Shown here piece by piece: positions 1 to 59,160 of a DNA stretch of 59,160 nucleotides; within the stretch, counting starts at the first letter, position 1; each line of letters starts with the position of its first letter. The stretch is taken from IMG/VR virus record IMGVR_UViG_3300046504_000185, positions 1 through 59,160 of that record; one strand, written 5' to 3'. The DNA comes from a virus. Below the pieces are notes generated by a model. The model saw only the letters and a program-made list of their open reading frames with translations, was not told the DNA's origin and did not search any database. A program made the position numbers and the translations under genes.

Positions 1-290
1 TTGAAAATTTATTAGCAAATATTAATAGACTTAGAACAAACTATCAATTAGTTAATTTAAGAGAACCATTTTTAAATGATCAGGCACGGGAAGAACTCCA
101 ACAACTTGAAATGCCGTTAGAACCAACAGACAGAGGTAGTGTAAATCTGACTAAGATGATGGCAGAAGACGAGTTTCTGACTATTTATGGCAGTACTTTT
201 GTTAACTATGTTGAACCCTTCTACACCGTTATAATGAATGAAAAAGATTTACTTAAAGAATACTTGAGAAATAATAGAAGTAAATCTTAA
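1..290 (+). CDS. C-terminal part of an unidentified protein (5' truncated)
   Basis: An open frame runs in from the left edge (codons begin at base 3) and ends with TAA at 288-290, giving about 95 residues. The visible part is hydrophilic and rich in Leu, Asn and Glu, ending NNRSKS. I recognise no family and see no motif. It is followed by a 72-nt gap holding a possible promoter, so it probably ends a transcription unit. Its identity depends on sequence outside the window. Confidence 0.6.
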   Translation, partial: ENLLANINRLRTNYQLVNLREPFLNDQAREELQQLEMPLEPTDRGSVNLTKMMAEDEFLTIYGSTFVNYVEPFYTVIMNEKDLLKEYLRNNRSKS

Positions 291-297
291 AAAAACC

Positions 298-328
298 TTT
301 CATTTCTGTTAGAATCAAAGTATATTTG
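298..328 (+). promoter_or_regulatory. Possible Bacteroidetes-type promoter for the 363 gene
   Basis: TATATTTG at 321-328 matches the Bacteroidetes -7 element TAnnTTTG exactly. The -33 position has TTT rather than TTG. Transcription would begin about 25-30 nt before the ATG at 363. Confidence 0.45.
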
Positions 329-362
329 TGTCGATAGTATTAACAATTAAAAAATAAAAATC

Positions 363-1004
363 ATGAGTGAAAAGGAATATAACAATACGTTTAGATTTGC
401 TTTATATCAAGGCAAAATACTATTGTGCGAAAAAATATTCGATGCTGATAAATTCAATCCGTTTACAAGATATTCCATAGATATAAGGGATATACTTCCA
501 CGGGCAATTACAAAACTACAAAAAGTTCTCTCTAAGAAAAAATACGATATATTATTAGATGGTGGTCGGATCGATCCAAATAATGAAGAATCTGACAGAA
601 ACATCTATGACCTATACCATTATAATCAAAACATTATTGAATCATATCCGCAACAGATCAGAAATGATTTGAGATATAATCCGCAACCAATTGTTCAACA
701 GATCGAAGAAAAAACCATTCGTGGTGTTGAATGCAAGATCGGTTTTTACATCAATGAGAATCCTATAGTTGAAAGACTTTTCTATGTTGACGGTTTTAAT
801 CCGGTTGCAAGATATTCAATTGATGTGGTTGAAGCAGTAATAGAAATCACAGGTACGATTCGTCAAAAGATTCTAAGTAGTGATGAAAAAAATATGTGGG
901 ATGATTATGATCTGATTAACATCAGAGGATTATCAATTAATCAGATCAGGGAACTCTCTCCTTCTAAGAGAGAAGAAATGCTTAGAAAAATTCGAAAGAA
1001 CTAA
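363..1004 (+). CDS. Protein of unknown function with an internal duplication (213 aa)
   Basis: I do not recognise a family. The protein is two copies of one unit: residues about 8-60 and 123-175 share a pattern of a beta-like start, a turn with FNPFTRYSID in the first copy and FNPVARYSID in the second, then a helix ending KVLS or KILS. Each copy has an aromatic/acidic segment before the FNP motif (FDADKFNP, YVDGFNP). No signal peptide or membrane segment is seen. The start is fixed by the first in-frame ATG after the possible promoter at 298-328. The gene is followed by a long inverted repeat and then the helicase gene, so an early or replication-linked role is possible but unsupported. Confidence 0.8.
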   Translation: MSEKEYNNTFRFALYQGKILLCEKIFDADKFNPFTRYSIDIRDILPRAITKLQKVLSKKKYDILLDGGRIDPNNEESDRNIYDLYHYNQNIIESYPQQIRNDLRYNPQPIVQQIEEKTIRGVECKIGFYINENPIVERLFYVDGFNPVARYSIDVVEAVIEITGTIRQKILSSDEKNMWDDYDLINIRGLSINQIRELSPSKREEMLRKIRKN

Positions 1005-1027
1005 TAATAAGCATTAATAATCACATT

Positions 1028-1106
1028 GGGTGGTTATTGGTTTTTGGTTTAATAGATGTTATTTTCGGGTTTTTTTCTTTTTCATTTTTGCCAATAACCA
1101 TCCTTT
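1028..1106 (+). terminator. Long-armed inverted repeat, probable terminator
   Basis: TGGTTATTGG at 1031-1040 is perfectly complementary to CCAATAACCA at 1091-1100. The arms extend three more bases outward with one G-U pair and end in a run of T at 1103-1108. The loop is about 50 nt and itself T-rich. It separates the 363 gene from the helicase gene. Confidence 0.55.
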
Positions 1107-1121
1107 TTTAACGAATAATTT

Positions 1122-3140
1122 ATGAGTGAAACAACTGAATACACCTTAACTTCTTATTTAGGTCCTGAATTTCAACAAAAATTAATGTGGCAATTGCTGG
1201 TGGAATCAGAATATGCCGAAAAAGCATTGCCTAATATATCCGTAGAATATTTTGATGATCCGAATCTCAAGAGATTATTTCTTATTATGTTGGAATATCT
1301 CCGGACTTATGATAAAGTTCCAAATCTTCAAAATCAGAGCATACATCAAGCAATAAATCAGTTCAAAGCACCAAACAATATAATTGAAGAAGAATCTCTC
1401 TTTGCCGTAGTAAAACGTATTGAGTTATTTAATGAGAGAATTTTGAATAAATCTTTAATGCACGATGGCGAAGTTGTTCAGAAATCAACAAATGAATTTA
1501 TTAAACAACAAGAGTATCGTAAATTAGCAGAATTCATTATCGTCAAAATTAAAAGTGGCGAAATGAAAAATAAAAAGATTATTGGTGAGATAGAAGAAAA
1601 ATTTCAAAAAATTACTCTTATAGGCAGTGATGAAGATTGTGGCAGTGATGTTATTGAGGGTCTTGAAAAAGCATTGAGAAAAGAATTCAGAGAAACAATA
1701 CCAACAGGCGTTACTGTAATTGATGTATTAACTGATGGTGGATTGGGTAAAGGTGAAATGGGTTTGATCCTTACGCCTTCTGGTGTTGGAAAGACAACCT
1801 TGTTGACAAAAATTGCCAATACTGCCCGTGAAAACAATAAAAATGTACTTCAGATTATTTTCGAAGATACCAAAGAACAGATACAGAGAAAACACGTTAC
1901 CATTTGGACAAAAATAGCATTAAGCCAACTTAATGTCGATGATAATAATGTAATAGCACTTCAAAAAGCAAATGAACATATTCAGAAATTAGGTCCAGGC
2001 AGGCTTATAATAAAGAAGTTTAGTCAGGAAGATACCACAATGCGTGATGTCAAAAACTTTATATTAAGAGAACAGAAAAAATGGGGATTTAAATTTGATA
2101 TTGTTGTACTTGATTATCTTGATTGTCTTGAATCACACAAAAAAGTCACAGACAGGACTGAAGCAGAACTTGTAATTGTTAAATCATTTGAAGCACTTGC
2201 AAGTGATCTGAACATACCATGTTGGTCAGCAATTCAAAGTAATCGTTCAGGATTTGATGCTGAACTTGTTGAAGCACAACATACTGGTGGTAATATCAAA
2301 AGAGTTCAAAAATCACATTTCTTTATGAGTGTTGCCAAAACTGCAGATCAAAAAGAAGCAAGTCTTGCAAGTATTAAGATTATCAAGGCAAGGTTTGCAC
2401 AGGATGGTCAGATATTTAAAGATTGTATATTCAATAATGATACAATGCAAATCATCATTCAAGATGATAGATATGTTGGTGATAGATACAGGGGTTTGAA
2501 AAAACAAGGTGATGATGACATAAATAGACTTGAAAATAGAACAGATAAATTAAATTTATTTCATGTTGCTGCATCAAGTGCGTTAGCCAATAGTGATGAT
2601 CAGGAAAAAGTTTCATTGATGGATGATGCAGCAAAAAAATATCTTGAAAATTTTCCTACTGAAAAGCCGAAAACTGAAAATGAAATAATAACTGTAACTG
2701 GTGATATTGGAAAATTTCCGGATACTGTAAAAGAAATTTCAATGGAAAAAGATACTGAAACGCCAAAAATTGTAAAAGAAAAAAATGAAGACATACTTGA
2801 AATTGAAAACTTACCTATTGAAAAAACTGATGGTGTAATTGATGGTGCAACTGAGGGTGTAAATGATGGAGCAAAAGAACCAATTTTAGATTGGTCTGGA
2901 GAAACTTTTACTACTACAACGAATGAAATTGAAGTAAAAATCGATGTTATTAAGCCGATTGAAACGCCAAAAATTGAAGAAAAAACTGTAGAAAAACTAA
3001 TAATTGAAGAAAAAAATAAAAATATTTTGATAGCAGAAAAAGACTTTGATAATCCTGACGATGTGCCAAAAATACATAAAAATGTATTTGAAATGTTAAC
3101 GAAAAAGGCTAAGAGTCAGAAAGTTATAGATACCAGTTAA
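1122..3140 (+). CDS. DnaB-type replicative DNA helicase (T4 gp41-like) with long C-terminal tail
   Basis: This is a RecA-fold (SF4) replicative helicase expected to unwind DNA at the phage fork as a hexamer. Residues about 1-120 resemble the helical DnaB N-terminal domain. The ATPase domain has Walker A TPSGVGKTT with Lys at about 224 and Walker B VVLDYLD with Asp at about 331, followed by a sensor-type segment (IQSNRSG) and a basic DNA-binding region. The protein is 672 residues, much longer than the usual 450-500. The last 190 or so residues (from about 480) are low in complexity, rich in Lys, Glu, Ile and Thr, and probably disordered. No primase gene is visible beside it. The start at 1122 gives the expected N-terminal domain. 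Confidence 0.9.
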   Translation: MSETTEYTLTSYLGPEFQQKLMWQLLVESEYAEKALPNISVEYFDDPNLKRLFLIMLEYLRTYDKVPNLQNQSIHQAINQFKAPNNIIEEESLFAVVKRIELFNERILNKSLMHDGEVVQKSTNEFIKQQEYRKLAEFIIVKIKSGEMKNKKIIGEIEEKFQKITLIGSDEDCGSDVIEGLEKALRKEFRETIPTGVTVIDVLTDGGLGKGEMGLILTPSGVGKTTLLTKIANTARENNKNVLQIIFEDTKEQIQRKHVTIWTKIALSQLNVDDNNVIALQKANEHIQKLGPGRLIIKKFSQEDTTMRDVKNFILREQKKWGFKFDIVVLDYLDCLESHKKVTDRTEAELVIVKSFEALASDLNIPCWSAIQSNRSGFDAELVEAQHTGGNIKRVQKSHFFMSVAKTADQKEASLASIKIIKARFAQDGQIFKDCIFNNDTMQIIIQDDRYVGDRYRGLKKQGDDDINRLENRTDKLNLFHVAASSALANSDDQEKVSLMDDAAKKYLENFPTEKPKTENEIITVTGDIGKFPDTVKEISMEKDTETPKIVKEKNEDILEIENLPIEKTDGVIDGATEGVNDGAKEPILDWSGETFTTTTNEIEVKIDVIKPIETPKIEEKTVEKLIIEEKNKNILIAEKDFDNPDDVPKIHKNVFEMLTKKAKSQKVIDTS

Positions 3141-3180
3141 AATTTTTTATAAAATATTGTAACTTTTTGTAAACTACTTC

Positions 3181-3189
3181 GTATTTATA
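3181..3189 (+). promoter_or_regulatory. Late-type motif GTATTTATA ahead of the RNA region
   Basis: Same motif as upstream of the structural genes, here 40 nt after the helicase stop and with no nearby ORF. It could drive late transcription of the RNA region. It is the only copy not followed closely by a protein gene. Confidence 0.4.
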
Positions 3190-3235
3190 TTCCCAGACGA
3201 TTGTAAAATTTTTTTTCTTTTTTTTCATAAAATAC

Positions 3236-3266
3236 TTGCACATTAAAAAAACTTGTATTTACTTTG
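3236..3266 (+). promoter_or_regulatory. Bacteroidetes-type promoter for the RNA region
   Basis: TTG at 3236-3238 is followed after 20 nt by TTACTTTG at 3259-3266, seven of eight matches to TAnnTTTG. It lies just upstream of the first structured RNA and no ORF follows, so it most likely drives the tRNA/ncRNA array. Confidence 0.6.
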
Positions 3267-3286
3267 CATCGTCCAAAAGGGACAAA

Positions 3287-3298
3287 TGTTCTTTGTAA
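3287..3298 (+). promoter_or_regulatory. boxA-like site 1
   Basis: TGTTCTTTGTAA resembles the boxA antitermination element used in rRNA operons (core GYTCTTT). It lies about 20 nt after the host-type promoter. Two further copies are at 3711 and 4480. Antitermination would fit a long untranslated transcript with several oligo-T hairpins. Confidence 0.35.
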
Positions 3299-3309
3299 GA
3301 TTTTTTAAG

Positions 3310-3372
3310 GAGAAATGAAGTAGCCGTTATTATGCATGACTTTTCTTGGACATTCCAAACGGATAATTTCTC
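3310..3372 (+). ncRNA. Structured leader RNA (hairpin)
   Basis: GAGAAAT (3310-3316) pairs with ATTTCTC (3366-3372), CCGTT (3324-3328) with AACGG (3358-3362), and an inner TTGGA/TCCAA hairpin caps it (3346-3358, sharing one base with the second helix). It lies at the 5' end of the RNA-region transcript. No known family is recognised. It could be a small RNA or a processing/antitermination leader. Confidence 0.3.
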
Positions 3373-3394
3373 ATATGATATAAAAGGAAACGGT

Positions 3395-3408
3395 GTGTTA
3401 TTACAGTA
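3395..3408 (+). repeat. Boundary repeat copy A (divergent)
   Basis: GTGTTATTACAGTA, a copy of the core GTGTTTACAGTA with a two-base insertion, preceded by GGAAACG as in copy D. It is the first of five copies in the RNA region. Confidence 0.4.
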
Positions 3409-3475
3409 ACAATTACATCAATGATAGATGGTCCGCCTTCAAAGCAGAAAGTTCCGGGGTCAAAGCCGGATTGTT
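3408..3475 (+). other. tRNA-like fold with UCA in the anticodon position (weak)
   Basis: AACAA at 3408-3412 can pair with TTGTT at 3471-3475. CATC/GATG (3416-3419 / 3427-3430) forms a D-like stem. A stem with one mismatch encloses loop CTTCAAA (3437-3443) with TCA at positions 34-36, and TCCGG/CCGGA (3453-3457 / 3466-3470) forms a T-like stem. The T loop lacks the TTC signature and the acceptor is weak. It could be a degenerate tRNA, a tRNA mimic or chance. It is bounded by a divergent boundary repeat upstream and an A/C-rich stretch downstream, like the better tRNA pieces. Confidence 0.2.
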
Positions 3476-3519
3476 TAACAAAAATAACAAACAAATTATC
3501 CTTTTAATTTATAGTTTTC

Positions 3520-3540
3520 ATGGGTTTTCACAAAACCCAT
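3520..3540 (+). other. Perfect 9-bp hairpin just before the initiator-type tRNA
   Basis: ATGGGTTTT (3520-3528), loop CAC, AAAACCCAT (3532-3540). It ends 5 nt before the tRNA and may mark a processing site. It follows an A/C-rich stretch (about 3477-3495), the same A-rich-then-hairpin order seen after the other tRNA 5' halves. Confidence 0.5.
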
Positions 3541-3545
3541 TACAC

Positions 3546-3618
3546 TGCGGGGTGGTAGAAGAGGCATCTCGTCAGGCTCATAACCTGAAGATCGGGGGTT
3601 CGAATCCCTCTCCCGCTA
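3546..3618 (+). tRNA. tRNA-Met(CAU), initiator-type
   Basis: The acceptor pairs 3547-3552 with 3611-3616, and position 1 is an unpaired T-T (3546/3617). A 1:72 mismatch is the hallmark of bacterial initiator tRNA. The anticodon arm TCAGG-CTCATAA-CCTGA (3572-3588) carries CAT, and the T arm GGGGG-TTCGAAT-CCCTC is standard. The sequence resembles bacterial tRNA-fMet (GCGGGGTGG start, CTCGTC before the anticodon stem). The D stem is G(T)AGA/TCTC with a bulged T. No CCA is encoded, so the phage or host CCA-adding enzyme must finish the end. Elongator identity cannot be fully excluded. Confidence 0.85.
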
Positions 3619-3623
3619 CTATG

Positions 3624-3696
3624 TAGAAGAACTGTTAGTGTTTACAGTAAAATAACGCACAGTGATTTATCTAATAAGACTGACAAATTTCTTCTA
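3624..3696 (+). ncRNA. 73-nt structured RNA closed by an 8-bp terminal stem
   Basis: TAGAAGAA (3624-3631) pairs perfectly with TTCTTCTA (3689-3696), and a T5 run follows at 3700-3704, so the unit could end itself. Inside, GTTA/TAAC and CAGT/ACTG stems are possible. It contains boundary repeat copy B. The length and 7-bp acceptor-like ends look like tRNA, but there is no T arm. A small RNA with paired ends and an oligo-U tail next to a Ro60-like gene recalls Y RNAs. That is inference only. Confidence 0.35.
3626..3649 (+). repeat. Boundary repeat copy B
   Basis: A 24-nt copy starting GAAGAACTG and ending GTGTTTACAGTA (3638-3649). It shares 21 of 24 positions with copy E. ACTGT and ACAGT within it are inverted and could form a small hairpin. 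Confidence 0.6.
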
Positions 3697-3710
3697 ATCT
3701 TTTTAACAAA

Positions 3711-3720
3711 CGTTCTTTAA
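3711..3720 (+). promoter_or_regulatory. boxA-like site 2
   Basis: CGTTCTTTAA lies 7 nt before the 5' half of the interrupted tRNA and just after the oligo-T of the 73-nt RNA. A boxA here would let transcription pass that terminator-like element. Confidence 0.35.
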
Positions 3721-3727
3721 AATATAT

Positions 3728-3865
3728 GGGGAGATAGCAAAACAAAAAACAAAAAATACTATCTCAACTGCTCTCTTCAAAGAGAGAACTCGTAGTGTTT
3801 CCAGTAAAAGGTAAAGCAATTGAGTTGAAATCAATAGATTACAGGTTCGAGTCCTGTTCTCCCCA
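3728..3865 (+). tRNA. Interrupted tRNA, anticodon UGA (Ser codon UCA), with a 68-nt insertion in the D arm
   Basis: The 5' piece GGGGAGATAGC (3728-3738) gives acceptor GGGGAGA, which pairs perfectly with TCTCCCC at 3858-3864. The 3' piece carries anticodon arm ATTGA-GTTGAAA-TCAAT (3819-3835), variable AGATT, and T arm ACAGG-TTCGAGT-CCTGT (3841-3857). Between the pieces, 3739-3806 begins with an A/C-rich run, has a CTCTCT/AGAGAG hairpin and ends with boundary repeat C. Cutting at the repeat end leaves a 70-nt tRNA with a 2-bp D stem. Retaining bases from 3799 would give a GCTT/AAGC D stem. No CCA is encoded. The short variable loop is unusual for tRNA-Ser, so amino-acid identity is uncertain. 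Confidence 0.65.
3783..3806 (+). repeat. Boundary repeat copy C (3' end of the tRNA insertion)
   Basis: Ends with GTGTTTCCAGTA at 3795-3806 and shares 19 of 24 positions with copy B. It lies exactly where the insertion in the tRNA ends. Confidence 0.6.
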
Positions 3866-3921
3866 CAAGTAATTCCCGGTTGTCCCTGTGGCAACACAAA
3901 CTTCCGGGTAACGATACAATG

Positions 3922-3945
3922 GGAAAACGAAAAGTGTTTACAGTA
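3922..3945 (+). repeat. Boundary repeat copy D (before the tRNA 3' half)
   Basis: Ends with GTGTTTACAGTA at 3934-3945, identical in core to copies B and E. The next base, 3946, begins the variable region of the permuted tRNA. Upstream, 3873-3908 folds as a CCCGG/CCGGG hairpin enclosing GTTG/CAAC. Confidence 0.6.
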
Positions 3946-4039
3946 ATATCGGAGGTTCGAATCCTTCCTTCCCCACCAAAATAATAAAATAAGTTTGGGG
4001 AAGTAGACAAGTGGCAAAGTCAATAGTCGGTTAAACTAT
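3946..4039 (+). tRNA. Circularly permuted tRNA gene, probable tRNA-Asn(GUU)
   Basis: The 3' half comes first: variable ATATC, T arm GGAGG-TTCGAAT-CCTTC (3951-3967), acceptor CTTCCCC (3968-3974), discriminator A and encoded CCA (3976-3978). After 18 nt the 5' half follows: GGGGAAG (3997-4003), perfectly complementary to CTTCCCC, then TA, D arm GAC-AAGTGGCAAA-GTC, and anticodon arm ATAGT-CGGTTAA-ACTAT (4023-4039). Joining 4039 to 3946 gives exactly 76 nt with a 5-nt variable loop. The 3' half is preceded by boundary repeat D and the 5' half is followed by the same A/C-rich run that opens the insertion in the neighbouring tRNA. GTT reads Asn, but position 33 is G instead of the usual U. No other GGGGAAG start exists upstream to offer a normal order. 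Confidence 0.65.
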
Positions 4040-4302
4040 GAAAACAAAAACAACAAATACTTTTAAAATGTTCCCAATGTTTTAAAAGTGGTACAAGGGT
4101 GAATATAAATTATTACAAATGATATAAGTGTAACCCCAATCCCACTTAATCCTAACATTTGAAGCATGTTGCAACGTGCGTGGTTAAGAATGGTTTTTAT
4201 CGGCAGAAGTGCTGAGTTTTTTCAAAAATAAAGAAATAATTACTGTGTCTAAGTTAAGCCAGATCGAAAGATAGGACTTTTTTTCGGCAGTAGTTTAAAA
4301 AG
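4040..4302 (+). other. Non-coding structured tract after the permuted tRNA
   Basis: No gene is seen here. It opens with an A/C-rich run (4040-4058) ending AAATACT (4056-4062), then a perfect 10-bp hairpin ACTTTTAAAA/TTTTAAAAGT (4059-4089). AAGTGG (about 4086) can instead pair with CCACTT (about 4142), nested with GGGT/ACCC, so two folds compete. A GCATGTT/AACGTGC hairpin (about 4165-4180) and two oligo-T hairpins follow. It may hold one or more small RNAs. Confidence 0.4.
4201..4222 (+). terminator. Hairpin with oligo-T in the RNA region
   Basis: CGGCA-GAAG-TGCTG (4201-4214) with one G-U pair, then GAG and six T. A second, weaker ATC-GAAA-GAT hairpin followed by seven T lies at 4263-4284. 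Confidence 0.5.
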
Positions 4303-4326
4303 GAAGAACTGGGTGTGTTTACAGTA
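4303..4326 (+). repeat. Boundary repeat copy E
   Basis: Starts GAAGAACTG and ends GTGTTTACAGTA (4315-4326). The sequence after it has a strong TCCCGTC/GGCGGGA hairpin (about 4341-4363) but no recognisable tRNA 3' half. Confidence 0.6.
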
Positions 4327-4387
4327 GATTGAAACATGGAATCCCGTCCATTGAGAGGCGGGACAAACTTACAGGCAATACAACCGA

Positions 4388-4419
4388 ACTTCTTCTCTAT
4401 ATTTGAGAGAAGTATTTTT
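4388..4419 (+). terminator. Hairpin terminator
   Basis: ACTTC(T)TCTC pairs with GAGAGAAGT with one bulge (4388-4413), followed by ATTTTT. Confidence 0.5.
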
Positions 4420-4431
4420 CCTACAAGAAAT

Positions 4432-4477
4432 GGGCGGGGATATGGTGTGAAAACACCATGCTTTGCCCTTTTTTTTT
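4432..4477 (+). terminator. Strong rho-independent terminator ending the RNA region
   Basis: ATGGTGT-GAAA-ACACCAT (4442-4459) is enclosed by GGGC/GCCC (4432-4435 / 4465-4468) and followed directly by nine T. It insulates the RNA array from the antirepressor gene. Confidence 0.85.
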
Positions 4478-4479
4478 GA

Positions 4480-4491
4480 CGTTCTTTGTAA
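4480..4491 (+). promoter_or_regulatory. boxA-like site 3
   Basis: CGTTCTTTGTAA directly follows the terminator T run. It matches site 1 in 11 of 12 bases. Confidence 0.3.
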
Positions 4492-4521
4492 TATTTTGGT
4501 ATTTTAATTTTTATAAATGCT

Positions 4522-4551
4522 TTGTTTGTAGAGAAAATATTTCTACATTTG
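4522..4551 (+). promoter_or_regulatory. Bacteroidetes-type promoter with overlapping dyad
   Basis: TTG at 4522-4524, 19 nt, then TACATTTG at 4544-4551, a perfect TAnnTTTG. An inverted repeat TGTAGA (4527-4532) / TCTACA (4542-4547) fills the spacer and overlaps the -7 element, as expected for a repressor operator. Confidence 0.75.
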
Positions 4552-4580
4552 AGTTTTAATAAATCTAAAAAGCAATTTAT

Positions 4581-5486
4581 ATGGAAGAATTAATTAAGAT
4601 TACCGCAAGTCCTAAAACTGGAAATCCGGTTGTTAATGCAAGAGATTTATATAAATTTCTTGATGTCGGTATGCATTTTGCCGATTGGATAAAACCATTA
4701 ATTGATAAATGGGGATTTATCGAAAACCAAGATTTTGCCTTATTATTTTATGACAAAAATGGTGAAAAAATTCCAACGTCACAAAAACAGGACATGGAAG
4801 AATGGGGGTTTGCGAATAAGGTATATCGAATCGAGTATGCTTTGACCTTAGATACAGCCAAAGAAATTTCAATGGTGCAGAACAGTGTTAAAGGTAAAGA
4901 AGCCAGACGATATTTTATTGCCAAAGAAAAAGAATTGCAAGAATTAAAATTAAAAGCACCTGAACCGATTTTAGTTCTTTCAAATGGTACTCAAACGATT
5001 GCTGAAGTTGCAAAACTTCTTAATGAGAATAAAATTGATAAAGGTAAGATTAGTAGTCATAAAATAAATCAGGTGTTACGTGAAAACCGATATTTTAGAC
5101 CAAACAATCAACCGTATCAGAAATGGATTAATCAGGGTTTGTTTCAGATTGAACAATATAATCCTAAGTATTATTCGGCAAAACGAATAACAGTAACAAA
5201 TGCTAAAGGATTACCAATAATACAACAATTGTTCAATCAAAGTATTTCAGTAAGTCCAGTACCAATAAAATATGACAATCGAACATTTTTATTGGAAAAA
5301 ATTGAAAATGGTCGTCTGACGAGACTTGAAGAAACAATGCTTGCACTTATTAATCATATGTTTGCATGCTTAAATCATAAAAGCAAACCAATTGAAATTG
5401 AAAATTACAGGTCTCAGTTTAAAACATTTAAGGCAGAAATTGAGAAAGAAAAAATAAATAATCTGCCAAAAGCATTGAACATATAA
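4581..5486 (+). CDS. Phage antirepressor (AntA-type N-terminus, KilAC-like C-terminus)
   Basis: The N-terminal 100 or so residues match the AntA/AntB antirepressor domain (VNARDLYKFLDVG, then HFADWI, GFIENQDF and the YALTLDTAKEISM segment). Residues about 130-200 (QTIAEVAKLLNENKIDKG through YFRPNNQPYQKWINQG) match the KilAC/ANT DNA-binding domain found at the C-terminus of phage antirepressors. Such proteins bind or displace repressors and switch phage transcription. The gene stands alone between a strong terminator and its own host-type promoter, whose spacer carries a dyad, so it may regulate itself. At 301 residues it is of normal length. The start is the first ATG after the promoter. Confidence 0.85.
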   Translation: MEELIKITASPKTGNPVVNARDLYKFLDVGMHFADWIKPLIDKWGFIENQDFALLFYDKNGEKIPTSQKQDMEEWGFANKVYRIEYALTLDTAKEISMVQNSVKGKEARRYFIAKEKELQELKLKAPEPILVLSNGTQTIAEVAKLLNENKIDKGKISSHKINQVLRENRYFRPNNQPYQKWINQGLFQIEQYNPKYYSAKRITVTNAKGLPIIQQLFNQSISVSPVPIKYDNRTFLLEKIENGRLTRLEETMLALINHMFACLNHKSKPIEIENYRSQFKTFKAEIEKEKINNLPKALNI

Positions 5487-5503
5487 TTTTATTTATATAT
5501 TTG
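5475..5503 (+). promoter_or_regulatory. Bacteroidetes-type promoter for the Ro60-like gene
   Basis: TTG at 5475-5477, 18 nt, then TATATTTG at 5496-5503 (perfect TAnnTTTG), 22 nt before the ATG. The TTG overlaps the end of the antirepressor gene. Confidence 0.8.
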
Positions 5504-5525
5504 CACACTAATTAAATTTTATACT

Positions 5526-7154
5526 ATGGAAAAATTGGTATTAACACAGAAAATGCTTGGAACAATTAAGAATTCATTAATTGAAGGCTTAACCATTGCG
5601 AGTGGTGCTAAAAGCAGTGCAACTTACTACCACAAGAAAGATGACCAAATGAAGGCTTTACAAAGCCAGATCAAGGTGATGTACAAATTATCTAAGGAAC
5701 TTCCTTTGATTATAGCAAGTCAAAAGGGTGCTACAGGTAGATTTGTATCCGAAGTACTTTTGAATGAATTCAAAAATACCTTGAAGGGTGGTGCATGTAA
5801 TATTGTTAATCCAATTGATTGGTATGATAATGGATTGTCAGATAAGGCAGTTCTTACCGCATTGAATAATCTCGGTGAAAATGGTTTACCATATGTTCTT
5901 CGTTTATTCGTAGACTTGAAAAACGAAAAGGTTAACAACGAAAGGGCAAGGAAGATCATGCTTGGCTTCATTTGGGGTCAGTCAAACTTGGAATTCTATG
6001 CAATGAAGTACCGTAATAAAATTGCTGAAATTCTTAAGCACGTTTATGGTGTTAAGAAAACCTCAGTGTTACTTACTATTGCACGCAAGCAGGTAAATCT
6101 TCAGGGTGCTAACTTAGTTGGTACTCAGAAAGAAATGAATATTGTGAACGATTGTATCTTGAAATACTTCAACGGTGACACAGACAAGGCATTCAAATTA
6201 CTGCTTTTCTTATTCAAGCAGGATGCAGGTCTTAACCTTGATGAATTCAATCTTTTAAGAGAATACAAAAAGGCAAAACTTGATATCACAGGTATTAAGA
6301 GTGTTCCGGAAGAAGTATTGATTGGTTTGGTTTCTTCAATCAAGCACCCTCAGTACCACACAATGTGGTCAAGTAAGGTTCAAAGAGAAGCAACAAAGGC
6401 ACTTATTCGTAAGAATGTTGAAGTTACTTCTGTTAACCAACAGGTTCGTCAGACAAAATCAACTACAAAACTTGGCGTTGAAAAAACTGTTGAACTTGAA
6501 AAGGCAACTGACTTCCTTGCACTTTACAAGACAGGATATGAAAATACTTTCACTTCAGAATTAAAGAGTGCAATTGACAAACTTGCTGAAAAGAAAAAGA
6601 TCGTTGGTTTCTTCTACAAGAGCATTGGTATTATTGTCGATGACAGTAATTCAATGACTGGCGACAAGGCAGAATCAAAGAATACTCCAAGGGCAATTGC
6701 AGATTTTACTGCAAAGGTTTTGGGCAAGTCAGCAGATTGTGTGACTTTTGTGAAGACAAAGGATGAAGTAACTGATTTAGCAACAGCATTTGTTGAATTG
6801 CTTAAGTCAGAAAATACTGCAAATCCATATCAGGCAATTTTCATCTTAACCGATGGATATGAAAACGCCTACGATGGATTGACTAACGAAGTTATTTCAA
6901 TCTACAAGGCAGAAAGTCAGAGGGATATTCCAATATTCCAAATTTCACCTATCACAAGTGCTGAAATGGGTGCTAATGTAAGAAAATTGGGTGCTGATGT
7001 TGTCACAATGGCAATCAATAACCCAAGTGCATTACAGCCTCAGATTAACGCAAGGTTGCTTGAAATTGACACAAAACGTTGGTTGGAAAATCAGGTATTG
7101 GCTCTTGAAGCAGCACCTGTTAAGAGAACAAAAAAAATTAGTATTAATGTTTAA
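5526..7154 (+). CDS. Ro60-like RNA-binding protein (TROVE + von Willebrand A)
   Basis: Residues about 40-350 are helical and resemble the HEAT-like TROVE ring that holds misfolded RNAs and Y RNAs. The segment LALYKTGYEN (about 331-340) with the following helix matches the conserved LETYKTGHG region of Ro60. Residues about 360-530 form a vWA domain with an intact metal site: DDSNS (Asp372, Ser374, Ser376) and Asp443 in TDG. The length, 542 residues, is close to human Ro60 (538). Known bacterial Ro proteins bind Y RNAs and assist RNA degradation or repair. The gene lies 1 kb from the split tRNA array and 5 nt before the ARPP-1-like gene, so an RNA-handling role is a natural inference. A generic vWA protein is the main alternative. 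Confidence 0.8.
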   Translation: MEKLVLTQKMLGTIKNSLIEGLTIASGAKSSATYYHKKDDQMKALQSQIKVMYKLSKELPLIIASQKGATGRFVSEVLLNEFKNTLKGGACNIVNPIDWYDNGLSDKAVLTALNNLGENGLPYVLRLFVDLKNEKVNNERARKIMLGFIWGQSNLEFYAMKYRNKIAEILKHVYGVKKTSVLLTIARKQVNLQGANLVGTQKEMNIVNDCILKYFNGDTDKAFKLLLFLFKQDAGLNLDEFNLLREYKKAKLDITGIKSVPEEVLIGLVSSIKHPQYHTMWSSKVQREATKALIRKNVEVTSVNQQVRQTKSTTKLGVEKTVELEKATDFLALYKTGYENTFTSELKSAIDKLAEKKKIVGFFYKSIGIIVDDSNSMTGDKAESKNTPRAIADFTAKVLGKSADCVTFVKTKDEVTDLATAFVELLKSENTANPYQAIFILTDGYENAYDGLTNEVISIYKAESQRDIPIFQISPITSAEMGANVRKLGADVVTMAINNPSALQPQINARLLEIDTKRWLENQVLALEAAPVKRTKKISINV

Positions 7155-7159
7155 AAAAT

Positions 7160-8263
7160 ATGACCATGAATACAAGAGAATTTACAGAATTACTTAAAGG
7201 TTGCCGTCCTGTTAAAGACAAGGATGGTAACATCATCGTACAATCTATCATGAACATGCAGGTTGTATGTTTAACAACTGATGTTGAAAATTCATTGGAT
7301 ACTCGTTTTGCGAATCCTTTGACAGCATTGCAGTCAAGTAACCAATCTTATGGTCAGATTAGTTTTAACAACAAATCTGATAAGGAAGTTATTCTTCCTA
7401 CTCAGATGGCTGTTTTAACAAAACAACAGGCACAGAACCACGGTATGATCAAGGCAGGTTATCTTGAAAAATACGCAAATACTACATATCACGATGCAGG
7501 TTGCGTACAAGGTGGACAAACCGGATATTTCCGTGGAACATCAGAATTCCGTATGATTCCTGTTTCAATGCGTGAAATGTTATTTGACAGCATTGGACAA
7601 TCTGCAGGTTATTCAAGGATTTATCCTGCTATTCAAAAATTAGGTCAGGAAACTGGCAGTGCTGCAGGTAATTACTTGAATGTATACTTCGAAAAGTACG
7701 ATAAGAAACTTGAACAGTTCATTGCACACTTTGAACGTCCAAAGAATCTGATTGGTATCATCGTCTTAATTGATGGTGAAATTGTTGCAATAGACAAATT
7801 CCCTTCATTCACATATGCTGAACAGGTATGGGATATGATGATCCGTGACTGCTATGGTTCACTTGCTATTATTTCTGAAGTAAAAAACAGGAAGTCAAGT
7901 AATGAATTCACTGAAACATATACTGAAATGAAGAAAAGTCATCAGGAAAATGTTGTTGATTTGCTTGAAAAAGCATTGAAGAAAACCAAGCAGAACATGA
8001 CTGCAAGTGTAAATGAAAAACTTCAGGAGTTACTTGAACTTACTTTTGATGCTACACTTGATACAGAAGGACAACCAACTGCAGCAAGAGCACCAAAGTC
8101 ATATGTTCTTAAGACTGAAGGTTACATTGGTCAGGTGATCACTGAAAATGAATTTAACCACCTTGTAAGTGTTGTTAAGAGAGACAGGTTCGACCCTAAC
8201 GCACTCCGAGAAGTTAACGAACTTCGTAAGAAGGCTCGTAAGCAGGATAGATTCAGTTTATAA
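7160..8263 (+). CDS. ARPP-1-like domain protein
   Basis: The pattern fits the ARPP-1 family (ARG and rhodanese-phosphatase-associated protein): NKSDKEVILPTQMAVLTKQQ, then FRMIPVSMRE, then a region ending DGEIVAIDKFPSF and a helix with VWDMM. The biochemical activity of this family is not known to me. The C-terminal third is Lys/Glu-rich with likely coiled helices and a basic end. It starts 5 nt after the Ro60-like gene and clearly shares its transcript. A second in-frame ATG two codons later is equally possible as the start. Co-transcription with a TROVE protein suggests an RNA-repair or stress role, which is inference. Confidence 0.6.
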   Translation: MTMNTREFTELLKGCRPVKDKDGNIIVQSIMNMQVVCLTTDVENSLDTRFANPLTALQSSNQSYGQISFNNKSDKEVILPTQMAVLTKQQAQNHGMIKAGYLEKYANTTYHDAGCVQGGQTGYFRGTSEFRMIPVSMREMLFDSIGQSAGYSRIYPAIQKLGQETGSAAGNYLNVYFEKYDKKLEQFIAHFERPKNLIGIIVLIDGEIVAIDKFPSFTYAEQVWDMMIRDCYGSLAIISEVKNRKSSNEFTETYTEMKKSHQENVVDLLEKALKKTKQNMTASVNEKLQELLELTFDATLDTEGQPTAARAPKSYVLKTEGYIGQVITENEFNHLVSVVKRDRFDPNALREVNELRKKARKQDRFSL

Positions 8264-8378
8264 TCAGGCTTGAAAGGCTATCGAAAATATGTTGGGTTTT
8301 TTGTAACATTATGAAATCTCACACGTATAATGAATATTAGGTTCTTTCCCCACACTTGGGATTGAACTTTTGTCTGAA

Positions 8379-8409
8379 TCCCGTAGAAGAAATTTTACGG
8401 GGTTTTTTT
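8379..8409 (+). terminator. Rho-independent terminator after the Ro60/ARPP-1 operon
   Basis: CCCGTA (8380-8385) pairs with TACGGG (8396-8401) and is followed by seven T. Confidence 0.8.
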
Positions 8410-8445
8410 ATTTTATGACATCAAAGATTTTAATGGTAATCTTTT

Positions 8446-8461
8446 GTATTTATTATAAATA
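8446..8461 (+). promoter_or_regulatory. Late-type promoter motif GTATTTATT with adjoining TATAAATA
   Basis: GTATTTAT at 8446-8453 is the recurring phage motif. TATAAATA, the T4 late consensus, directly follows at 8454-8461, making the site nearly palindromic. It is 95-100 nt upstream of the first fibre gene. Confidence 0.55.
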
Positions 8462-8515
8462 AAACCGAACCCTGAAGTTCGGTTTAGGTAACTTACTGAA
8501 CGGTCATGAAGTTAC
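8462..8515 (+). promoter_or_regulatory. Two-hairpin 5' leader of the first fibre gene
   Basis: AAACCGAAC/GTTCGGTTT (8462-8470 / 8477-8485) is a perfect 9-bp stem. GTAACTT/AAGTTAC (8488-8494 / 8509-8515) is a 7-bp stem. No T run follows either, so they are more likely mRNA stability or translation elements than terminators. Confidence 0.5.
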
Positions 8516-8556
8516 GTGTTTTTGAAAAATAATAGAAGAGATTTAAATTAAAAAAT

Positions 8557-9687
8557 ATGCCATTTTTCGCAAGACCTAATTTAGACAATACTCAATTTAA
8601 GCAAGTAACTAATAGTACACTAACATTATCTGGTCAAACAAGAATTATAAACACAAGTGGTTTAACTATTGCAGATGGTAGTGGTAATACAATACAAATT
8701 AGTGCAAAAGATGCAGCCATTGGTAGAGTATTAACATTTGATGGTACTGAAATTAAATTTAGTCCGCCATCATCGGGTGCAAGTACGGGAATTTATACGG
8801 GTTTATCTCCTTCTACTTGTACTGTAGGTGGAATGCCTGCAGGTACTCTGATTAGTGGTGTATGTATAACAAATATACTTCAATGTATATTAGTGCCAAC
8901 ATTAAATCCGACAGTAAATCCGCCTTCATTTAGTTATAGTATTCTTCCTGTAAATGGAACTTGTTGTGAAGTTGGTTCATCGGTAAGTATTACTGGTTTC
9001 TTGACATTTAATAGAGGTTGTATTAGTCCTCAATATTGTAGTACTTGCTGTTTTAGAAGTGGTTTACCAACAATACATAAATATACTGACATTGCGGGTA
9101 CTACATGTTGTTGCGTTTGTACTGCTTTAAGTGGTTCATTTGCAATGCCATCACTTTCAATCAATCTCGGCAGTAATACTACATATGGCAGTGTTTGCTA
9201 CGGAGCAGGTCCAACAAACGTATTTAACAGTGCAGGTACTTGTATTTGTGCTGCTTTGGTTGTGGGAGTAACATCAACTGCTTCACAGGTAATTTGTGGA
9301 TTATACCCATATTTCTATGGTAAAGTAGCAAGTGGTGGATGTCCTGCAGGTGTTAACAGACCTACAGCAACATGTGCATTGGTAATTGGTGGAACTAAGG
9401 TGGTGGCAGACAGTATTGGTACAATATCAATTAATTTCAATAGCACTGCAGATGATTATATTTGGTTTGCAACTCCATATGCTTCAACAACAAAAACAGT
9501 ATGGTTTGTAGATGCCCTTAATAACGGTTCAATTTGTGGTGCAGTAAGTCCTGGTGGTAATTTATTCCCTAATAATACTCCTGTTTCACCAGTTGCAACA
9601 GTATGTTGGAGTGGTCAGTGTTATAAAGTTTATATAAGCAATTATCAGACAGCAAGTACATCAATAATGCAATTAAGAAATAGTTAA
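8557..9687 (+). CDS. Cysteine-rich fibre/adhesin protein (376 aa)
   Basis: The N-terminus (about 60 residues) shares the pattern FxQxxxxxLxLSGxT with the proteins starting at 14504, 24592 and 27144, probably an attachment module. The rest, from about residue 85, is the Thr/Ser/Gly/Cys-rich domain also found at the end of the 9700 and 14504 proteins (FNRGCISPQYC, YIWFATPY, a Trp/Gly-rich end). Cysteines are very frequent, including CC and CCC runs. No signal peptide is seen, as expected for a virion protein. The role is inferred from the neighbours: a tail-fibre tip or receptor-binding protein. Confidence 0.75.
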   Translation: MPFFARPNLDNTQFKQVTNSTLTLSGQTRIINTSGLTIADGSGNTIQISAKDAAIGRVLTFDGTEIKFSPPSSGASTGIYTGLSPSTCTVGGMPAGTLISGVCITNILQCILVPTLNPTVNPPSFSYSILPVNGTCCEVGSSVSITGFLTFNRGCISPQYCSTCCFRSGLPTIHKYTDIAGTTCCCVCTALSGSFAMPSLSINLGSNTTYGSVCYGAGPTNVFNSAGTCICAALVVGVTSTASQVICGLYPYFYGKVASGGCPAGVNRPTATCALVIGGTKVVADSIGTISINFNSTADDYIWFATPYASTTKTVWFVDALNNGSICGAVSPGGNLFPNNTPVSPVATVCWSGQCYKVYISNYQTASTSIMQLRNS

Positions 9688-9699
9688 AAAATTTAAGAT

Positions 9700-11688
9700 A
9701 TGGCAATAATTTTAAATGATAATATTCAAATAAATGCGGGTAAACCGATTGATACAAGATATTTAAGTAGTGGAAATACCGCATATGCTTCAGTAGGTGC
9801 TGTAAATACTGCAATCTCGATTAGTACACGATATGTTGGTTTAACGGTCAATATTAATGGTCTTGAATATTGGTATAAAAATGGTGTTACTAATACTGAT
9901 TTGATATTAAAATCAATAACTGGTCAAACTACTGCTGATGCAATTACTGGTGCAACAAATCTTGGTTTTTTTAGTGGACAAACAGGCATACAGACATTAC
10001 CAATAACTGATTTACCAAATATTAATTATAATGGCAGTTATAATTCAATTTACAATTATTATTATAGGGGTACTGATGCTTTAGTTCATACAGGTCCACC
10101 GCCAAGTGATGGTATACCAAGAAGAGGTTATATAAAATCAGCATTTCCGATCAAATCGTGGATTTGGAATGAATATGTTGGTTTAGGAAGTACTCTTGGT
10201 TGGATTTTAGTTGATGGTGATGTTTCACAACAAATTGGACTTTCTCCGACTGTTTATTTATATTATCCGCCATCAACAGCATATACTCAAACTTCTTGGA
10301 CAACAGGATTTGGTTATAATAATGGATCAAATTTGGTTATTAGTACAGTTACAGGTAGTCTGACAACCGGAACAACAATAACAATTGGTGGTCCACCTTA
10401 TGCAAAAAAAGTAAATCATGTTTTGGATTTTCGTACAGTTATAAGTGATACACCAAGTAATCTTGCTGTAGGTTATGATGAATCATTTATTCATTTATCG
10501 GGTGTAACTCCAATAACAACTGGAGCAAATATTGGTACTGGAGTGGCAATTTTAAAGACTCCGGTAACAGGCACAACATTACTATTGAGAAGACTTCAGG
10601 GCAGTGGAAGTACAACAGTAAATCAAGTTGGTGATAGTATAATAATTACCACAATTGTAAGTGGTAGTACTTCAGGAGTAACAAACGCAGTAAATATTGG
10701 TACAGGAACAGGTATTTTTAAAACAAAAGTAAATAATTGTTTACAATTCAGATCATTAAAACCAAGTGGCAGTACATCAATTTCTCAAGTAGGTGATGAT
10801 CTGGTGATCTTTTCAAGTGGTGGTAGTGGTGGATTATATAATCTTGCTACTCCTGCAACATGTACTGTTGGTGGTGTAACCGCAGGAGAACAGTTAACAG
10901 GAAAAACTGCATTATGCTTACTTCAAGAAATACTTGCGCCAGAATTATTTGGTACATTAACTGCACCAAGTGAGGGTATTGGCATAAGTCCTTCCGGTAC
11001 ATTTGAAATTGGCTGTTCAATTTCAACATTATGTGTTACTGGAACATTTAATAGAGGTTCGATTAGTCCACAATATTGCAGTACTTCAGGATTTAGAAGT
11101 GGTCCTGCAAATACTTATTGTTTCAGTGGTTGTCAGATTGCTGGTTCATATGCTTGTACTGCAGGAAGTGTAACCAAATGTGCAACAAGTTACGTTGTTT
11201 GTAGTGGCGGTCAGACATGGGGAGTATGTACGGCATATGATGCAGGCGTTCAACCTAAAGGTAGTAATGGTACTAATTATAACTCACCGTTAGGTGCAAG
11301 TACAACAGGTGCAGTAAGTGCCACAATAACAGGTATTTTGCCTTGGTATTGGGGAAAGGGTGCATCACAAGTTCTTGTTAGTGCTGATATTGCAGGTGGA
11401 ACAAAAACTCTTGCAAATGTAACAGCATCACCACTTTCGATTATATTCAATAGTGCACCAACAGATTATATTTGGTTTGCAGTACCTGCATGTGCAGGAC
11501 TTAAAACTTGTTGGTATGTTAATGGAACAAACAATGGTTGTATTGGTGGAGTAGGTAATTTATTTGCAATATTTTGTACTGTTGCAGTTACTTCGGCAAG
11601 TGGTTGTTGGGCAGGTTGTAATTATGATGTGTATGTAAGTTGTGTTACAACAGGAACTGCTGTAGGTGTACCAATGTGTATGTATTAA
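9700..11688 (+). CDS. Fibre protein, N-terminal collar module plus Cys-rich tip (662 aa)
   Basis: Residues 1-70 (MAIILNDN, GKPIDTRYL, GLTVNINGLEYWYKNG) form a module shared with the proteins at 11721 and 15614, probably the part that joins fibre to virion. The middle is Gly/Thr-rich beta repeat. The last 280 or so residues are the Cys-rich domain of the 8557 and 14504 proteins (FNRGSISPQYCST, YIWFAVPA). The gene starts 12 nt after the 8557 gene, so the two are co-transcribed. It shows the same tip placed on a different N-terminus. Confidence 0.75.
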   Translation: MAIILNDNIQINAGKPIDTRYLSSGNTAYASVGAVNTAISISTRYVGLTVNINGLEYWYKNGVTNTDLILKSITGQTTADAITGATNLGFFSGQTGIQTLPITDLPNINYNGSYNSIYNYYYRGTDALVHTGPPPSDGIPRRGYIKSAFPIKSWIWNEYVGLGSTLGWILVDGDVSQQIGLSPTVYLYYPPSTAYTQTSWTTGFGYNNGSNLVISTVTGSLTTGTTITIGGPPYAKKVNHVLDFRTVISDTPSNLAVGYDESFIHLSGVTPITTGANIGTGVAILKTPVTGTTLLLRRLQGSGSTTVNQVGDSIIITTIVSGSTSGVTNAVNIGTGTGIFKTKVNNCLQFRSLKPSGSTSISQVGDDLVIFSSGGSGGLYNLATPATCTVGGVTAGEQLTGKTALCLLQEILAPELFGTLTAPSEGIGISPSGTFEIGCSISTLCVTGTFNRGSISPQYCSTSGFRSGPANTYCFSGCQIAGSYACTAGSVTKCATSYVVCSGGQTWGVCTAYDAGVQPKGSNGTNYNSPLGASTTGAVSATITGILPWYWGKGASQVLVSADIAGGTKTLANVTASPLSIIFNSAPTDYIWFAVPACAGLKTCWYVNGTNNGCIGGVGNLFAIFCTVAVTSASGCWAGCNYDVYVSCVTTGTAVGVPMCMY

Positions 11689-11720
11689 TAATAAAATAGA
11701 GATAATAAAAACAGAATATT

Positions 11721-14393
11721 ATGGCAATAATCATTAATGATAATTTTGCAGTCAATGTAGGAAAACCAGTTGATAGTAAATATATGAATATTTCTGCACC
11801 GTGGACAAGTATATCTGCAGCAAATACAGGAATACCTTTAGCATATAGATATCAAGGTTTAACAGTTAATATAAACGGTGTTGAATATTGGTATAAAAAT
11901 GGTGTTGCTGATGTTGATTTAATTATTAAAACAGCAGGTAGTGGTGCAGGAACAGTAAGTGGTGCAACAAATGGTTTACATTTAATAAATTCAGGAACAA
12001 CAGTTGCTCTTGGCGGTACATTAACGGGAAATACTATAATTAATGCTAATTCACATGATTTTTGCGTTTATGATGTAAGAAGTATATCATTAGAAAGCAT
12101 TGTATCTGGTTATAGTTCAACATTTCATGGTTATAATACTGATATTTGTGGCACTAATTTTTTAGAAATATGTAGTCCTCAAGTACAAATTGATTTTTCA
12201 AGTTTTGGACGTGTTAATGATAATTCTGGAACAAAATGTGGTCTTGTATATGGTGGTAATTATGATGCAACGTTTGTTGCTCGATCACTTGTAGATAAAT
12301 GTTATGTTGATACTGTTGCAACAGGTTTACAACCAAAAGTTGCTGTTTGGGTTGCAACAACAGGTACGAGTATTAGTTTAAGTGGAAATCAATTAATTGA
12401 TGGTGTCATGACCGTAAACGGCATGAGAGTATTGGTTAAAAACCAATCAGGTAATACTACTCCTGCAGTTGATAATGGTATTTATATTGCATCAAGTAGT
12501 TTTTGGACACGTTCACCCGATTTTGATGGTACTCCACAGGGTGAAATTCAACAAGGTGCATTAATTCCGGTTTTAAGTGGTATAACAAATCGTAATTCAT
12601 TATGGGTATTAATAACACCCGATCCAATTACTGGTGGTACAACACCGTTATTATTTACTCCTTTTAGTACTCCCGGTAATTATGTCGGTGGAACAGGAAT
12701 TGATGTTATCGGAAATACAATATCAATTAATACTCCAACATATGCAATAATTACTAATGCAATTACTGGTGCAACAACTGGCTTGGGAACTGATGGCAAT
12801 AGAAATGTTTGTCTTGATAGTACAACACAGGCAATACTTGCTGATGCAATTACTGGTGCTACAAATGGTTTGGGAACTGATGGTAATAGAAATGTTTGTC
12901 TTGGTGGTATATTAATTGCTCCAACAACAATTGATTTAAGTGGACAAATTTTTACTGTTTGTGGTGCTATTGGTAATGCATTTATAGAATTAAATGACTC
13001 ATCATTTGCTGCTTGTTTTGGTACTAATTGTGTTTCAACAACAGAACTTCATAATAATTTATATAATCTTACTCTTAGTTCTGCTCCTTTTGCTGTTTTT
13101 CACGATAACAACTGTATTGGTTTATGTTATGATGGTGATTATGAAGCAAATTTTGTAAATCGTTCACTTGTAACAAAACAATATGTTTTAGGGCAAATTA
13201 CAGGTTTTACTGGTACAATTACTGGTGGTACAAATGGTCTTGGTTATTCAGCAGCAAATATTTGTCTTGGTGGTACATTAATTGCAACAACTGATATTAG
13301 TGGTGCTCAAGATTTAAGTTTTGGTGGTATTACACCACTTACATCATTTGGAGTAATAGCAACAACTGATTTTAAATTAACAGTATGTTCAAATAAGGCA
13401 ACTATAGCATTAGATGATACAGGTAAAGCAGAATTAATGGGTGGTCGATATGCATCTATTAGTCTTTCTGCTAATACTGCAATGGTACAAGTTAGTGCTT
13501 CAACAGCAAATATTCTTGGTACAGTTAGATTATTGACAATTCCAAATGCAGGTGCAATATCAGATACATTATTGGTGTGGAATTCCGGTGATAAAGAAGT
13601 TAAATGTCTAAGTATTAGTACAATAACTGGTGCAACAGCAATTAGTGCAAATAATGGTTTAACAAAAGCAGGTAATATTATTAGTCTTGGTGGTAATTTA
13701 ACTGGAACAACAACGATCATACAAACAGGTAATACGTTTTCAATTTGTACTACTTCTATTGGTTCAACACCACGATTAATAATGAATCCAAGTAGTACAT
13801 GCACTGAATTAGGTATGTATTGCAATTCAACATGTCGTTCAGCAATATATTCATACGGTGCAGGACTTCCAACAACAGGAATTTATTCAATTGGTGGAAC
13901 TTCTTGCAGTAGTATTATTTCTGATATAAAATTATCATTAAATAGTTGTAATGGTAGTTGTGGTACAACAGTATGTTTAGATGAAAGAGGTTTATATTAT
14001 TGTGTAGATTATAGTAGCAGATGGAATACTTGTAGGTATATTCCTGATATTAATTATGTTACTGGTTGTACTGTTAATTTGATCAGTTGCTATTCAAATA
14101 TTGACAATATTCGTAATATAACTTCTGGTACTACTACAACAGCAATCGATAATTTTGTTGGGGTTGATATTACTGGTAGCAGATGTGTTTACTTATATGC
14201 AACACCAAAATATGGTCAAAAATTAACAATAGTAGATGTTCGTGGAGACGCATTAAGTTTTCCAATAACAATTGATGGTAATGGTAATTTAATAAATGGT
14301 GGTCAGTGTGCATTAATTAATACAGATTATGGTTCAATAACATTTGTATTTAATTGCAGTAATTTTTGGAGTGCAGTTGCATTTGTTAATTAA
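11721..14393 (+). CDS. Long repetitive fibre protein (890 aa)
   Basis: It begins with the MAII-type N-terminal module of the 9700 and 15614 proteins. Four repeats around LGGxL(T/I) with preceding TGATxGL motifs follow. In the middle is a conserved fibre domain (NGMRVLVKNQ, NGIY, WVLITPDPITGG) also found in the 15614 protein. The last 65 residues (YGQKLTIVDVRGDALSFPIT, then INTDYGSI and a final FVN) match the C-terminal tip of the 15614 protein. Cysteine replaces the usual hydrophobic residue at many beta positions (NVCLGG). A trimeric beta-helical tail fibre is inferred. Confidence 0.75.
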   Translation: MAIIINDNFAVNVGKPVDSKYMNISAPWTSISAANTGIPLAYRYQGLTVNINGVEYWYKNGVADVDLIIKTAGSGAGTVSGATNGLHLINSGTTVALGGTLTGNTIINANSHDFCVYDVRSISLESIVSGYSSTFHGYNTDICGTNFLEICSPQVQIDFSSFGRVNDNSGTKCGLVYGGNYDATFVARSLVDKCYVDTVATGLQPKVAVWVATTGTSISLSGNQLIDGVMTVNGMRVLVKNQSGNTTPAVDNGIYIASSSFWTRSPDFDGTPQGEIQQGALIPVLSGITNRNSLWVLITPDPITGGTTPLLFTPFSTPGNYVGGTGIDVIGNTISINTPTYAIITNAITGATTGLGTDGNRNVCLDSTTQAILADAITGATNGLGTDGNRNVCLGGILIAPTTIDLSGQIFTVCGAIGNAFIELNDSSFAACFGTNCVSTTELHNNLYNLTLSSAPFAVFHDNNCIGLCYDGDYEANFVNRSLVTKQYVLGQITGFTGTITGGTNGLGYSAANICLGGTLIATTDISGAQDLSFGGITPLTSFGVIATTDFKLTVCSNKATIALDDTGKAELMGGRYASISLSANTAMVQVSASTANILGTVRLLTIPNAGAISDTLLVWNSGDKEVKCLSISTITGATAISANNGLTKAGNIISLGGNLTGTTTIIQTGNTFSICTTSIGSTPRLIMNPSSTCTELGMYCNSTCRSAIYSYGAGLPTTGIYSIGGTSCSSIISDIKLSLNSCNGSCGTTVCLDERGLYYCVDYSSRWNTCRYIPDINYVTGCTVNLISCYSNIDNIRNITSGTTTTAIDNFVGVDITGSRCVYLYATPKYGQKLTIVDVRGDALSFPITIDGNGNLINGGQCALINTDYGSITFVFNCSNFWSAVAFVN

Positions 14394-14449
14394 TGATTGA
14401 AGTAATATTTTATTTTTTGTAATTGACAGGGGTTTATTGGTTTTTTAAA

Positions 14450-14458
14450 CTATTTATA
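14450..14458 (+). promoter_or_regulatory. Late-type motif CTATTTATA
   Basis: 45 nt before the ATG at 14504. The first base is C rather than G. Confidence 0.5.
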
Positions 14459-14503
14459 ATAGATACAAGAAAAATAATACGTAAAATATAAAAACAAGAA
14501 ATT

Positions 14504-15574
14504 ATGGCTTTTAATACTAAATTAAATTTAACCGATGCCAAAGTATATCAAAGTGACAATGAACAATTACACTTATCTGGCAATACTGTTGTTGCAACTG
14601 TTGGTGATTTGAGATATCAAACACATCCTAATTTCACCGGAGCAACTCAAGTTGTTGATAAAGAATATGTTGATTTAGCAATGAGTGGTGCATCAGGAAC
14701 TACTATATATAATTTAGATTCTCCTGCTGCAGTATGTGTAGGTGGAATAACTGTTGGTTGGGTTTTAACAGGAAAATCTTCAAATTGTATACTTAAAGAT
14801 ATTCTCGTACCTGAATTATATCCAACATTAACTGCTCCAAGTGAAAGCATTGGATTATCCCCAGCCACTGCACAATATGAAGTAGGTTGTAGTATTTCAA
14901 CACTTTGTGTTACAGGTACGTTTAATAGGGGTTCAATAAATCCACAGTATTGTAGTGCTTCACCTTTTAGAAGTGGTCCTGCAAATAATTATTGTTTTAC
15001 TGGTTGCGGAGTGGCAGGTTCATATGCATGTACAACTTCACCAGTAACTAAATGTGCAACAAGTTATGTCGTAACTGTTGGTAGTCAATCTTGGGGTGTT
15101 TGTACTGCATATGATGCGGGTGTTCAGCCTAAAGGTAGTAAAGGAACTAATAGTGGTTCAACATTAGGTGCTGGTACTACAAGTGCAGCAAGTTGTTCAA
15201 TTACAGGTATTTATCCATATTATTATGGAAAACTTACAAGTGGTTCACGTCCTGCAGTAACTAATGCTCTTGTAACAACAGGATGTATTGCAAAATGTGT
15301 ATTAGATGTTGGAAATCCAACTACAGTTACTTTCAATAGTGCTTCAAATGAATATACTTGGTTTGCAATTCCTGCAACATGTACATCAAGAGGTTGTTGG
15401 TATGTTAATGCATTGGATAATGGAAAAATGAATACTTCTCCGGGTGATAAATATCCTGATCAATGTACTATAAGTATTACTTCAGCAGAATCATGTTGGG
15501 CAGCAGTAAATTATAAAGTTTATATGAGTGGTACTGTTGGTGCTATTGCTTCTCCAATATCATTCTGTATTTAA
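14504..15574 (+). CDS. Cysteine-rich fibre protein (356 aa), paralogue of the 8557 protein
   Basis: Residues 1-60 carry the LxLSGxT N-terminal module. The remainder is the Cys-rich tip domain, closest to the C-terminus of the 9700 protein (both have PTLTAPSE, GCSISTLCVTGTFNRGSI, AYDAGVQPKGS). The three copies of this domain in one cluster point to duplication and exchange of receptor-binding tips. It opens a transcription unit with its own late-type motif and is followed 39 nt later by the giant fibre gene. Confidence 0.75.
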   Translation: MAFNTKLNLTDAKVYQSDNEQLHLSGNTVVATVGDLRYQTHPNFTGATQVVDKEYVDLAMSGASGTTIYNLDSPAAVCVGGITVGWVLTGKSSNCILKDILVPELYPTLTAPSESIGLSPATAQYEVGCSISTLCVTGTFNRGSINPQYCSASPFRSGPANNYCFTGCGVAGSYACTTSPVTKCATSYVVTVGSQSWGVCTAYDAGVQPKGSKGTNSGSTLGAGTTSAASCSITGIYPYYYGKLTSGSRPAVTNALVTTGCIAKCVLDVGNPTTVTFNSASNEYTWFAIPATCTSRGCWYVNALDNGKMNTSPGDKYPDQCTISITSAESCWAAVNYKVYMSGTVGAIASPISFCI

Positions 15575-15613
15575 GATATAAAAAATTATTAGAAAAGATA
15601 AAAAAACGAAAAA

Positions 15614-18600
15614 ATGGCAATAATATTAAGTGACAATCTCAAGATCAATGCTCCTAAACCAGTTGATAGCAGATATATAAATATAACAACTCCTTGGACT
15701 GGAACAACTCAGGTTAATGCTACAATACCTATTGGTGAAAGATATCCTGGCTTAACAGTTGACATATCAGGTGTTGAATATTGGTATCAAACAAGTGGTG
15801 ATGTTACCAGTGGTAATTTAACTATTAAAGATAGTGGTATTGCAAGTACAGGTATTACAACAGCAATAAACGGTTTAACCAAAATTGGTAATGCTGTCAG
15901 ATTAGGCGGTACATTAACGGGTTCAACAGTATTTACTGATTCACGTGTAACACCAATTGGTCTTCAATATGGCAGTGATTATTCACCGAACTTTACACTT
16001 ACTTCACTTGCAGACTGGCAATCAGTTGCTACTGTTAGACCAACAGGACAGACTGTTGGTTTCACATTATCATTGCCTATGTTAGGCGAAGCAGTTGTTG
16101 TTACTTCTGCAACTCCAGTAAATGTAACAATTCCAACTAATGCAAGTGTTGCATTTCCAATAGGTTCAATAATTACAATTCAACAAGGTGGTGCAGGTAC
16201 TGTAACTGCAGTTGGTGCTTCAGGCGTAACAGTTAATGGTGTAGTACTTTCAACAACGAAACAATATGCTTTCGTTCAATATTGGAAAACTGCCGTTAAT
16301 ACTTGGTCAGTTATTGGTGGTGCTGTTGAAATATGGCAGACATCTGGAAGTTCATTAATTGTTCCGGTTGATTCAAGCAAAAGAGTACCAATTCAATTCA
16401 TTAGTGGTTTAACATCAGCATTAAGTGGATATGTTTGTACTGCAAGTAATGGTATAAATAAAGTTGGTCAGAATGTTGCTCTTGGTGGTTCATTAACAGG
16501 TAATACAACAATTGGAAATAATACAAGTGCTTTAAGTATAAAAGTTGCTACACTTAATCTTACTGGTAGCACTGCGTTTAATTTAAGTACAAATTGTGGT
16601 TTAATTACAACAAGTGATAATAAAGGTCTTGAATATAGTACGGATTATAGTGGAAGTTTTGCTAATAATTCTCTTATAACTAAAAAATATGTTTGTTCAC
16701 AAACTTCTGGTATAACATCATGTGCAATAACAACCGCAAGTAATGGTTTAAATAAAGTGGGTCAAAATGTTGCATTAGGTGGTCCTTTAACTGGTGATAC
16801 TACAATTGATGGTGCAGGTGCAGATAGCATGAAGTTTAATGCATTGAATGATTTTAATGTTAAATCTCAAACAATCAAAATGACTGGTACTACTGGAATT
16901 TGTTTAAAACAAGGCAGTGTATCATGTATAGAATTATTGAATGCTGGTGCTGGTACTATTACTGAAGTTGGTTCTACTATTAATCTTTGTGCAGGTACTA
17001 CTTGTGTAAAAATTAATACTGCTGATGCAATGGCATATTTGAATGATTATTCATCATGCTACAAATGTCTATCAATTCCTAACGTTGGTTATGTAACAGG
17101 TTTTACTTGTAATATTGCTTGTAAAGCAGATAAAAATATTGCTTCTGTAGGTCAGATAATATATAGAAATTCAACACAAATCACAGGTGACACTGATATG
17201 ATTTACTGTGAAGCATGTGAAAGCATTGCATTACTTGGAGGTACTGCAAGTGGTTTCCGTAGTTTGGCAGTTGGTTATCAAGAAAATGCAACCGCAACAA
17301 ATTCATGGGCAATAGGTAGAAGTAGTACTGCAAGTGGTGCAGATTCTGCAATACTTGGCGGTTGTAATAATCAGACATCTGCAGTTTGTTCAGCAATAAT
17401 TGGCGGTCAAATTAATTGCATCTGTACAGGTGCTTTGCGTGCAGCAATAATTGGTGGTCAAAATATAACCTTAACTGGTGCTACATATAATGATACTGTT
17501 GCAGTTGATTGTCTTGCAATTATGATGACACCAACGGGCAGTGGTGACTTACTTTGTTGGAATTCTGTAAGTAAAAAAGTTGGTAAAACTTCGTTATCTG
17601 CATTCGGTGGTATAACTGGCGCAACTAATGGTCTTACTGATTGTGGTTCACAAAGAATAGGTCTTGGTGGAACACTTTGTACAGATACTTGTATTCTTGG
17701 TGGTGGTACACAAGATTTATGCTTGGGTATGACTGCAAGTAAATTAGATAGTTTCATAGTTAATGCAAATTGTGGATGTTTAGTAACTGGCAATTTGGCA
17801 ATTTGTTCAAGTGGTGCAACATACACTGACTTGAATGCTGTTACAAAACAAGGTATTAAATATGCAGGTGATTATAGTTTAACTTATGACATACGTTCAT
17901 TAGTTGACAAAGGATATGTTGATAGTGTTGCAACGGGATTGAATATACATCAAGCAGTTTGTGCCGCAACAACAGTTCCTATTAATTTGGCAACGATTGG
18001 TTTAGGAACAATTGATGGCTTTGCCACAACAACAGGTAATAGAATTTTGGTTAAAAATCAAACTCTTGGTCAAGATAATGGTATATATTCTGCAAGTACT
18101 GGCACATGGGGTCGTACAAGTGATTATCAAACAAACGTTCAAATCACTAATGGTGACTTGATTCCTGTTACAAGTGGTTCAACACAAAACAGTTCAATAT
18201 GGGCATTAATTACGCCTGAACCAATTACAGTTGGTGTTACTCCTTTGGATTATACGGAATTTTCAACAATAGTTGATGTTACAGCAGGTCCGGGCATTGC
18301 TATTACTCAAGTAGGCGGTGTGCATACAGTTTGTGTTAATTTAGCATCACCCGATTCTGGTCTTGATACTGGTAGTGGCTTGGCTGTTGGTCAAGGACAT
18401 GGTATATTAGTAACTGGTGGTACTGTTAATGTAAATGCACGTTCTTGTGGCAGTGTTCCGGCAATTTATGTTGGATATAATGCTAATGGTGATGGCGAAC
18501 TTGTTGTTGCCAATGCTGATATTCTTGGCGTTATGGTTGGTACTTGTGCATTAACTGGTGCAACAAATGGTCTAACTGCAACAAGTGGTGTTGTTAAATT

Positions 18601-21220
18601 AGGTGGTAATTTATGTGAAACAACATCAATTGATGGTGTTTCATCAAATGGACTTCATTTAAGTGGTTTAACAACATTTAATCTTGGTTTTGGTTGTGGT
18701 ATTGTTACAGATACGGGAGCAGGTAGAGGCTTAGAATATGCAGGTGAATATAGTGGAAGTTTTGTTAATGATTCTCTTGTAAGTAAATATTACGTTGATA
18801 ATAAAATTACTGGTGGTACTGTAGTATTTGGTGCAACCAATGGTTTATGTGTATGTGGTACAAATGCTACTCTTGGTGGTGAATTAACTGGAGATACTAC
18901 AATTTATAGTACTAATGCTTCTATAGATTTAAATATTAATCTTGTAGGTAGTTTTAATGTAACAGGCGATACAACAATATTATGTAATAGTAGTGGTTGT
19001 TTTGCTAATGGTAATAACTGGATTGGAATTATTGCAAATACTGGTGTTGCGCAAGCAGAATTAGTTTCTATATGCCCATCTAATGGAGCATGTACTTCAT
19101 ATTTAATTGTGGGTGCAACAAGTGCATGTGGTACAACATTTACAAGTAGTGTTGCAAATACTCAAGGTATTCTTTATGGTGGTGTTTATCGTAATGATTT
19201 TGTTTGTAATTCACTTGTTGATGCTGCTTATGTAACTGGTATTACTTCTACTAAAGCAGATTGTGCAACCACAATTACTGGTGGAACTAATGGTATAAGT
19301 ATTGATGGTGTAAATCCTCAAAACTTAGCACTTGGTGGTACATTATGTTGTCCTACTACTACTATTGATTTAAATGGAAATATATTTATTGTGTGTGGTA
19401 TTCCAGCCAATACCTTTATTTGTCTTAATGATAATTCATTAGCATCTGCTTTTGGTTTACAGACTACTGGTTGTGCTGCATCAACAACACTTCAAGCCGA
19501 ATGTTATTCTCTTGCTCTTTTAAGTGGTGCAGGTGGAGCAATCTTTACCGATAGTACTCCAAGTATACCACATGGTATTGTTTACAACAGTGCTTCATAT
19601 AGAAATACATTTATTGATACTTCACTTGTTGATAAAGGATATGTTGATACTATGGTTACTGGTGGTACAGGTATTTCAGTAGCAAACAACGGTTTAACCA
19701 AGACAGGTAATACTGTTCAACTTGGTGGTTGTTTGATTCATGAAACAATCATTCAGCAATGTTTGAATAATTTCTGTATCGTTCATACTGATGAGTTTGG
19801 ACCACAGGAAATAAGTTTCGCAATGTGTGCAACAAATAATAACATCAAATTTGGTGCAAAAGATATTGGTGGACACGAAACTATTGCTGTCTTAGATTCT
19901 TCACAATTTGAAATGTATTCAGCAAGTGCAGCAACCTTCCAAGGCTTTACATATTGCAATGGATTTAACACTGCAGTAGGTAACAAGAAATCTTGTTCAA
20001 TACCAGACCTTGGTTATGTAACAGGTCTTACATCATGTGCAATATCAATAGCACCTAAAGCAATAACTGGTGTTACTAATGGCTTAACAAAATTCGACTG
20101 TCATAATGCTTGTCTTGGTGGCGCATTAACAGGTCCTGTAACTATAAATGGTGCTCAGACTTTAAATATAAATGTTTCTACACTTAGTTTAAGTGGCAAT
20201 ACTGCATTCAATTTAAGCACATCTTGTGCTCAAATCAGTACATCTAATAATAAAGGTCTTGAATACAGTACTGATTACAGTACAACATTTGCAAGCAATT
20301 CTCTTATTACTAAGAAATATGTTTGTTCACAAACTTCTGGTATTACTTCATGTGCAATAACATCAGCATGTAATGGTTTAACTAAATCTGGACAAGCAGT
20401 CATTCTTGGTGGTCCATTAACTGGCAACACTTGTATAAGTGGTGCATATCTTTTAGGTGTAAATGTTGGTAATATCAATCTTACTGGTACTACCGTTAGT
20501 GTAGGCGGTGCAGTTAAACTAACAAGTACTCCTGCTACTGGCGCAAGTACTGATGGATTCTTAGTATGGAATTCAAGTGATAAATGTGTTAAACAGGTCA
20601 ATGTTGGTTCAATCATTAGTGCATCTATCACAGGTGCAACCAATGGCTTAACAAAAGTAGGTCAGAGAGTTGTTCTTGGCGGTACATTAAGTGGTGGTAC
20701 TACAACAATCAATGGCGGTCAGACATTAAATATAAATCAAGCAGTTCTTAATTTAACTGGCAGTACTTCAGTAAATATAACAAGTCCTGCTGTAACTCTT
20801 CAAACAACTCCACCTGCAGGTGTTCCACTTGTAGATGCAGTATTGGTTTGGAACTCTGTTGATAAACAAATTAAAACTGTTAGTGGTGCTGCTCTTGGTG
20901 ACAAGAATAACATCTATGCAATGACAGTTGTTACAAGCAATACTTTATTAACAACAGGTGATACATATGTACAAATTGTAAATTCACCAAGTGCTGTTGT
21001 AACAATTACATTACCTGCAAGTCCAAATAATGGTCAGGTGTTTAGGATCAAAGATGCCGGAAATAATGCAGTAAATTATAATATTACAGTTGCTGCTTCT
21101 GGTGGTAAAGTAATTGATAATGGTGTTGGAACTGCTTCAATTAATACTGATGGTGGTGCACTTGAATTAGTTTATAATAACTCATTAGGTTCATGGTTTG
21201 TATTCTCTTTCGTTAACTAA
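15614..21220 (+). CDS. Giant repetitive tail fibre (1868 aa)
   Basis: It starts with the MAII-type N-terminal module. At least 11 repeats centred on LGGxLxxxT follow, many preceded by ATNGL or SNGL and paired with KGLEYSTDYS and LVTKKYV-like segments. Residues about 510-640 resemble the beta-roll head of YadA-type trimeric adhesins (SLAVGYQENA, SWAIGRSST, SAILGG). Residues about 775-885 hold the RILVKNQ / NGIY domain shared with the 11721 protein. The last 65 residues are the shared tip (NGQVFRIKDAGNNA, INTDGGALELVYN, FVN). Cysteine is abundant in the first three quarters. No chaperone or protease motif is seen at the end. A long trimeric fibre is inferred. Confidence 0.8.
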   Translation: MAIILSDNLKINAPKPVDSRYINITTPWTGTTQVNATIPIGERYPGLTVDISGVEYWYQTSGDVTSGNLTIKDSGIASTGITTAINGLTKIGNAVRLGGTLTGSTVFTDSRVTPIGLQYGSDYSPNFTLTSLADWQSVATVRPTGQTVGFTLSLPMLGEAVVVTSATPVNVTIPTNASVAFPIGSIITIQQGGAGTVTAVGASGVTVNGVVLSTTKQYAFVQYWKTAVNTWSVIGGAVEIWQTSGSSLIVPVDSSKRVPIQFISGLTSALSGYVCTASNGINKVGQNVALGGSLTGNTTIGNNTSALSIKVATLNLTGSTAFNLSTNCGLITTSDNKGLEYSTDYSGSFANNSLITKKYVCSQTSGITSCAITTASNGLNKVGQNVALGGPLTGDTTIDGAGADSMKFNALNDFNVKSQTIKMTGTTGICLKQGSVSCIELLNAGAGTITEVGSTINLCAGTTCVKINTADAMAYLNDYSSCYKCLSIPNVGYVTGFTCNIACKADKNIASVGQIIYRNSTQITGDTDMIYCEACESIALLGGTASGFRSLAVGYQENATATNSWAIGRSSTASGADSAILGGCNNQTSAVCSAIIGGQINCICTGALRAAIIGGQNITLTGATYNDTVAVDCLAIMMTPTGSGDLLCWNSVSKKVGKTSLSAFGGITGATNGLTDCGSQRIGLGGTLCTDTCILGGGTQDLCLGMTASKLDSFIVNANCGCLVTGNLAICSSGATYTDLNAVTKQGIKYAGDYSLTYDIRSLVDKGYVDSVATGLNIHQAVCAATTVPINLATIGLGTIDGFATTTGNRILVKNQTLGQDNGIYSASTGTWGRTSDYQTNVQITNGDLIPVTSGSTQNSSIWALITPEPITVGVTPLDYTEFSTIVDVTAGPGIAITQVGGVHTVCVNLASPDSGLDTGSGLAVGQGHGILVTGGTVNVNARSCGSVPAIYVGYNANGDGELVVANADILGVMVGTCALTGATNGLTATSGVVKLGGNLCETTSIDGVSSNGLHLSGLTTFNLGFGCGIVTDTGAGRGLEYAGEYSGSFVNDSLVSKYYVDNKITGGTVVFGATNGLCVCGTNATLGGELTGDTTIYSTNASIDLNINLVGSFNVTGDTTILCNSSGCFANGNNWIGIIANTGVAQAELVSICPSNGACTSYLIVGATSACGTTFTSSVANTQGILYGGVYRNDFVCNSLVDAAYVTGITSTKADCATTITGGTNGISIDGVNPQNLALGGTLCCPTTTIDLNGNIFIVCGIPANTFICLNDNSLASAFGLQTTGCAASTTLQAECYSLALLSGAGGAIFTDSTPSIPHGIVYNSASYRNTFIDTSLVDKGYVDTMVTGGTGISVANNGLTKTGNTVQLGGCLIHETIIQQCLNNFCIVHTDEFGPQEISFAMCATNNNIKFGAKDIGGHETIAVLDSSQFEMYSASAATFQGFTYCNGFNTAVGNKKSCSIPDLGYVTGLTSCAISIAPKAITGVTNGLTKFDCHNACLGGALTGPVTINGAQTLNINVSTLSLSGNTAFNLSTSCAQISTSNNKGLEYSTDYSTTFASNSLITKKYVCSQTSGITSCAITSACNGLTKSGQAVILGGPLTGNTCISGAYLLGVNVGNINLTGTTVSVGGAVKLTSTPATGASTDGFLVWNSSDKCVKQVNVGSIISASITGATNGLTKVGQRVVLGGTLSGGTTTINGGQTLNINQAVLNLTGSTSVNITSPAVTLQTTPPAGVPLVDAVLVWNSVDKQIKTVSGAALGDKNNIYAMTVVTSNTLLTTGDTYVQIVNSPSAVVTITLPASPNNGQVFRIKDAGNNAVNYNITVAASGGKVIDNGVGTASINTDGGALELVYNNSLGSWFVFSFVN

Positions 21221-21239
21221 TAATAGTTAAAAATAACAG

Positions 21240-21281
21240 AAACCCCGACACCTAATTTTCTGTGTGGGTATCGGGGTTTTT
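21240..21281 (+). terminator. Terminator after the giant fibre gene
   Basis: AACCCCGA (21241-21248) pairs with TCGGGGTT (21271-21278), then a T run. Confidence 0.75.
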
Positions 21282-21304
21282 AAAATATAAAATAAAAATA
21301 TCTC

Positions 21305-23437
21305 ATGGGTACACGACTTACAGCAAGTGTTGTCAATCAAGTAATACCGCCAGCAATACCATTGCCTGGTTTTATTACTGAATGGCAAACAACATCAGGC
21401 AATACAGTAATTACATTACCATTAATAAATTACGGTACTTTTAATGCTGTAGTTGATTGGGGCGATGGCTCACCAACATCAACTGTAACTGCTTATAATA
21501 GTCCTAATAGAGCACATACATATGTTACTCCGGGAACTTATAGAATTGAAATTAAGGGTGAATGTCCATCATGGAGTTTTAATAATGTCGGTGGTAGTGG
21601 TAAAGAAAAAATTAAAAAGATAATAAATTGGGGCGATAGTTCGGCTTTTGGTGGATTTCAATATCTACAAAATGCTTTTTATGGTTGTTCAAATTTAACC
21701 ACTTTAGGTACAGGTAAAATATTAGCAAAAGTCGCATTAATTAATTTATATGGTGTGTTTCAAAATTGCAGTGCATTGACTTCAATACCATCAAGTTTGT
21801 TTGATAATTGTACTAATGTAACAAGTTTTTCATATGCACTTAAAGGTTGTACACAAATAACAACGTTACCGTTGGGTTTATTTAATAATAATATTAATGT
21901 AACGGATTTCACGTATGCTTTTAATAGTTGTACTGCATTGCAAACCATACCTTCAGGATTATTTGCTAATTGCAATAATGTTACTGGTTTCGATTACGCA
22001 TTTCAATATTGCTATGCGTTGCAGGCTATACCATCGGGTTTATTCAGTGGTAATACTAAAGTAACAAGTTTCTTTTTTACATTCAGTTATTGTACGTCTA
22101 TACCATCAATACCTTCGGGATTATTTAATTATAATACTAAAGTGCAGAATTTTTATGCAATGTTTAGTGATTGTTCGGGCATTAGCAGTCCAATACCTTC
22201 AGGATTATTTGTTAATTGCAATAAAGTTACTGCTTATGGAGCATATCGATTATTTGATGGCTGTACAAATTTAGGTGGCGCAATACCTTCGGGATTGTTT
22301 GATACGTTTACGGGTGTAACTACCTATTTTCGCACATTCTATAATTGCTATGCATTAACATCAATACCATCGGGATTATTTGATAAAAGCACGTTGGTTA
22401 CTGGCACTGGTTTTTATGAAACATTTTGTGGGTGTCATAACATAGCAACAATACCTACAGATTTGTTTAAATTTAATACACAAATTGGTGTTGGTGACAG
22501 TAGTACATCCTTTAGGAGCACATTTGATAATTGTTGGACAATAACATCAATACCTGCAGATTTATTCAGATATCAACCAAATGTGCAGTATTTTACACAA
22601 ACATTTAGTTACTGCAATGCACTGACAACAGTACCTGCTGGATTATTTAGTTATAATATTAATGTAATAAATTTCACGGGAACATTTACTAACTGTAACG
22701 GATTGACAACAGTACCTGCTGGATTATTTAGTGCTAATACAAAAGTAACGATTTTCAATCAAGTATTTTACTATTGTTATAATTTTGATACAATACCATC
22801 GGGATTATTTGCTAATAATAATAAAGTAACTACGTTCCAATTTATGTTTAATGGGATAAAAGCAAAAACAATACCATCGGGATTATTTAACGCATTTACT
22901 GGAGTAACAACATTTATGGATTCATTTGGACAAGCACAACTTACTGGAATTACTGCAGGAATATTCGATAATTGTGTTAATTTAACAGATATGAGTTTGG
23001 TATTTCAATCTTGTCAAAATTTAGTATCAGTACCTGCTGATTTATTTAAATACAACACTAAAATTACTACATTCAATAATACTTTTTCATATTGTACGTC
23101 ATTGCCATCAATACCTTCATTGTTGTTTAAGTATAATACACTTTGTACCAATTTCTTCTATACTTTTTCAAGATGTAGACATTTAACAATGATATTGGAT
23201 GTTTTTTGCGCAAGTGGTGATACGGGTACGAGATTTTTCAATCAATCGGTTAATTTTAGTAATTTCTTTGACCTTAATTTAGCATTTGACACATGGAGTG
23301 GAATTCAAGGTATTGCTCCAGATTTATGGAATTATCTTTTTGGAAGTGGAACTCCAATAAAAACTCAAGCATTTTATAATCAATCAACAACAAGTTTGAG
23401 TAATTATACCACTGCATTGGCGAATGGATGGGCATAA
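21305..23437 (+). CDS. BspA-like leucine-rich-repeat adhesin with PKD-like N-terminus (710 aa)
   Basis: Residues about 20-95 look like a PKD/Ig-type domain (VVDWGDGSPTSTV, HTYVTPGTYRIEIKG). The rest is about 18 copies of a 27-residue repeat with consensus F-x-x-C...L-x-x-I-P-S-G-L-F...V-T-x-F, the BspA/DUF285 type known from Bacteroidetes and Mycoplasma surface proteins. The last 90 residues (FCASGDTGTRFFNQSVNFS, IAPDLWNYLFGSGTPI) are non-repetitive and shared with the 31518 protein. In bacteria such repeats mediate adhesion. Here it is inferred to be a virion adhesin. It follows a terminator with no late motif close by, so partial read-through is possible. Confidence 0.8.
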   Translation: MGTRLTASVVNQVIPPAIPLPGFITEWQTTSGNTVITLPLINYGTFNAVVDWGDGSPTSTVTAYNSPNRAHTYVTPGTYRIEIKGECPSWSFNNVGGSGKEKIKKIINWGDSSAFGGFQYLQNAFYGCSNLTTLGTGKILAKVALINLYGVFQNCSALTSIPSSLFDNCTNVTSFSYALKGCTQITTLPLGLFNNNINVTDFTYAFNSCTALQTIPSGLFANCNNVTGFDYAFQYCYALQAIPSGLFSGNTKVTSFFFTFSYCTSIPSIPSGLFNYNTKVQNFYAMFSDCSGISSPIPSGLFVNCNKVTAYGAYRLFDGCTNLGGAIPSGLFDTFTGVTTYFRTFYNCYALTSIPSGLFDKSTLVTGTGFYETFCGCHNIATIPTDLFKFNTQIGVGDSSTSFRSTFDNCWTITSIPADLFRYQPNVQYFTQTFSYCNALTTVPAGLFSYNINVINFTGTFTNCNGLTTVPAGLFSANTKVTIFNQVFYYCYNFDTIPSGLFANNNKVTTFQFMFNGIKAKTIPSGLFNAFTGVTTFMDSFGQAQLTGITAGIFDNCVNLTDMSLVFQSCQNLVSVPADLFKYNTKITTFNNTFSYCTSLPSIPSLLFKYNTLCTNFFYTFSRCRHLTMILDVFCASGDTGTRFFNQSVNFSNFFDLNLAFDTWSGIQGIAPDLWNYLFGSGTPIKTQAFYNQSTTSLSNYTTALANGWA

Positions 23438-23463
23438 AATAATGGTTTTAAGCAATATAAAAA

Positions 23464-23491
23464 GGAGAAAAGAAATTTTCTCTTTTTTTTT
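23464..23491 (+). terminator. Terminator after the BspA-like gene
   Basis: GAGAAAA/TTTTCTC stem (23465-23482) followed by nine or more T. Confidence 0.8.
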
Positions 23492-23522
23492 CTTGTAACT
23501 CTGACTTTTTCGGATTATATTC

Positions 23523-23531
23523 GTATTTATA
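23523..23531 (+). promoter_or_regulatory. Late-type motif GTATTTATA
   Basis: 47 nt before the glycosyltransferase start at 23579. Confidence 0.6.
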
Positions 23532-23578
23532 AAAAAGTATAAAAAATTATAATTAAAAATATTTAAAAAAGAAATTCA

Positions 23579-24490
23579 ATGGTAAATGATGGTTCAATAA
23601 AATCCGGTGATAAGTTCTGTATTTTTCATACTGAGGGTGGTCATGGCAAGCAGGTAATGGCAACGGCAGTTTGTCGTGCAATAAAAAAAGCATATCCAGA
23701 TCGAAAATTAATTGTGGTAACAGCATGGGATGGACCATTCTTTTACAATCCTGATGTGTGGCGTTTTTATACATTCGGACAAATGCAATATTTTTTTGAT
23801 GATTATGTAAATCCAGATACTAAGATTTTCCGTCAGGAAGTTTATTTTAGTGAAGATCATGTTTTGCAAAGAAAACATCTTACTCAATCTTGGTGCGACA
23901 TGTATGGTATTCCTTATGATGGCTATAAACCAAAAATCTATTTAAACGCAAGGGAACTCGAAATAGCAAAGGATAAGATAAAACCGGATAACCGTCCAAT
24001 CATGTTGTTACAAACGCATGGCGGCAGTCCTACGGGGCAATACTCAAAGAAATCGTGGTTCAGGGATATGCCAATCGAAATTGCACAGAAATTAATCAAT
24101 TATTTTAATAAGTCCTATCGTATTTTACACATCAAGTCACCTGAACAACCAATTTTGCAGGGTGTAGAACCTCTGACATTACCTTATAGAGAATTATATG
24201 CAGTATTTCCATTATCAACAAAAAGATTATTTATAGATTCATTTGCACAACATGTTGCCGCAGCACTTGATCTTCAAAGTACAGTAGTTTGGATCGGTAA
24301 CAAACCTGAAGTATTTGGATATCCGGAACATATAAATGTACTGCCAAGTGCAAATTATATCAGGGAACTTAATAAGTTTAGTTATTTGGAACAATTTGAT
24401 ATTTCCGGACAAATACAACAGTTTCCGTATGATACAGTAAATGTCTTAGACATAAATAAGATAATTGAAGCAGTTAATAAACAAAAGTAA
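23579..24490 (+). CDS. GT9-like (heptosyltransferase-type) glycosyltransferase
   Basis: The fold pattern is GT-B: a nucleotide-like start with FHTEGGHGKQVMATAVCRAIKKAYP, and in the C-terminal half LFIDSFAQHVAAALDLQSTVVWIG, which matches the DSGxxHLAAAxxxPTVxxxG segment of ADP-heptose:LPS heptosyltransferases. The length of 303 residues fits. No membrane segment is seen, so it is cytoplasmic. It lies inside the fibre cluster with its own late-type motif and terminator. The likely substrate is either the Ser/Thr-rich virion fibres or host surface glycan. Which one is not shown by the sequence. Confidence 0.7.
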   Translation: MVNDGSIKSGDKFCIFHTEGGHGKQVMATAVCRAIKKAYPDRKLIVVTAWDGPFFYNPDVWRFYTFGQMQYFFDDYVNPDTKIFRQEVYFSEDHVLQRKHLTQSWCDMYGIPYDGYKPKIYLNARELEIAKDKIKPDNRPIMLLQTHGGSPTGQYSKKSWFRDMPIEIAQKLINYFNKSYRILHIKSPEQPILQGVEPLTLPYRELYAVFPLSTKRLFIDSFAQHVAAALDLQSTVVWIGNKPEVFGYPEHINVLPSANYIRELNKFSYLEQFDISGQIQQFPYDTVNVLDINKIIEAVNKQK

Positions 24491-24515
24491 GCCATTGTTT
24501 TTTATGTTGATCAGA

Positions 24516-24547
24516 ATCCCATTGAAATTTCAGTGGGATTTTTTTAT
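24516..24547 (+). terminator. Terminator after the glycosyltransferase gene
   Basis: ATCCCATTGAAA pairs with TTTCAGTGGGAT (24516-24539) with a G-U pair, then seven or eight T. Confidence 0.8.
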
Positions 24548-24563
24548 TTATCTGTTCCATAAA

Positions 24564-24572
24564 GTATTTATG
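24564..24572 (+). promoter_or_regulatory. Late-type motif GTATTTATG
   Basis: 19 nt before the ATG at 24592. Confidence 0.55.
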
Positions 24573-24591
24573 AATATAAAATAGTAAAAAC

Positions 24592-26733
24592 ATGCCAATA
24601 CCAATAATAGGATTTGATATCAAATCAAATCTAAATTGTAAACAATTTTCACAATGTACGGGAGATACATTATATTTAGGCGGTCATACAATAATTTGTG
24701 GCATAGGAACAATAGATTCAAATAATGGTTATAGTGTTTGTGGACAAAAAGTTTTTAGTGCGGGTAATAATTCATGTACTTCAATACAAATTGGTAAAGA
24801 TGCTGTAAGCAATGGCACTTTTTCTACAGTTGTAGGATATAATTCATCAACTACGGGTAATACTTCAATTGTTGTTGGTATTAATTCATATGCTCAACAT
24901 GATTGTTCTTTAGTAATTGGCAATAATAATAATAGATCATGTTCTGTTGGTGGAAATATTATTGGTGGATCAAGTAATTGTTTGGGAAGTCAGCATAGTG
25001 GTTCTACAATGCTTGGTATGAATAATTGCAATTTAAGTAGTGGTTCATATGTTTGTTATGTTATAATTCCAAATTTAGCAATTTTAAATGCACCAAGTGG
25101 TAGTGGAGGAATTCTTTGTTATGATAATGCAACAAAAAAAGTGTGTCAAACTTCAGCACTAACAATTTCCGGTACAGCAAATTATATTCCAAAATTTTGT
25201 AGTGGTGGTACTAATATTACAAATTCAAATTTTTCTATTGGACAAGTTTGTTATAGTGGTATTGGTTTATATCCTGCATTACAAACTAATGATGGTTCGA
25301 ATAGAATTAATTTTGGATTCTGTAATGATGTTTATAAAGGAGTTACATTATCATATAGTTCTGGAAGTAATTCAGGACCAGTCCTTTCACCAATAAGTAC
25401 GGGGTCATTGCATTTACAATCAAATGGTGGGTCTTTTCCAACAATAATGACATCATGTTGCTTAAAAATTAATGTTACAAGTAGTGCTAATAATAATATA
25501 GTTATTGCAGGCACTACACTTTATGGAAGAGAACTATATGCTGTTTGCGGTGATGATTATGGTTCTACTTCTAATGGTAATGGCGTTGGTTTAATTGGTG
25601 GTAATGCAAGACCTGGTTTTAATTTATGTGGTGGTGACGTTCTTTTAAGACCCGGATTGAAAGATGGTAGTGGCAGTAATGGTAACGTTTTTATTCAAAT
25701 ACTTCCAGCAAAAACAATAGAAACAAACATATTATATATTGATAGTACGGGTAAAATTAGTAGTGGTGCAACTCCAACTGTGACTGGCGGTACAAGTATT
25801 GGTTGGTCAAATTTATTGAATGGTTCAACAGTTGCTGGTTGTGGAACTGTGACAAGTGGTAGTACAATATGTAATAATACTTTTTATGGTGTTAATGCAG
25901 GTAAAAATATAACAAGTGGTACTTATAATACAGGAATTGGAACATTTGCATTGTCTGCAAATACAATTGGATATCAAAACACCGCAATTGGTAGTTGTGC
26001 ACTACATAAAAACATTGATGGATATAATAACGTTGCTGTTGGTAAAGATGCTATGGATGCAAATACCAGTGGATTTCATACTGTTGCAATTGGTAGTTGT
26101 GCATTACGTAATAATACCACTGCTTTTTACAATGTGGGAATAGGTCCGTATGCTTTGATGGAAGCCACAACAGGCAATCGAAATACTGCTATTGGCGTAT
26201 TTGCACTTCAAAATAATGTATTGGGTTGTTCAAATACGGGATTGGGCGATAGTGCAATTTATGGTGCTAATAATCATTCTGGTTGTCTTAATACAGGTGT
26301 TGGATTTGAAGCACTTCGTTATAATTATTGTGGTCATCGTAATGTTGCAATTGGAATGGATTCAATGAATCAGAATTCTTGTGGTTCAGAAAATACGGCA
26401 ATAGGTCCGAATAGTCTCTATAGTAATTTAACTGGCAATTATAATGTTGCTGTTGGTAGATATGCAGGATACGGTAAAGACGATTCAAATAAACTTTATG
26501 TTGCAAATACTTTTAGTTGTTCATTAATTTATGGTGAATTTGATAATAAGAGATTAGTAATAAGTGGTACAACTGAAATTGTAAATAATGCAGGTTGTAA
26601 TTATTTATATTTGGGTAATAAGGATACTGATGGCAGTTGGAGATTTGTTGTAAGTGGAGCAAGTCCTACATGTTTGGTTGTCCAAACAAGAACAGGTGGT
26701 GTTTGGGGTGGTAATAAGCAAGTAGCACCATAA
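24592..26733 (+). CDS. Fibre protein with YadA-like beta-roll repeats (713 aa)
   Basis: The N-terminus has the FxQCTGDTLYLGGHT version of the shared module. Residues about 60-130 contain YadA-head-like units (VVGYNSSTTGN, VVGINSYA, LVIGNNN). Residues about 440-630 are ten or so 17-residue units of the form GxxNTAIGxxALxxNxx, expected to stack as a left-handed beta-roll. The segment SNLLNGSTVAGCGT just before it is shared with the 29159 protein. The tail (NKLYVANTFSCSLIYGEFD) is also shared with that protein. Cysteine is frequent. A trimeric adhesin-like tail fibre is inferred. Confidence 0.75.
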   Translation: MPIPIIGFDIKSNLNCKQFSQCTGDTLYLGGHTIICGIGTIDSNNGYSVCGQKVFSAGNNSCTSIQIGKDAVSNGTFSTVVGYNSSTTGNTSIVVGINSYAQHDCSLVIGNNNNRSCSVGGNIIGGSSNCLGSQHSGSTMLGMNNCNLSSGSYVCYVIIPNLAILNAPSGSGGILCYDNATKKVCQTSALTISGTANYIPKFCSGGTNITNSNFSIGQVCYSGIGLYPALQTNDGSNRINFGFCNDVYKGVTLSYSSGSNSGPVLSPISTGSLHLQSNGGSFPTIMTSCCLKINVTSSANNNIVIAGTTLYGRELYAVCGDDYGSTSNGNGVGLIGGNARPGFNLCGGDVLLRPGLKDGSGSNGNVFIQILPAKTIETNILYIDSTGKISSGATPTVTGGTSIGWSNLLNGSTVAGCGTVTSGSTICNNTFYGVNAGKNITSGTYNTGIGTFALSANTIGYQNTAIGSCALHKNIDGYNNVAVGKDAMDANTSGFHTVAIGSCALRNNTTAFYNVGIGPYALMEATTGNRNTAIGVFALQNNVLGCSNTGLGDSAIYGANNHSGCLNTGVGFEALRYNYCGHRNVAIGMDSMNQNSCGSENTAIGPNSLYSNLTGNYNVAVGRYAGYGKDDSNKLYVANTFSCSLIYGEFDNKRLVISGTTEIVNNAGCNYLYLGNKDTDGSWRFVVSGASPTCLVVQTRTGGVWGGNKQVAP

Positions 26734-26747
26734 TATTATAAAATTCT

Positions 26748-26778
26748 AAACCCTCTCAGATCAGAGGGTTTTATTTTT
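26748..26778 (+). terminator. Terminator after the 24592 gene
   Basis: AAACCCTCT/AGAGGGTTT (26748-26756 / 26763-26771) followed by a T-rich run. Confidence 0.8.
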
Positions 26779-26811
26779 ATTATTAATCCAAGATTAAGTC
26801 AGAGTTTTTGA

Positions 26812-26820
26812 GTATTTATC
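26812..26820 (+). promoter_or_regulatory. Late-type motif GTATTTATC
   Basis: 17 nt before the ATG at 26838. Its position inside the longer open frame that begins with TTG at 26808 argues that the later ATG is the true start. Confidence 0.55.
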
Positions 26821-26837
26821 TTAAATACGATAATGAT

Positions 26838-27122
26838 ATGGCACTTCAAATGAACTATTACCATTCTCCATTAGATATGACGTTTTATAATGCATATTGG
26901 AGAATCAATCCTAATTTTGGTATTACTGGTGGTAAAAATGGAATAAAATATACTATAGAAGTTTTTAAAAATGCTGAGTCAGCACATGTTGAAAATCCTA
27001 AATGTATTAAAGGATTTACACATTCATTTATTCCTGATCTAAAAAATAATACACTAAATTTCATAGAACAGGCATATAATCATGCCAAAATACATGATTG
27101 TTATGGCAGTATTGACGTATAA
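26838..27122 (+). CDS. Small protein, paralogue of the 28480 protein (94 aa)
   Basis: I choose ATG 26838 (MALQMNYYHS) because its paralogue at 28480 begins the same way (MALIKDYYNK) and because the late-type motif lies just upstream. Shared features are YYxxxxxxxxxxxxYWxI, then GGK, then FIPxLxxxxxNFIEQAYxHAK near the end. No family is recognised. It directly precedes a fibre gene, as does its paralogue, so it may be a small fibre accessory, connector or assembly protein. Confidence 0.7.
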   Translation: MALQMNYYHSPLDMTFYNAYWRINPNFGITGGKNGIKYTIEVFKNAESAHVENPKCIKGFTHSFIPDLKNNTLNFIEQAYNHAKIHDCYGSIDV

Positions 27123-27143
27123 TTTTATAATTAAGTAACTGAA

Positions 27144-28418
27144 ATGGCTCAAACTAAACTTGATTTAAGTGACAATAAATTTGAACAACTTTCGACTGAG
27201 ATATTACATTTATCTGGAAGCACACATTTATTTGGAGAATTTCTTTTAGAAAGTGGTTCAACACTATCAATATTACCAAATGTTGGTGCAGGTAAAGTTT
27301 TGACTTCAGATGGTGGTGGTACGGCTACTTGGCAAGTTAGTATTGGTGGTGGAGTTACCGGAGCAACCAATGGTTTAGGTATAATTAATAATACTGTTTG
27401 TCTTGGCGGTAATTTAAATACAAATACTGTAATTGACATCACAACTAAAAATTTATGCTTGTGTTCGGGCATAAATTTAAATAGAATTATTGTTTTGGAT
27501 CAAAGTAATGATGAACTTAAATTATCTTGGGCAGATAGTGGAAATACTTGTAATGGTCATGCAAGTTTTAATGCAACTAATGTTTCATTGGTTTCTCAAT
27601 ATGCAGGTGGTGGATGTGTTGCAGGAATTTTATTGGCACACAGTGATAATAGAATTTGTTTGAATTCTGCAGGCAGTTATAGAACCTATCACAATGCTTG
27701 TGGTTTATGGTATACTGATAATTATTCGGGAAGTGCAACAGATAGATGGTTAACAGATAAAGCATATGTAGACAGTCATAGTGGTGGCGGTGGTATTACT
27801 GGCGGAACAAATGGTTTACATATCGATGGAACAAATCTTCAGAATTTAGCACTTGGTGGTTGTTTATGTTGTGCTACAACTATTGATATTAAATGTAATA
27901 CGTTTCTTGTTTGTGGTGCTATTGGTGTTTGTTTTATCAAGATTACCGAATCATCAGCACCTGCAAGTACAATTACTTTAAATAGTTGTTGTTGTACAAG
28001 TGTATGTGGTAATTGTGGTGTAGATATTCATGCAAATAAAAATTTAAGTATAGGATTTAATGGTACTGGTATTATCACAGATAGTACAGCAACTCCATTA
28101 GGTTTACAATATGCAAGTGATGCTTATCGTGCTAATTTCACCAATTGTTCACTTGTTACAAAATGTTATGTTGACGTACAAATTAATAGTCATTCGGCAT
28201 TATCAGAATTTACAATAACAGGAGATAGTACGGCAACCGGATTCACAATTAATCACGCCAAAAATAAACAATTTGTTGCAGTTGAAATAGTAAGAGGTAG
28301 TAGTCCGTATGATACTGTCTATACAAGTGTCCAGAGACCAAATGCAAATTGTGTTTGTATTTTCTTTGATACTGCGCCTGCAAGTGGTCAACAATATAAA
28401 ATATTAATAACAAGTTAA
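27144..28418 (+). CDS. Fibre protein (424 aa)
   Basis: Residues 1-60 carry the shared module (KFEQLSTEILHLSGST). Residues 55-65 read GAGKVLTSDGGG, comparable to IGRVLTFDGTE in the 8557 protein. Two LGGxL repeats (VCLGGNLNTNT, LALGGCLCCATT) and a YAGGGCVAGI-type cysteine-rich centre follow. The last 75 residues (EFTITGDSTATGFTINHAKN to QYKILITS) are a compact domain with no cysteine-rich character except at VCIFF, likely the tip. It starts 22 nt after the 94-aa gene, so the two are co-transcribed. Confidence 0.75.
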   Translation: MAQTKLDLSDNKFEQLSTEILHLSGSTHLFGEFLLESGSTLSILPNVGAGKVLTSDGGGTATWQVSIGGGVTGATNGLGIINNTVCLGGNLNTNTVIDITTKNLCLCSGINLNRIIVLDQSNDELKLSWADSGNTCNGHASFNATNVSLVSQYAGGGCVAGILLAHSDNRICLNSAGSYRTYHNACGLWYTDNYSGSATDRWLTDKAYVDSHSGGGGITGGTNGLHIDGTNLQNLALGGCLCCATTIDIKCNTFLVCGAIGVCFIKITESSAPASTITLNSCCCTSVCGNCGVDIHANKNLSIGFNGTGIITDSTATPLGLQYASDAYRANFTNCSLVTKCYVDVQINSHSALSEFTITGDSTATGFTINHAKNKQFVAVEIVRGSSPYDTVYTSVQRPNANCVCIFFDTAPASGQQYKILITS

Positions 28419-28433
28419 AACCTGAATTTTATA

Positions 28434-28442
28434 CTATTTATA
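28434..28442 (+). promoter_or_regulatory. Late-type motif CTATTTATA
   Basis: 37 nt before the ATG at 28480. Confidence 0.5.
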
Positions 28443-28479
28443 TATAAGAAAAATAATTTTAAGATAATAAATAAATAAA

Positions 28480-28761
28480 ATGGCATTAATTAAAGATTAT
28501 TATAATAAGCAATTTGGGGTAACAATACCGGGATGTTATTGGAAAATAGACATTAAAAACGGTCTTGTTGGTGGAAAAACTAAACTACGTGTACGAATGA
28601 ATTGTTTTAAAACTAAAGCAATTGCAGATACGAATAAGAATAAATTTGCCGATTTTGACTTTGATTTTATTCCAAGTTTAACTTCTGGTGTTAATTTTAT
28701 CGAACAGGCATATGCTCATGCAAAAACTTTACCACAATTTAGTGGTGCAATTAATGCTTAA
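28480..28761 (+). CDS. Small protein, paralogue of the 26838 protein (93 aa)
   Basis: It shares with the 26838 protein the MAL start, the YWKI and GGK motifs and the final FIEQAYAHAK segment. No membrane segment or known family is seen. It has its own late-type motif and sits between fibre genes. Confidence 0.7.
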   Translation: MALIKDYYNKQFGVTIPGCYWKIDIKNGLVGGKTKLRVRMNCFKTKAIADTNKNKFADFDFDFIPSLTSGVNFIEQAYAHAKTLPQFSGAINA

Positions 28762-28775
28762 TATAAAATTATCGA

Positions 28776-28784
28776 GTATTTATA
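28776..28784 (+). promoter_or_regulatory. Late-type motif GTATTTATA
   Basis: 15 nt before the ATG at 28800. Confidence 0.6.
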
Positions 28785-28799
28785 ATAAAGTATCAGAAC

Positions 28800-29051
28800 A
28801 TGACAGATTTTAGTAATATCAACGATAATCCTCAATTGTACAGTCCTGGTGCATCAACATTAATTGATGAAGCATCAAGCACTGAATATTATATTGGTAC
28901 TTCAAGTGGTAGTGCTAAAGGCGAAAATATAGCATCTTGGAGCATTAAAAAAATATGGAAAGATGGCAATATATGGAGAACTCAGTTTCCTAATGGTGAT
29001 CAATCATTTATTTTTGTTTGGAATGACAGATTAATATATACATATCAATAA
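28800..29051 (+). CDS. Small protein of unknown function (83 aa)
   Basis: No family is recognised. It is rich in Ser, Asn and aromatic residues and ends with a beta-like segment (IWRTQFPNGDQSFIFVWNDR). It has its own late-type motif 15 nt upstream and a terminator right after, so it is expressed as a single-gene late unit. A small virion or fibre-associated protein is likely from context. Confidence 0.65.
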   Translation: MTDFSNINDNPQLYSPGASTLIDEASSTEYYIGTSSGSAKGENIASWSIKKIWKDGNIWRTQFPNGDQSFIFVWNDRLIYTYQ

Positions 29052-29071
29052 TTTAACACATAAGATGGTTT

Positions 29072-29105
29072 AAAGGGAGAGATTTATTTTCTCCCTTTTT
29101 CTTTT
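29072..29105 (+). terminator. Terminator after the 83-aa gene
   Basis: AAAGGGAGA/TCTCCCTTT (29072-29080 / 29090-29098) followed by T-rich sequence. Confidence 0.8.
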
Positions 29106-29134
29106 ATAATCAATACCAAATTGTTTTATTCTTA

Positions 29135-29143
29135 GTATTTATT
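29135..29143 (+). promoter_or_regulatory. Late-type motif GTATTTATT
   Basis: 15 nt before the ATG at 29159. Confidence 0.55.
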
Positions 29144-29158
29144 AAAAACAATATATAC

Positions 29159-31501
29159 ATGGCAACATTTACAATAGATTTATTAACAGACAATCAATAT
29201 TTATTCAGTGGTGATTTTAGTGGAAGTGGCGGTACACCTACTTCGGGAGTTACAATAGCACGTAACGGTTTATGTATAAATGGTCAGACAGTTAAACTTG
29301 GCGGTATATTGTGCTGTGCCACAACTCTTACGGCACTTAATGGTACATCATTATCATTCATAGATTTACGTACAACAAAAGTTGGTATTCAATATGGCGG
29401 TGATTATAGCAGTGGCTTTACTGCATGTTCTCTTGTTGATAAGGAATATGTTGATTCAAAAACATCTGGTGGTACTATAGGTTGGTCGAATTTATTAAAT
29501 GGATCAACGGTTGTTGGTTGTGGAACTCCCGTAAGTGGTGGTTCTTTATGCCAAAATACTTTATTTGGCGTTCAGGCAGGTAATAGCATAACTACAGGTA
29601 ATGGTAATATTGCTGTTGGTTTTCAAACACTTTATGCAAATACAACAGGCAGTAATAATTTTGCTGGTGGTAGTATGGCACTATATAATAATGATGGTGG
29701 TTATAACAATTCAGCAATTGGTTTTCAAGCACTTTATTATAACTCATGCGGTTATAACAACACAGCAATTGGTTTTCAAGCACTTTATGAAAATATAAGT
29801 GGCAATGATAATGTTGCTATTGGTTTTAATGCACTTTTATATAATACATGTGGTAGTGCTAATATTGCAATTGGTAATTCAGCACTTTTATATAATATAA
29901 GTGGTACTCATAATATTGCTTTGGGCATTTATGCTCTTCAAAATAATATTGATGGTAACAATAATATTGCAAATGGTTATGCAGCACTTGCTTCAAATAC
30001 AAGTGGTACTGACAACATTGCAAATGGCAACATGGCACTTTTGCTTAATACAATAGGCAATAATAACGTTGCAAATGGTAACAATGCACTCTATAATAAT
30101 GTTAGTGGTAATGATAATATTGCAAACGGACTTCAAGCACTTGCGGACAACACAATTGGTTGTGATAATATAGCAAATGGTAATCAAGCACTTCTGAATA
30201 ATACAATAGGTTGCAACAATATTGCAAATGGTCATCAAGCACTTACAAGTAATATTTGCGGTAATGATAACATTGCAAATGGTCAGGCTGCACTTTTGAA
30301 CAATACCTGTGGTAATAATAATATTGCAAACGGCAATTCCGCAATGGGAAATAACATCAGTGGTAACAATAATATTGCAAATGGCAATACTGCACTTTTC
30401 TATAATACAATTGGTAATGATAATATTGCAAATGGTTATGTTGCTCTTTTGAACAATATTTGTGGTTGTGGTAATATTGCAAATGGTAATACTTCTCTTT
30501 ATGCAAATACTTGTGGTAATAACAACATTGCAAACGGTACTCAATCACTTCAAAGTAATGTCAGTGGTAATAACAACATTGCAAATGGTCTTCAAGCACT
30601 TTCAAGCAATATAAGTGGTAATGATAACATTGCAAATGGTTTTCAAGTACTTCAAGCAAATACAATTGGTAGTAATAATATTGCAAGTGGTAACGATACA
30701 CTTTTGATCAATACTTGTGGTAGTAATAATATTGCTTTAGGTTATCAAGTACTTTTTCATAATGTAATTGGTTGTAACAATATTGCTTTAGGTTATCAAG
30801 CAGGTTTCAATGAACTTGGTTCAAACAAATTATATATTACGAATAGCAGTACTGCACATCCATTAATTTATGGTGATTTTAGTGCAAATTGTGCAATTAT
30901 TTATGGTGCATTTAAAACAAGTGGTGCAACATCATTACTTGTAGCACCTTCAAATGGCACTTGTAGTAATAGTGTGTTAGTATGGGATTCAGCAACATGT
31001 TTGGTAAAAAAAGTACCTTATGTTAGTGGAAGTACTTTAGCATGGTCAACATTATCTGGTAGACCTGCATGGCTTACAGGTACAACATTATCAATATTTC
31101 AGACAGGACATACACATAGTCAGTATGCGTTGCAAAGTGCAATTAATACTTTCACAGGCACAACAGCACCAAATACTTATTTGAATAAATTAGTTACAAT
31201 AAATGCTCAAACAGGACTAACATATACTTTACTTTTAACAGATAATAGTAAAACAATAACTTTGACCAATGCATCTCCAATTACTGTAACAATTCCTGCT
31301 TTTTCTGGTGTTTCATTTTCAGTGGGAACATTAATAACATTAATCCAAGGTGGTACAGGTAAAGTTACTTTCAGTGGTGCAGCAGGAGTTACAATAAAAT
31401 CAAAATTAAGTAATAAATCAATTTCTGCACAGAATGTTGCTGTTTCTCTGCTTAAAGAAAGTACCAATACTTGGTATCTTATTGGTGATTTAAGTGCTTA
31501 A
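29159..31501 (+). CDS. Beta-roll fibre with 24 tandem 17-residue repeats (780 aa)
   Basis: After a short N-terminus and one LGG unit (VKLGGILCCATT), residues about 146-552 are 24 tandem copies of GxNNIANGxxALxxNxx, of the kind predicted to form a left-handed beta-roll as in YadA heads. Cysteine occupies the same repeat position in several copies (NTCG, NICG, IGC). The segment SNLLNGSTVVGCGT before the repeats and NKLYIT after them are shared with the 24592 protein. The last 85 residues (ITVTIPAFSGVSFSVGTLIT to TWYLIGDLSA) are a compact domain also present inside the 15614 protein. It is a trimeric fibre by inference. Confidence 0.8.
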   Translation: MATFTIDLLTDNQYLFSGDFSGSGGTPTSGVTIARNGLCINGQTVKLGGILCCATTLTALNGTSLSFIDLRTTKVGIQYGGDYSSGFTACSLVDKEYVDSKTSGGTIGWSNLLNGSTVVGCGTPVSGGSLCQNTLFGVQAGNSITTGNGNIAVGFQTLYANTTGSNNFAGGSMALYNNDGGYNNSAIGFQALYYNSCGYNNTAIGFQALYENISGNDNVAIGFNALLYNTCGSANIAIGNSALLYNISGTHNIALGIYALQNNIDGNNNIANGYAALASNTSGTDNIANGNMALLLNTIGNNNVANGNNALYNNVSGNDNIANGLQALADNTIGCDNIANGNQALLNNTIGCNNIANGHQALTSNICGNDNIANGQAALLNNTCGNNNIANGNSAMGNNISGNNNIANGNTALFYNTIGNDNIANGYVALLNNICGCGNIANGNTSLYANTCGNNNIANGTQSLQSNVSGNNNIANGLQALSSNISGNDNIANGFQVLQANTIGSNNIASGNDTLLINTCGSNNIALGYQVLFHNVIGCNNIALGYQAGFNELGSNKLYITNSSTAHPLIYGDFSANCAIIYGAFKTSGATSLLVAPSNGTCSNSVLVWDSATCLVKKVPYVSGSTLAWSTLSGRPAWLTGTTLSIFQTGHTHSQYALQSAINTFTGTTAPNTYLNKLVTINAQTGLTYTLLLTDNSKTITLTNASPITVTIPAFSGVSFSVGTLITLIQGGTGKVTFSGAAGVTIKSKLSNKSISAQNVAVSLLKESTNTWYLIGDLSA
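29596..30816 (+). repeat. 24 tandem 51-bp coding repeats
   Basis: The repeats encode the 17-residue units of the beta-roll. They differ at many synonymous sites yet share blocks such as AATATTGCAAATGG. Copy number may change by recombination. Confidence 0.8.
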
Positions 31502-31517
31502 TTATATATAAATTAAA

Positions 31518-32912
31518 ATGTTTGGTTTAGGAGTAATATCATATAGCACAAGTAGTTTTAAGTTTACAATAACCACTATAGGCGCAAGTGAAACTATTAC
31601 ATTACCTTTAATTAATGGTGGTACTTATAATTTTGTTGCCAATTGGGGTGATGGAAGTGCTAATAGTGTCATAACTGCATATAATGTAAATAACACTCAT
31701 GTTTATGCTGCGATAGGAACTTATATAATTTCCATGTCGGGAATTTGTACCCAATTTGCTTTTAATAATGCCGGAACAAGTCGTTTAAGAGTAAAAAATA
31801 TATTAACAATTGCTGGTGACATGGGATTTACGGTTTTAAATTTTTATGGTTGCACAAGTTTAACCGGTATAACAAGTACTATGAGTAATTTAAAATCTCT
31901 AACTACTGCAAATAGTATGTTTTTTGGTTGTACGACATTAACAAGTGTTCCCGCAGGAATGTTTGATGGCTGTACTAAAATAACTGATTTTTTTGGCATT
32001 TTTGAAAACTGTCCATTAATTACAGTTCCTGCCGATTTATTTAAATATAATACTTTAGCAACAACATTTGCGGGCGCATTCTTGGGTTGTACAGCATTAA
32101 CATCTTTACCCACTGACATATTCAGATATAATACGTTGGTTACAACATTTGGTAGTGCTTTCAGAGCATGTACCCATTTACCTGCAATACCAGTTGATTT
32201 ATTCAGATACAATACTTTAGTCACTGACTTCTCTAATTTATTCTTGTCTTGTGCTTTATTGGCTTCAGTACCTGCAGATACATTTAGACATAATACATTA
32301 GTTACAAATTTCGGTAGTACTTTCAGAGGCTGTTCATTATTAACTACAGTACCTGTTGATACTTTTAGGTATAATACATTGGTTACAAACTTTACATATA
32401 CTTTTTATACTTGCATAGGATTTACTACAATACCAGTTGATTTGTTTAGATATAATACTTTAGTTACTGACTTCTCTAATGCTTTCAGAGGTTGTACAAC
32501 ATTAGCATCAATACCAATTGATTTGTTTAGATATAATACAGCAGTTGTGGCATTTGGCAGTACATTTAATGGTGATACATTATTAGCCACGTTACCTACT
32601 AATTTGTTTAAATATAATACGTCAACACTTGATTTCAGTTATGCATTTTATAATTGTCCAAAAGCACAACTTAATATAAATATATTCTATGCAAGTGGTG
32701 AAACTGGAACAAGATTCTTAAACAAATCAGTTAATTTTAATGGTTGCTTTGACAGAACCACATTTACTGGAGTTCAAGGAACTGCTCCTGATTTATGGAA
32801 TTGTAGTTTTGGAACAGGAACTCCGGTAAAAACCTTATGTTTTGGTGATGCAGGAAATAGTCTTGCCAGTTTAACCAACTATGCAAGTATTCCAGTAGCA
32901 TGGAGAACATAA
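31518..32912 (+). CDS. BspA-like repeat adhesin, shorter paralogue (464 aa)
   Basis: The design is the same as in the 21305 protein: a PKD-like domain near the N-terminus (FVANWGDGSANSVI, THVYAAIGTYIISMSG), about ten 27-residue repeats (FRYNTLVTDF with a central C and IPxDLF), and the shared end (FYASGETGTRFLNKSVNF, APDLWNCSFGTGTPV). Its repeats are more uniform, with FRYNTLVT recurring almost unchanged, suggesting recent repeat expansion. It starts 16 nt after the beta-roll fibre gene and shares its transcript. Confidence 0.8.
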   Translation: MFGLGVISYSTSSFKFTITTIGASETITLPLINGGTYNFVANWGDGSANSVITAYNVNNTHVYAAIGTYIISMSGICTQFAFNNAGTSRLRVKNILTIAGDMGFTVLNFYGCTSLTGITSTMSNLKSLTTANSMFFGCTTLTSVPAGMFDGCTKITDFFGIFENCPLITVPADLFKYNTLATTFAGAFLGCTALTSLPTDIFRYNTLVTTFGSAFRACTHLPAIPVDLFRYNTLVTDFSNLFLSCALLASVPADTFRHNTLVTNFGSTFRGCSLLTTVPVDTFRYNTLVTNFTYTFYTCIGFTTIPVDLFRYNTLVTDFSNAFRGCTTLASIPIDLFRYNTAVVAFGSTFNGDTLLATLPTNLFKYNTSTLDFSYAFYNCPKAQLNINIFYASGETGTRFLNKSVNFNGCFDRTTFTGVQGTAPDLWNCSFGTGTPVKTLCFGDAGNSLASLTNYASIPVAWRT

Positions 32913-32927
32913 TAATTAGAAATGTTT

Positions 32928-32936
32928 GTATTTATA
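32928..32936 (+). promoter_or_regulatory. Late-type motif GTATTTATA
   Basis: 13 nt before the ATG at 32950. Confidence 0.6.
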
Positions 32937-32949
32937 ATAAATATTAATC

Positions 32950-33363
32950 ATGAATTATAGTACATTTGATCTCAATAATTTTTTCATTAAAAAGGATAGT
33001 ACACTTCCTGAATTAACATATCCATTGGGTCAGCATACATTGGAGCAATATAAAGTTACTCCTAATATGCTTAATAATGTTGCTGTGACTTTTTCTATGA
33101 TAGATGCACAAACGGGTCTATATCGTATCGCCAATGTTCCTGCAAATCTTGTGATCAACAATGATAGACCTGATTTTCCTGCCGAATTACAATATACTCT
33201 TATGTATAGATTTAAATTGCCACAGACCTCAAAAGCAGGAAGATTTCTTGGTGAATTTAAAATCGATTTTCTTGGTGAAAATTGTGGAAAACTTACAATG
33301 CCTGTTGATAGTCAGATAAATATAATCATTTCTGACAGTATTACTAAAACAACTGTAGTATAA
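32950..33363 (+). CDS. Small virion-type protein, BppU-like fold suspected (137 aa)
   Basis: The pattern is a beta-sandwich: VAVTFSMIDAQTGLYRI, then a proline/asparagine loop, LMYRFKLPQTSKAGRFLGEF, and a final strand ending INIIISDS. This resembles the N-terminal domain of phage baseplate upper proteins (BppU), which connect fibres to the baseplate. The similarity is by eye only. It closes the fibre cluster with its own late-type motif. Confidence 0.6.
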   Translation: MNYSTFDLNNFFIKKDSTLPELTYPLGQHTLEQYKVTPNMLNNVAVTFSMIDAQTGLYRIANVPANLVINNDRPDFPAELQYTLMYRFKLPQTSKAGRFLGEFKIDFLGENCGKLTMPVDSQINIIISDSITKTTVV

Positions 33364-33366
33364 TCC

Positions 33367-33396
33367 TTGACATTCAAAAATTTTTAATTATCTTTG
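33367..33396 (+). promoter_or_regulatory. Bacteroidetes-type promoter for the SNF2 helicase
   Basis: TTG at 33367-33369, 19 nt, then TATCTTTG at 33389-33396, both elements perfect. Transcription would begin near 33403, downstream of the ATG at 33398, so translation must start at a later ATG. Confidence 0.85.
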
Positions 33397-33415
33397 CATG
33401 ATATTATGGTCATTC

Positions 33416-35224
33416 ATGGATAATTTACCAATTTTTGTAGTGCATTGCGAGAGAATACCAAGGAGATTGGCGTATTATCTCAGATTTCCGGTTAATGATC
33501 AACTTCTTTTTAGAATAAAAGAACTTCCTGAAGAAACCCGTAAATGGAATGCAGGTATGATGGTATGGGAAGTCAGTACACCTTCATTGCTTGCTCTTAT
33601 CAAGAAATACAGAGGTTCAAATAAAATTCATTTTGATTTCGGTAGTGAAGATAGTCGAAAGATATTCATACAACAGATTAAAAAGATAGAAATTTCTGAA
33701 GAAGAAAAACGTAAATTCATTGCTGATCTAAACATCAAAAAGGAACATTGGGTAAAATATAAACAAGAATTAGAGCAAGAGTATATAAAATATTCAGATC
33801 AATGCCATGCATTACTGAATGAAGGAGTTAAATTATATCCGCACCAAATCGTGGCAGCAATGTTCATGAATGTTACTCGTAACACGTTGATCTCTCACGA
33901 AATGGGGATAGGGAAAAGTTTGTCGAGCATACTTTATTGTGAAATGAATAATTTCAAAAGGGTTATGGTCATCACGCCTAATTCTCTGAAGTTTAATTTT
34001 TTAAATGAAGTGGAAAAATTCACGAAAAGTACTGCGCATATAATAAAATGGAGAAAAAATACGTGTGGTCTTGAAGATGCCAAGTATGTAATTGTTAATT
34101 ATGATTTTTTTAATCCTTCAAGTAAAGATAATTTTCTCACCAAATGGAAGAAATTAAAAATATCTGATATTGATTGTGTTATTTGTGATGAATGTCAGAA
34201 GTTAAAAAATACTAAAGCCAATACATATAAAAACTTTAAAAGAATTTTTGGACATAAAGATATTTTTAAAGATGGCAAAATATCTAAGATTTTCTTAAGT
34301 GGTACTCCTGCACCTAATAGGGCATTTGAACTTTATACCGTATTGAATCAAATATCACCAACAGATTTTGGTACAAAGAAATATTTTTATGAATATTATT
34401 GTGGTATGGTTTATGATTATTATGGTGGTTGGGGTTATATTACAGATACTGCAGAACAAAAACTCGAAGAACTTTATCACAAGATCGCACCATATACACA
34501 TAGAAAAAGGAAATTTGAAGTTCTCAAGGACCTTCCAGAGAAAATATATCAGAAGGTAATTTTGGAAATGGAAGATAAAGAGTATGCAGTATATGATAAA
34601 ATAGAAGATGGTGTCGCAAATGAGTTCGTAGAGCATCCTACGAACAATCCTTTAACTATTATGATCCGTTTGAGGCAATATACGTCCTCATTGAAAATTA
34701 AACACATCGCAGAATTAGTTGATAATATCTTAGAAACCGGAGAAAAGGTGGTTATCGTTGATTTCTTTAAAGAACCACTATATCAACTAAAAGAAGCATT
34801 TGGCGATATTGCGGGATTACATACTGGTGATCAAACAGTTGAAGAACGAGCAGAAATAGTTAAAATGTTTCAAGACCCACAAAGTGCAATGAAGGTTTTC
34901 ATTGGTTCAATACAAACATGTAATTATGGTTTGACCTTAACTGCAGCAAGTAAATTATTTATTATAACATTACCTTATTCTTATGGTGAATATCAGCAAG
35001 TTAGTGACAGATTACACCGAATAGGTCAAAAAAATGTTGTAAATATTTATCCATTAATGTTTAAAGATACAATTGATGATTATGTTTTTTCTGCAATTGA
35101 AAGTAAAACAAAAGAAATTATTAAGGTAATGGATAATGAAGACTATAAGTCGAATATTAATGAATCAGTATTAAGTGAAGTAATTGAAATAATTAAAAAT
35201 AAACATAAAAAATCTAATAATTAA
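33416..35224 (+). CDS. SNF2-family (SMARCAL1-like) DNA-dependent ATPase/helicase
   Basis: The ATPase core has motif I (HEMGIGKS, Lys about 167), motif Ia (MVITPNSLKFNF), motif II DECQ (Asp about 258), motif III SGTPAPN, and motif VI SDRLHRIGQ (Asp about 531), the last being typical of SNF2 enzymes. At about 602 residues it is the compact type seen in phages, with a short N-terminal segment. Such enzymes remodel or anneal forked DNA during replication or recombination. I start at ATG 33416 (MDNLPIFVV) because the upstream in-frame ATG at 33398 would lie before the predicted transcription start. The host-type promoter marks it as early or middle, unlike the late fibre genes before it. Confidence 0.9.
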   Translation: MDNLPIFVVHCERIPRRLAYYLRFPVNDQLLFRIKELPEETRKWNAGMMVWEVSTPSLLALIKKYRGSNKIHFDFGSEDSRKIFIQQIKKIEISEEEKRKFIADLNIKKEHWVKYKQELEQEYIKYSDQCHALLNEGVKLYPHQIVAAMFMNVTRNTLISHEMGIGKSLSSILYCEMNNFKRVMVITPNSLKFNFLNEVEKFTKSTAHIIKWRKNTCGLEDAKYVIVNYDFFNPSSKDNFLTKWKKLKISDIDCVICDECQKLKNTKANTYKNFKRIFGHKDIFKDGKISKIFLSGTPAPNRAFELYTVLNQISPTDFGTKKYFYEYYCGMVYDYYGGWGYITDTAEQKLEELYHKIAPYTHRKRKFEVLKDLPEKIYQKVILEMEDKEYAVYDKIEDGVANEFVEHPTNNPLTIMIRLRQYTSSLKIKHIAELVDNILETGEKVVIVDFFKEPLYQLKEAFGDIAGLHTGDQTVEERAEIVKMFQDPQSAMKVFIGSIQTCNYGLTLTAASKLFIITLPYSYGEYQQVSDRLHRIGQKNVVNIYPLMFKDTIDDYVFSAIESKTKEIIKVMDNEDYKSNINESVLSEVIEIIKNKHKKSNN

Positions 35225-35229
35225 TTTAT

Positions 35230-35897
35230 ATGATATTAGATGAATATGTTAAAATAAGATGGAATCAAAACAATAAAAAATATTATATTAAAAAAGGATA
35301 TAATTTTATTAAAATTGGTGATTTGTTTGACGTTAAAGTTGTTGATTTATCAAATGAAACGCATGTATTGGTCAATGTAAAATGTGATGTTTGTGGCAAA
35401 ATAAAAACAATAATATATAGGGAATATATTGCTAACATTAAAAACGGAAACTATTATTGCTGTTCAAGAAAATGTAGTATTGGTAAGAAAAATGAAAGTG
35501 TCTTAAAGAAATATGGAGTTAAAAATGTTTCACAATGTGAAGAAATTAAAGAAAAAAAATTGCAAACAAATATTAATAATTATGGTGAAATTTATATGAA
35601 ATATTTTCAGAGAAATTAAAATCACCAATACAACATGCATTAAATGGCGGTGAGAAAAAATTTGTTAGATACTATGTAGATGGCTATATTCCAAAGCATA
35701 ACATATGTATTGAATGGGATGAAAGACAACATAATGTAAAAAGAAAAATAGAAAGAGATAATAAGAAAGATGATTTCTTAAAAGAAACTTTTGGCTGTCA
35801 AATTATAAGAATTAAAGAAAAGGAATTTTTAAATAACGTTGATAATCAAACAGAATTTGTAATTAATACGATAAAAAACATGGTAAAAAATGAGTAA
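35230..35897 (+). pseudogene. Frameshifted endonuclease (zinc-finger N-terminus, Vsr/EDxHD-like C-terminus)
   Basis: The first frame runs 35230-35619 and has a zinc-finger-like CDVCG...CCSRKCS and the KYGVKNVSQ motif seen in phage homing-type endonucleases. A -1 shift near 35595-35605 (a TTTT run) continues the protein to the stop at 35895-35897. That part reads YYVDGYIPKHNICIEWDERQH, then FLKETFGCQIIRIKEKEF, which fits a PD-(D/E)xK nuclease of the Vsr/EDxHD type. The reconstructed protein would be about 222 residues. It overlaps the next ATG by 8 nt. It could be a decayed mobile nuclease, a sequencing error or programmed frameshifting. No clear slippery heptamer is seen. Confidence 0.65.
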
Positions 35898-36816
35898 GAA
35901 AGTAGCAGTACTATTTTCAGGTGGATTGGACTCCACCTATTTAGTTTGGAAAAACTTGAGTGAGGGTAATGAAGTTCAACCAATCTATGTTGAAATAGAA
36001 AACAATAAAACAAAAACAATTTTGGAAAAAAACCGTACAAAATTACTGGTGAGAGAATTTGAAAAAGAATTTCCACTTAAAATTCATGATGTTAAACATA
36101 TTCTGAAAGTCAATGTTGATGCACAAGAAGATAGTCTGTATTTTAAACAAGTACCTGTTTGGCTTCTTGCAATAGTATTTGCACAGGATTTAAATGTTGA
36201 TGAAATACAGATTGCCTATGTTGCAAATGATGATGCAATCGGTTATCTACAGGACATTCAGAATGTTTATAAGGCGTATGAACCACTTATGAGGTATCTT
36301 AAACCTTTGGTGTTTCCACTTTCTAAGAAACCCAAGTATGATATGGCGCATGAACTACCAGAAATGTATCGTAAATATATTTTTAGTTGTGAATATGCAA
36401 AAATTGTTGGCAGTGAAGATGCAGAATTCATCGAATATGAACCATGTTGTGATTGCGTACCTTGTAGTCATGCAATACAAAATGGTTATTATGGTTTAGG
36501 TCAATTTCCTGACAACTATAAGAACAATCTTTTGAAGGTTCGTGCACGTGCAGTACATGACATGGGATGTGATGTAATAGATAAACAAGGCAGAAAATTT
36601 GATTATTGGAATGGTTTCGATGGTACTCCAACTGTTGATAAAGAATCAGAACCAAAGGTAGAATCTAAAGGTCCATATCAGATTGAAATTACTTTTCCTG
36701 ATACATTTAAATCTCCCGAAATTTCATATAAGGAACTGGATAGTTGTGATTTAAAATTACCGATGGCAAAAAAAGAGAGACCTGTAGAACTTAGTTTGAA
36801 AGCATTTCAAGGATAA
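35890..36816 (+). CDS. QueC-like 7-cyano-7-deazaguanine (preQ0) synthase
   Basis: Near the N-terminus is the PP-loop SGGLDST (residues 10-16). The C-terminal half has a cysteine cluster CCDCVPC (from Cys186) with a further Cys about 17 residues upstream, matching the zinc site of QueC. QueC makes preQ0 from carboxy-deazaguanine with ATP and ammonia. In phages this usually serves 7-deazaguanine modification of DNA against restriction, in bacteria queuosine in tRNA. At 308 residues it is longer than typical QueC (about 220-240). The extra is a C-terminal tail. The partner enzymes (QueD, QueE, FolE, a DpdA-type inserter) are not in this window. Confidence 0.8.
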   Translation: MSKKVAVLFSGGLDSTYLVWKNLSEGNEVQPIYVEIENNKTKTILEKNRTKLLVREFEKEFPLKIHDVKHILKVNVDAQEDSLYFKQVPVWLLAIVFAQDLNVDEIQIAYVANDDAIGYLQDIQNVYKAYEPLMRYLKPLVFPLSKKPKYDMAHELPEMYRKYIFSCEYAKIVGSEDAEFIEYEPCCDCVPCSHAIQNGYYGLGQFPDNYKNNLLKVRARAVHDMGCDVIDKQGRKFDYWNGFDGTPTVDKESEPKVESKGPYQIEITFPDTFKSPEISYKELDSCDLKLPMAKKERPVELSLKAFQG

Positions 36817-36836
36817 ATAAAAACAGAAAAATATAT

Positions 36837-39800
36837 ATGGATAAATTAAAAGTATTAACCGAGATCAAAGGTTTTCTTGACGGTTATAATAATTTAAAAT
36901 ATTTGGTCAACGTAGAAACTGATCCCAATAATAATATTGCCGAATGTATTATACATGAGCCAGGATGCGATCCTGAGAAAAGGAATATTAAATACACTCC
37001 ATTCATGTATATGAAAAATTTAGAGCAGAGTAAATTAAAATTATATGCTCATTTTCCTGAAATTCTTGAAAATAAAAAAATTGAATATGGCATAACTATT
37101 ACTCCACTCAAAACCGGAAATCATAAAAGATTAAAAAACGGTTATTGTTTTAAGATAACAAGTAGTAAATCATATAATTCAATTATTAAATTTTTAAGTG
37201 ATGGCAAGATATATCCTTATGAAAAACTAAAAGACAGTGATAATAATGATGTCAGGGATGCCAAAGGCGAACCAATATATTTATATAGGGATTTATTTTA
37301 TGCCCCAAGAACGGTTGAACAATTCTTTATTTCGACACAGACAAGGTTATATAAGGGCATTGAAGAATATAAAAATGTACATAAAGTAACATTTGACATT
37401 GAAACAACTTCATTAAGATATCAAATAGGTAGAGTATTTGCAATTGGTGTTAGGGATAACAGGGGTTTTGAAATGATATTGGAAGTCGAGAAATTTAATG
37501 ACGATGAATCAGAAATTAGATTAATCCAAGATTTCTTTAATCTTATTGCAAGTAAACAACCTGCTGTTATTTGCGGTTATAACTCTGAGGAATTTGACTT
37601 TGAATTCATTTTAGGTAGAGCCAAACTTCTTAAAATGGACCTCACCCAACTTCCTACTGGTTTAAAAGATGGTATTCAATTAAGAAGAAGACCCAATACC
37701 AGTGTCAAATATGGCAATACTGCAGAAAAATTTACTGCAACAGAAATGTGGGGATATTCAATTATTGATATTCTACATGCATCGAAACGTACTGCAGCAG
37801 TTAATACTGAAATAAAAGCAACGGGATTAAAGTATATTGCAAAACATGAAAAGATAGCAAAACCCAATAGAACTTATATTAAAGGCGAGGATAATTTTAT
37901 TGGTAGATATTATGGTGAAAATAAAATGTTTGTTATTGATGATAATAATAACTACATACAAGTTCCAGAAGATTATCAAGATGTTACAAGAAAATTGTAT
38001 GTGTTGCAAGCCAATAAAGAAAAATTAAATGATAAGCAATATAAAGATTTCAGGAATTCGTATTTAGATAAATGTCCGGCTTTTATTACTTGGTTTAAAG
38101 ATATTGCATTGCCAAAGAAAATGATTAATTTTATCAGTGGCAAAAATCTCGTAAGACAATATTTATTGGATGACCTTTGGGAAACTGAACAGGTTGATGA
38201 ACTTTATAATCAATCATCGTTCATGTTGTCAAAGATAGTTCCAACTACCTATCAACGTATCTGTACAATGGGTACTGCTGCAATATGGAACTTGCTTTTA
38301 ACTGCATGGAGTTATGAAAATGATTTAGCAATTCCGCATTGTGATGTTAAAGAAGACTTTTCAGGTGGTTTAGCAAGAACATTTAAAATAGGCTACAGTA
38401 TAAGATTGATTAAGATCGACTATGGTTCTCTTTATCCTATGTTACAGTTGACTTGGGATATATTCCCAATGTTCGATATTACAGGTGTTATTAAAAAGAT
38501 GTTATTGTATCTTACAACAACTCGTAATATTTACAAGAGACTTGCAAATAATGATAAATTAAATGCTGAAGAACTTGCATTATTAAAGGAAATTGATCAC
38601 GATGCTTATAGAAAATTAATAGAAAATAAAATAACTGATACTGATAGGGCAATGTTCAAAATCAAACAATTACCTATTAAGATTTTGAATAACTCACTCT
38701 TTGGTGCTTTAGGATCAGATATATCATTTAACTGGTCAGACAATAATTGCGCAGCACGTATTACTTGTAGTGGTCGTTTGGAATTACGTCATGCCATAAC
38801 GTGGTTCAAAAAATATGGTTGTTTGGCATTACTTGCCGTTACTGATGGTATAAACTTTCAGATTCCCGATAGAACTACCATTAAGGTTAATAATGCAGAA
38901 GTATTGTATGATCAGCCAGAAGGTTTAATTGATGAAATGTGGAAGTATGGCGATAAAACAGGCATCGCAGCACTTATAGAAAAGTTCAATAAGGAAGAAA
39001 TGCGTCCACCATATATGTCAGTTGATAATGATGGTGAATATATTAGTTGCTTAAATCTTGCACGTATTAACTATGCTACACTTTCATTGGTGAAAGACAA
39101 GAAAACCGGAGAAATAAAAGAAAAAATCAAACTCACAGGTAATACAATTAAATCCAAAGTAATGTCGGAGTACATTGAAGAATTTATTGATAAGGGTTTT
39201 GAACTGATTCTTCATGGTAAAGGTAAGGAATTTGTTGATTACTATTATGATTATGTTGACGATCTGCGTTTCTGTAGGATTCCATTGAAGAAAATTGCAA
39301 GTAAAAGTAAAGTAAAAACCACATTAAATGGATATAAAAAGAGGGGTAAAGACAAAAATGGTCAGGAGAAGGGTAAGCAGGCACATATGGAATTACTGAT
39401 TGAAAAACGTGAAAAGATTGCAAGAATGTTATTTGAACAACATAAAGGTGAATTTAATTTAGAGAAAGTCAAAAATATTGATGATATTGATACAATCATG
39501 AAATTGGTTTCCAATTATATGCCACCTGAACCCGAATTGGATTCAGTTGTATATCATGTTAATAGGGGTTATTTGAAATCACATGGCGGATCAAGTTGGA
39601 TTAAAGACAAAGAAACGGGTGAGGAAAGATTTGCTGCTGAATTAATTGACAGCAATAATTTGCTTGATAATCCTGAAATGAGAGGCAAATATAATGTTGC
39701 AAAGTATCTAAGTGCTTTCAATAGTAGGGTAAGTACAATTCTTGTGGGATTTGATGATCATGTTATTAATACTTTACTTGCCAAAATTGTGAAAAAGAAA

Positions 39801-40520
39801 ATAAAAGATGAATTTGGTAACAAAAAAGTTGAAGAAGAATTAATTAAGCATTCATATAATCCTGGCGAATTAGAACTAAAGAATTTTGATGGCGATACCT
39901 ACGAAGAATCAATGTATTTAGAGCCAAAAGAAGTTAAGTTTTGGAATAAAACCGGATATGATCCAAGGTTGGTGTGGAACGGTTTTAGTATGTATGAAAA
40001 TGACCGAGTATATTATGAGATTTATGAAGGTGCTTTGAAGTTCTTGAATGATAAAATGCTCGAAAGTGGTAAACCAAAGATCAAATCAATTAATGATAAA
40101 TATGAACAGGGTGATTTTATCTTAGTTAAAGATGGAAGTCAGTACAATCTTGGTGTTTACAATGGTGTATATATTGAAATAATTAGAGAAAATATAGATA
40201 TTCCTAAAAGTCAGGTTGAGATTGAACTCGATAAAAAACGTGCAGAAGAAGAGGAAAAACTTAAAAGTCTTGAAGTTACAATGGCAAAAGAAACGGAAAT
40301 GGATAGGTATTTGAAAGCAATGAAAGAAAAACGTGAAAAATATTTTCCATTATTCCTGCAGAGATTCAAACTCAATGAACAGTATACAATGGATAAACTT
40401 TTTGAAGAAATTCCTGAATCAAGTGGTGCATTTGATGCCTACGTGAAAAACATGGAAACATCTCAGGAAGTGGAAGCAGAAGAATATTCCGATGTTGATG
40501 AAGTTGATGATCCGTATTAA
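36837..40520 (+). CDS. Family B DNA polymerase with 3'-5' exonuclease (1227 aa)
   Basis: Exo I is FDIETT (Asp187, Glu189) and Exo II is NSEEFDFEF (about 245-253). Exo III is not clear by eye. Polymerase motif A is KIDYGSLYP (Asp528), motif B KILNNSLFG (Lys615) and motif C AVTDG (Asp670). Motif C is normally DTD; the first Asp is Val here and the following residue is Gly. It is the replicative polymerase by inference. The length is well above T4 gp43 (898), with about 550 residues after motif C, including a highly charged Glu/Lys-rich end from about 1120. No intein blocks are seen. It lies 20 nt after the QueC-like gene. Confidence 0.92.
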   Translation: MDKLKVLTEIKGFLDGYNNLKYLVNVETDPNNNIAECIIHEPGCDPEKRNIKYTPFMYMKNLEQSKLKLYAHFPEILENKKIEYGITITPLKTGNHKRLKNGYCFKITSSKSYNSIIKFLSDGKIYPYEKLKDSDNNDVRDAKGEPIYLYRDLFYAPRTVEQFFISTQTRLYKGIEEYKNVHKVTFDIETTSLRYQIGRVFAIGVRDNRGFEMILEVEKFNDDESEIRLIQDFFNLIASKQPAVICGYNSEEFDFEFILGRAKLLKMDLTQLPTGLKDGIQLRRRPNTSVKYGNTAEKFTATEMWGYSIIDILHASKRTAAVNTEIKATGLKYIAKHEKIAKPNRTYIKGEDNFIGRYYGENKMFVIDDNNNYIQVPEDYQDVTRKLYVLQANKEKLNDKQYKDFRNSYLDKCPAFITWFKDIALPKKMINFISGKNLVRQYLLDDLWETEQVDELYNQSSFMLSKIVPTTYQRICTMGTAAIWNLLLTAWSYENDLAIPHCDVKEDFSGGLARTFKIGYSIRLIKIDYGSLYPMLQLTWDIFPMFDITGVIKKMLLYLTTTRNIYKRLANNDKLNAEELALLKEIDHDAYRKLIENKITDTDRAMFKIKQLPIKILNNSLFGALGSDISFNWSDNNCAARITCSGRLELRHAITWFKKYGCLALLAVTDGINFQIPDRTTIKVNNAEVLYDQPEGLIDEMWKYGDKTGIAALIEKFNKEEMRPPYMSVDNDGEYISCLNLARINYATLSLVKDKKTGEIKEKIKLTGNTIKSKVMSEYIEEFIDKGFELILHGKGKEFVDYYYDYVDDLRFCRIPLKKIASKSKVKTTLNGYKKRGKDKNGQEKGKQAHMELLIEKREKIARMLFEQHKGEFNLEKVKNIDDIDTIMKLVSNYMPPEPELDSVVYHVNRGYLKSHGGSSWIKDKETGEERFAAELIDSNNLLDNPEMRGKYNVAKYLSAFNSRVSTILVGFDDHVINTLLAKIVKKKIKDEFGNKKVEEELIKHSYNPGELELKNFDGDTYEESMYLEPKEVKFWNKTGYDPRLVWNGFSMYENDRVYYEIYEGALKFLNDKMLESGKPKIKSINDKYEQGDFILVKDGSQYNLGVYNGVYIEIIRENIDIPKSQVEIELDKKRAEEEEKLKSLEVTMAKETEMDRYLKAMKEKREKYFPLFLQRFKLNEQYTMDKLFEEIPESSGAFDAYVKNMETSQEVEAEEYSDVDEVDDPY

Positions 40521-40529
40521 CATTTAATA

Positions 40530-40538
40530 GTATTTATA
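40530..40538 (+). promoter_or_regulatory. Late-type motif GTATTTATA
   Basis: 15 nt before the ATG at 40554. It opens the late cluster downstream of the polymerase. Confidence 0.6.
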
Positions 40539-40553
40539 TGAAAATATTGTATC

Positions 40554-41417
40554 ATGCAACTCAAAAAGAAAGAATTAATGGAGATCATAGATTCCAATGG
40601 CGACTTGATTGGAAAGAATGATATGCCTGCAGTAGATGCTAATGCAGACACCCAAGCCAATAATACTACAGACTATAATGCTAAAATAGGCACTCAACCA
40701 TTCAGGTATGATATGTTGGGTCGTTTTGGTTTTACTATGATGCCATTTTTGGAAGGCAAAGAAGATCAAGGACAATTGGACCTTCTTGATGAATTATCTG
40801 CTTTAATGCATAATAAATTCGTAGAACTTACTGATTATTATATCAAACATCCTAATTTATTAAAACCCGATAATCGCAAAGCAAAGGAAGAAAGTGTAGG
40901 ACACAATGAAGAATGTGAAAAAAGAGATATTGAATGGGCAAAAGAAGCAATAAAAATTTTTCAAAGTAATTTCGAAAAGGCATTCAAAGAACCAATTGAT
41001 GAAGCACTTAACAAATCCGATAATTTATCATTGCCTATGGATGATGAAATAAAATACGAATTAAAAAGATTACTTACAGGTAGTAAATATGATAAAGGTG
41101 GAATACTTGACCAAAGAGTTGATCAATTACTTCAGGTACAAGCCAAATGGTTAGAAAGAGCAAAGGAATTATATAGTGCAGAAGAAATTGCCAAAAAATT
41201 ATTTATTTATGATAAAAATCTTAACTCAGGTGTTAGTCTTGATGAAGCCAAGGTTGCCGAAGATAAAATAGTTGACAAGAAAGCCGAAGATGAAATATCA
41301 AATAAAACTGAAGATAAGGAAGTCCGTGAAAAAAAACTTGAAAAAATTGCTGGCTTAATTAATAAGTTGGAAAAGAATGATAAGGAAAAAATTAAAAATT
41401 TATTGGAAAGAAAGTAA
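40554..41417 (+). CDS. Late-cluster protein of unknown function (287 aa)
   Basis: No family is recognised. An N-terminal low-complexity stretch with many Asn/Asp/Thr (about 20-45) is followed by a helical centre (LLDELSALMHNKFVELTDYY, EWAKEAIKIFQSNFEKAFKE) and a Lys/Glu-rich, probably coiled-coil end (about 225-287). It ends immediately before the Nudix gene (TAA then ATG). The late-type motif and the position point to a virion or assembly role. Confidence 0.7.
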   Translation: MQLKKKELMEIIDSNGDLIGKNDMPAVDANADTQANNTTDYNAKIGTQPFRYDMLGRFGFTMMPFLEGKEDQGQLDLLDELSALMHNKFVELTDYYIKHPNLLKPDNRKAKEESVGHNEECEKRDIEWAKEAIKIFQSNFEKAFKEPIDEALNKSDNLSLPMDDEIKYELKRLLTGSKYDKGGILDQRVDQLLQVQAKWLERAKELYSAEEIAKKLFIYDKNLNSGVSLDEAKVAEDKIVDKKAEDEISNKTEDKEVREKKLEKIAGLINKLEKNDKEKIKNLLERK

Positions 41418-42206
41418 ATGGCTAACTCAGAATTATATGGTAAGACGTTTCCTGTGCCCTCTGACGTGATTAAATATGTCCAGACGGTGTTGGTATCCAA
41501 CCCCAATGGTGAAGGCGTTAAAAGGGCAAAATTCATTGTTAAAAACGGTATATTGACTTATCAGGAATTAAAACGTTTGAAGAATTTTTTTGATACTTAT
41601 AATCCTGAAATAACCGATAAAATGCAATATGCTCTTGCAGGTGGTAATTTAATGAAAGCATTTGTTGATAAAACACTTCAGGCAGAAAGAAATGCAGTTA
41701 AAGGGGGAAAGGAGATAAGACGGGATATGAATATTGATCCTAATTTAGCCACACATGCTTATCAGACACCAAGACTATCAGAAGCAGAAGATAAAGATAA
41801 GAAAGAGGAAAAACAAAAAAATGCTGTTGCTGTCATTGTAAATAGTGATAATAAAATATTATTATTGAAAAGAGCAAAGATTAAAGATATTTGGATGCCG
41901 GAAAAATGGGCACTTGTTGGTGGCAGAATTGAAAAGGGTGAGACTCCGCAAAAGGCAGTTGAAAGAGAAATAACAGAAGAAACGGGTTTAACGATTGATA
42001 AGTTTATAAAAACTTTTGCAATACATAGAAATCCTGGTAGTATTGAACACATCTTTGCATGCCGTTATGATGGCGATCCGACTGACATTACTTTGAATGA
42101 AGAAAATACAAATTATGGTTGGTATGATATTGATGAAATGAATTATTTGGATATTGTACCGCATTTGATAGAATACATTACATTATCGTTTAAAAAATAT
42201 GAATAA
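41418..42206 (+). CDS. Nudix hydrolase fused to an N-terminal domain (262 aa)
   Basis: Residues about 135-255 are a Nudix domain with a complete Nudix box (GRIEKGETPQ, then REITEETGL), so it should hydrolyse a nucleoside diphosphate linked to another group. The substrate cannot be read from sequence. The first 115 residues (LYGKTFPVPSDVIKYVQTVL, then a helical segment) are a separate domain that I do not recognise. The gene is translationally adjacent to the 40554 gene in a late transcript. A Nudix enzyme expressed late could be packaged or act on nucleotides or RNA ends. Confidence 0.8.
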   Translation: MANSELYGKTFPVPSDVIKYVQTVLVSNPNGEGVKRAKFIVKNGILTYQELKRLKNFFDTYNPEITDKMQYALAGGNLMKAFVDKTLQAERNAVKGGKEIRRDMNIDPNLATHAYQTPRLSEAEDKDKKEEKQKNAVAVIVNSDNKILLLKRAKIKDIWMPEKWALVGGRIEKGETPQKAVEREITEETGLTIDKFIKTFAIHRNPGSIEHIFACRYDGDPTDITLNEENTNYGWYDIDEMNYLDIVPHLIEYITLSFKKYE

Positions 42207-42207
42207 T

Positions 42208-42216
42208 GTATTTATA
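42208..42216 (+). promoter_or_regulatory. Late-type motif GTATTTATA
   Basis: 33 nt before the ATG at 42250, immediately after the Nudix stop codon. Confidence 0.6.
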
Positions 42217-42249
42217 ATAAAATAATATAAGAATTAAAACAAGAAAAAA

Positions 42250-42480
42250 ATGAGTAAATTAGAAGAAGTAAGTGCACCTTTTAGAAAAACTGAAGTTGCA
42301 AGAAATATGTTTAATTATAATGATGAATATACACTTGGCAATCCAGAAGAACTTTCACCAATAGGTAAAGGCGAAAATAATGGTGAAGTTGGTAGTGCAG
42401 TAGATATTGCAACAAGAAAAGTTTTAGTTGCTAAGAATCCATATAATTATAACAGAGAGTATAACGCAGGAAACGACTAA
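42250..42480 (+). CDS. Small late protein (76 aa)
   Basis: No known family. Two similar segments, RNMFNYNDEYTLGN and KNPYNYNREYNAGN, frame a Gly/Glu-rich middle, so it looks like a small repeat of an NYN-EY motif. The stop codon overlaps the next ATG (TAATG), which argues for translational coupling with the WYL-like gene. Confidence 0.7.
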   Translation: MSKLEEVSAPFRKTEVARNMFNYNDEYTLGNPEELSPIGKGENNGEVGSAVDIATRKVLVAKNPYNYNREYNAGND

Positions 42481-43367
42481 TGTTAAGTGAGGTTAAAATA
42501 TTTTTTGAAAACCTCACACACTTTCGACAACTTTTAACTGAGGGTGTTGGTCAGGGTAGTATTGTTGATGCCATTAATAAACATAAAATCGTGCATATTT
42601 ATTATGCAGGCGATGATACAATTTTAAAAGGTTATCGAACAATAAAGCCATACGTATTGGGCAGTTCTAAGTCAAAAGAGGCGGAAACAAAACCTTACAT
42701 GTTATTGAGAGCATGGGAAACTGCAGGTAATTCAGATAGTAAAAAAATGTATTATGACCAAAAAGGAAAGGGACAATATGGTTGGAGATTATTCAGAGTA
42801 GATAAAATCACTTCTTTCTTGCCAACAGGTGAACTTTTCAGTACAGAAAAAAGTAAATTTCCAGACCCTGATGCGTATAATCCCAATGATTCTCAGATGG
42901 GAAGTATTGTTGCTGCCGTTGAAATTGTTGGTGATCAACCAAAAACAAGTGTTAAAGGTAATGTAACTCAGCAACAGGTTCAACCATCGGGTGATACGTC
43001 AGTATTTGCCGGACAGAAAGAAAAATTTCAGAAATTTTCAAACGTTGGCAAAAAACAAAGAGAAGCAACTGCTGATGAAATTGAACATCTTTGGGGAATG
43101 GTAAATCAAATGAGAGCAAGAGGCGCAAAATCAAAATATTTTGTTGTGCAGAATGAACATGGTGACATGATATTAAAAACAGAAAATCAATTACCAAATA
43201 TTGATCCCGATTCAGTTGTTGGAAATCTTAAGGATTTATATAATAAATTAGTAATAGAACCACAACCTGTCGATAACTCATTCTTCAAACAGGTCGAAGG
43301 TAAAATGAGTAAAGATAATATTGCAAAAGAAAATCTCAATAAAAAGGATTTTTTCAAAAATCGATAG
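42480..43367 (+). CDS. WYL-like domain protein (295 aa)
   Basis: Residues about 30-120 (IVHIYYAGDDTILKGYRTIK, PYVLG, YMLLRAWE, GWRLFRVDKITSF) match the pattern of a WYL domain, an SH3-like fold that in bacteria senses ligands in transcription factors of defence and stress systems. There is no HTH here. The C-terminal half has a Gln/Pro/Ser-rich linker and a short helical region. It stops at TAG, the only TAG stop noted in the window. A late, structural or virion-delivered role follows from context only. Confidence 0.65.
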   Translation: MLSEVKIFFENLTHFRQLLTEGVGQGSIVDAINKHKIVHIYYAGDDTILKGYRTIKPYVLGSSKSKEAETKPYMLLRAWETAGNSDSKKMYYDQKGKGQYGWRLFRVDKITSFLPTGELFSTEKSKFPDPDAYNPNDSQMGSIVAAVEIVGDQPKTSVKGNVTQQQVQPSGDTSVFAGQKEKFQKFSNVGKKQREATADEIEHLWGMVNQMRARGAKSKYFVVQNEHGDMILKTENQLPNIDPDSVVGNLKDLYNKLVIEPQPVDNSFFKQVEGKMSKDNIAKENLNKKDFFKNR

Positions 43368-43375
43368 TATTTATA
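43367..43375 (+). promoter_or_regulatory. Late-type motif GTATTTATA
   Basis: 30 nt before the ATG at 43406. It overlaps the end of the previous gene. Confidence 0.6.
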
Positions 43376-43405
43376 AAAAATAATAAAATTTTATAATTTC
43401 AAGTA

Positions 43406-44125
43406 ATGGCAGGAAAAGTTGATTTAAATAAGATAAAAGAAGAAATTGATGTCCGTAAAAAGGAAAGAGGCGTTATGACTGAAAGAGTTCAGGGTGCAAC
43501 ATTGATGCCCAAAGATCAGTTTTTAAATGGTTTAATGACCTCACTTCAAACAGGACAGGATACTGCAGCAACAAATTTAATAAAGTTAGTTGAAAATAAA
43601 ACTGCAGCAAAACACGGAGAAATAGTAAGACATGCTGTAAATGAAACAGTCTTACCGACAACAGTACCAACGGCAAATGTACGTCCAATTCAAGGTGGAA
43701 TACCACTTGAACAAGTAGATATGTCACCTGAAAGAGATGAACAAATGTTTCGTGATCTGGAAGCAAAAAGAAAGAAAACGTTGGCAGAATCAATGAATGA
43801 ATACATTAATGCACCGCATGTTGGTGCTCCAATGTCAAATCAACAAGTTGCTATTCCACCTGCAACAACATATATGAGTAATGGTACAACAAGAGTACCA
43901 ATGCTTAATGAAGCATATCTTGTCGAAAACGTAAATAAGATTGTTCACAATTATCTTGCTGAAAATCTTGGTCCGGTATTCGAAGAGGCAATCAAAAGCA
44001 CAATTATTGAAATGTATGCAGTTGAAAGAATCAAAGAAGTACTGCAAGAAAATCGAGAAATGATAAAGACTGTAGTTATTGAAACAATTAAAGAGATACA
44101 GGCAAGGAGTAAAAAAGCACAGTAA
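43406..44125 (+). CDS. Late-cluster protein of unknown function (239 aa)
   Basis: No known family. A helical N-terminus (VDLNKIKEEIDVRKKERGVM), a Pro/Val-rich middle (about 80-115 and 140-170) and a long C-terminal helix (VNKIVHNYLAENLG to the end) are seen. It has no membrane segment or cysteine cluster. A structural or scaffolding role is possible. Its stop codon lies inside a terminator stem. Confidence 0.65.
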   Translation: MAGKVDLNKIKEEIDVRKKERGVMTERVQGATLMPKDQFLNGLMTSLQTGQDTAATNLIKLVENKTAAKHGEIVRHAVNETVLPTTVPTANVRPIQGGIPLEQVDMSPERDEQMFRDLEAKRKKTLAESMNEYINAPHVGAPMSNQQVAIPPATTYMSNGTTRVPMLNEAYLVENVNKIVHNYLAENLGPVFEEAIKSTIIEMYAVERIKEVLQENREMIKTVVIETIKEIQARSKKAQ

Positions 44126-44140
44126 TCTGTGCTTTCTTTT
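44114..44140 (+). terminator. Terminator overlapping the stop codon of the 43406 gene
   Basis: AAAGCACAG (44114-44122) pairs with CTGTGCTTT (44127-44135), loop TAAT, then a T-rich run. Confidence 0.75.
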
Positions 44141-44153
44141 TATAATCAAGTTT

Positions 44154-44162
44154 GTATTTATT
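44154..44162 (+). promoter_or_regulatory. Late-type motif GTATTTATT
   Basis: 20 nt before the ATG at 44183. Confidence 0.55.
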
Positions 44163-44182
44163 AATAACTTAATATCATCAGT

Positions 44183-47100
44183 ATGACATTTGCCGAATTT
44201 AAAGAGACTTTCTTACCTGAACTACTTAAAATCAAATCATTTAAAGGTAAAATGGACTATGCAAATCAACATTTGCAGAGGATCGGCAGTGGTACTGGCA
44301 GAGTTGTTTATGATATTGATGATGAAAAGATATTGAAATTAGCAAAAAACCCCAAGGGTATTGCACAAAATGAAGCCGAAGCAGGTGCAGGATATTATCG
44401 TGATACACATCATATTGTTGCAGTAGTATTTGATAGTGCCGATGATGATTCATGGTTAATTGCTGAAAAAGCAAAGAAAGTCAATGAAAAAAGAATTATT
44501 GAACTAACAGGCATTCCAAGCCTTAATGACTTGTGGATGTATCTCAAAAATTTTCATTCAAGTAATAACGGCAGAGGAAATATCTTTGGACTAAGTAAAG
44601 ATATTGTTGAACAATTAAATAATAATGAATTTGCACAGGATTTACAGAATTTCGTTGCAGATTATTCACAACAACCCGGAGATTATGGTAGACCAAGCAC
44701 TTATGGAGAAGTTCTTCACGATGGTCAACCATCAATTGTTTTAACCGATTATGGTTTAAATGATGAAGTATATGACACTCATTATAAGCCGAAAAAAGAA
44801 CGCATGTACGAACTCTATAATTTTGCTGATGGTAATGATGATATTCTCGGTGATCTGCCACCACAAGATGCTGTAGATACTCGTCAGGCTATGTGGGGTT
44901 TAATGCCTTATAGTGTTAGTGACGGTGAGGGACAAGAAGTTATAAATGAAAAATTTGTTTCATTTATTAATAATACTAACAAATATCCTACAAGAAGAAT
45001 ATTGCCAAGTACTCCATCCTTAATGGATGAATTTCACAATGTCGTAAATAATCTTAATGAAGTACTTGAAAAGGTCAGTGATAAAAAGAAATTTTATAAT
45101 AATTTATTAGAACTTCAAGATTATTTGATCCGAGGTAAATTCTATGATAGAGAACCATTACAAAAAGAAATGATTGAATTGGATGAAACCAATACACCAA
45201 AACTTAAACCAATGCAATTAGATAAAAACTATAGTAATGGTGTTGCAGAAAAAGTTGCGCAAAAATTAAATCTTGGTGCACCACAATATCTTGGTGGTGG
45301 CGGTTTTGGATATGCGTATTTAATTAATGGGAATAAGGTATTAAAAATAACAACAGATGTATCTGAAGTTGATGCAGGTCTGAAGATCAAAAGAGCAAAA
45401 CCTCAAGCACTTGTGGCTGTTTATAATATATATAAAATAGTTGATGCTGAAAATAATACCTCAACATATGCTCTCATTGAAGAACATATTGCCAATAAAC
45501 CAATAGATGAATTTTTTAAATATGTTTCGATTTTAAATGAAATCCAACCCGAACCCAATATATATGGAAATCTTATGATAATGTTAAGAAAAAAGAAACT
45601 TGATGAATATCAGGAATTAAGTCAAAAGATTTTAACCGAAAATCCAAATGCAGACATACCTCAGTCTGATAGACAAAAGGCATATAATTTTATGATGGGA
45701 TTTCTTGAAATCAAAAAAGAATTGATGCAACTTCAAATCAAATCTGACGATTATAGTAATTTAGAGAATGTGGGTTATAAAGATGGTATTTTAACATACT
45801 TTGATATTGGTGGTAGTTTTAATATAATGCAAGAACCACAACTTCCACCGGAAAATCGAATTGATTTACCGGAAGATGGTTCAGCAAGATTTTCAACCGT
45901 TGATTCTATTGGTAGAGATAATTTTCCTGCATATAATAATACAGATGATGGTTCTCCATTAACTGATCCTAATCTTCCTGTGAATATTTTTGCAGAAGAT
46001 TTGGAATATAATCATGTAGCAGGCGATGCAACACAAGATAAATTCCAGATCACTGAAAGAAAAATGTCTTATATGCCAGGTAGTCAAGCCGTTGAAGTTA
46101 AGAAAAAATGTAGATTGGCAGGTCTTGGCAATACTTCAACTGCTTGTAATCAGGGTGATATTAGCAATTTGAATTTCAAATCAATTGATGAAACTGCAGA
46201 TGTTAATATACCGGGTAAATTAAATGGATATGATTCACTTAAAATAATAGATGGAGATCAAGTTGTGGGTGAAGTTGGTATTATGGATAGGGGAGTTCAG
46301 GGCGGTAATCATTATATTGCTATTGATAAAATTTTTATCGATAAAAATTTCAGAGGTAATGGTTATGCTAATGATGCAATGAATTTAATTTTTGATTATG
46401 CTGATAAAAATAATATAATTGTTACATTAACTCCTGATAATATGTGGGGTGCAAGTGTACCTAAACTAAAAGCATGGTATAAATCAATAGGTTTTGTTGA
46501 AAATAAAGGCAAGAAAAAGGATTTTCAGACCATGCAGTTAATGTATAGATTGCCAAAGGGTCGTGTTAATGAAGAAATTGATGCGAGTGAAGCATATTGG
46601 GATTCAGGAGTAGTACGTACTATGATTCAAGGTAGAAAAGATGTTGGATTACTTGCATCTAAGTTATATCCTGATCTTTATAGTATTGCAGAAAAATATA
46701 ATTTCGGTTTGATTCCAATAAAACAAAGTGATCATAATTTAGATATGAATATTGTCTATCGCAAAACTCCAAGAGGCGAAGCCAATGCAAAGAAATTAGA
46801 ACAAATTATGATTAGTCATGGTGGATATGTTCAAGATAAAACACCTGAAGAAGCACGTGAAATTGGAAAATTATTGGATTATAGTGATGATTCAATTCAG
46901 CAATTCATAGACAGGATATACAAAAATGCTCCGAAAGCACCAGAGTATGCAGATTATCAAGAACTTAATGAACAAACCATTAAGGACTTTGAAAGTCAAA
47001 TTCATAAAGATAATAATACACATGAATTAGATAAATTTCATTTGTATGATCAGGATGATTTTAAAGTATATGCAGTTAATGGTGAAGCAGTACGTGACAA

Positions 47101-49285
47101 TGGTTTTGATGAATGGGTTGATGGCGGTCATCATTATGTTGATGCCGATGAAAAGCCTGAAGATCAGAAGTACGCCAAGTTCATACCTGAAGATGAAATA
47201 TGGGTTGATGATGTATTCTTAATTAAACCTAATGATCTTGCTGCAATATTATTGCATGAAAGACTTGAAAGATTTCTCATGAAGTATTATGGTTTGAAAT
47301 ATGAAAATGCGCATACCAATTTTGCTAATCCTGCAGAAGTTATTTTCAGAAAAAAAACAAAAGATGGTTTCGATGCTGATGTAAGTGATAAAATTTACAA
47401 TATATTTGTAAATAAATTTGCGAAGAAGCATAGCATGAAAAAAAAACTTAACGAATCACTAAGTGAAGCACAAATAATGTCATTACAAGACCTGCCATTT
47501 AATAAAGAAATTGAACAACTTGGTGGTAAAATCTATAGTGTAGGTGGTGCAGTTAGGGATGAATTTTTAGGAAAAGAATCTAAAGATTTGGATGTACTCA
47601 TTACAGGTGTTCCTATGGATCAACTTGAACAAGTACTTAGTAAGTATGGTCGTGTAGATGCTGTTGGCAAATCATTTGGAGTATTGAAATTTAAACCAGA
47701 AGGTGCAACAGAACAAATAGATATTGCAATTCCACGTACCGAAAAACCTTCAGGTGCAGGTGGTCATCAAGGTTTTGATGTGACTTCAGATCATGCTTTG
47801 CCAATTGAAAAAGATTTGGAACGTAGGGATTTTACTATTAATGCTATTGCAAGGGATGCCGAAGGTAATCTTGTTGATCCTTTTGGCGGTACGAAAGATT
47901 TAAAAGACAAAATTATTCGCATGGCTAATCCTGAAGCATTTACTGATGATCCTCTGAGAATGTTACGTGCTGTGCAATTCGCAAGTCGTTTCGGATTTAC
48001 GATTGAACCCGTAACTATGAAAATGATTCAAGAAACTGCAGAAAGAATTAAAGAAATTCCTGCTGAAAGAATTCTGACTGAATTAGATAAAATACTTAAT
48101 AAAGGCGACATGCGTGTTGGTGCACAACTATTGAAAGACACGGGTTTATTTCAACAAATTTTTGGATTTGATTTAGAACAATCAACAATTGATCGAACAC
48201 CTTTTGAAAGTATAAAAACAATGGGTGAATTTATATATCTGTTAACTAAATTAGTACCAAATCCATCAGCATTTTATAAAACTAATTTAAGGGGAGATAT
48301 AGATACCTTTAAAGAAATAAAAGCACTTGAAATGGCATTTAGTAATGCTGATATAAGTAATCCGATCATGGCAAGATCAATTGCATCGAACATGTATTTG
48401 ACTTCACCAAAGACTTTGGAAAGTCAAATCATACCTGAAGAAATTAAAACTGCATCACAGGAATTATTAAGTGGCAGATATCCAAAATCAATTAATGATC
48501 TTACAGTAAATGGTAATGATCTTATGGCATTGGGTTTACAAGGCAAAGAGATTGGCGATACACTAAAAACAATGCTTTTAAAAATTTATTCTGATCAAAT
48601 TAAGAATGATAAAAAAGAATTATTATCTTTAGTGCCGAAAAAAACTGATATTAATGAATTATATGATTATCCTAAATTACGTCCGGAAGAAATAGATACT
48701 TGGACTATAAATGGTCAGAAAGTTAAATTAAGTTTTTTCATTGAAAAATATGATATTTGGAATCAAGGAGTAATTCATGATCCTTCAAAACAATCAGTAT
48801 TAAGATTTTTAGAGGATGAATTTCCGGAATTTTTAGAAGATGAACATTTAAAAAAAGAATTACTTTGGGAATTAACTAATAGAGAATTACTTGATGAAGA
48901 TGATATGAGAAGAGTTTTATATAGTGCCGTTGTTCTTGATAGTGGTGCAAGATTCAGATTAGTTGAAAGGTTTAAAAAATATATTCCGGAAAACTATGAA
49001 ATTATTGCGCATCATATGACAATAAATATGGGTAAGATTGATCCCGAATATGAAAAATATTTGGGAATGTCAGTAGAATTAACTGTTGAAGATATTGCAA
49101 TAGACGATAAAGTAGTTGCAGTTGGCGTAAGTGGTTTTGGAACTAAAAATGCCAAAGCACATATTACTTTGGCAGTAAATACACTTGGTGGTGGAAAACC
49201 AAAAGATTCAAATAATTTAGTAAATTGGCAGAAAATAAGACGACCACTATTAATCAGTGGAAAAGTAACTGAAGTAACCAATTAA
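44183..49285 (+). CDS. 1700-residue multidomain protein: two kinase-like folds, GNAT, CCA-adding enzyme, 2H phosphoesterase-like end
   Basis: Domains in order: a kinase-like fold (GSGTG loop at 35-39, Lys52, DYG at Asp189); a second one (GGGGFG at about 371, Lys388, DIGG at Asp541); a GNAT acetyltransferase (about 690-795, RGNGYA at 724); an unrecognised segment with HERLERFLM and YENAH (about 1020-1060); a full class II CCA-adding/poly(A) polymerase-type enzyme (about 1100-1490: GGAVRD at 1121, DLD at 1135-1137, RRDF at 1214, NGNDLMALGL in the C-terminal domain); and a 2H-type end with HHMT (1610-1613) and HIT (1660-1662). Neither kinase-like fold has an obvious HRD loop. Together the C-terminal third suggests tRNA end repair. 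Late expression suggests the protein may be packaged and injected. No proteolytic cleavage sites can be assigned. Confidence 0.8.
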   Translation: MTFAEFKETFLPELLKIKSFKGKMDYANQHLQRIGSGTGRVVYDIDDEKILKLAKNPKGIAQNEAEAGAGYYRDTHHIVAVVFDSADDDSWLIAEKAKKVNEKRIIELTGIPSLNDLWMYLKNFHSSNNGRGNIFGLSKDIVEQLNNNEFAQDLQNFVADYSQQPGDYGRPSTYGEVLHDGQPSIVLTDYGLNDEVYDTHYKPKKERMYELYNFADGNDDILGDLPPQDAVDTRQAMWGLMPYSVSDGEGQEVINEKFVSFINNTNKYPTRRILPSTPSLMDEFHNVVNNLNEVLEKVSDKKKFYNNLLELQDYLIRGKFYDREPLQKEMIELDETNTPKLKPMQLDKNYSNGVAEKVAQKLNLGAPQYLGGGGFGYAYLINGNKVLKITTDVSEVDAGLKIKRAKPQALVAVYNIYKIVDAENNTSTYALIEEHIANKPIDEFFKYVSILNEIQPEPNIYGNLMIMLRKKKLDEYQELSQKILTENPNADIPQSDRQKAYNFMMGFLEIKKELMQLQIKSDDYSNLENVGYKDGILTYFDIGGSFNIMQEPQLPPENRIDLPEDGSARFSTVDSIGRDNFPAYNNTDDGSPLTDPNLPVNIFAEDLEYNHVAGDATQDKFQITERKMSYMPGSQAVEVKKKCRLAGLGNTSTACNQGDISNLNFKSIDETADVNIPGKLNGYDSLKIIDGDQVVGEVGIMDRGVQGGNHYIAIDKIFIDKNFRGNGYANDAMNLIFDYADKNNIIVTLTPDNMWGASVPKLKAWYKSIGFVENKGKKKDFQTMQLMYRLPKGRVNEEIDASEAYWDSGVVRTMIQGRKDVGLLASKLYPDLYSIAEKYNFGLIPIKQSDHNLDMNIVYRKTPRGEANAKKLEQIMISHGGYVQDKTPEEAREIGKLLDYSDDSIQQFIDRIYKNAPKAPEYADYQELNEQTIKDFESQIHKDNNTHELDKFHLYDQDDFKVYAVNGEAVRDNGFDEWVDGGHHYVDADEKPEDQKYAKFIPEDEIWVDDVFLIKPNDLAAILLHERLERFLMKYYGLKYENAHTNFANPAEVIFRKKTKDGFDADVSDKIYNIFVNKFAKKHSMKKKLNESLSEAQIMSLQDLPFNKEIEQLGGKIYSVGGAVRDEFLGKESKDLDVLITGVPMDQLEQVLSKYGRVDAVGKSFGVLKFKPEGATEQIDIAIPRTEKPSGAGGHQGFDVTSDHALPIEKDLERRDFTINAIARDAEGNLVDPFGGTKDLKDKIIRMANPEAFTDDPLRMLRAVQFASRFGFTIEPVTMKMIQETAERIKEIPAERILTELDKILNKGDMRVGAQLLKDTGLFQQIFGFDLEQSTIDRTPFESIKTMGEFIYLLTKLVPNPSAFYKTNLRGDIDTFKEIKALEMAFSNADISNPIMARSIASNMYLTSPKTLESQIIPEEIKTASQELLSGRYPKSINDLTVNGNDLMALGLQGKEIGDTLKTMLLKIYSDQIKNDKKELLSLVPKKTDINELYDYPKLRPEEIDTWTINGQKVKLSFFIEKYDIWNQGVIHDPSKQSVLRFLEDEFPEFLEDEHLKKELLWELTNRELLDEDDMRRVLYSAVVLDSGARFRLVERFKKYIPENYEIIAHHMTINMGKIDPEYEKYLGMSVELTVEDIAIDDKVVAVGVSGFGTKNAKAHITLAVNTLGGGKPKDSNNLVNWQKIRRPLLISGKVTEVTN

Positions 49286-49295
49286 ACATATTAAA

Positions 49296-49964
49296 ATGAT
49301 TGAATTTAATAATAATAAATTTAAAATATTTGGTGATTTTCTTGAAGATGTGACATTGGATGAATTGTTGGAAAAAAATTCATTAACATATAATGATAAT
49401 AAGAAAGGAAAAAAAAATAAAAAGTGGGATTTAGTTTCTTTAAAAATCATTTGGTGCGGCATCGATCCCAAAATGGTATTAAGAACAAAATTTGAGGTTA
49501 AAGGGGATTATATTTCAGCAGGAAGTAATAGAGTATGGATTGAAGTGTTTGGGCATGATGGTAATTCAGGATTAAGTACTACTGAAGCAGATTGGTGGAT
49601 AATTATAACCGGATTTGAAAGAATATGGATAAAACCATTTGAAATTTATCGTTTTATTGAAACACATCCAGAGGCACATAATGGACGTGAACCAGAACTT
49701 GGAAGTGGCGATGATTATATTAAGTTTGTATATAAATTAAATAGAAAAATTTTATGTCCATATATTTATAGTTTAAATGATAAGAAAAAAGCATTTATTA
49801 CAATGATTCCAGAAAATAATCCGTTATTTTGGTTTAATTGCTTGCCCTTAAATCCTGATATGAAAAAATGTATTGAGGGAGCATTAATAAGAGCAAAGGA
49901 ACTTGGATATGATGTTTCTAAATATAATGTAGAATACGATGGTAAAGAGATTAGCAGTATTTGA
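49296..49964 (+). CDS. Protein of unknown function (222 aa)
   Basis: No family recognised. It is rich in aromatic residues (WIEVFGHDG, ADWWIIITGFERIWI) and looks like a globular alpha/beta protein. It starts 10 nt after the multidomain gene and its end overlaps the HAD_SAK gene by 26 nt, so the three are probably translated from one transcript. It ends with TGA inside the next gene's FDFDG motif. Confidence 0.7.
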   Translation: MIEFNNNKFKIFGDFLEDVTLDELLEKNSLTYNDNKKGKKNKKWDLVSLKIIWCGIDPKMVLRTKFEVKGDYISAGSNRVWIEVFGHDGNSGLSTTEADWWIIITGFERIWIKPFEIYRFIETHPEAHNGREPELGSGDDYIKFVYKLNRKILCPYIYSLNDKKKAFITMIPENNPLFWFNCLPLNPDMKKCIEGALIRAKELGYDVSKYNVEYDGKEISSI

Positions 49965-50505
49965 TTTTGATGGAACACTTATAGATTCTCCCGAAAAAGA
50001 ACAAGGGAAGGTTCAATGGTCAGAGAAAAAGGGTGAACCATTTAAATATCAGGGATGGTGGGGCAGACCTGAGAGTTTGGACTTGGACGTTTTTGATATT
50101 AAACCATTTTCAAGTGTGTTGAATCAATTAAAAAAAGAAGCATCAACACCAGATACTGTTGTTTTAGTTCTTACTTCAAGAATGGAAAAATTACGTCCGC
50201 AGGTTGAAGCAGTCCTTAATGTTAATCATATTACTGATCTCATTAGTAAAATCGATATGAAACGTGCTGAAGGCAATAAGGGTATAAAAGTATTGCGTTA
50301 TGTTAATGCGTATCCGGATTTGGAAGAAATAAATGTTTATGAAGACCGTGATACGGATATTCAGGCATATGAAGCCATTAGAAATAAAATTCCTGAAGGA
50401 ATAACGTTTAATATTTATCTGGCAGTAAATGGTAAAATATCTTTGCTTGAAGCAGAAAGCAAGTTATTGAATATTATCAACGAAGAAATTCAAAAATTTA
50501 TTTAA
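49939..50505 (+). CDS. HAD-superfamily phosphatase of the Swiss Army Knife RNA-repair type (HAD_SAK)
   Basis: The motif FDFDGTLIDSP (from residue 8) is HAD motif I with both catalytic aspartates. It is followed at about residue 35 by KYQGWWGRPESL, the GWW signature of the HAD_SAK family. LVLTSRME is motif II and VYEDRDTD is motif IV. Family members are named for predicted roles in RNA repair, where a phosphatase would act on RNA ends. At 188 residues it is a single domain. It overlaps the preceding gene by 26 nt, with this ATG needed to keep motif I. The nearby CCA-adding/2H protein supports an RNA-end role by association. Confidence 0.75.
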   Translation: MVKRLAVFDFDGTLIDSPEKEQGKVQWSEKKGEPFKYQGWWGRPESLDLDVFDIKPFSSVLNQLKKEASTPDTVVLVLTSRMEKLRPQVEAVLNVNHITDLISKIDMKRAEGNKGIKVLRYVNAYPDLEEINVYEDRDTDIQAYEAIRNKIPEGITFNIYLAVNGKISLLEAESKLLNIINEEIQKFI

Positions 50506-50507
50506 CC

Positions 50508-50516
50508 GTATTTATA
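50508..50516 (+). promoter_or_regulatory. Late-type motif GTATTTATA
   Basis: 14 nt before the ATG at 50531. Confidence 0.6.
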
Positions 50517-50530
50517 GTAAAATTTAGACT

Positions 50531-51361
50531 ATGATCGACATGAGACATAAACCATATTTTCTTCCACAAGTTACTGCACCTGCTGATGCGGTTGTAAAAA
50601 AACTTGATGAAGAAGATGTTGATTATGAGTATATGCAGGTCGATCCGAATAAATTAAATGCTTCTCAGGGTTTTACTTTCAGTGATGATGTTGGAAAAGC
50701 AGAAGTTGATGATATGAATCCTATTTGGATTGACAAAGATATGAATGTACTTGATGGTCATCATAGATGGGTAAAGGCGATGCTCGATGGCGTTCCCTTA
50801 AAGGCAGTTCAGATTGACATGAATTCAAAAGATGCTTGTAGATTACTGAACAAAATACAGGATATTTATGAATATGAACAACAGCAACAATTGGAAGAAG
50901 TAGAGGCACAAGATGCAATTAATGCCAATAATGAAAGGAATGGCGGTGTGAGTTATAGTGAATTCCTGAAATCATTGGAAGAAAATAATGCTGCAGTACA
51001 GGCAGAAAAACCAACTAAGAATAGTAAACAGATTATTGGATATCGTAAAGAACCTCTGAAAGAAAATTCGGTTATTGGTAATTTTTTTACACTCAAACCA
51101 ATTGAAGGATTTGATAAATATCAGATTGATTTTGAAAATTTATTGGATACAAATGATTTGGGTGTGGAGTACAAAGATACTCAAAACCCTGTTGATATTA
51201 TTTCTAAGATATGGTTTCCAAATATAAACTTCGAAAAATTAAGTGAACAGTATGATATACCTTCTCTTAATTTAAAAAATAAAGCCATTGCCGAAAGAGC
51301 ACAAACACTTGGTTATGACGGCATTAAATACGGCAATACATTAATTCAAGGACTTAAATAA
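50531..51361 (+). CDS. ParB/sulfiredoxin-fold domain protein (276 aa)
   Basis: Residues about 35-105 (EYMQVDPNKLNASQG, then PIWIDKDMNVLDGHHRWVKA) match the ParB N-terminal-like domain, with GHHR at about 76-79 as the conserved phosphate or nucleotide-binding motif. Family members bind CTP, act as nucleases or modify substrates. Which applies here is unknown. A Gln/Glu-rich helical linker follows, then a second globular part (about 185-276, ending ERAQTLGYDGIKYGNTLI), a pattern reminiscent of phage ADP-ribosyltransferase- or peptidase-type tails but not assigned. Confidence 0.65.
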   Translation: MIDMRHKPYFLPQVTAPADAVVKKLDEEDVDYEYMQVDPNKLNASQGFTFSDDVGKAEVDDMNPIWIDKDMNVLDGHHRWVKAMLDGVPLKAVQIDMNSKDACRLLNKIQDIYEYEQQQQLEEVEAQDAINANNERNGGVSYSEFLKSLEENNAAVQAEKPTKNSKQIIGYRKEPLKENSVIGNFFTLKPIEGFDKYQIDFENLLDTNDLGVEYKDTQNPVDIISKIWFPNINFEKLSEQYDIPSLNLKNKAIAERAQTLGYDGIKYGNTLIQGLK

Positions 51362-51369
51362 TTTAAATT

Positions 51370-51729
51370 ATGAATACTTATAAAATAACAAATGTGACAA
51401 ATACTGCAGGTAAACGTGATCCAATGTTCAACTCAGTATTAAATATTGATTACGTTGATGCTATGATGAAAAAAACCATAACAATTAAACCAGGCGAAAT
51501 GATATATTTACAAATATCTACATTGCCATTATCAGTTCATAGACTAAGGGTAAAAAAACTAATTAATGTTGTTGAAATCAGTCGAAGTGAATTGAAAAAT
51601 GCTATAGATGCAAGCAACAAACGTAAACTAAATAAAGAAGTTCCTGTTGAAGTAGTAGAAACTGTTGAAGAAGTGAAAACAACACAATCTAAAAGAAAGA
51701 CGAAAAAGGAAACAACTGATGCTGAATAA
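51370..51729 (+). CDS. Small late protein (119 aa)
   Basis: No family assigned. The first 75 residues look like beta-rich small-domain sequence (YKITNVTNTAGKRDP, KTITIKPGEMIYLQI), as in small phage structural proteins. The end is Lys/Glu/Thr-rich and probably disordered. It lies 8 nt after the ParB-like gene and is followed by a terminator. Confidence 0.65.
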   Translation: MNTYKITNVTNTAGKRDPMFNSVLNIDYVDAMMKKTITIKPGEMIYLQISTLPLSVHRLRVKKLINVVEISRSELKNAIDASNKRKLNKEVPVEVVETVEEVKTTQSKRKTKKETTDAE

Positions 51730-51752
51730 TATAATACTATATTGATTCAATG

Positions 51753-51777
51753 AAGCCAACAAATGTTGGCTTTTTTT
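51753..51777 (+). terminator. Rho-independent terminator
   Basis: AAGCCAAC-AAAT-GTTGGCTT (51753-51772) followed by seven T. Confidence 0.9.
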
Positions 51778-51819
51778 ATAAAAAGTCTTTCATCTTTGCT
51801 GATTTTCAGTTATTTTTAC

Positions 51820-51828
51820 GTATTTATA
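51820..51828 (+). promoter_or_regulatory. Late-type motif GTATTTATA
   Basis: 38 nt before the ATG at 51867. Confidence 0.6.
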
Positions 51829-51866
51829 ATTAATTACATTATTTTATAATATTTTATAGACAGAGT

Positions 51867-54302
51867 ATGGACGGAAAAATCAGAATTTTATTCTATAACT
51901 TAGATGGCGCAGGCGTAAACTACTTCAGAACACAAACACCAGCAATGGAACTTGATAGAAATCATGGTAATGAGTTTTACACAGAAATAAATCCACAGAT
52001 AGACTTTAATGATCCCAAAATTGTTGATTATCTTAAAACATTTCACATCATACATTATCACCGTCAATTTCTTGGTGATACAAAACAAATGGTTCAATTA
52101 GCAAATGAACTGCATAAATCCGGCACAATATTAATGGTTGATATTGATGACTATTGGAATCTACATAAAAAACATCCATTTTATAATCTTGCACAAGAAA
52201 AGAAATTACATATACCAATCTTGGAAAACTTGAAAATTGCTGATTATGTTACTACAACTACAGACATATTTGCCGATGAAATTCGTAAGGTAACATTGAA
52301 AGATAACGTAGGTGTATTCTATAACTCAATCAATCCCCAATGGATGAAACAATTTCAAAATAATTGGAAACCAGACCCTGATGGGTTAGTAAGAATAACA
52401 TATATGGCAGGTTCTTGTTATGATGACCAAACTGAAATATTGACAGAAAATGGGTTTAAATTATTTAAAGATTTGAATATGGATGAAAAGGTAGCAACTC
52501 TAAATTCAAGTGGTGAATTAGAGTATCAATTACCTACAGATTATACAAACGAAGAATATTTTGGTGATATGTTTTATGGTAAAAATAAAAACATAGATTT
52601 TGCTGTAACTCCTAACCATAATATGTTTGTTCATAAATCAAAATCACAAAATAGAAGAAAACCATTTAATTTTAATTTAAATAAAATGGAAAATTTAAAT
52701 GGTTATGATTTAACATTTAAGAAAAATTGTAAATGGAATGGCAAAGAAAAGGATTTTTTTACATTAGAAAAATGTAATTCTGTATTTAAAGAATTTAATG
52801 ATATTAATTTTGAAATGGATGATTGGTTGAAATTCTTTGGATATTGGATTGGTGATGGGTGGGCAACGTGTGATGGTAGTAATCAAGTTGGCATTTGTGG
52901 TGTTAAAGAATCATCAATAATAACAATGAAAGAAATTGAAACCATATTGATTAAATATGGATTTAATCCTACTTGGACTAAAGATGGTATTCAATTAAGA
53001 ATATTTAATCAGCAATTATTTAAATATTTAAATCAATTTGGTGGTGCAAATGATAAATTTATTCCAAATGAAATTAAGAATTTATCAAGTAGGCAATTAC
53101 AAATTTTTATTGATTATTATTTAAAAGCAGATGGCACGATTAGAAAAAATGGAAGATTGTCTTGTGATACAATTTCAAAAAATTTAGTTAATGATTTTAG
53201 TGAAATTGCATTAAAATTAGGTACTTGTGTTACGGTTAAAAATAGGGGTATTAGAACATCAATAATGAAAGATGGAAGAATTATTACAGGCAAACATGAT
53301 GGTTATTGTTTAAATTTTTATGGAAAGGGTGTAAAAAGTCAATTAACACCAACAGTTAACGTGAAAGATATTGTAAAAAAAGAATATCGAGGCAATATAT
53401 ATTGCGTAACAGTTCCTAATCATATATTATATATCAGAAGAAACGGTTTTTCGTATTGGTGTGGTAATTCTCACATGGGTGACATGGAACAACTTGATGG
53501 CGTAATGAATGTATTATCAAATGATTTTAGTATAAAAGATAAATTCAAAGTAATCATTGCAGGTTGGGATACTGAGGGTAATACTACTGATATTACATTT
53601 AATCAGGAATTTGGTGAAGAACTTCAGAAGATTGGACTATGGACCATTAATACGGTTAAAATTATTAATAAAACCCGTGGTAATGTAGATATGATACCTA
53701 AATTACCTGAAGCATTGAAAGAGAAATACAGGGGTAAGGTATTCAGCACAAATCAAAGAGATATTAAATCCGAAGAAAGTGTATATTTGATCTATGAAAA
53801 TATGTTAACGGATAATCATCGCATGATTATAAATCCCGATTATATTCAATGGTTAAAAAATTATGAAAGGAATGTCAGTTATCCGGATGAAGGCAACTTT
53901 GCCCGTAGATGGACGCAAAAAGCAAATACATATGCACAAGTATTAGATGAAACTGACATTGTTATTGCACCACTTGCCGATAATCCATTCAATAGAATGA
54001 AGTCAAATTTGAAACAAGTTGAATGTTGGTCAAGAAAACTTCCGATTGTTTGCAATGATATGCCGCCATATAATGTTCATGGCAGACATTTAGAGAATTG
54101 TATATTAATTCCCAATGAAAAAAATGCCAGAAAGTATTGGCAGAAGTATTTAAAGAGACTGATATTAGATGCTGACCTTCGTAAACAACTTGGTGAACAA
54201 CTATATGAGGACTTTAAAGACGAATATAACTTAACGACTGTAACAAAGAAACGTGCGGACTTTTACAGGGCAGCAGTTATGAAAACATTAGCAGTAGTTT
54301 AA
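51867..54302 (+). CDS. Glycosyltransferase (GT-B type) interrupted by an intein
   Basis: The exteins (residues 1-183 and 535-811) join into a roughly 460-residue glycosyltransferase of the GT4 sort: an N-terminal Rossmann domain (LFYNLDGAGVNYFRTQTPA, IHYHRQFLGDT, MVDIDDYW), the intein at the ITYMAGS/SHMGDMEQLD junction, and a C-terminal domain with VIIAGWDTEG and IVIAPLADNPFNRMKSNLKQVE, the latter the usual donor-binding region. The donor and acceptor sugars are unknown. With the GT9-like gene at 23579 it is the second glycosyltransferase in the window. It starts after a terminator and a late-type motif. Confidence 0.85.
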   Translation: MDGKIRILFYNLDGAGVNYFRTQTPAMELDRNHGNEFYTEINPQIDFNDPKIVDYLKTFHIIHYHRQFLGDTKQMVQLANELHKSGTILMVDIDDYWNLHKKHPFYNLAQEKKLHIPILENLKIADYVTTTTDIFADEIRKVTLKDNVGVFYNSINPQWMKQFQNNWKPDPDGLVRITYMAGSCYDDQTEILTENGFKLFKDLNMDEKVATLNSSGELEYQLPTDYTNEEYFGDMFYGKNKNIDFAVTPNHNMFVHKSKSQNRRKPFNFNLNKMENLNGYDLTFKKNCKWNGKEKDFFTLEKCNSVFKEFNDINFEMDDWLKFFGYWIGDGWATCDGSNQVGICGVKESSIITMKEIETILIKYGFNPTWTKDGIQLRIFNQQLFKYLNQFGGANDKFIPNEIKNLSSRQLQIFIDYYLKADGTIRKNGRLSCDTISKNLVNDFSEIALKLGTCVTVKNRGIRTSIMKDGRIITGKHDGYCLNFYGKGVKSQLTPTVNVKDIVKKEYRGNIYCVTVPNHILYIRRNGFSYWCGNSHMGDMEQLDGVMNVLSNDFSIKDKFKVIIAGWDTEGNTTDITFNQEFGEELQKIGLWTINTVKIINKTRGNVDMIPKLPEALKEKYRGKVFSTNQRDIKSEESVYLIYENMLTDNHRMIINPDYIQWLKNYERNVSYPDEGNFARRWTQKANTYAQVLDETDIVIAPLADNPFNRMKSNLKQVECWSRKLPIVCNDMPPYNVHGRHLENCILIPNEKNARKYWQKYLKRLILDADLRKQLGEQLYEDFKDEYNLTTVTKKRADFYRAAVMKTLAVV
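52416..53468 (+). mobile_element. Intein with LAGLIDADG homing endonuclease
   Basis: The intein occupies residues 184-534 (351 aa) of the 51867 product. It begins CYDDQTEIL (Cys1). Block B is TPNHNMFV, the two dodecapeptide motifs are FFGYWIGDGW and FIDYYLKADGT, block F is RGNIYCVTVPNHILYI, and block G is YWCGN followed by Ser+1 of the C-extein. The catalytic Cys1, terminal Asn and Ser+1 are present. The usual penultimate His is Gly. Both dodecapeptides keep an acidic residue, so the endonuclease could be active. The intein codons are more A/T-rich than the exteins. Confidence 0.9.
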
Positions 54303-54313
54303 AAATTAAAACA

Positions 54314-54970
54314 ATGAAATTAGGAAAATTAAAACCAGTTAAACGACCATCGAAATTTCGCAGATGGCTCTCAAATGCAAGTGCATTACTTGCGAGTCGA
54401 TATGTAAAAGATTGCCATCCGGCATTTATGACATATGTTGAAAAAAATAATCTTGCAACTGCATCGATTTGGCAGGATGCATCTGCCAAAAGACTTCGCC
54501 AAATCATGAAAATTCTGAATAGTGATAAATATAAAAAGTTTTTCTATAAAGCAATCAGTTATGATCCAAGCAAAAAAGAATATTTGGTTATAAAAAGAAA
54601 ATGGTATGTTGTGGCATTTGATAAAATTGTTTATCGTTTGTCAAAAGCATATGTATTTGTCTTTGAAAGAGAACTTTATAAAAAAATTAAGTATTTCGAA
54701 AAGGTTTCGTCAGGTGTTGCTGATTTGTCTGCAAGAGTAGATAAGTACATTGCTTCAACCACATTTGAGCAACGTTTATTAAGAATGCGTGAAATAGGAA
54801 TTATTTCGAGACAAAGTTTTCAGGACGATTTTGATATTATTATGAAAAGAATACCAGAAGAAGTGATAGAAGAACGATATAAGAAAGTGCCTGAACAAAC
54901 ATTTGGTTCTCAATGGAATATGCGTAGAAAAATGCCGGATAATATTGTTAAGTTAATTCGTGGAGAATGA
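54314..54970 (+). CDS. Protein of unknown function (218 aa)
   Basis: A basic, helical protein (KLGKLKPVKRPSKFRRWLSN start) with no family recognised. A hydrophobic/aromatic centre (WYVVAFDKIVYRLSKAYVFVF) does not look long enough for a clear membrane helix. It ends with TGA overlapping the next ATG (ATGA), so it is translationally coupled with the 54967 gene. The neighbours suggest a tail or baseplate-related role. Confidence 0.65.
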   Translation: MKLGKLKPVKRPSKFRRWLSNASALLASRYVKDCHPAFMTYVEKNNLATASIWQDASAKRLRQIMKILNSDKYKKFFYKAISYDPSKKEYLVIKRKWYVVAFDKIVYRLSKAYVFVFERELYKKIKYFEKVSSGVADLSARVDKYIASTTFEQRLLRMREIGIISRQSFQDDFDIIMKRIPEEVIEERYKKVPEQTFGSQWNMRRKMPDNIVKLIRGE

Positions 54971-55890
54971 TAGATTTCCTGAAAAGAATATATTATTGGT
55001 GTTATATTAAGATACATTCTTTTATAATTAATGTTGGTATTACTATAGGTCTTATTCTGTATAGAACAGAAGCAGATTTAAGTGCAGACCCTAATAATTT
55101 ACAGGAAAGAGATAAGCATGAAACAAGAAAATTACATCACAATCCATTACTTGAGAAATTCTATGCAGGTAAAACAGACGAAAAATATGTGAAAGATTAT
55201 TATGAATTATTAAAAAAAGCCGATAAGTTCATGCGTACTGCAACACCACATCAAATGGCAGTTGCAGCAGATAAATACGGCACTTCATATGGCATGAAGG
55301 ATCAATATGGTCGCAGATATGAACATTATGGTTTCTTTGATGAAAAGCATAAACATGCAGGTAAAACATTGGGAGAAGTTTTGGTTTTAGAACTTGATGA
55401 AAGACGTACTAAAGATGATGAATATCCACTACTTTATATCTTTAATAACAAACCCATAGAAGTTGGTTTAGTGAATATTATGGATGTTTTAGAAAAACCC
55501 GAAAAAGAAAATACGGACTTTGAATATCAAGTAGTTGATGTATTCAGAAAATCCAAGCAGTTTACATTTCCGATTAAAGTTGAACGTGAAAATAAAGATT
55601 GTGTCAATAAGATTGAACAACTTACAGAATTTCTGCATGTTAAAAAAATCGGTTTTGAATATCGACAATTAGAGTTTTTTGTTCCATTGAAGTTTAATAC
55701 GTCAGGCGTGACTGACCAATCTGATATTTTTAAAGAAATCACTGATATTAAAGAAGTCTTTATTAATGATGATTATGGTCAAATAAAAGGATTTGGAATC
55801 ATTAAATATATAAAAAGAATAAATTATAACAACACCCATGAGGTATGGAAATTCGAAGGAATTGAAATGGAAAACGTGGGCGTACATTAA
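54967..55890 (+). CDS. Protein with N-terminal hydrophobic segment (307 aa)
   Basis: Residues about 7-30 (RIYYWCYIKIHSFIINVG and on through ITIGLILY) are hydrophobic and could form one membrane helix. The rest is soluble and charged, with DKHETRKLHHNPLLEKFY and a later beta-rich part (FEYRQLEFFVPLKF). No family recognised. In a phage tail region this may be a tail protein with a membrane-interacting start. Confidence 0.65.
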   Translation: MIDFLKRIYYWCYIKIHSFIINVGITIGLILYRTEADLSADPNNLQERDKHETRKLHHNPLLEKFYAGKTDEKYVKDYYELLKKADKFMRTATPHQMAVAADKYGTSYGMKDQYGRRYEHYGFFDEKHKHAGKTLGEVLVLELDERRTKDDEYPLLYIFNNKPIEVGLVNIMDVLEKPEKENTDFEYQVVDVFRKSKQFTFPIKVERENKDCVNKIEQLTEFLHVKKIGFEYRQLEFFVPLKFNTSGVTDQSDIFKEITDIKEVFINDDYGQIKGFGIIKYIKRINYNNTHEVWKFEGIEMENVGVH

Positions 55891-55903
55891 AACAACAAAG
55901 ATT

Positions 55904-56341
55904 ATGGCATCACCATTTTTAGAAAACTTAAAGAATGCTGTTGATAAAGGAGACTTTAACTCAGAAGCAGCAAAAAAAATTAAAGCAGTTGATGAACTTG
56001 CAGATACTAAGATAGATTCAGAAGAAAAAATTGATGAACGACTTAAAATAGCAGGCGTTAAAACAGTTTCAGAGGAAGAAGCAGAAGTAATCAATGCAGA
56101 ATATGAGATTAAAATGCAAGAAATCAAAGAAAAAGATTTGGTTTTAAAACAAATAAAAACATTACAGGAAATTGATGAAACAATAAAGTTAAGTGTGGGA
56201 GACTTGAAAGATTTTATTCAAACATTGGAAGAATCTTTTGATAAGGAAAATCCTCTTCATGCTGAATTGTTTACTGAAATTGAAAAAATGAAAAACATAT
56301 ATGATCCTGTTTTAATGGAATACAAACACAAAACAATATAA
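55904..56341 (+). CDS. Acidic helical late protein (145 aa)
   Basis: I take ATG 55904 (MASPFLENLKNAVD) as the start. The longer in-frame start at 55838 would overlap the previous gene by 53 nt and give an unrelated leader. The protein is highly charged and probably coiled-coil almost throughout (EEKIDERLKIAGV, EEEAEVINAEYEIKMQEIKE). Unknown family. It could be a tail assembly or scaffold protein. Confidence 0.7.
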   Translation: MASPFLENLKNAVDKGDFNSEAAKKIKAVDELADTKIDSEEKIDERLKIAGVKTVSEEEAEVINAEYEIKMQEIKEKDLVLKQIKTLQEIDETIKLSVGDLKDFIQTLEESFDKENPLHAELFTEIEKMKNIYDPVLMEYKHKTI

Positions 56342-56375
56342 ATTTCTATTATTAACAATTAAAAACAATTAATTT

Positions 56376-56840
56376 ATGGCAAAATTTGAAAAAGCATCTG
56401 AGGATGCAGAAAAATTCTTTGAAGAAGTCAGAGAAAAAACAACTATTCCACAATGGATCGAGTTCAGGGTATTGTGTAACAACAAACAAAAGATACCTGT
56501 TGATGTTAAGAAAAACAGTGACCTTGTGGAAGTATTAACTGAAGGCGTGAATTTCGCAGTTATTTTCAATGAAGAAATCTTTGATCAATTACCTGACGAT
56601 ATGAAAGAAATTGCAGTTGTTGAAAAACTTGCAGGTGTCAGTGTTGATGACAACGATAAAATATCATTGGTGAAGGAAGATTTTAATACCTATACTGGTG
56701 TGTTGCAGAAATATGGCGATGCTCCAATTATTCGTTTTAAAGAATCTGTTAAAAGTCTTTATGATAAGAAAAAACAGGAAGAAGACGAAGCAAAGGCAGC
56801 CAAAAAAGGTAAACGTGGCAAGAAAAAAATTGACGTATAA
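56376..56840 (+). CDS. Late-cluster protein of unknown function (154 aa)
   Basis: Globular start (FEKASEDAEKFFEEVREKT, WIEFRVLCNNKQKIPVDV), a helical middle, and a very basic C-terminal tail (about 125-154, KKGKRGKKKIDV). The basic tail suggests nucleic-acid contact. It sits just before the baseplate genes and is followed by a terminator. I do not recognise the family. Confidence 0.7.
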   Translation: MAKFEKASEDAEKFFEEVREKTTIPQWIEFRVLCNNKQKIPVDVKKNSDLVEVLTEGVNFAVIFNEEIFDQLPDDMKEIAVVEKLAGVSVDDNDKISLVKEDFNTYTGVLQKYGDAPIIRFKESVKSLYDKKKQEEDEAKAAKKGKRGKKKIDV

Positions 56841-56865
56841 AATAATTCGGACAAATTCAGACAAG

Positions 56866-56896
56866 TCCCGACAACTAATTGTCGGGATTTTTTTAT
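56866..56896 (+). terminator. Rho-independent terminator
   Basis: TCCCGACAA/TTGTCGGGA (56866-56874 / 56879-56887) with a short loop and a run of T. Confidence 0.9.
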
Positions 56897-56902
56897 TTAT
56901 AA

Positions 56903-56911
56903 GTATTTATA
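56903..56911 (+). promoter_or_regulatory. Late-type motif GTATTTATA before the baseplate genes
   Basis: 11 nt before the ATG at 56923, the shortest spacing seen. Confidence 0.6.
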
Positions 56912-56922
56912 GAAAACTGTTT

Positions 56923-57327
56923 ATGGGAATGCAATCATATAATATCAAATTTCCTCTTGTTGATGATACAAGTAAAAATGCGTATTTCTTAATGACACAG
57001 GTAACTAAAGACGCATTCAGTTCTGATTTATTACTGTTGCTCTTAACACAAAAGGGTGAAAGATATTATGAACCTGATTATGGTACTAACTTATTGAAGT
57101 ACATATTTGAACCCAATGATGTATTAACTGCAACAGATGTTGAACAGGAAATAAAAAATACCGTAAGTGCATATATTCCCGCATTAAAAATAACAAAAGT
57201 CACGTTCAATTGGAATGTAGACGATCAAGGTCAACCAATTTCTGAGAATCAATTAAATGTTAATATCCAATTTACATATACGGAAGATACATTTACAGAA
57301 AATGGAGAAGTAGATTTAAACTTTTAA
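56923..57327 (+). CDS. Baseplate wedge protein, T4 gp25-like (GPW/gp25 family)
   Basis: Residues about 30-110 match the gp25 lysozyme-like fold: LLTQKGERYYEPDYGTNLLK, IFEPND, and a VEQEIKNTVSAYIP segment before the final beta strands. Gp25 sits in the inner baseplate of contractile tails and starts sheath assembly. The start at 56923 (MGMQSYNIKF) follows the terminator and late-type motif. Longer in-frame starts upstream cross both and are not used. Length 134 residues, as expected. Confidence 0.88.
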   Translation: MGMQSYNIKFPLVDDTSKNAYFLMTQVTKDAFSSDLLLLLLTQKGERYYEPDYGTNLLKYIFEPNDVLTATDVEQEIKNTVSAYIPALKITKVTFNWNVDDQGQPISENQLNVNIQFTYTEDTFTENGEVDLNF

Positions 57328-57337
57328 GATATAAAAT

Positions 57338-59160
57338 ATGGCAACAGATACAACAACTAATGTAATACAATACGGAAGCAGAACTTTCGGGGATATAAGA
57401 ACTGACTTGATAGCATATATCCGTCAGGCTTATCCAGAAGTACTTTCAGATTTCACCGACTCTTCAGTTGGTGCAATGCTTATTGATGTAAATGCTGGTG
57501 TTGGTAACAACTTGGCAATCAATACAGATAGGGCATTCCAAGAAACACAATTGGAATATGCTCAACAAAGATCGTCTTTATTGAACATAGCAAAGAACAT
57601 GGGATTTAACATTCCTGCACGTAGACCATCCGTAACTGTGGTAGATTTTATGGTAAAAATCCCTGTACTTGGTGATAGTCCTGATCCCAGTTATTATCCA
57701 ATACTTTTACCTGGTGCTCAAGTTGTTGGTGGTGGTAAGATATTCGAAACTCAAGATACAATTGATTGGAGTTCACCATATAGTAATTTGGGCGATCCTA
57801 ATCGTTCAATAATTCCTAATTTGGATTCGAATGGTAGTGTTATTAGTTATAATGTCACTAAAAGAGAAGTGGTTATTAATGGTTCAACGAGTATATTTAA
57901 GAGAATTATTAATGCTTCAGATGTTGTACCATTTTTACAAATAACACTTCCAGACCCAAGTGTTATTGAAATACAAGGAGTTATATTATTGCCGGGAGTA
58001 AATTATACAAATAATCCAATTGCAGGAGATTTCAATCCAAGTATGGATAACATAATTGGTTCAAATGGAGTTACAGTTAGTCATTATTATGAAGTAGATT
58101 GGCTTGCACAACAACAGGTCTTTGTTGAAAACTTCAGTAGTTCAGTTAATACACAAAATACTGGAATTAAGGCAGCACGTTGGATTGACGTTACAAAAAA
58201 ATTCATTAAAGAATATACTCCTAATGGATATTGTGTTCTGACATTTGGTTCAGGTGATGCCGATGTTAATGCATTCAGGGATGGTTTTCTTAAAGTAGGC
58301 GTAAGTAATCGTTATTTTCTTGATAATTTTTTAAATAATACTGCATTGGGCGAAAAATTGCAGGCAAATTATACCTTATTTGTACAATACAGAACAGGTG
58401 GCGGATCGAATTCAAACTTGGGTGCAAATGTACTGACACAACTTGGCGGATATACTTTACAAGTTCATGGTTCACGTCAGGACTTTAATCAAAATGTACA
58501 AAGAAGCCTGAAAGTAAATAATCCAATCCCTGCAATTGGTGGTAATGACGGGTTGAGTAATGAACAGATTAGGGAATTGATTAAATATAATTTTAGTGGT
58601 CAGGATCGTGACGTTACACTTACAGATTATCTTATGCAAATTTATAAAATGCCAGGAAAATTTGGTTCACCTTTTCGTGCAAACGCATTCAAATTAAATA
58701 ATAAAGTGGTTATTTCCACTTTAGGCTTAGATGCTCAAGGAAAATTAGATAATACAAGTACTTCATTAATGAATGAAAATATTGCTGAGTATCTATCAGG
58801 TTTTAGAATGATAAATGATTATGTTGAAATTAATAGTGGTCTAATATTTAATTTAGGTTTTGAAATTGATGTATATGTACAAAATATTGCCGATAATACC
58901 ATTGCAAACAGCATTATCACAATTGTCAAAAACTACATGGATGTTAATAATTATGAAATGGATGAAAATATATTTTTAGCAAGATTACAACAGCAAATAC
59001 TTCAAGCAAATGGTGTTGTCAACGTAATTGCTATTAAAGTTTTCAATAAAGTTGGTGGAAATTATTCGAATAACGTGGTTTCTCAAGAAATAGTTGATCC
59101 GGCAACAGGCGAAATTCAAATAATTAACAATACCATTTATTCAACAGCAAATTCAATGTT
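57338..59160 (+). CDS. Baseplate J / gp6-like protein (3' truncated at the window edge)
   Basis: The frame starts ATG at 57338, 11 nt after the gp25-like gene, and stays open to the end of the window (about 607 residues). The N-terminus (YGSRTFGDIRTDLIAYIRQA, FTDSSVGAMLIDVNAGVGNN, then QRSSLLNIAKNMGFN) is typical of baseplate J/T4 gp6 wedge proteins, which form the iris around the tail tube. The stop codon lies outside the window. Confidence 0.85.
   Translation, partial: MATDTTTNVIQYGSRTFGDIRTDLIAYIRQAYPEVLSDFTDSSVGAMLIDVNAGVGNNLAINTDRAFQETQLEYAQQRSSLLNIAKNMGFNIPARRPSVTVVDFMVKIPVLGDSPDPSYYPILLPGAQVVGGGKIFETQDTIDWSSPYSNLGDPNRSIIPNLDSNGSVISYNVTKREVVINGSTSIFKRIINASDVVPFLQITLPDPSVIEIQGVILLPGVNYTNNPIAGDFNPSMDNIIGSNGVTVSHYYEVDWLAQQQVFVENFSSSVNTQNTGIKAARWIDVTKKFIKEYTPNGYCVLTFGSGDADVNAFRDGFLKVGVSNRYFLDNFLNNTALGEKLQANYTLFVQYRTGGGSNSNLGANVLTQLGGYTLQVHGSRQDFNQNVQRSLKVNNPIPAIGGNDGLSNEQIRELIKYNFSGQDRDVTLTDYLMQIYKMPGKFGSPFRANAFKLNNKVVISTLGLDAQGKLDNTSTSLMNENIAEYLSGFRMINDYVEINSGLIFNLGFEIDVYVQNIADNTIANSIITIVKNYMDVNNYEMDENIFLARLQQQILQANGVVNVIAIKVFNKVGGNYSNNVVSQEIVDPATGEIQIINNTIYSTANSM

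What the first reader, a model, noticed from the sequence alone, without database searches (positions are those of the whole stretch)
3946..4039. Circularly permuted tRNA gene in a phage
The 3' half of a tRNA (variable region, T arm, acceptor, discriminator, CCA) lies upstream of its 5' half (acceptor, D arm, anticodon arm), separated by 18 nt. GGGGAAG (3997-4003) and CTTCCCC (3968-3974) pair perfectly, and joining 4039 to 3946 gives exactly 76 nt with all stems intact. Permuted tRNA genes are known from some algae and archaea. I know of none described in a Bacteroidetes phage. The gene is flanked on both sides by the same sequences that bound the insertion in the neighbouring tRNA. The G at position 33 is a caveat.
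Basis: partly seen in the sequence, partly recalled or inferred. Interest (0 to 1): 0.92.

Follow-up and report, generated by a model that had tools for sequence, protein, structure and literature searches.

The report
Conserved back-to-front tRNA in phages
A family of uncultured phages carries a tRNA gene written with its second half before its first half, kept by evolution in dozens of related phages inside a repeated RNA 'clamp' that probably joins the two ends into a circle, something so far reported only in algae and archaea.

Summary
At 3921-4075 a tRNA 3' half precedes its 5' half. GGGGAAG at 3997 is the only 7-mer in the window that pairs 7/7 with CTTCCCC.

The E3 pattern occurs in 58 IMG/VR contigs and in 0 of 84,980 bacterial and archaeal species genomes. 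In 41 distinct copies the acceptor halves pair in 285 of 287 cells (67% if halves are swapped between phages). All seven acceptor pairs show double changes, and the 5-bp anticodon stem always pairs. This rules out leftovers of two different tRNAs.

The flanking repeats are two strands of one rigid, covarying RNA module, X. X has an upper stem, an AAC internal loop (8 x 10 nt), a 6-bp helix and NCAG|TA. In the neighbouring tRNA (3728-3865) X is a closed hairpin in the D arm. Removing it takes ARAGORN from 1/31 to 31/31 tRNAs found. Around the permuted tRNA X is open at the top, a natural permuted intron-exon layout. In an outgroup (L036) X encloses a tRNA in normal order whose D arm matches the permuted one.

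Best reading: X is cut and sealed, giving a circular, then mature, tRNA. Joining itself is inferred. X has no BHB, group I or Rfam match.

The parts
3384..3503 (+). E0: module X in open (permuted) form around an unpermuted tRNA-like payload. AAGGA 3384-3388, AAC 3389-3391, GTTATT 3397-3402, ACAG 3403-3406; payload 3407-3482; AATAAC 3483-3488, TCCTT 3499-3503.
   Evidence: Found by the general X scan. Rfam tRNA 37.3 bits at 3407-3477. The pattern occurs in 35 viral contigs.
3546..3619 (+). ordinary tRNA-Met(CAT), no encoded CCA
   Evidence: ARAGORN; Rfam 45.5 bits.
3625..3695 (+). E1: X-like element around a short non-tRNA payload (AGAAG-AAC..GTGTTTACAG|TA ... CTTCT). Helix A is imperfect in this copy.
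   Evidence: Sequence. Homologues with perfect covarying helix A (GTTTTT/AAAAAC, GTGTTT/AAACAC) in L005, L047, L056, L065.
3728..3865 (+). E2: tRNA interrupted in the D arm. 5' exon 3728-3738 (GGGGAGATAGC), X as closed hairpin 3739-3804, 3' exon from TA 3805; anticodon TGA.
   Evidence: 31 distinct homologues, acceptor 7/7 in all; ARAGORN 1/31 with insert, 31/31 without.
3739..3804 (+). insert of E2: A-rich lead, AAATAC, guide segment TATCTC that can pair with the 5' exon GAGATAG, CTCTC-loop-GAGAG, AAC, GTGTTT, CCAG
   Evidence: X scan CIS hit, G-strand from 3782. The guide covaries with the 5' exon in L064, L062, L085; swap test 1/500.
3921..3943 (+). E3 X strand 2: GGGAA (3921-3925), AAC (3926-3928), GAAAA (3929-3933), helix A GTGTTT (3934-3939), ACAG (3940-3943)
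   Evidence: pattern in 58 viral contigs.
3944..3978 (+). 3' half of the permuted tRNA: TA, variable region 3946-3950, T arm 3951-3967, acceptor 3968-3974, A73 and encoded CCA 3975-3978
3979..3996 (+). intervening sequence between the halves (18 nt after CCA)
   Evidence: Sequence. In homologues the stretch between acceptor strands is 5-23 nt.
3997..4039 (+). 5' half of the permuted tRNA: acceptor 3997-4003, TA 4004-4005, D arm 4006-4021, A26 4022, anticodon arm 4023-4039 (loop CGGTTAA, anticodon GTT, G33)
4040..4075 (+). E3 X strand 1: A-rich lead 4040-4054, helix A partner AAATAC 4055-4060, 10-nt internal segment 4061-4070, TTCCC 4071-4075
   Evidence: minimum-energy fold pairs it with 3921-3939.
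4302..4396 (+). E4: X-like element around a small hairpin payload (GGAAG-AAC..GTGTTTACAG|TA ... AATAC..CTTCT)
   Evidence: Sequence. Homologues in L054 and L060 pass the X scan.

Best explanation
This is a circularly permuted tRNA(-like) gene kept across a clade of uncultured, mostly large phages, in one non-coding operon with other elements that share a splice-like RNA module, X. X is an upper stem, an asymmetric internal loop with AAC on one side, a 6-bp helix and NCAG|TA. I propose that X is recognised, cut on both strands and the payload ends sealed. Where X is a closed hairpin (E2) this removes an intron from a D arm and leaves a linear tRNA. Where X is open at its top (E3, E0, E1, E4) the same reaction circularises the payload. 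For E3 this joins the anticodon stem (4039) to the variable region (3944-3946). RNase P and 3' trimming at the linker would then give a 76-nt tRNA with its encoded CCA. Shown: gene order, conservation, covariation of tRNA stems and of X, restored cloverleafs. Inferred: cutting, joining, circularity, and the catalyst (the RNA itself, or an endonuclease plus a phage T4-type RNA ligase).
For: 41 distinct copies: acceptor 285/287 cells paired against 67% when partners are swapped (0/1000 swaps reach it), double changes at 7/7 acceptor pairs; 5-bp anticodon stem 205/205; T stem 204/205. The joined form is recognised as tRNA in 39/41, the unjoined in 0/41. The E2 insert has the same X and its removal restores 31/31 tRNAs. 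X is rigid (8-nt and 10-nt internal strands). Helix A covaries: GTGTTT/AAATAC, GTTATT/AATAAC, GTTTTT/AAAAAC, GTATTT/AAATAC, ATATTT/AAATAT, GTTGTT/AACAAC. Upper stems are element-specific, as expected if each strand must find its own partner in one transcript. In outgroup L036 an X at the equivalent place encloses a normal-order tRNA whose D arm matches E3 (alignment score 18 of 20) and E0 tRNAs poorly; a circular product would make such permutation neutral. All seven X-bearing records of 155 kb or more carry a T4 Rnl1- or Rnl2-like ligase.
Against: No RNA data. The E3 anticodon varies between phages and U33 is missing in 17/41, so decoding is doubtful. Variable-region length after TA ranges from 2 to 7. 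14 of 41 lack CCA at the expected place, and in six the whole stretch between acceptor strands is 5 nt. X has no known catalytic core. RNA ligases are common in large phages and also occur in relatives not seen to carry E3 (L024, L041 records), so they are weak evidence. The 5' exon-guide pairing seen in E2 is not general.
Confidence: 0.6

Rival explanations
1. Two-piece tRNA. The permuted transcript is not joined. X acts as a long open variable arm that holds the ends together, the linker is cut out of the acceptor loop, and two base-paired RNAs work as one tRNA, as in permuted two-piece tmRNA of some bacteria.
For: Permuted ssrA genes are an established bacterial precedent (own knowledge), and the best structured-RNA hit is tmRNA_permuted, though below threshold. 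CCA is encoded in 27/41. The minimum-energy fold contains X plus acceptor and T arm without joining.
Against: It does not explain X as a closed hairpin inside the D arm of E2, nor X around short non-tRNA payloads, nor 5-nt linkers with no room for a CCA end.
Confidence: 0.2
2. Structural tRNA mimic or decoy. The tRNA-like folds (E0, E2, E3) are not used in decoding. They stay as structured or circular RNAs that absorb or resist tRNA-targeting host defences or tRNA-binding proteins, so the anticodon loop is free to change.
For: Hypervariable anticodons and loss of U33 in E3, with perfect stems. E2 mostly has anticodon UGA without the long variable arm that Ser tRNAs need. Anticodon-loop mutations in phage tRNAs have been proposed to evade tRNA-targeting defences (PMC10264068).
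Against: The acceptor is always 7 bp with CCA encoded at the right place in 27/41, while the ordinary tRNA-Met of the window does not encode CCA. This is compatible with, not exclusive of, joining by X.
Confidence: 0.15
3. X is only a processing or stability stem (as around rRNAs), and the permutation is a relic without present function.
For: X encloses different payloads, including a decayed tRNA in L035.
Against: Purifying selection on both halves of the permuted tRNA in 41 phages; a relic would not keep 285/287 acceptor cells paired.
Confidence: 0.04
4. The halves belong to two different ordinary or intron-bearing tRNA genes whose partners were lost.
For: The neighbouring tRNA has an insertion with the same boundaries.
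Against: Partner-swap test and double changes. No other 7/7 partner for CTTCCCC in the window. The same order in all 41 homologues.
Confidence: 0.01

Closest known systems
Circularly permuted tRNA genes of unicellular algae and Thermofilum pendens
   Same: 3' half upstream of 5' half; short intervening sequence (1 nt to tens of nt); CCA encoded in the archaeal cases; proposed circular intermediate opened at the acceptor loop (PMC3978253, PMC3218864).
   Different: Junction lies in the variable region next to a non-BHB module X; occurs in phages; the same permuted gene is conserved in dozens of phages; anticodon varies and U33 is often lost.
[quoted passage not shown] 2021)
   Same: Splice sites in reverse order inside the element; product a small RNA circle (PMC8637638).
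   Different: X is about 50 nt with no group II domains and no Rfam match; the payload is a tRNA.
Archaeal bulge-helix-bulge splicing system (tRNA introns, permuted tRNAs, rRNA processing stems)
   Same: One RNA motif used in cis introns, permuted tRNAs and stems around other RNAs, as X is.
   Different: X has a 6-bp helix and an 8 x 10 nt internal loop; splice points lie at the base of the helix, not in 3-nt bulges around a 4-bp helix; no exon-exon pairing beside the junction.
Permuted two-piece tmRNA of bacteria
   Same: Permuted gene, acceptor stem joined by a removable linker; weak Rfam similarity.
   Different: Has D and anticodon arms, no mRNA-like domain; score far below the family cut-off.

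Membership tests
[quoted passage not shown]
Circularly permuted tRNA gene (algal/archaeal type) | short intervening sequence between halves | tested here: met
   5-23 nt between acceptor strands in 41 copies; 1 to tens of nt in the known cases.
Circularly permuted tRNA gene (algal/archaeal type) | BHB or BHB-like motif at the junction, processed by tRNA-splicing endonuclease | tested here: not met
   By inspection, the conserved pairing beside the junction is X: 6-bp helix, 8 x 10 nt internal loop, NCAG|TA, A-rich unpaired lead. No 4-bp helix between 3-nt bulges.
Circularly permuted tRNA gene (algal/archaeal type) | circular RNA intermediate and mature charged tRNA in cells | not testable with these tools
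   Needs RNA from infected cells.
Decoding tRNA | U33 and a conserved anticodon | tested here: not met
   U33 in 24/41; 12 different anticodons.
Self-splicing group I intron | group I core | tested here: not met
   No RF00028 match in 15 records of these phages nor in the cluster.
Group II / circularly permuted group II intron | domain V/VI core | tested here: not met
   No group II family among the Rfam matches of the clusters. Whole records were not searched for it.
Permuted tmRNA | score above the Rfam cut-off; no anticodon arm; tag reading frame | tested here: not met
   24.2 bits against 47; anticodon stem conserved in 41/41.

The most novel reading that the evidence does not exclude
Module X is a new class of compact RNA splicing or circularising element, unrelated to group I, group II or BHB introns. 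Phages use it both as a tRNA intron and, in permuted form, to make circular tRNAs and small circular RNAs. The permuted tRNA arose from a normal-order one inside the same X because both give the same circle.
Probability: 0.5. Interest if true: 0.96.

Novelty: new variant of a known kind. Interest (0 to 1): 0.88.

Why it matters
Permuted tRNA genes were reported from algae and one archaeon and tied to the BHB splicing machinery. Finding them conserved in dozens of phages, with a different shared RNA module that also interrupts a D arm, implies a tRNA-joining route outside the archaeal-eukaryotic system. It also gives a natural pair (normal-order tRNA in L036 and L117, permuted in the others, inside the same kind of clamp) with which the origin of gene permutation can be tested directly. 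If X is self-acting or ligase-driven it would also be a very small natural RNA-circularising element.

Tried and rejected
Group I intron search over 15 phage records: none. Rfam on eight related clusters: only tRNAs. RtcB: one clear hit, in a relative without the M motif. Remnants of two tRNAs: rejected by the swap test. Assembly artefact: rejected, 58 independent contigs. M motif GTGTTTACAGTA as a genome-wide promoter or regulatory repeat: rejected, it is confined to the tRNA cluster in nearly all records searched and always on one strand there. A general 5' exon-guide helix: holds in E2, no signal in E0; E3 exceeds 500 swaps, but relatedness of the sequences could explain that. ARAGORN as a specificity test for the join: weak, since 132/205 mismatched-half joins are also called, so the covariation is the evidence relied on. 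Homology in named phages: none beyond short tRNA stretches. Literature search found no permuted tRNA in a bacterium or phage; the library is open-access PMC only.

Full report
What is in the window. A T arm and 3' acceptor strand (3951-3974, then ACCA) lie 5' of an acceptor strand, D arm and anticodon arm (3997-4039), with 18 nt between. GGGGAAG at 3997 is the only 7-mer in 59,160 bases that pairs 7/7 with CTTCCCC. ARAGORN finds only the tRNA-Met at 3546-3619. Rfam finds that tRNA, two more tRNA matches (3407-3477 and 3803-3857) and only sub-threshold tmRNA-like matches on the 3' half.

The window is a virus record of IMG/VR with a DnaB-type helicase just upstream and an antirepressor just downstream. 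No named phage in INPHARED has a close helicase (best about 27% identity) or a similar cluster. A Bacteroidetes host is plausible but was not established.

Homologues. The pattern GGGAAAACNNNNNGTGTTTNCAGTA occurs in 58 viral contigs, up to 349 kb, and in none of 84,980 bacterial and archaeal species genomes. I parsed 41 distinct complete elements. Over these the acceptor halves pair in 285/287 cells; swapping 3' halves between phages gives 67%, and 0 of 1000 swaps reach the observed value. All seven acceptor pairs show changes on both sides. The 5-bp anticodon stem pairs in 205/205 cells, the T stem in 204/205 and the scored D-stem pairs in 123/123. The swaps do not correct for relatedness, but 21 different acceptor pairs were seen. 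The T loop is TTCGAAT or TTCGAGT in 39/41, and CCA follows the discriminator in 27/41. Joined at the variable region, 39/41 are called tRNA by ARAGORN and unjoined 0/41. The two misses were split wrongly by that script; a corrected split was used. Joins of mismatched halves are also often called (132/205), so the covariation is the stronger evidence. The idea of two unrelated tRNAs is refuted.

Module X. The repeats that flank the permuted tRNA and bound the neighbouring insertion are two strands of one RNA module. Strand 2 is a 5-nt G-rich strand, AAC, usually 5 nt, a 6-nt helix strand, NCAG, then TA. Strand 1 is the 6-nt partner, 10 nt (T invariant at position 9, A at position 7 in three of four classes), then the C-rich strand. 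A scan built on these rules finds three elements of the cluster in the window plus two chance hits on the + strand, while shuffles give 0-3 hits. Across loci helix A covaries through at least six forms, among them GTGTTT/AAATAC, GTTATT/AATAAC, GTTTTT/AAAAAC and GTTGTT/AACAAC. The upper stems differ by element type: GGGAA/TTCCC for E3, AAGGA/TCCTT for E0, AGAAG/CTTCT for E1, GAGAG/CTCTC for E2. The minimum-energy fold of 3921-4074 contains helix A, the acceptor stem and the T arm (z -2.0).

E2, the neighbouring tRNA. At 3728-3865 a tRNA is interrupted in its D arm by X as a closed hairpin. In 31 distinct homologues the acceptor is 7/7; ARAGORN finds 1/31 with the insert and 31/31 without. With the 3' exon starting at TA after NCAG the D arm keeps A14, G18 G19 and A21 in most copies; starting after TA would leave some D loops too short. 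Part of the insert (TATCTC) can pair with the 5' exon (GAGATAG) and changes with it in L064, L062 and L085; a swap test gives 1/500. E2 is laid out like an intron.

Open X elements. In E3 the same X is open at its upper stem and the tRNA lies inside it: strand 2, 3' half, linker, 5' half, strand 1. This is the permuted intron-exon layout used in the laboratory to make RNA circles. E0 (3384-3503) encloses a tRNA in normal order. E1 (3625-3695) and E4 (4302-4396) enclose short hairpins. In the outgroup loci L036 and L117 the X at the place corresponding to E3 holds a normal-order tRNA. Its D arm matches the D arm of E3 in L026 with an alignment score of 18 of 20, against at most 4 for E0 tRNAs; the comparison rests on 20 nt. 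If X yields a circle, normal and permuted order give the same product, which explains how permutation could arise and persist.

Mechanism. I favour cutting at X and joining, giving a circular pre-tRNA for E3, later opened at the acceptor loop as proposed for algal permuted tRNAs (PMC3978253). The agent is unknown. X has no group I match or other Rfam match and does not look like a BHB motif. Records of 155 kb or more that carry X all have a T4 Rnl1- or Rnl2-like ligase (7/7: G001, G002, G003, G004, G007, G008, G009), but two relatives not seen to carry E3 have one too, so this is only permissive. Joining, circularity and charging are not shown. The main rival is a two-piece, unjoined tRNA with X as a long variable arm. 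It does not account for E2 or for five-nucleotide linkers.

Function. Anticodons differ between phages (12 kinds in E3) and U33 is absent in 17/41. U33 is present in 15/18 E0 and 25/31 E2 tRNAs that could be read, and in all tRNA-Met. E2 mostly carries anticodon UGA without a serine-type variable arm. Decoding is therefore uncertain. Resistance to, or absorption of, tRNA-targeting defences is a reasonable alternative in the light of PMC10264068, but was not tested.

Known or new. Permuted tRNA genes are known from algae and an archaeon with BHB junctions, and natural permuted group II introns are known to make circles. I found no report in a phage or bacterium in the open-access library; subscription papers and most preprints are not covered. 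The gene is a permuted tRNA by order and structure but fails the BHB criterion, so I file it as a new variant, with X possibly a new class of element.

Noticed in passing
window about 4080-4240 (CCTAACATTTGA at 4151, GGTTAAGAATGGTTTTT at 4182): A conserved unknown non-coding RNA between E3 and E4 in most related loci. It also occurs directly after tRNA-Met in L013, L017 and L022, where no X was found. No Rfam match.
   Followed up: partly
L113:2856-3467, similar ORF in L115: An ORF with weak matches to GIY-YIG (SegE) and NUMOD3 motifs, both below the Pfam cut-offs, sits between the interrupted tRNA and the permuted tRNA, suggesting homing-endonuclease traffic at this site.
   Followed up: partly
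E0 elements (window 3407-3482 and homologues): The anticodon of the tRNA at this fixed place differs from phage to phage (tca, gtc, ttc, caa, tat, gct, ttt and others).
   Followed up: partly
window 3407-3477: The E0 tRNA-like RNA of the window has anticodon UCA (UGA reader) by hand folding. Its acceptor stem has a mismatch at position 1, where the conserved TA of the X motif lies.
   Followed up: no
L060, L013, L039 tRNA-Met(CAT): The CAT-anticodon tRNA in these phages has a long, class II-like variable arm.
   Followed up: no
window 3288, 3712, 4481; 3236-3271; 4432-4476: boxA-like GTTCTTT repeats, a TTGCA...TTTGCATCG promoter-like stretch upstream and a strong hairpin with T run downstream suggest that the cluster is one non-coding transcript.
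   Followed up: partly
window 51867-54302: An 811-aa ORF with a LAGLIDADG-like domain (Pfam PF14528), possibly an intein or homing endonuclease.
   Followed up: no

What the first reader, a model, noticed from the sequence alone, without database searches (positions are those of the whole stretch)
44183..49285. Giant late protein combining kinases, acetyltransferase, CCA-adding enzyme and 2H phosphoesterase-like domain
One 1700-residue late-expressed chain joins a complete CCA-adding enzyme with a C-terminal domain bearing two HxT motifs, as in the cyclic phosphodiesterase part of fungal tRNA ligases, plus GNAT and two kinase-like folds. I know of no described protein with this architecture. 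It could repair host-cleaved tRNA, finish the phage's own split tRNAs, or be injected with DNA.
Basis: partly seen in the sequence, partly recalled or inferred. Interest (0 to 1): 0.86.

Follow-up and report, generated by a model that had tools for sequence, protein, structure and literature searches.

The report
Phage polyprotein carrying tRNA-repair enzymes
A giant protein of an uncultured T4-like jumbo virus of bacteria strings together a tRNA-tail-adding enzyme, a tRNA-ligase-type cyclic phosphodiesterase and several host-modifying enzymes, with likely virus-protease cutting sites between them, so it looks like a package of enzymes made to mend sabotaged tRNAs and take over the host.

Summary
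ORF 44183-49285 (1700 aa) contains a full-length CCA-adding enzyme with invariant catalytic residues. Its C-terminal domain has two HxT motifs, and a confident AlphaFold model (pLDDT 93.6) matches the CNPase catalytic domain (Z 13.5) and fungal tRNA-ligase kinase-CPD (Z 11.3), well above Acb1 or LigT. The chain also has a GNAT, a kinase-like domain, a second kinase-motif domain, an NleE-like domain and a possible metallopeptidase.

It is not a singleton. At least 75 distinct relatives of the phosphodiesterase domain occur in environmental phage contigs. Of these, 26 are fused to a CCA enzyme, 24 are solo genes just downstream of one, and 7 are fused to a P-loop kinase, one of them near a T4-type RNA ligase. 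In 47 a HAD_SAK-like phosphatase follows or is fused. This supports RNA-end healing.

New here: inter-domain junctions are strongly enriched in [LIM][NTS]E, the T4 gp21 prohead-protease motif. The same motif sits at the predicted maturation site of the relatives' gp23-type capsid proteins, and an S77 protease was found in 12 of 22 of them. Best reading: a polyvalent polyprotein, probably packaged and cut in the prohead, whose CCA + CPD (+ HAD) module restores damaged tRNA 3' ends. Packaging, cleavage and activity are inferred, not shown.

The parts
44183..49285 (+). whole ORF, 1700 aa multidomain (polyvalent) protein
   Evidence: full-length fused relatives in independent contigs L073, L074, L075, L077, L086
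44113..44141 (+). hairpin AAAGCACAG-TAAT-CTGTGCTTT followed by a T run (terminator-like end of the preceding gene), so the giant gene may start its own transcription unit
   Evidence: read directly in the upstream sequence
44155..44162 (+). TATTTATT, promoter-like box 20-27 nt before the ATG, one base off the TATTTATA motif upstream of about ten other genes
   Evidence: consensus resemblance only
44240..45133 (+). kinase-like domain 1 (aa about 20-317): GxGxGR loop, K52, E66, D189-Y-G
   Evidence: phrog_4301 6e-11 (unknown function); conserved motifs; fold not confirmed, model poor
45179..45187 (+). candidate protease site LDE| (aa 333-335) in the low-confidence K1-K2 linker
45215..45877 (+). 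kinase-like domain 2 (aa 345-565): Gly loop, K388, D523/N529, D541-x-G
   Evidence: fold match to PKR kinase Z 10.5, 152 aa, APH(2'') in Foldseek; duplicated in relatives; motifs
46049..46057 (+). candidate protease site ITE| (aa 623-625), K2-GNAT linker
46169..46558 (+). GNAT acetyltransferase domain (aa 663-792)
   Evidence: Pfam Acetyltransf_1 22.6 bits vs cut-off 20.7; GCN5 Z 11.7 over 114 aa
46565..46573 (+). candidate protease site VNE| (aa 795-797)
46568..46927 (+). domain with the fold of the NleE/OspZ cysteine methyltransferase family (aa 796-915)
   Evidence: Z 11.8, rmsd 2.1, 115 aa, 21% id; NCBIfam NleE_fam 1.8e-6 and Pfam NleE 4.4e-5, both below curated cut-offs
46964..46972 (+). 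candidate protease site LNE| (aa 928-930)
46985..47407 (+). possible metallopeptidase-like domain (aa 935-1075) with H1025-E1026-x-x-E1029, H1044 and E1052 conserved in 12 sequences
   Evidence: no family match, fold barely tested
47447..47467 (+). double candidate protease site LNE|SLSE|A (aa 1089-1095) just before the CCA enzyme
   Evidence: same place in relatives as MNE|AEIMSLQDLP, INE|AEIMSLQ etc.
47474..48646 (+). complete CCA-adding enzyme (aa 1098-1488)
48650..48658 (+). candidate protease site INE| (aa 1490-1492) at the end of the CCA enzyme
48653..48904 (+). small conserved domain of unknown function (aa 1491-1574), usually directly before the 2H domain
48905..49279 (+). 2H phosphoesterase domain of CNPase / fungal tRNA-ligase CPD type (aa 1575-1699), motifs H-M-T and H-I-T
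49939..50505 (+). separate gene: HAD phosphatase resembling HAD_SAK_1 (Swiss Army Knife RNA repair), conserved downstream neighbour
   Evidence: Pfam 25.5 bits vs cut-off 25.6; relatives; downstream or fused in 47 of 75 loci; fused in L078
41418..42206 (+). separate gene: Nudix hydrolase, conserved upstream neighbour
   Evidence: Pfam 1.1e-19

Best explanation
The ORF is a phage polyvalent polyprotein. It is made with the virion proteins of a T4-like jumbo phage and is probably drawn into the prohead. There the phage's S77 (gp21-type) prohead protease cuts it after [L/I/M]-x-E at the linkers between its folded domains. This releases kinase-like, acetyltransferase, NleE-like, CCA-adding and CPD enzymes, which travel with the DNA into the next host. 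The CCA + CPD part, with the HAD phosphatase encoded next door, heals tRNA 3' ends. CPD opens the 2',3'-cyclic phosphate left by a metal-independent RNase to a 2'-phosphate/3'-OH, the HAD phosphatase may remove remaining phosphate, and the CCA enzyme rebuilds the acceptor end. In related phages with a kinase-CPD fusion and RNA ligases, the same CPD serves nick sealing. Shown here: the domains and their catalytic residues, the CPD fold, the recurrent CCA-CPD, kinase-CPD and HAD linkages, the junction-motif enrichment, and S77 and gp23 genes in relatives. Inferred: packaging, cleavage, injection, substrate and product.
For: CPD identity: PF08302 hits 28 of 31 members, CNPase Z 13.5 and fungal RNA kinase-CPD 6u05 Z 11.3 versus Acb1 7.1 and LigT 6.1. 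CCA catalytic motifs are invariant in homologues, the full-length CCA profile is covered, and HD motifs are absent. In E. coli and M. tuberculosis CCA enzymes the HD domain is the part credited with removing 2',3'-cyclic phosphates (PMC10673834). Association: of 75 distinct 2H domains, 26 are fused to CCA, 24 are solo genes within 4 kb downstream of a CCA ORF, 7 are fused to a P-loop kinase, and 47 have HAD downstream or fused; L078 has 2H, CCA and HAD in one ORF. In L108 the kinase-CPD gene lies about 1.2 kb from a T4 Rnl1-type ligase and about 6 kb from a second RNA ligase. RNA ligases occur in most related contigs. Polyprotein: [LIM][NTS]E within 40 aa before a domain is found in 28/41 CCA, 26/40 K2, 11/20 NleE-like, 6/11 MP-like and 7/12 2H junctions, against 6.9, 5.3, 2.8, 1.1 and 2.2 in shuffles; the [LIM][NTS]D and [LIM][NTS]K controls are at background. 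INE is 10-fold denser in linkers than in domains. Capsid proteins of the relatives carry the same motif at the predicted gp23 maturation site, MINE|S, LTE|A or ISE|T. T4 gp21 cuts after L/I-x-E (PMC9026906). S77 protease was found in 12 and gp23 in 15 of the 22 related contigs.
Against: No proteomics, so neither packaging nor cleavage is shown. The window fragment itself has no S77 protease or capsid gene. A clear N-terminal capsid-targeting signal is not established for the window's clade: the G006 N-terminal [LI]xE signal is weak, 20 vs 13.6, and [LI].K is higher there. The strong signal is in the more distant G014. Linkers are E-rich, and [LIM][KRD]E is also mildly enriched (it fits LxE too), as is the reversed motif before CCA. 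71 of 81 phage tRNA genes lack CCA, so the CCA domain may simply mature phage tRNAs. A CNPase-type product (2'-phosphate) would need removal, and no Tpt1 was found in any of 23 records. One relative, L010, has lost the second HxT.
Confidence: 0.5

Rival explanations
1. The protein is not packaged. It is a late fusion protein whose CCA domain matures the phage's own CCA-less tRNAs, with the CPD tidying their ends; the other domains modify the host after expression.
For: The window tRNA-Met ends ...CGCTACTATG without CCA; 71 of 81 tRNA genes on loci held here lack CCA directly after the discriminator. G014 carries at least 22 tRNA genes as well as a CCA-CPD gene.
Against: In the part of G006 read (about 180 of 349 kb) there is only one tRNA gene although the CCA enzyme is present. 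Tail adding alone does not need a cyclic phosphodiesterase. The junction-motif enrichment is unexplained.
Confidence: 0.25
2. The CPD repairs tRNAs nicked in the anticodon loop, with RNA ligases encoded elsewhere in the genome, as in the fungal/plant healing-and-sealing pathway; the CCA enzyme acts separately.
For: PF09414 matches above the Pfam cut-off in 13 and PF09511 in 9 of 22 related contigs. Kinase-CPD lies about 1.2 kb from an Rnl1-type ligase in L108. The fold is closest to CNPase and Trl1 CPD.
Against: In the window's clade the CPD is tied to CCA, not to a kinase or ligase. No Tpt1-type 2'-phosphotransferase was found. No ligase match in G013, and none above the cut-off in G010 or G014, although records may be incomplete.
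Confidence: 0.2
3. The 2H domain is a counter-defence nuclease that degrades cyclic nucleotide signals (Acb1-like) rather than an RNA repair enzyme.
For: Acb1 shares the 2H fold (Z 7.1). A separate Acb1/LigT-type 2H domain sits between CCA and CPD in L001 and weakly in L005. PMC5512222 proposes such roles for 2H domains in polyvalent proteins.
Against: This domain is far closer to CNPase/Trl1 CPD than to Acb1 (Z 13.5/11.3 vs 7.1), and it is fused or linked to CCA, P-loop kinase, HAD_SAK and RNA ligase. PADLOC, a library of defence proteins, gave no match, which says little.
Confidence: 0.12
4. The chain is cut by its own metallopeptidase-like domain (aa 935-1075), as proposed for MPTase domains of other polyvalent proteins, not by the prohead protease.
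For: HExxE...H...E conserved in 12 sequences; autoproteolysis by MPTase domains proposed in PMC5512222.
Against: Many giants with the junction motif, such as L073, L077, L086 and L084, give no match to this domain. The motif equals the predicted capsid-protein maturation site.
Confidence: 0.08

Closest known systems
Phage polyvalent proteins (PMC5512222)
   Same: Several disparate enzymatic domains in one phage polypeptide, including kinase, GNAT, Pol-beta nucleotidyltransferase, 2H and possible metallopeptidase; genes for single domains lie nearby as cassettes
   Different: Here the nucleotidyltransferase is a full CCA-adding enzyme and the 2H is CNPase/tRNA-ligase type. The passages of PMC5512222 read describe Pol-beta NTases mostly fused to ArdC-N and 2H domains never associated with RNA ligases. 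Junctions carry T4-type protease motifs.
Fungal tRNA ligase Trl1 (ligase-kinase-CPD), solved kinase-CPD 6u05
   Same: CPD fold and HxT motifs; kinase-CPD fusion in related phages (L024, L108)
   Different: In the window the CPD is fused to CCA enzyme, not to ligase or kinase
Vertebrate CNPase
   Same: Closest solved fold (Z 13.5); 2',3'-cyclic phosphodiesterase type
   Different: Half the size; phage encoded; 13% identity
E. coli and M. tuberculosis CCA-adding enzymes with HD domain
   Same: CCA addition combined in one chain with a 2',3'-cyclic phosphate removing activity
   Different: The HD domain is absent and an unrelated 2H domain is present instead
T4 internal head proteins and Alt, processed by gp21
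   Same: Candidate cuts after L/I-x-E; S77 protease and gp23 capsid protein in relatives
   Different: Many candidate sites between many enzymes in one chain; packaging not shown
Anti-CBASS Acb1
   Same: 2H fold
   Different: Much weaker fold match (Z 7.1)

Membership tests
CCA-adding enzyme (class II nucleotidyltransferase) | GGxxRD and DxD catalytic aspartates, RRDxxxNA, (E/D)DxxR, ERxxxE | tested here: met
   invariant wherever present in up to 53 aligned homologues; aligned to solved CCA enzymes 6ibp and 1miv
CCA-adding enzyme (class II nucleotidyltransferase) | full-length body and tail as in CCA enzymes | tested here: met
   NCBIfam NF009814 covered 10-393 of 396, but 167.8 bits is below its equivalog cut-off of 290; tRNA_NucTran2_2 tail 22.4 bits
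CCA-adding enzyme (class II nucleotidyltransferase) | adds CCA rather than only A, only CC or poly(A) | not testable with these tools
   CCA profiles score above PcnB (167.8 vs 116.3 bits); an assay is needed
2H phosphoesterase, CNPase/tRNA-ligase CPD type | two HxT/S motifs | tested here: met
   H47-x-T49 and H96-x-T98 of A1; first invariant, second at least 90%
2H phosphoesterase, CNPase/tRNA-ligase CPD type | 2H fold closest to CNPase/Trl1 CPD | tested here: met
   Z 13.5 CNPase, 11.3 for 6u05; model pLDDT 93.6
2H phosphoesterase, CNPase/tRNA-ligase CPD type | PF08302 above gathering score | tested here: inconclusive
   window 22.3 vs 23; relative L108 27.2; 28 of 31 members hit at E up to 1
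2H phosphoesterase, CNPase/tRNA-ligase CPD type | opens 2',3'-cyclic phosphate to 2'-phosphate | not testable with these tools
   activity assay needed
Fungal tRNA ligase (Trl1) | ligase, kinase and CPD in one chain | tested here: not met
   no ligase or P-loop kinase match in the chain
Polyvalent protein | several disparate enzymatic domains in one phage or plasmid protein | tested here: met
Polyvalent protein | delivered into the host with the DNA | not testable with these tools
   virion proteomics or infection assay needed
T4 gp21-processed head protein | L/I-x-E sites at processing positions | tested here: met
   enriched at six junction types against shuffles and control motifs; in the window one site is V-x-E
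T4 gp21-processed head protein | S77 protease encoded by the phage | tested here: inconclusive
   12 of 22 related contigs; none on the 59-kb window fragment
T4 gp21-processed head protein | N-terminal capsid-targeting peptide | tested here: inconclusive
   strong genome-wide signal in G014, which includes a CCA-CPD fusion, but weak in G006, nearer the window
NleE/OspZ cysteine methyltransferase | family profile above curated cut-off | tested here: not met
   27.5 vs 75 bits (NCBIfam), 23.6 vs 27 (Pfam), although the fold matches at Z 11.8
HAD_SAK_1 (neighbour gene) | Pfam gathering score and DxD motif | tested here: inconclusive
   25.5 vs 25.6 bits; D9 and D11 invariant in 12 relatives
Acb1 anti-CBASS nuclease | closest fold or profile match is Acb1 | tested here: inconclusive
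   fold match Z 7.1, well below CNPase; no Acb1 profile match for this domain at E up to 1

The most novel reading that the evidence does not exclude
T4-like jumbo phages package a giant polyprotein that their prohead protease cuts inside the capsid into a set of separate enzymes, including a ligase-independent tRNA 3'-end repair module in which a CNPase-type phosphodiesterase clears the cyclic phosphate and a CCA-adding enzyme rebuilds the acceptor end, delivered at the moment of infection to undo host tRNase defence. The NleE-like domain would mark phage polyvalent proteins as a possible source of that bacterial effector family.
Probability: 0.35. Interest if true: 0.9.

Novelty: new variant of a known kind. 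Interest (0 to 1): 0.72.

Why it matters
It ties a tRNA-ligase-type cyclic phosphodiesterase physically to a CCA-adding enzyme in a large group of uncultured phages. That suggests a way to reverse tRNA cleavage at the acceptor end without a ligase. It also gives a sequence-level, testable sign that phage polyvalent proteins can be protease-processed polyproteins, made by the same maturation step as the capsid. A fold relative of the NleE effector in phage polyvalent proteins hints at where such effectors come from.

Tried and rejected
Assembly or frame artefact: rejected, because the same full fusion occurs in independent contigs (L073, L074, L075, L077, L086). Singleton: rejected. Cellular origin: one genome-contig scan of 84,980 species, with one conserved 7-residue pattern, gave a single weak match (L038), so the family looks viral, at limited sensitivity. 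Cultured relatives: only Agrobacterium phage Atu_ph07 at 29%, E 1e-4, about 9 kb from its CCA gene. Trl1-like single-chain ligase: no ligase domain. Tpt1 2'-phosphotransferase: not found in 23 records. PADLOC: no match. Solved-structure search with the 2H profile returned only chance Myb hits. Structure of aa 1-1096 was poor overall (pLDDT 67), so K1 and the metallopeptidase-like domain are not settled by fold. A clear capsid-targeting peptide at the giant's own N-terminus (FLPE|L at about 13) could not be established. Motif statistics use related sequences, so shuffle counts are not strict probabilities. The Rfam scan of the window found only tRNA matches.

Full report
What was checked. The ORF at 44183-49285 is real and uninterrupted, 1700 aa. 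The window is a 59,160-base virus record. It also holds tail-fibre and virion-structural genes, a B-family DNA polymerase, a DnaB-like helicase and a QueC-like gene.

CCA-adding enzyme. Residues 1098-1488 match PolyA_pol and its RNA-binding partner, PHROG 2244 at 4.4e-65, solved CCA enzymes 6ibp and 1miv, and the full length of NCBIfam's CCA model. GGxxRD, KDxD, RRDxxxNA, DDxxR and ERxxxE are invariant in every homologue that has the position. None of the CCA enzymes fused to the phosphodiesterase shows an HD motif like FHDIGK, which appears in the CCA enzymes of L014 and L107.

The C-terminal domain. A1 (31 homologues) shows HHMTIN and H[IV]TLAVN nearly invariant. PF08302, the fungal tRNA-ligase phosphodiesterase, hits 28 of 31, best 7.8e-8. 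The AlphaFold model (pLDDT 93.6) matches CNPase at Z 13.5 over 125 residues and the CPD part of the fungal RNA kinase-CPD structure 6u05 at Z 11.3. Anti-CBASS Acb1 scores 7.1 and LigT 6.1.

Other domains. The GNAT is confirmed by Pfam and fold. Kinase-like domain 2 has kinase motifs and matches PKR at Z 10.5. Kinase-like domain 1 has motifs only. Residues 796-915 have the NleE fold at Z 11.8 and 21% identity, with profile scores below the curated cut-offs. Residues 935-1075 have a conserved HExxE...H...E pattern.

Recurrence. Scans of IMG/VR gave 238 matching stretches. The domain order K1-K2(-K2)-GNAT-NleE-like-MP-like-CCA-W-2H recurs, as one ORF or split over two to four ORFs. Among 75 distinct 2H domains, 26 are fused to CCA, 24 are solo with a CCA ORF just upstream, 7 are fused to a P-loop kinase, and 47 have the HAD gene downstream or fused. 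The CCA in L029, L031, L032 and L034 is only about 27% identical to the window's, so the pairing is either old or repeated. L078 fuses 2H, NleE-like, CCA and HAD in one chain. In L108 a kinase-CPD gene lies about 1.2 kb from an Rnl1-type ligase and about 6 kb from a second RNA ligase. This differs from the statement in PMC5512222 that 2H domains of polyvalent proteins were never seen with RNA ligases.

Junction motif. The linkers repeatedly read ...INE|, LNE|, MNE|. Within 40 residues before each domain [LIM][NTS]E is found 28/41 (CCA), 26/40 (K2), 11/20, 6/11, 5/16 and 7/12 times, against shuffle means of 6.9, 5.3, 2.8, 1.1, 1.4 and 2.2. The [LIM][NTS]D and [LIM][NTS]K controls are at background, while [LIM][KRD]E, which also fits LxE, is mildly raised. 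In the window protein, low-confidence linkers of the model at 329-337, 564-670, 794-797, 915-933 and 1081-1096 hold LDE, ITE, VNE, LNE and LNE/LSE. T4 gp21 cuts after L/I-x-E (PMC9026906). gp23-type capsid proteins of relatives carry MINE|S, LTE|A or ISE|T at the corresponding N-terminal place (that this is the maturation site is inferred from T4). S77 proteases were found in 12 and gp23 in 15 of 22 related contigs. In G014 an N-terminal M[KR]xLIKKILKE| motif, resembling a capsid-targeting peptide, is shared by many proteins including a CCA-CPD fusion.

Mechanism. The CPD should convert a 2',3'-cyclic phosphate to 2'-phosphate/3'-OH (family knowledge: CNPase, Trl1). The CCA enzyme needs a 3'-OH and would rebuild the acceptor. 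A precedent for combining both in one chain is the HD-domain CCA enzyme (PMC10673834). CCA-end cleavage by angiogenin, with CCA re-addition, is known in eukaryotes (PMC3757041, abstract only). Whether the module repairs host-cleaved tRNA, matures the phage's own CCA-less tRNAs (71 of 81 genes) or both is open. Packaging is inferred.

Verdict. It is a new variant of polyvalent proteins, with a CCA-CPD RNA-healing module and prohead-protease-like junctions.

Noticed in passing
window 46568-46927 (aa 796-915 of the giant): Domain with the fold of the NleE/OspZ effector family (Z 11.8), found across many phage giants, suggesting a phage reservoir of this fold. Catalytic residues were not examined.
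   Followed up: partly
window, e.g. 5490, 14451, 23524, 28435, 32929, 40531, 42209, 43368, 50509, 51821: TATTTATA occurs 20 times on the + strand against 4 times for TATAAATA, often 15-60 nt upstream of genes; it may be the late promoter of this phage.
   Followed up: partly
window 51867-54302: 811-aa protein whose relatives are about 460 aa: roughly 340 extra residues after about position 185 match segments shared by thymidylate synthase, ribonucleotide reductase and PhoH families, which looks like an intein.
   Followed up: no
window 3803-3857: Incomplete tRNA-like match (Rfam tRNA positions 9-63) near the tRNA-Met gene; possibly a tRNA interrupted or split by extra sequence.
   Followed up: no
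L001:402-1535 and L005 aa 1808-1907: A second, Acb1/LigT-type 2H domain is inserted between CCA enzyme and CPD in some relatives, giving two different 2H enzymes in one chain.
   Followed up: partly
L024, L025, L026, L101, L105, L108, L110, L115: P-loop kinase + CPD fusions of about 310 aa, the kinase-CPD half of a fungal tRNA ligase; in L108 RNA ligase genes lie nearby.
   Followed up: partly
L156-L163 (G014): At least a dozen proteins share an N-terminus like M[KR]NLIKKILKE, probably a capsid-targeting peptide family; a list of candidate packaged proteins of a jumbo phage.
   Followed up: partly
L004, L005, L006, L030, L069, L084: The HAD neighbour is extended at its C-terminus by a domain starting YVYHGTxDGAGxxIQRxG, possibly an ADP-ribosyltransferase-like fold; not tested.
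   Followed up: no
L010:10007-10390: One 2H homologue reads PYII instead of PHIT at the second motif, so it may be inactive.
   Followed up: no
window 35890-36816: QueC-like gene, suggesting 7-deazaguanine-type DNA modification.
   Followed up: no
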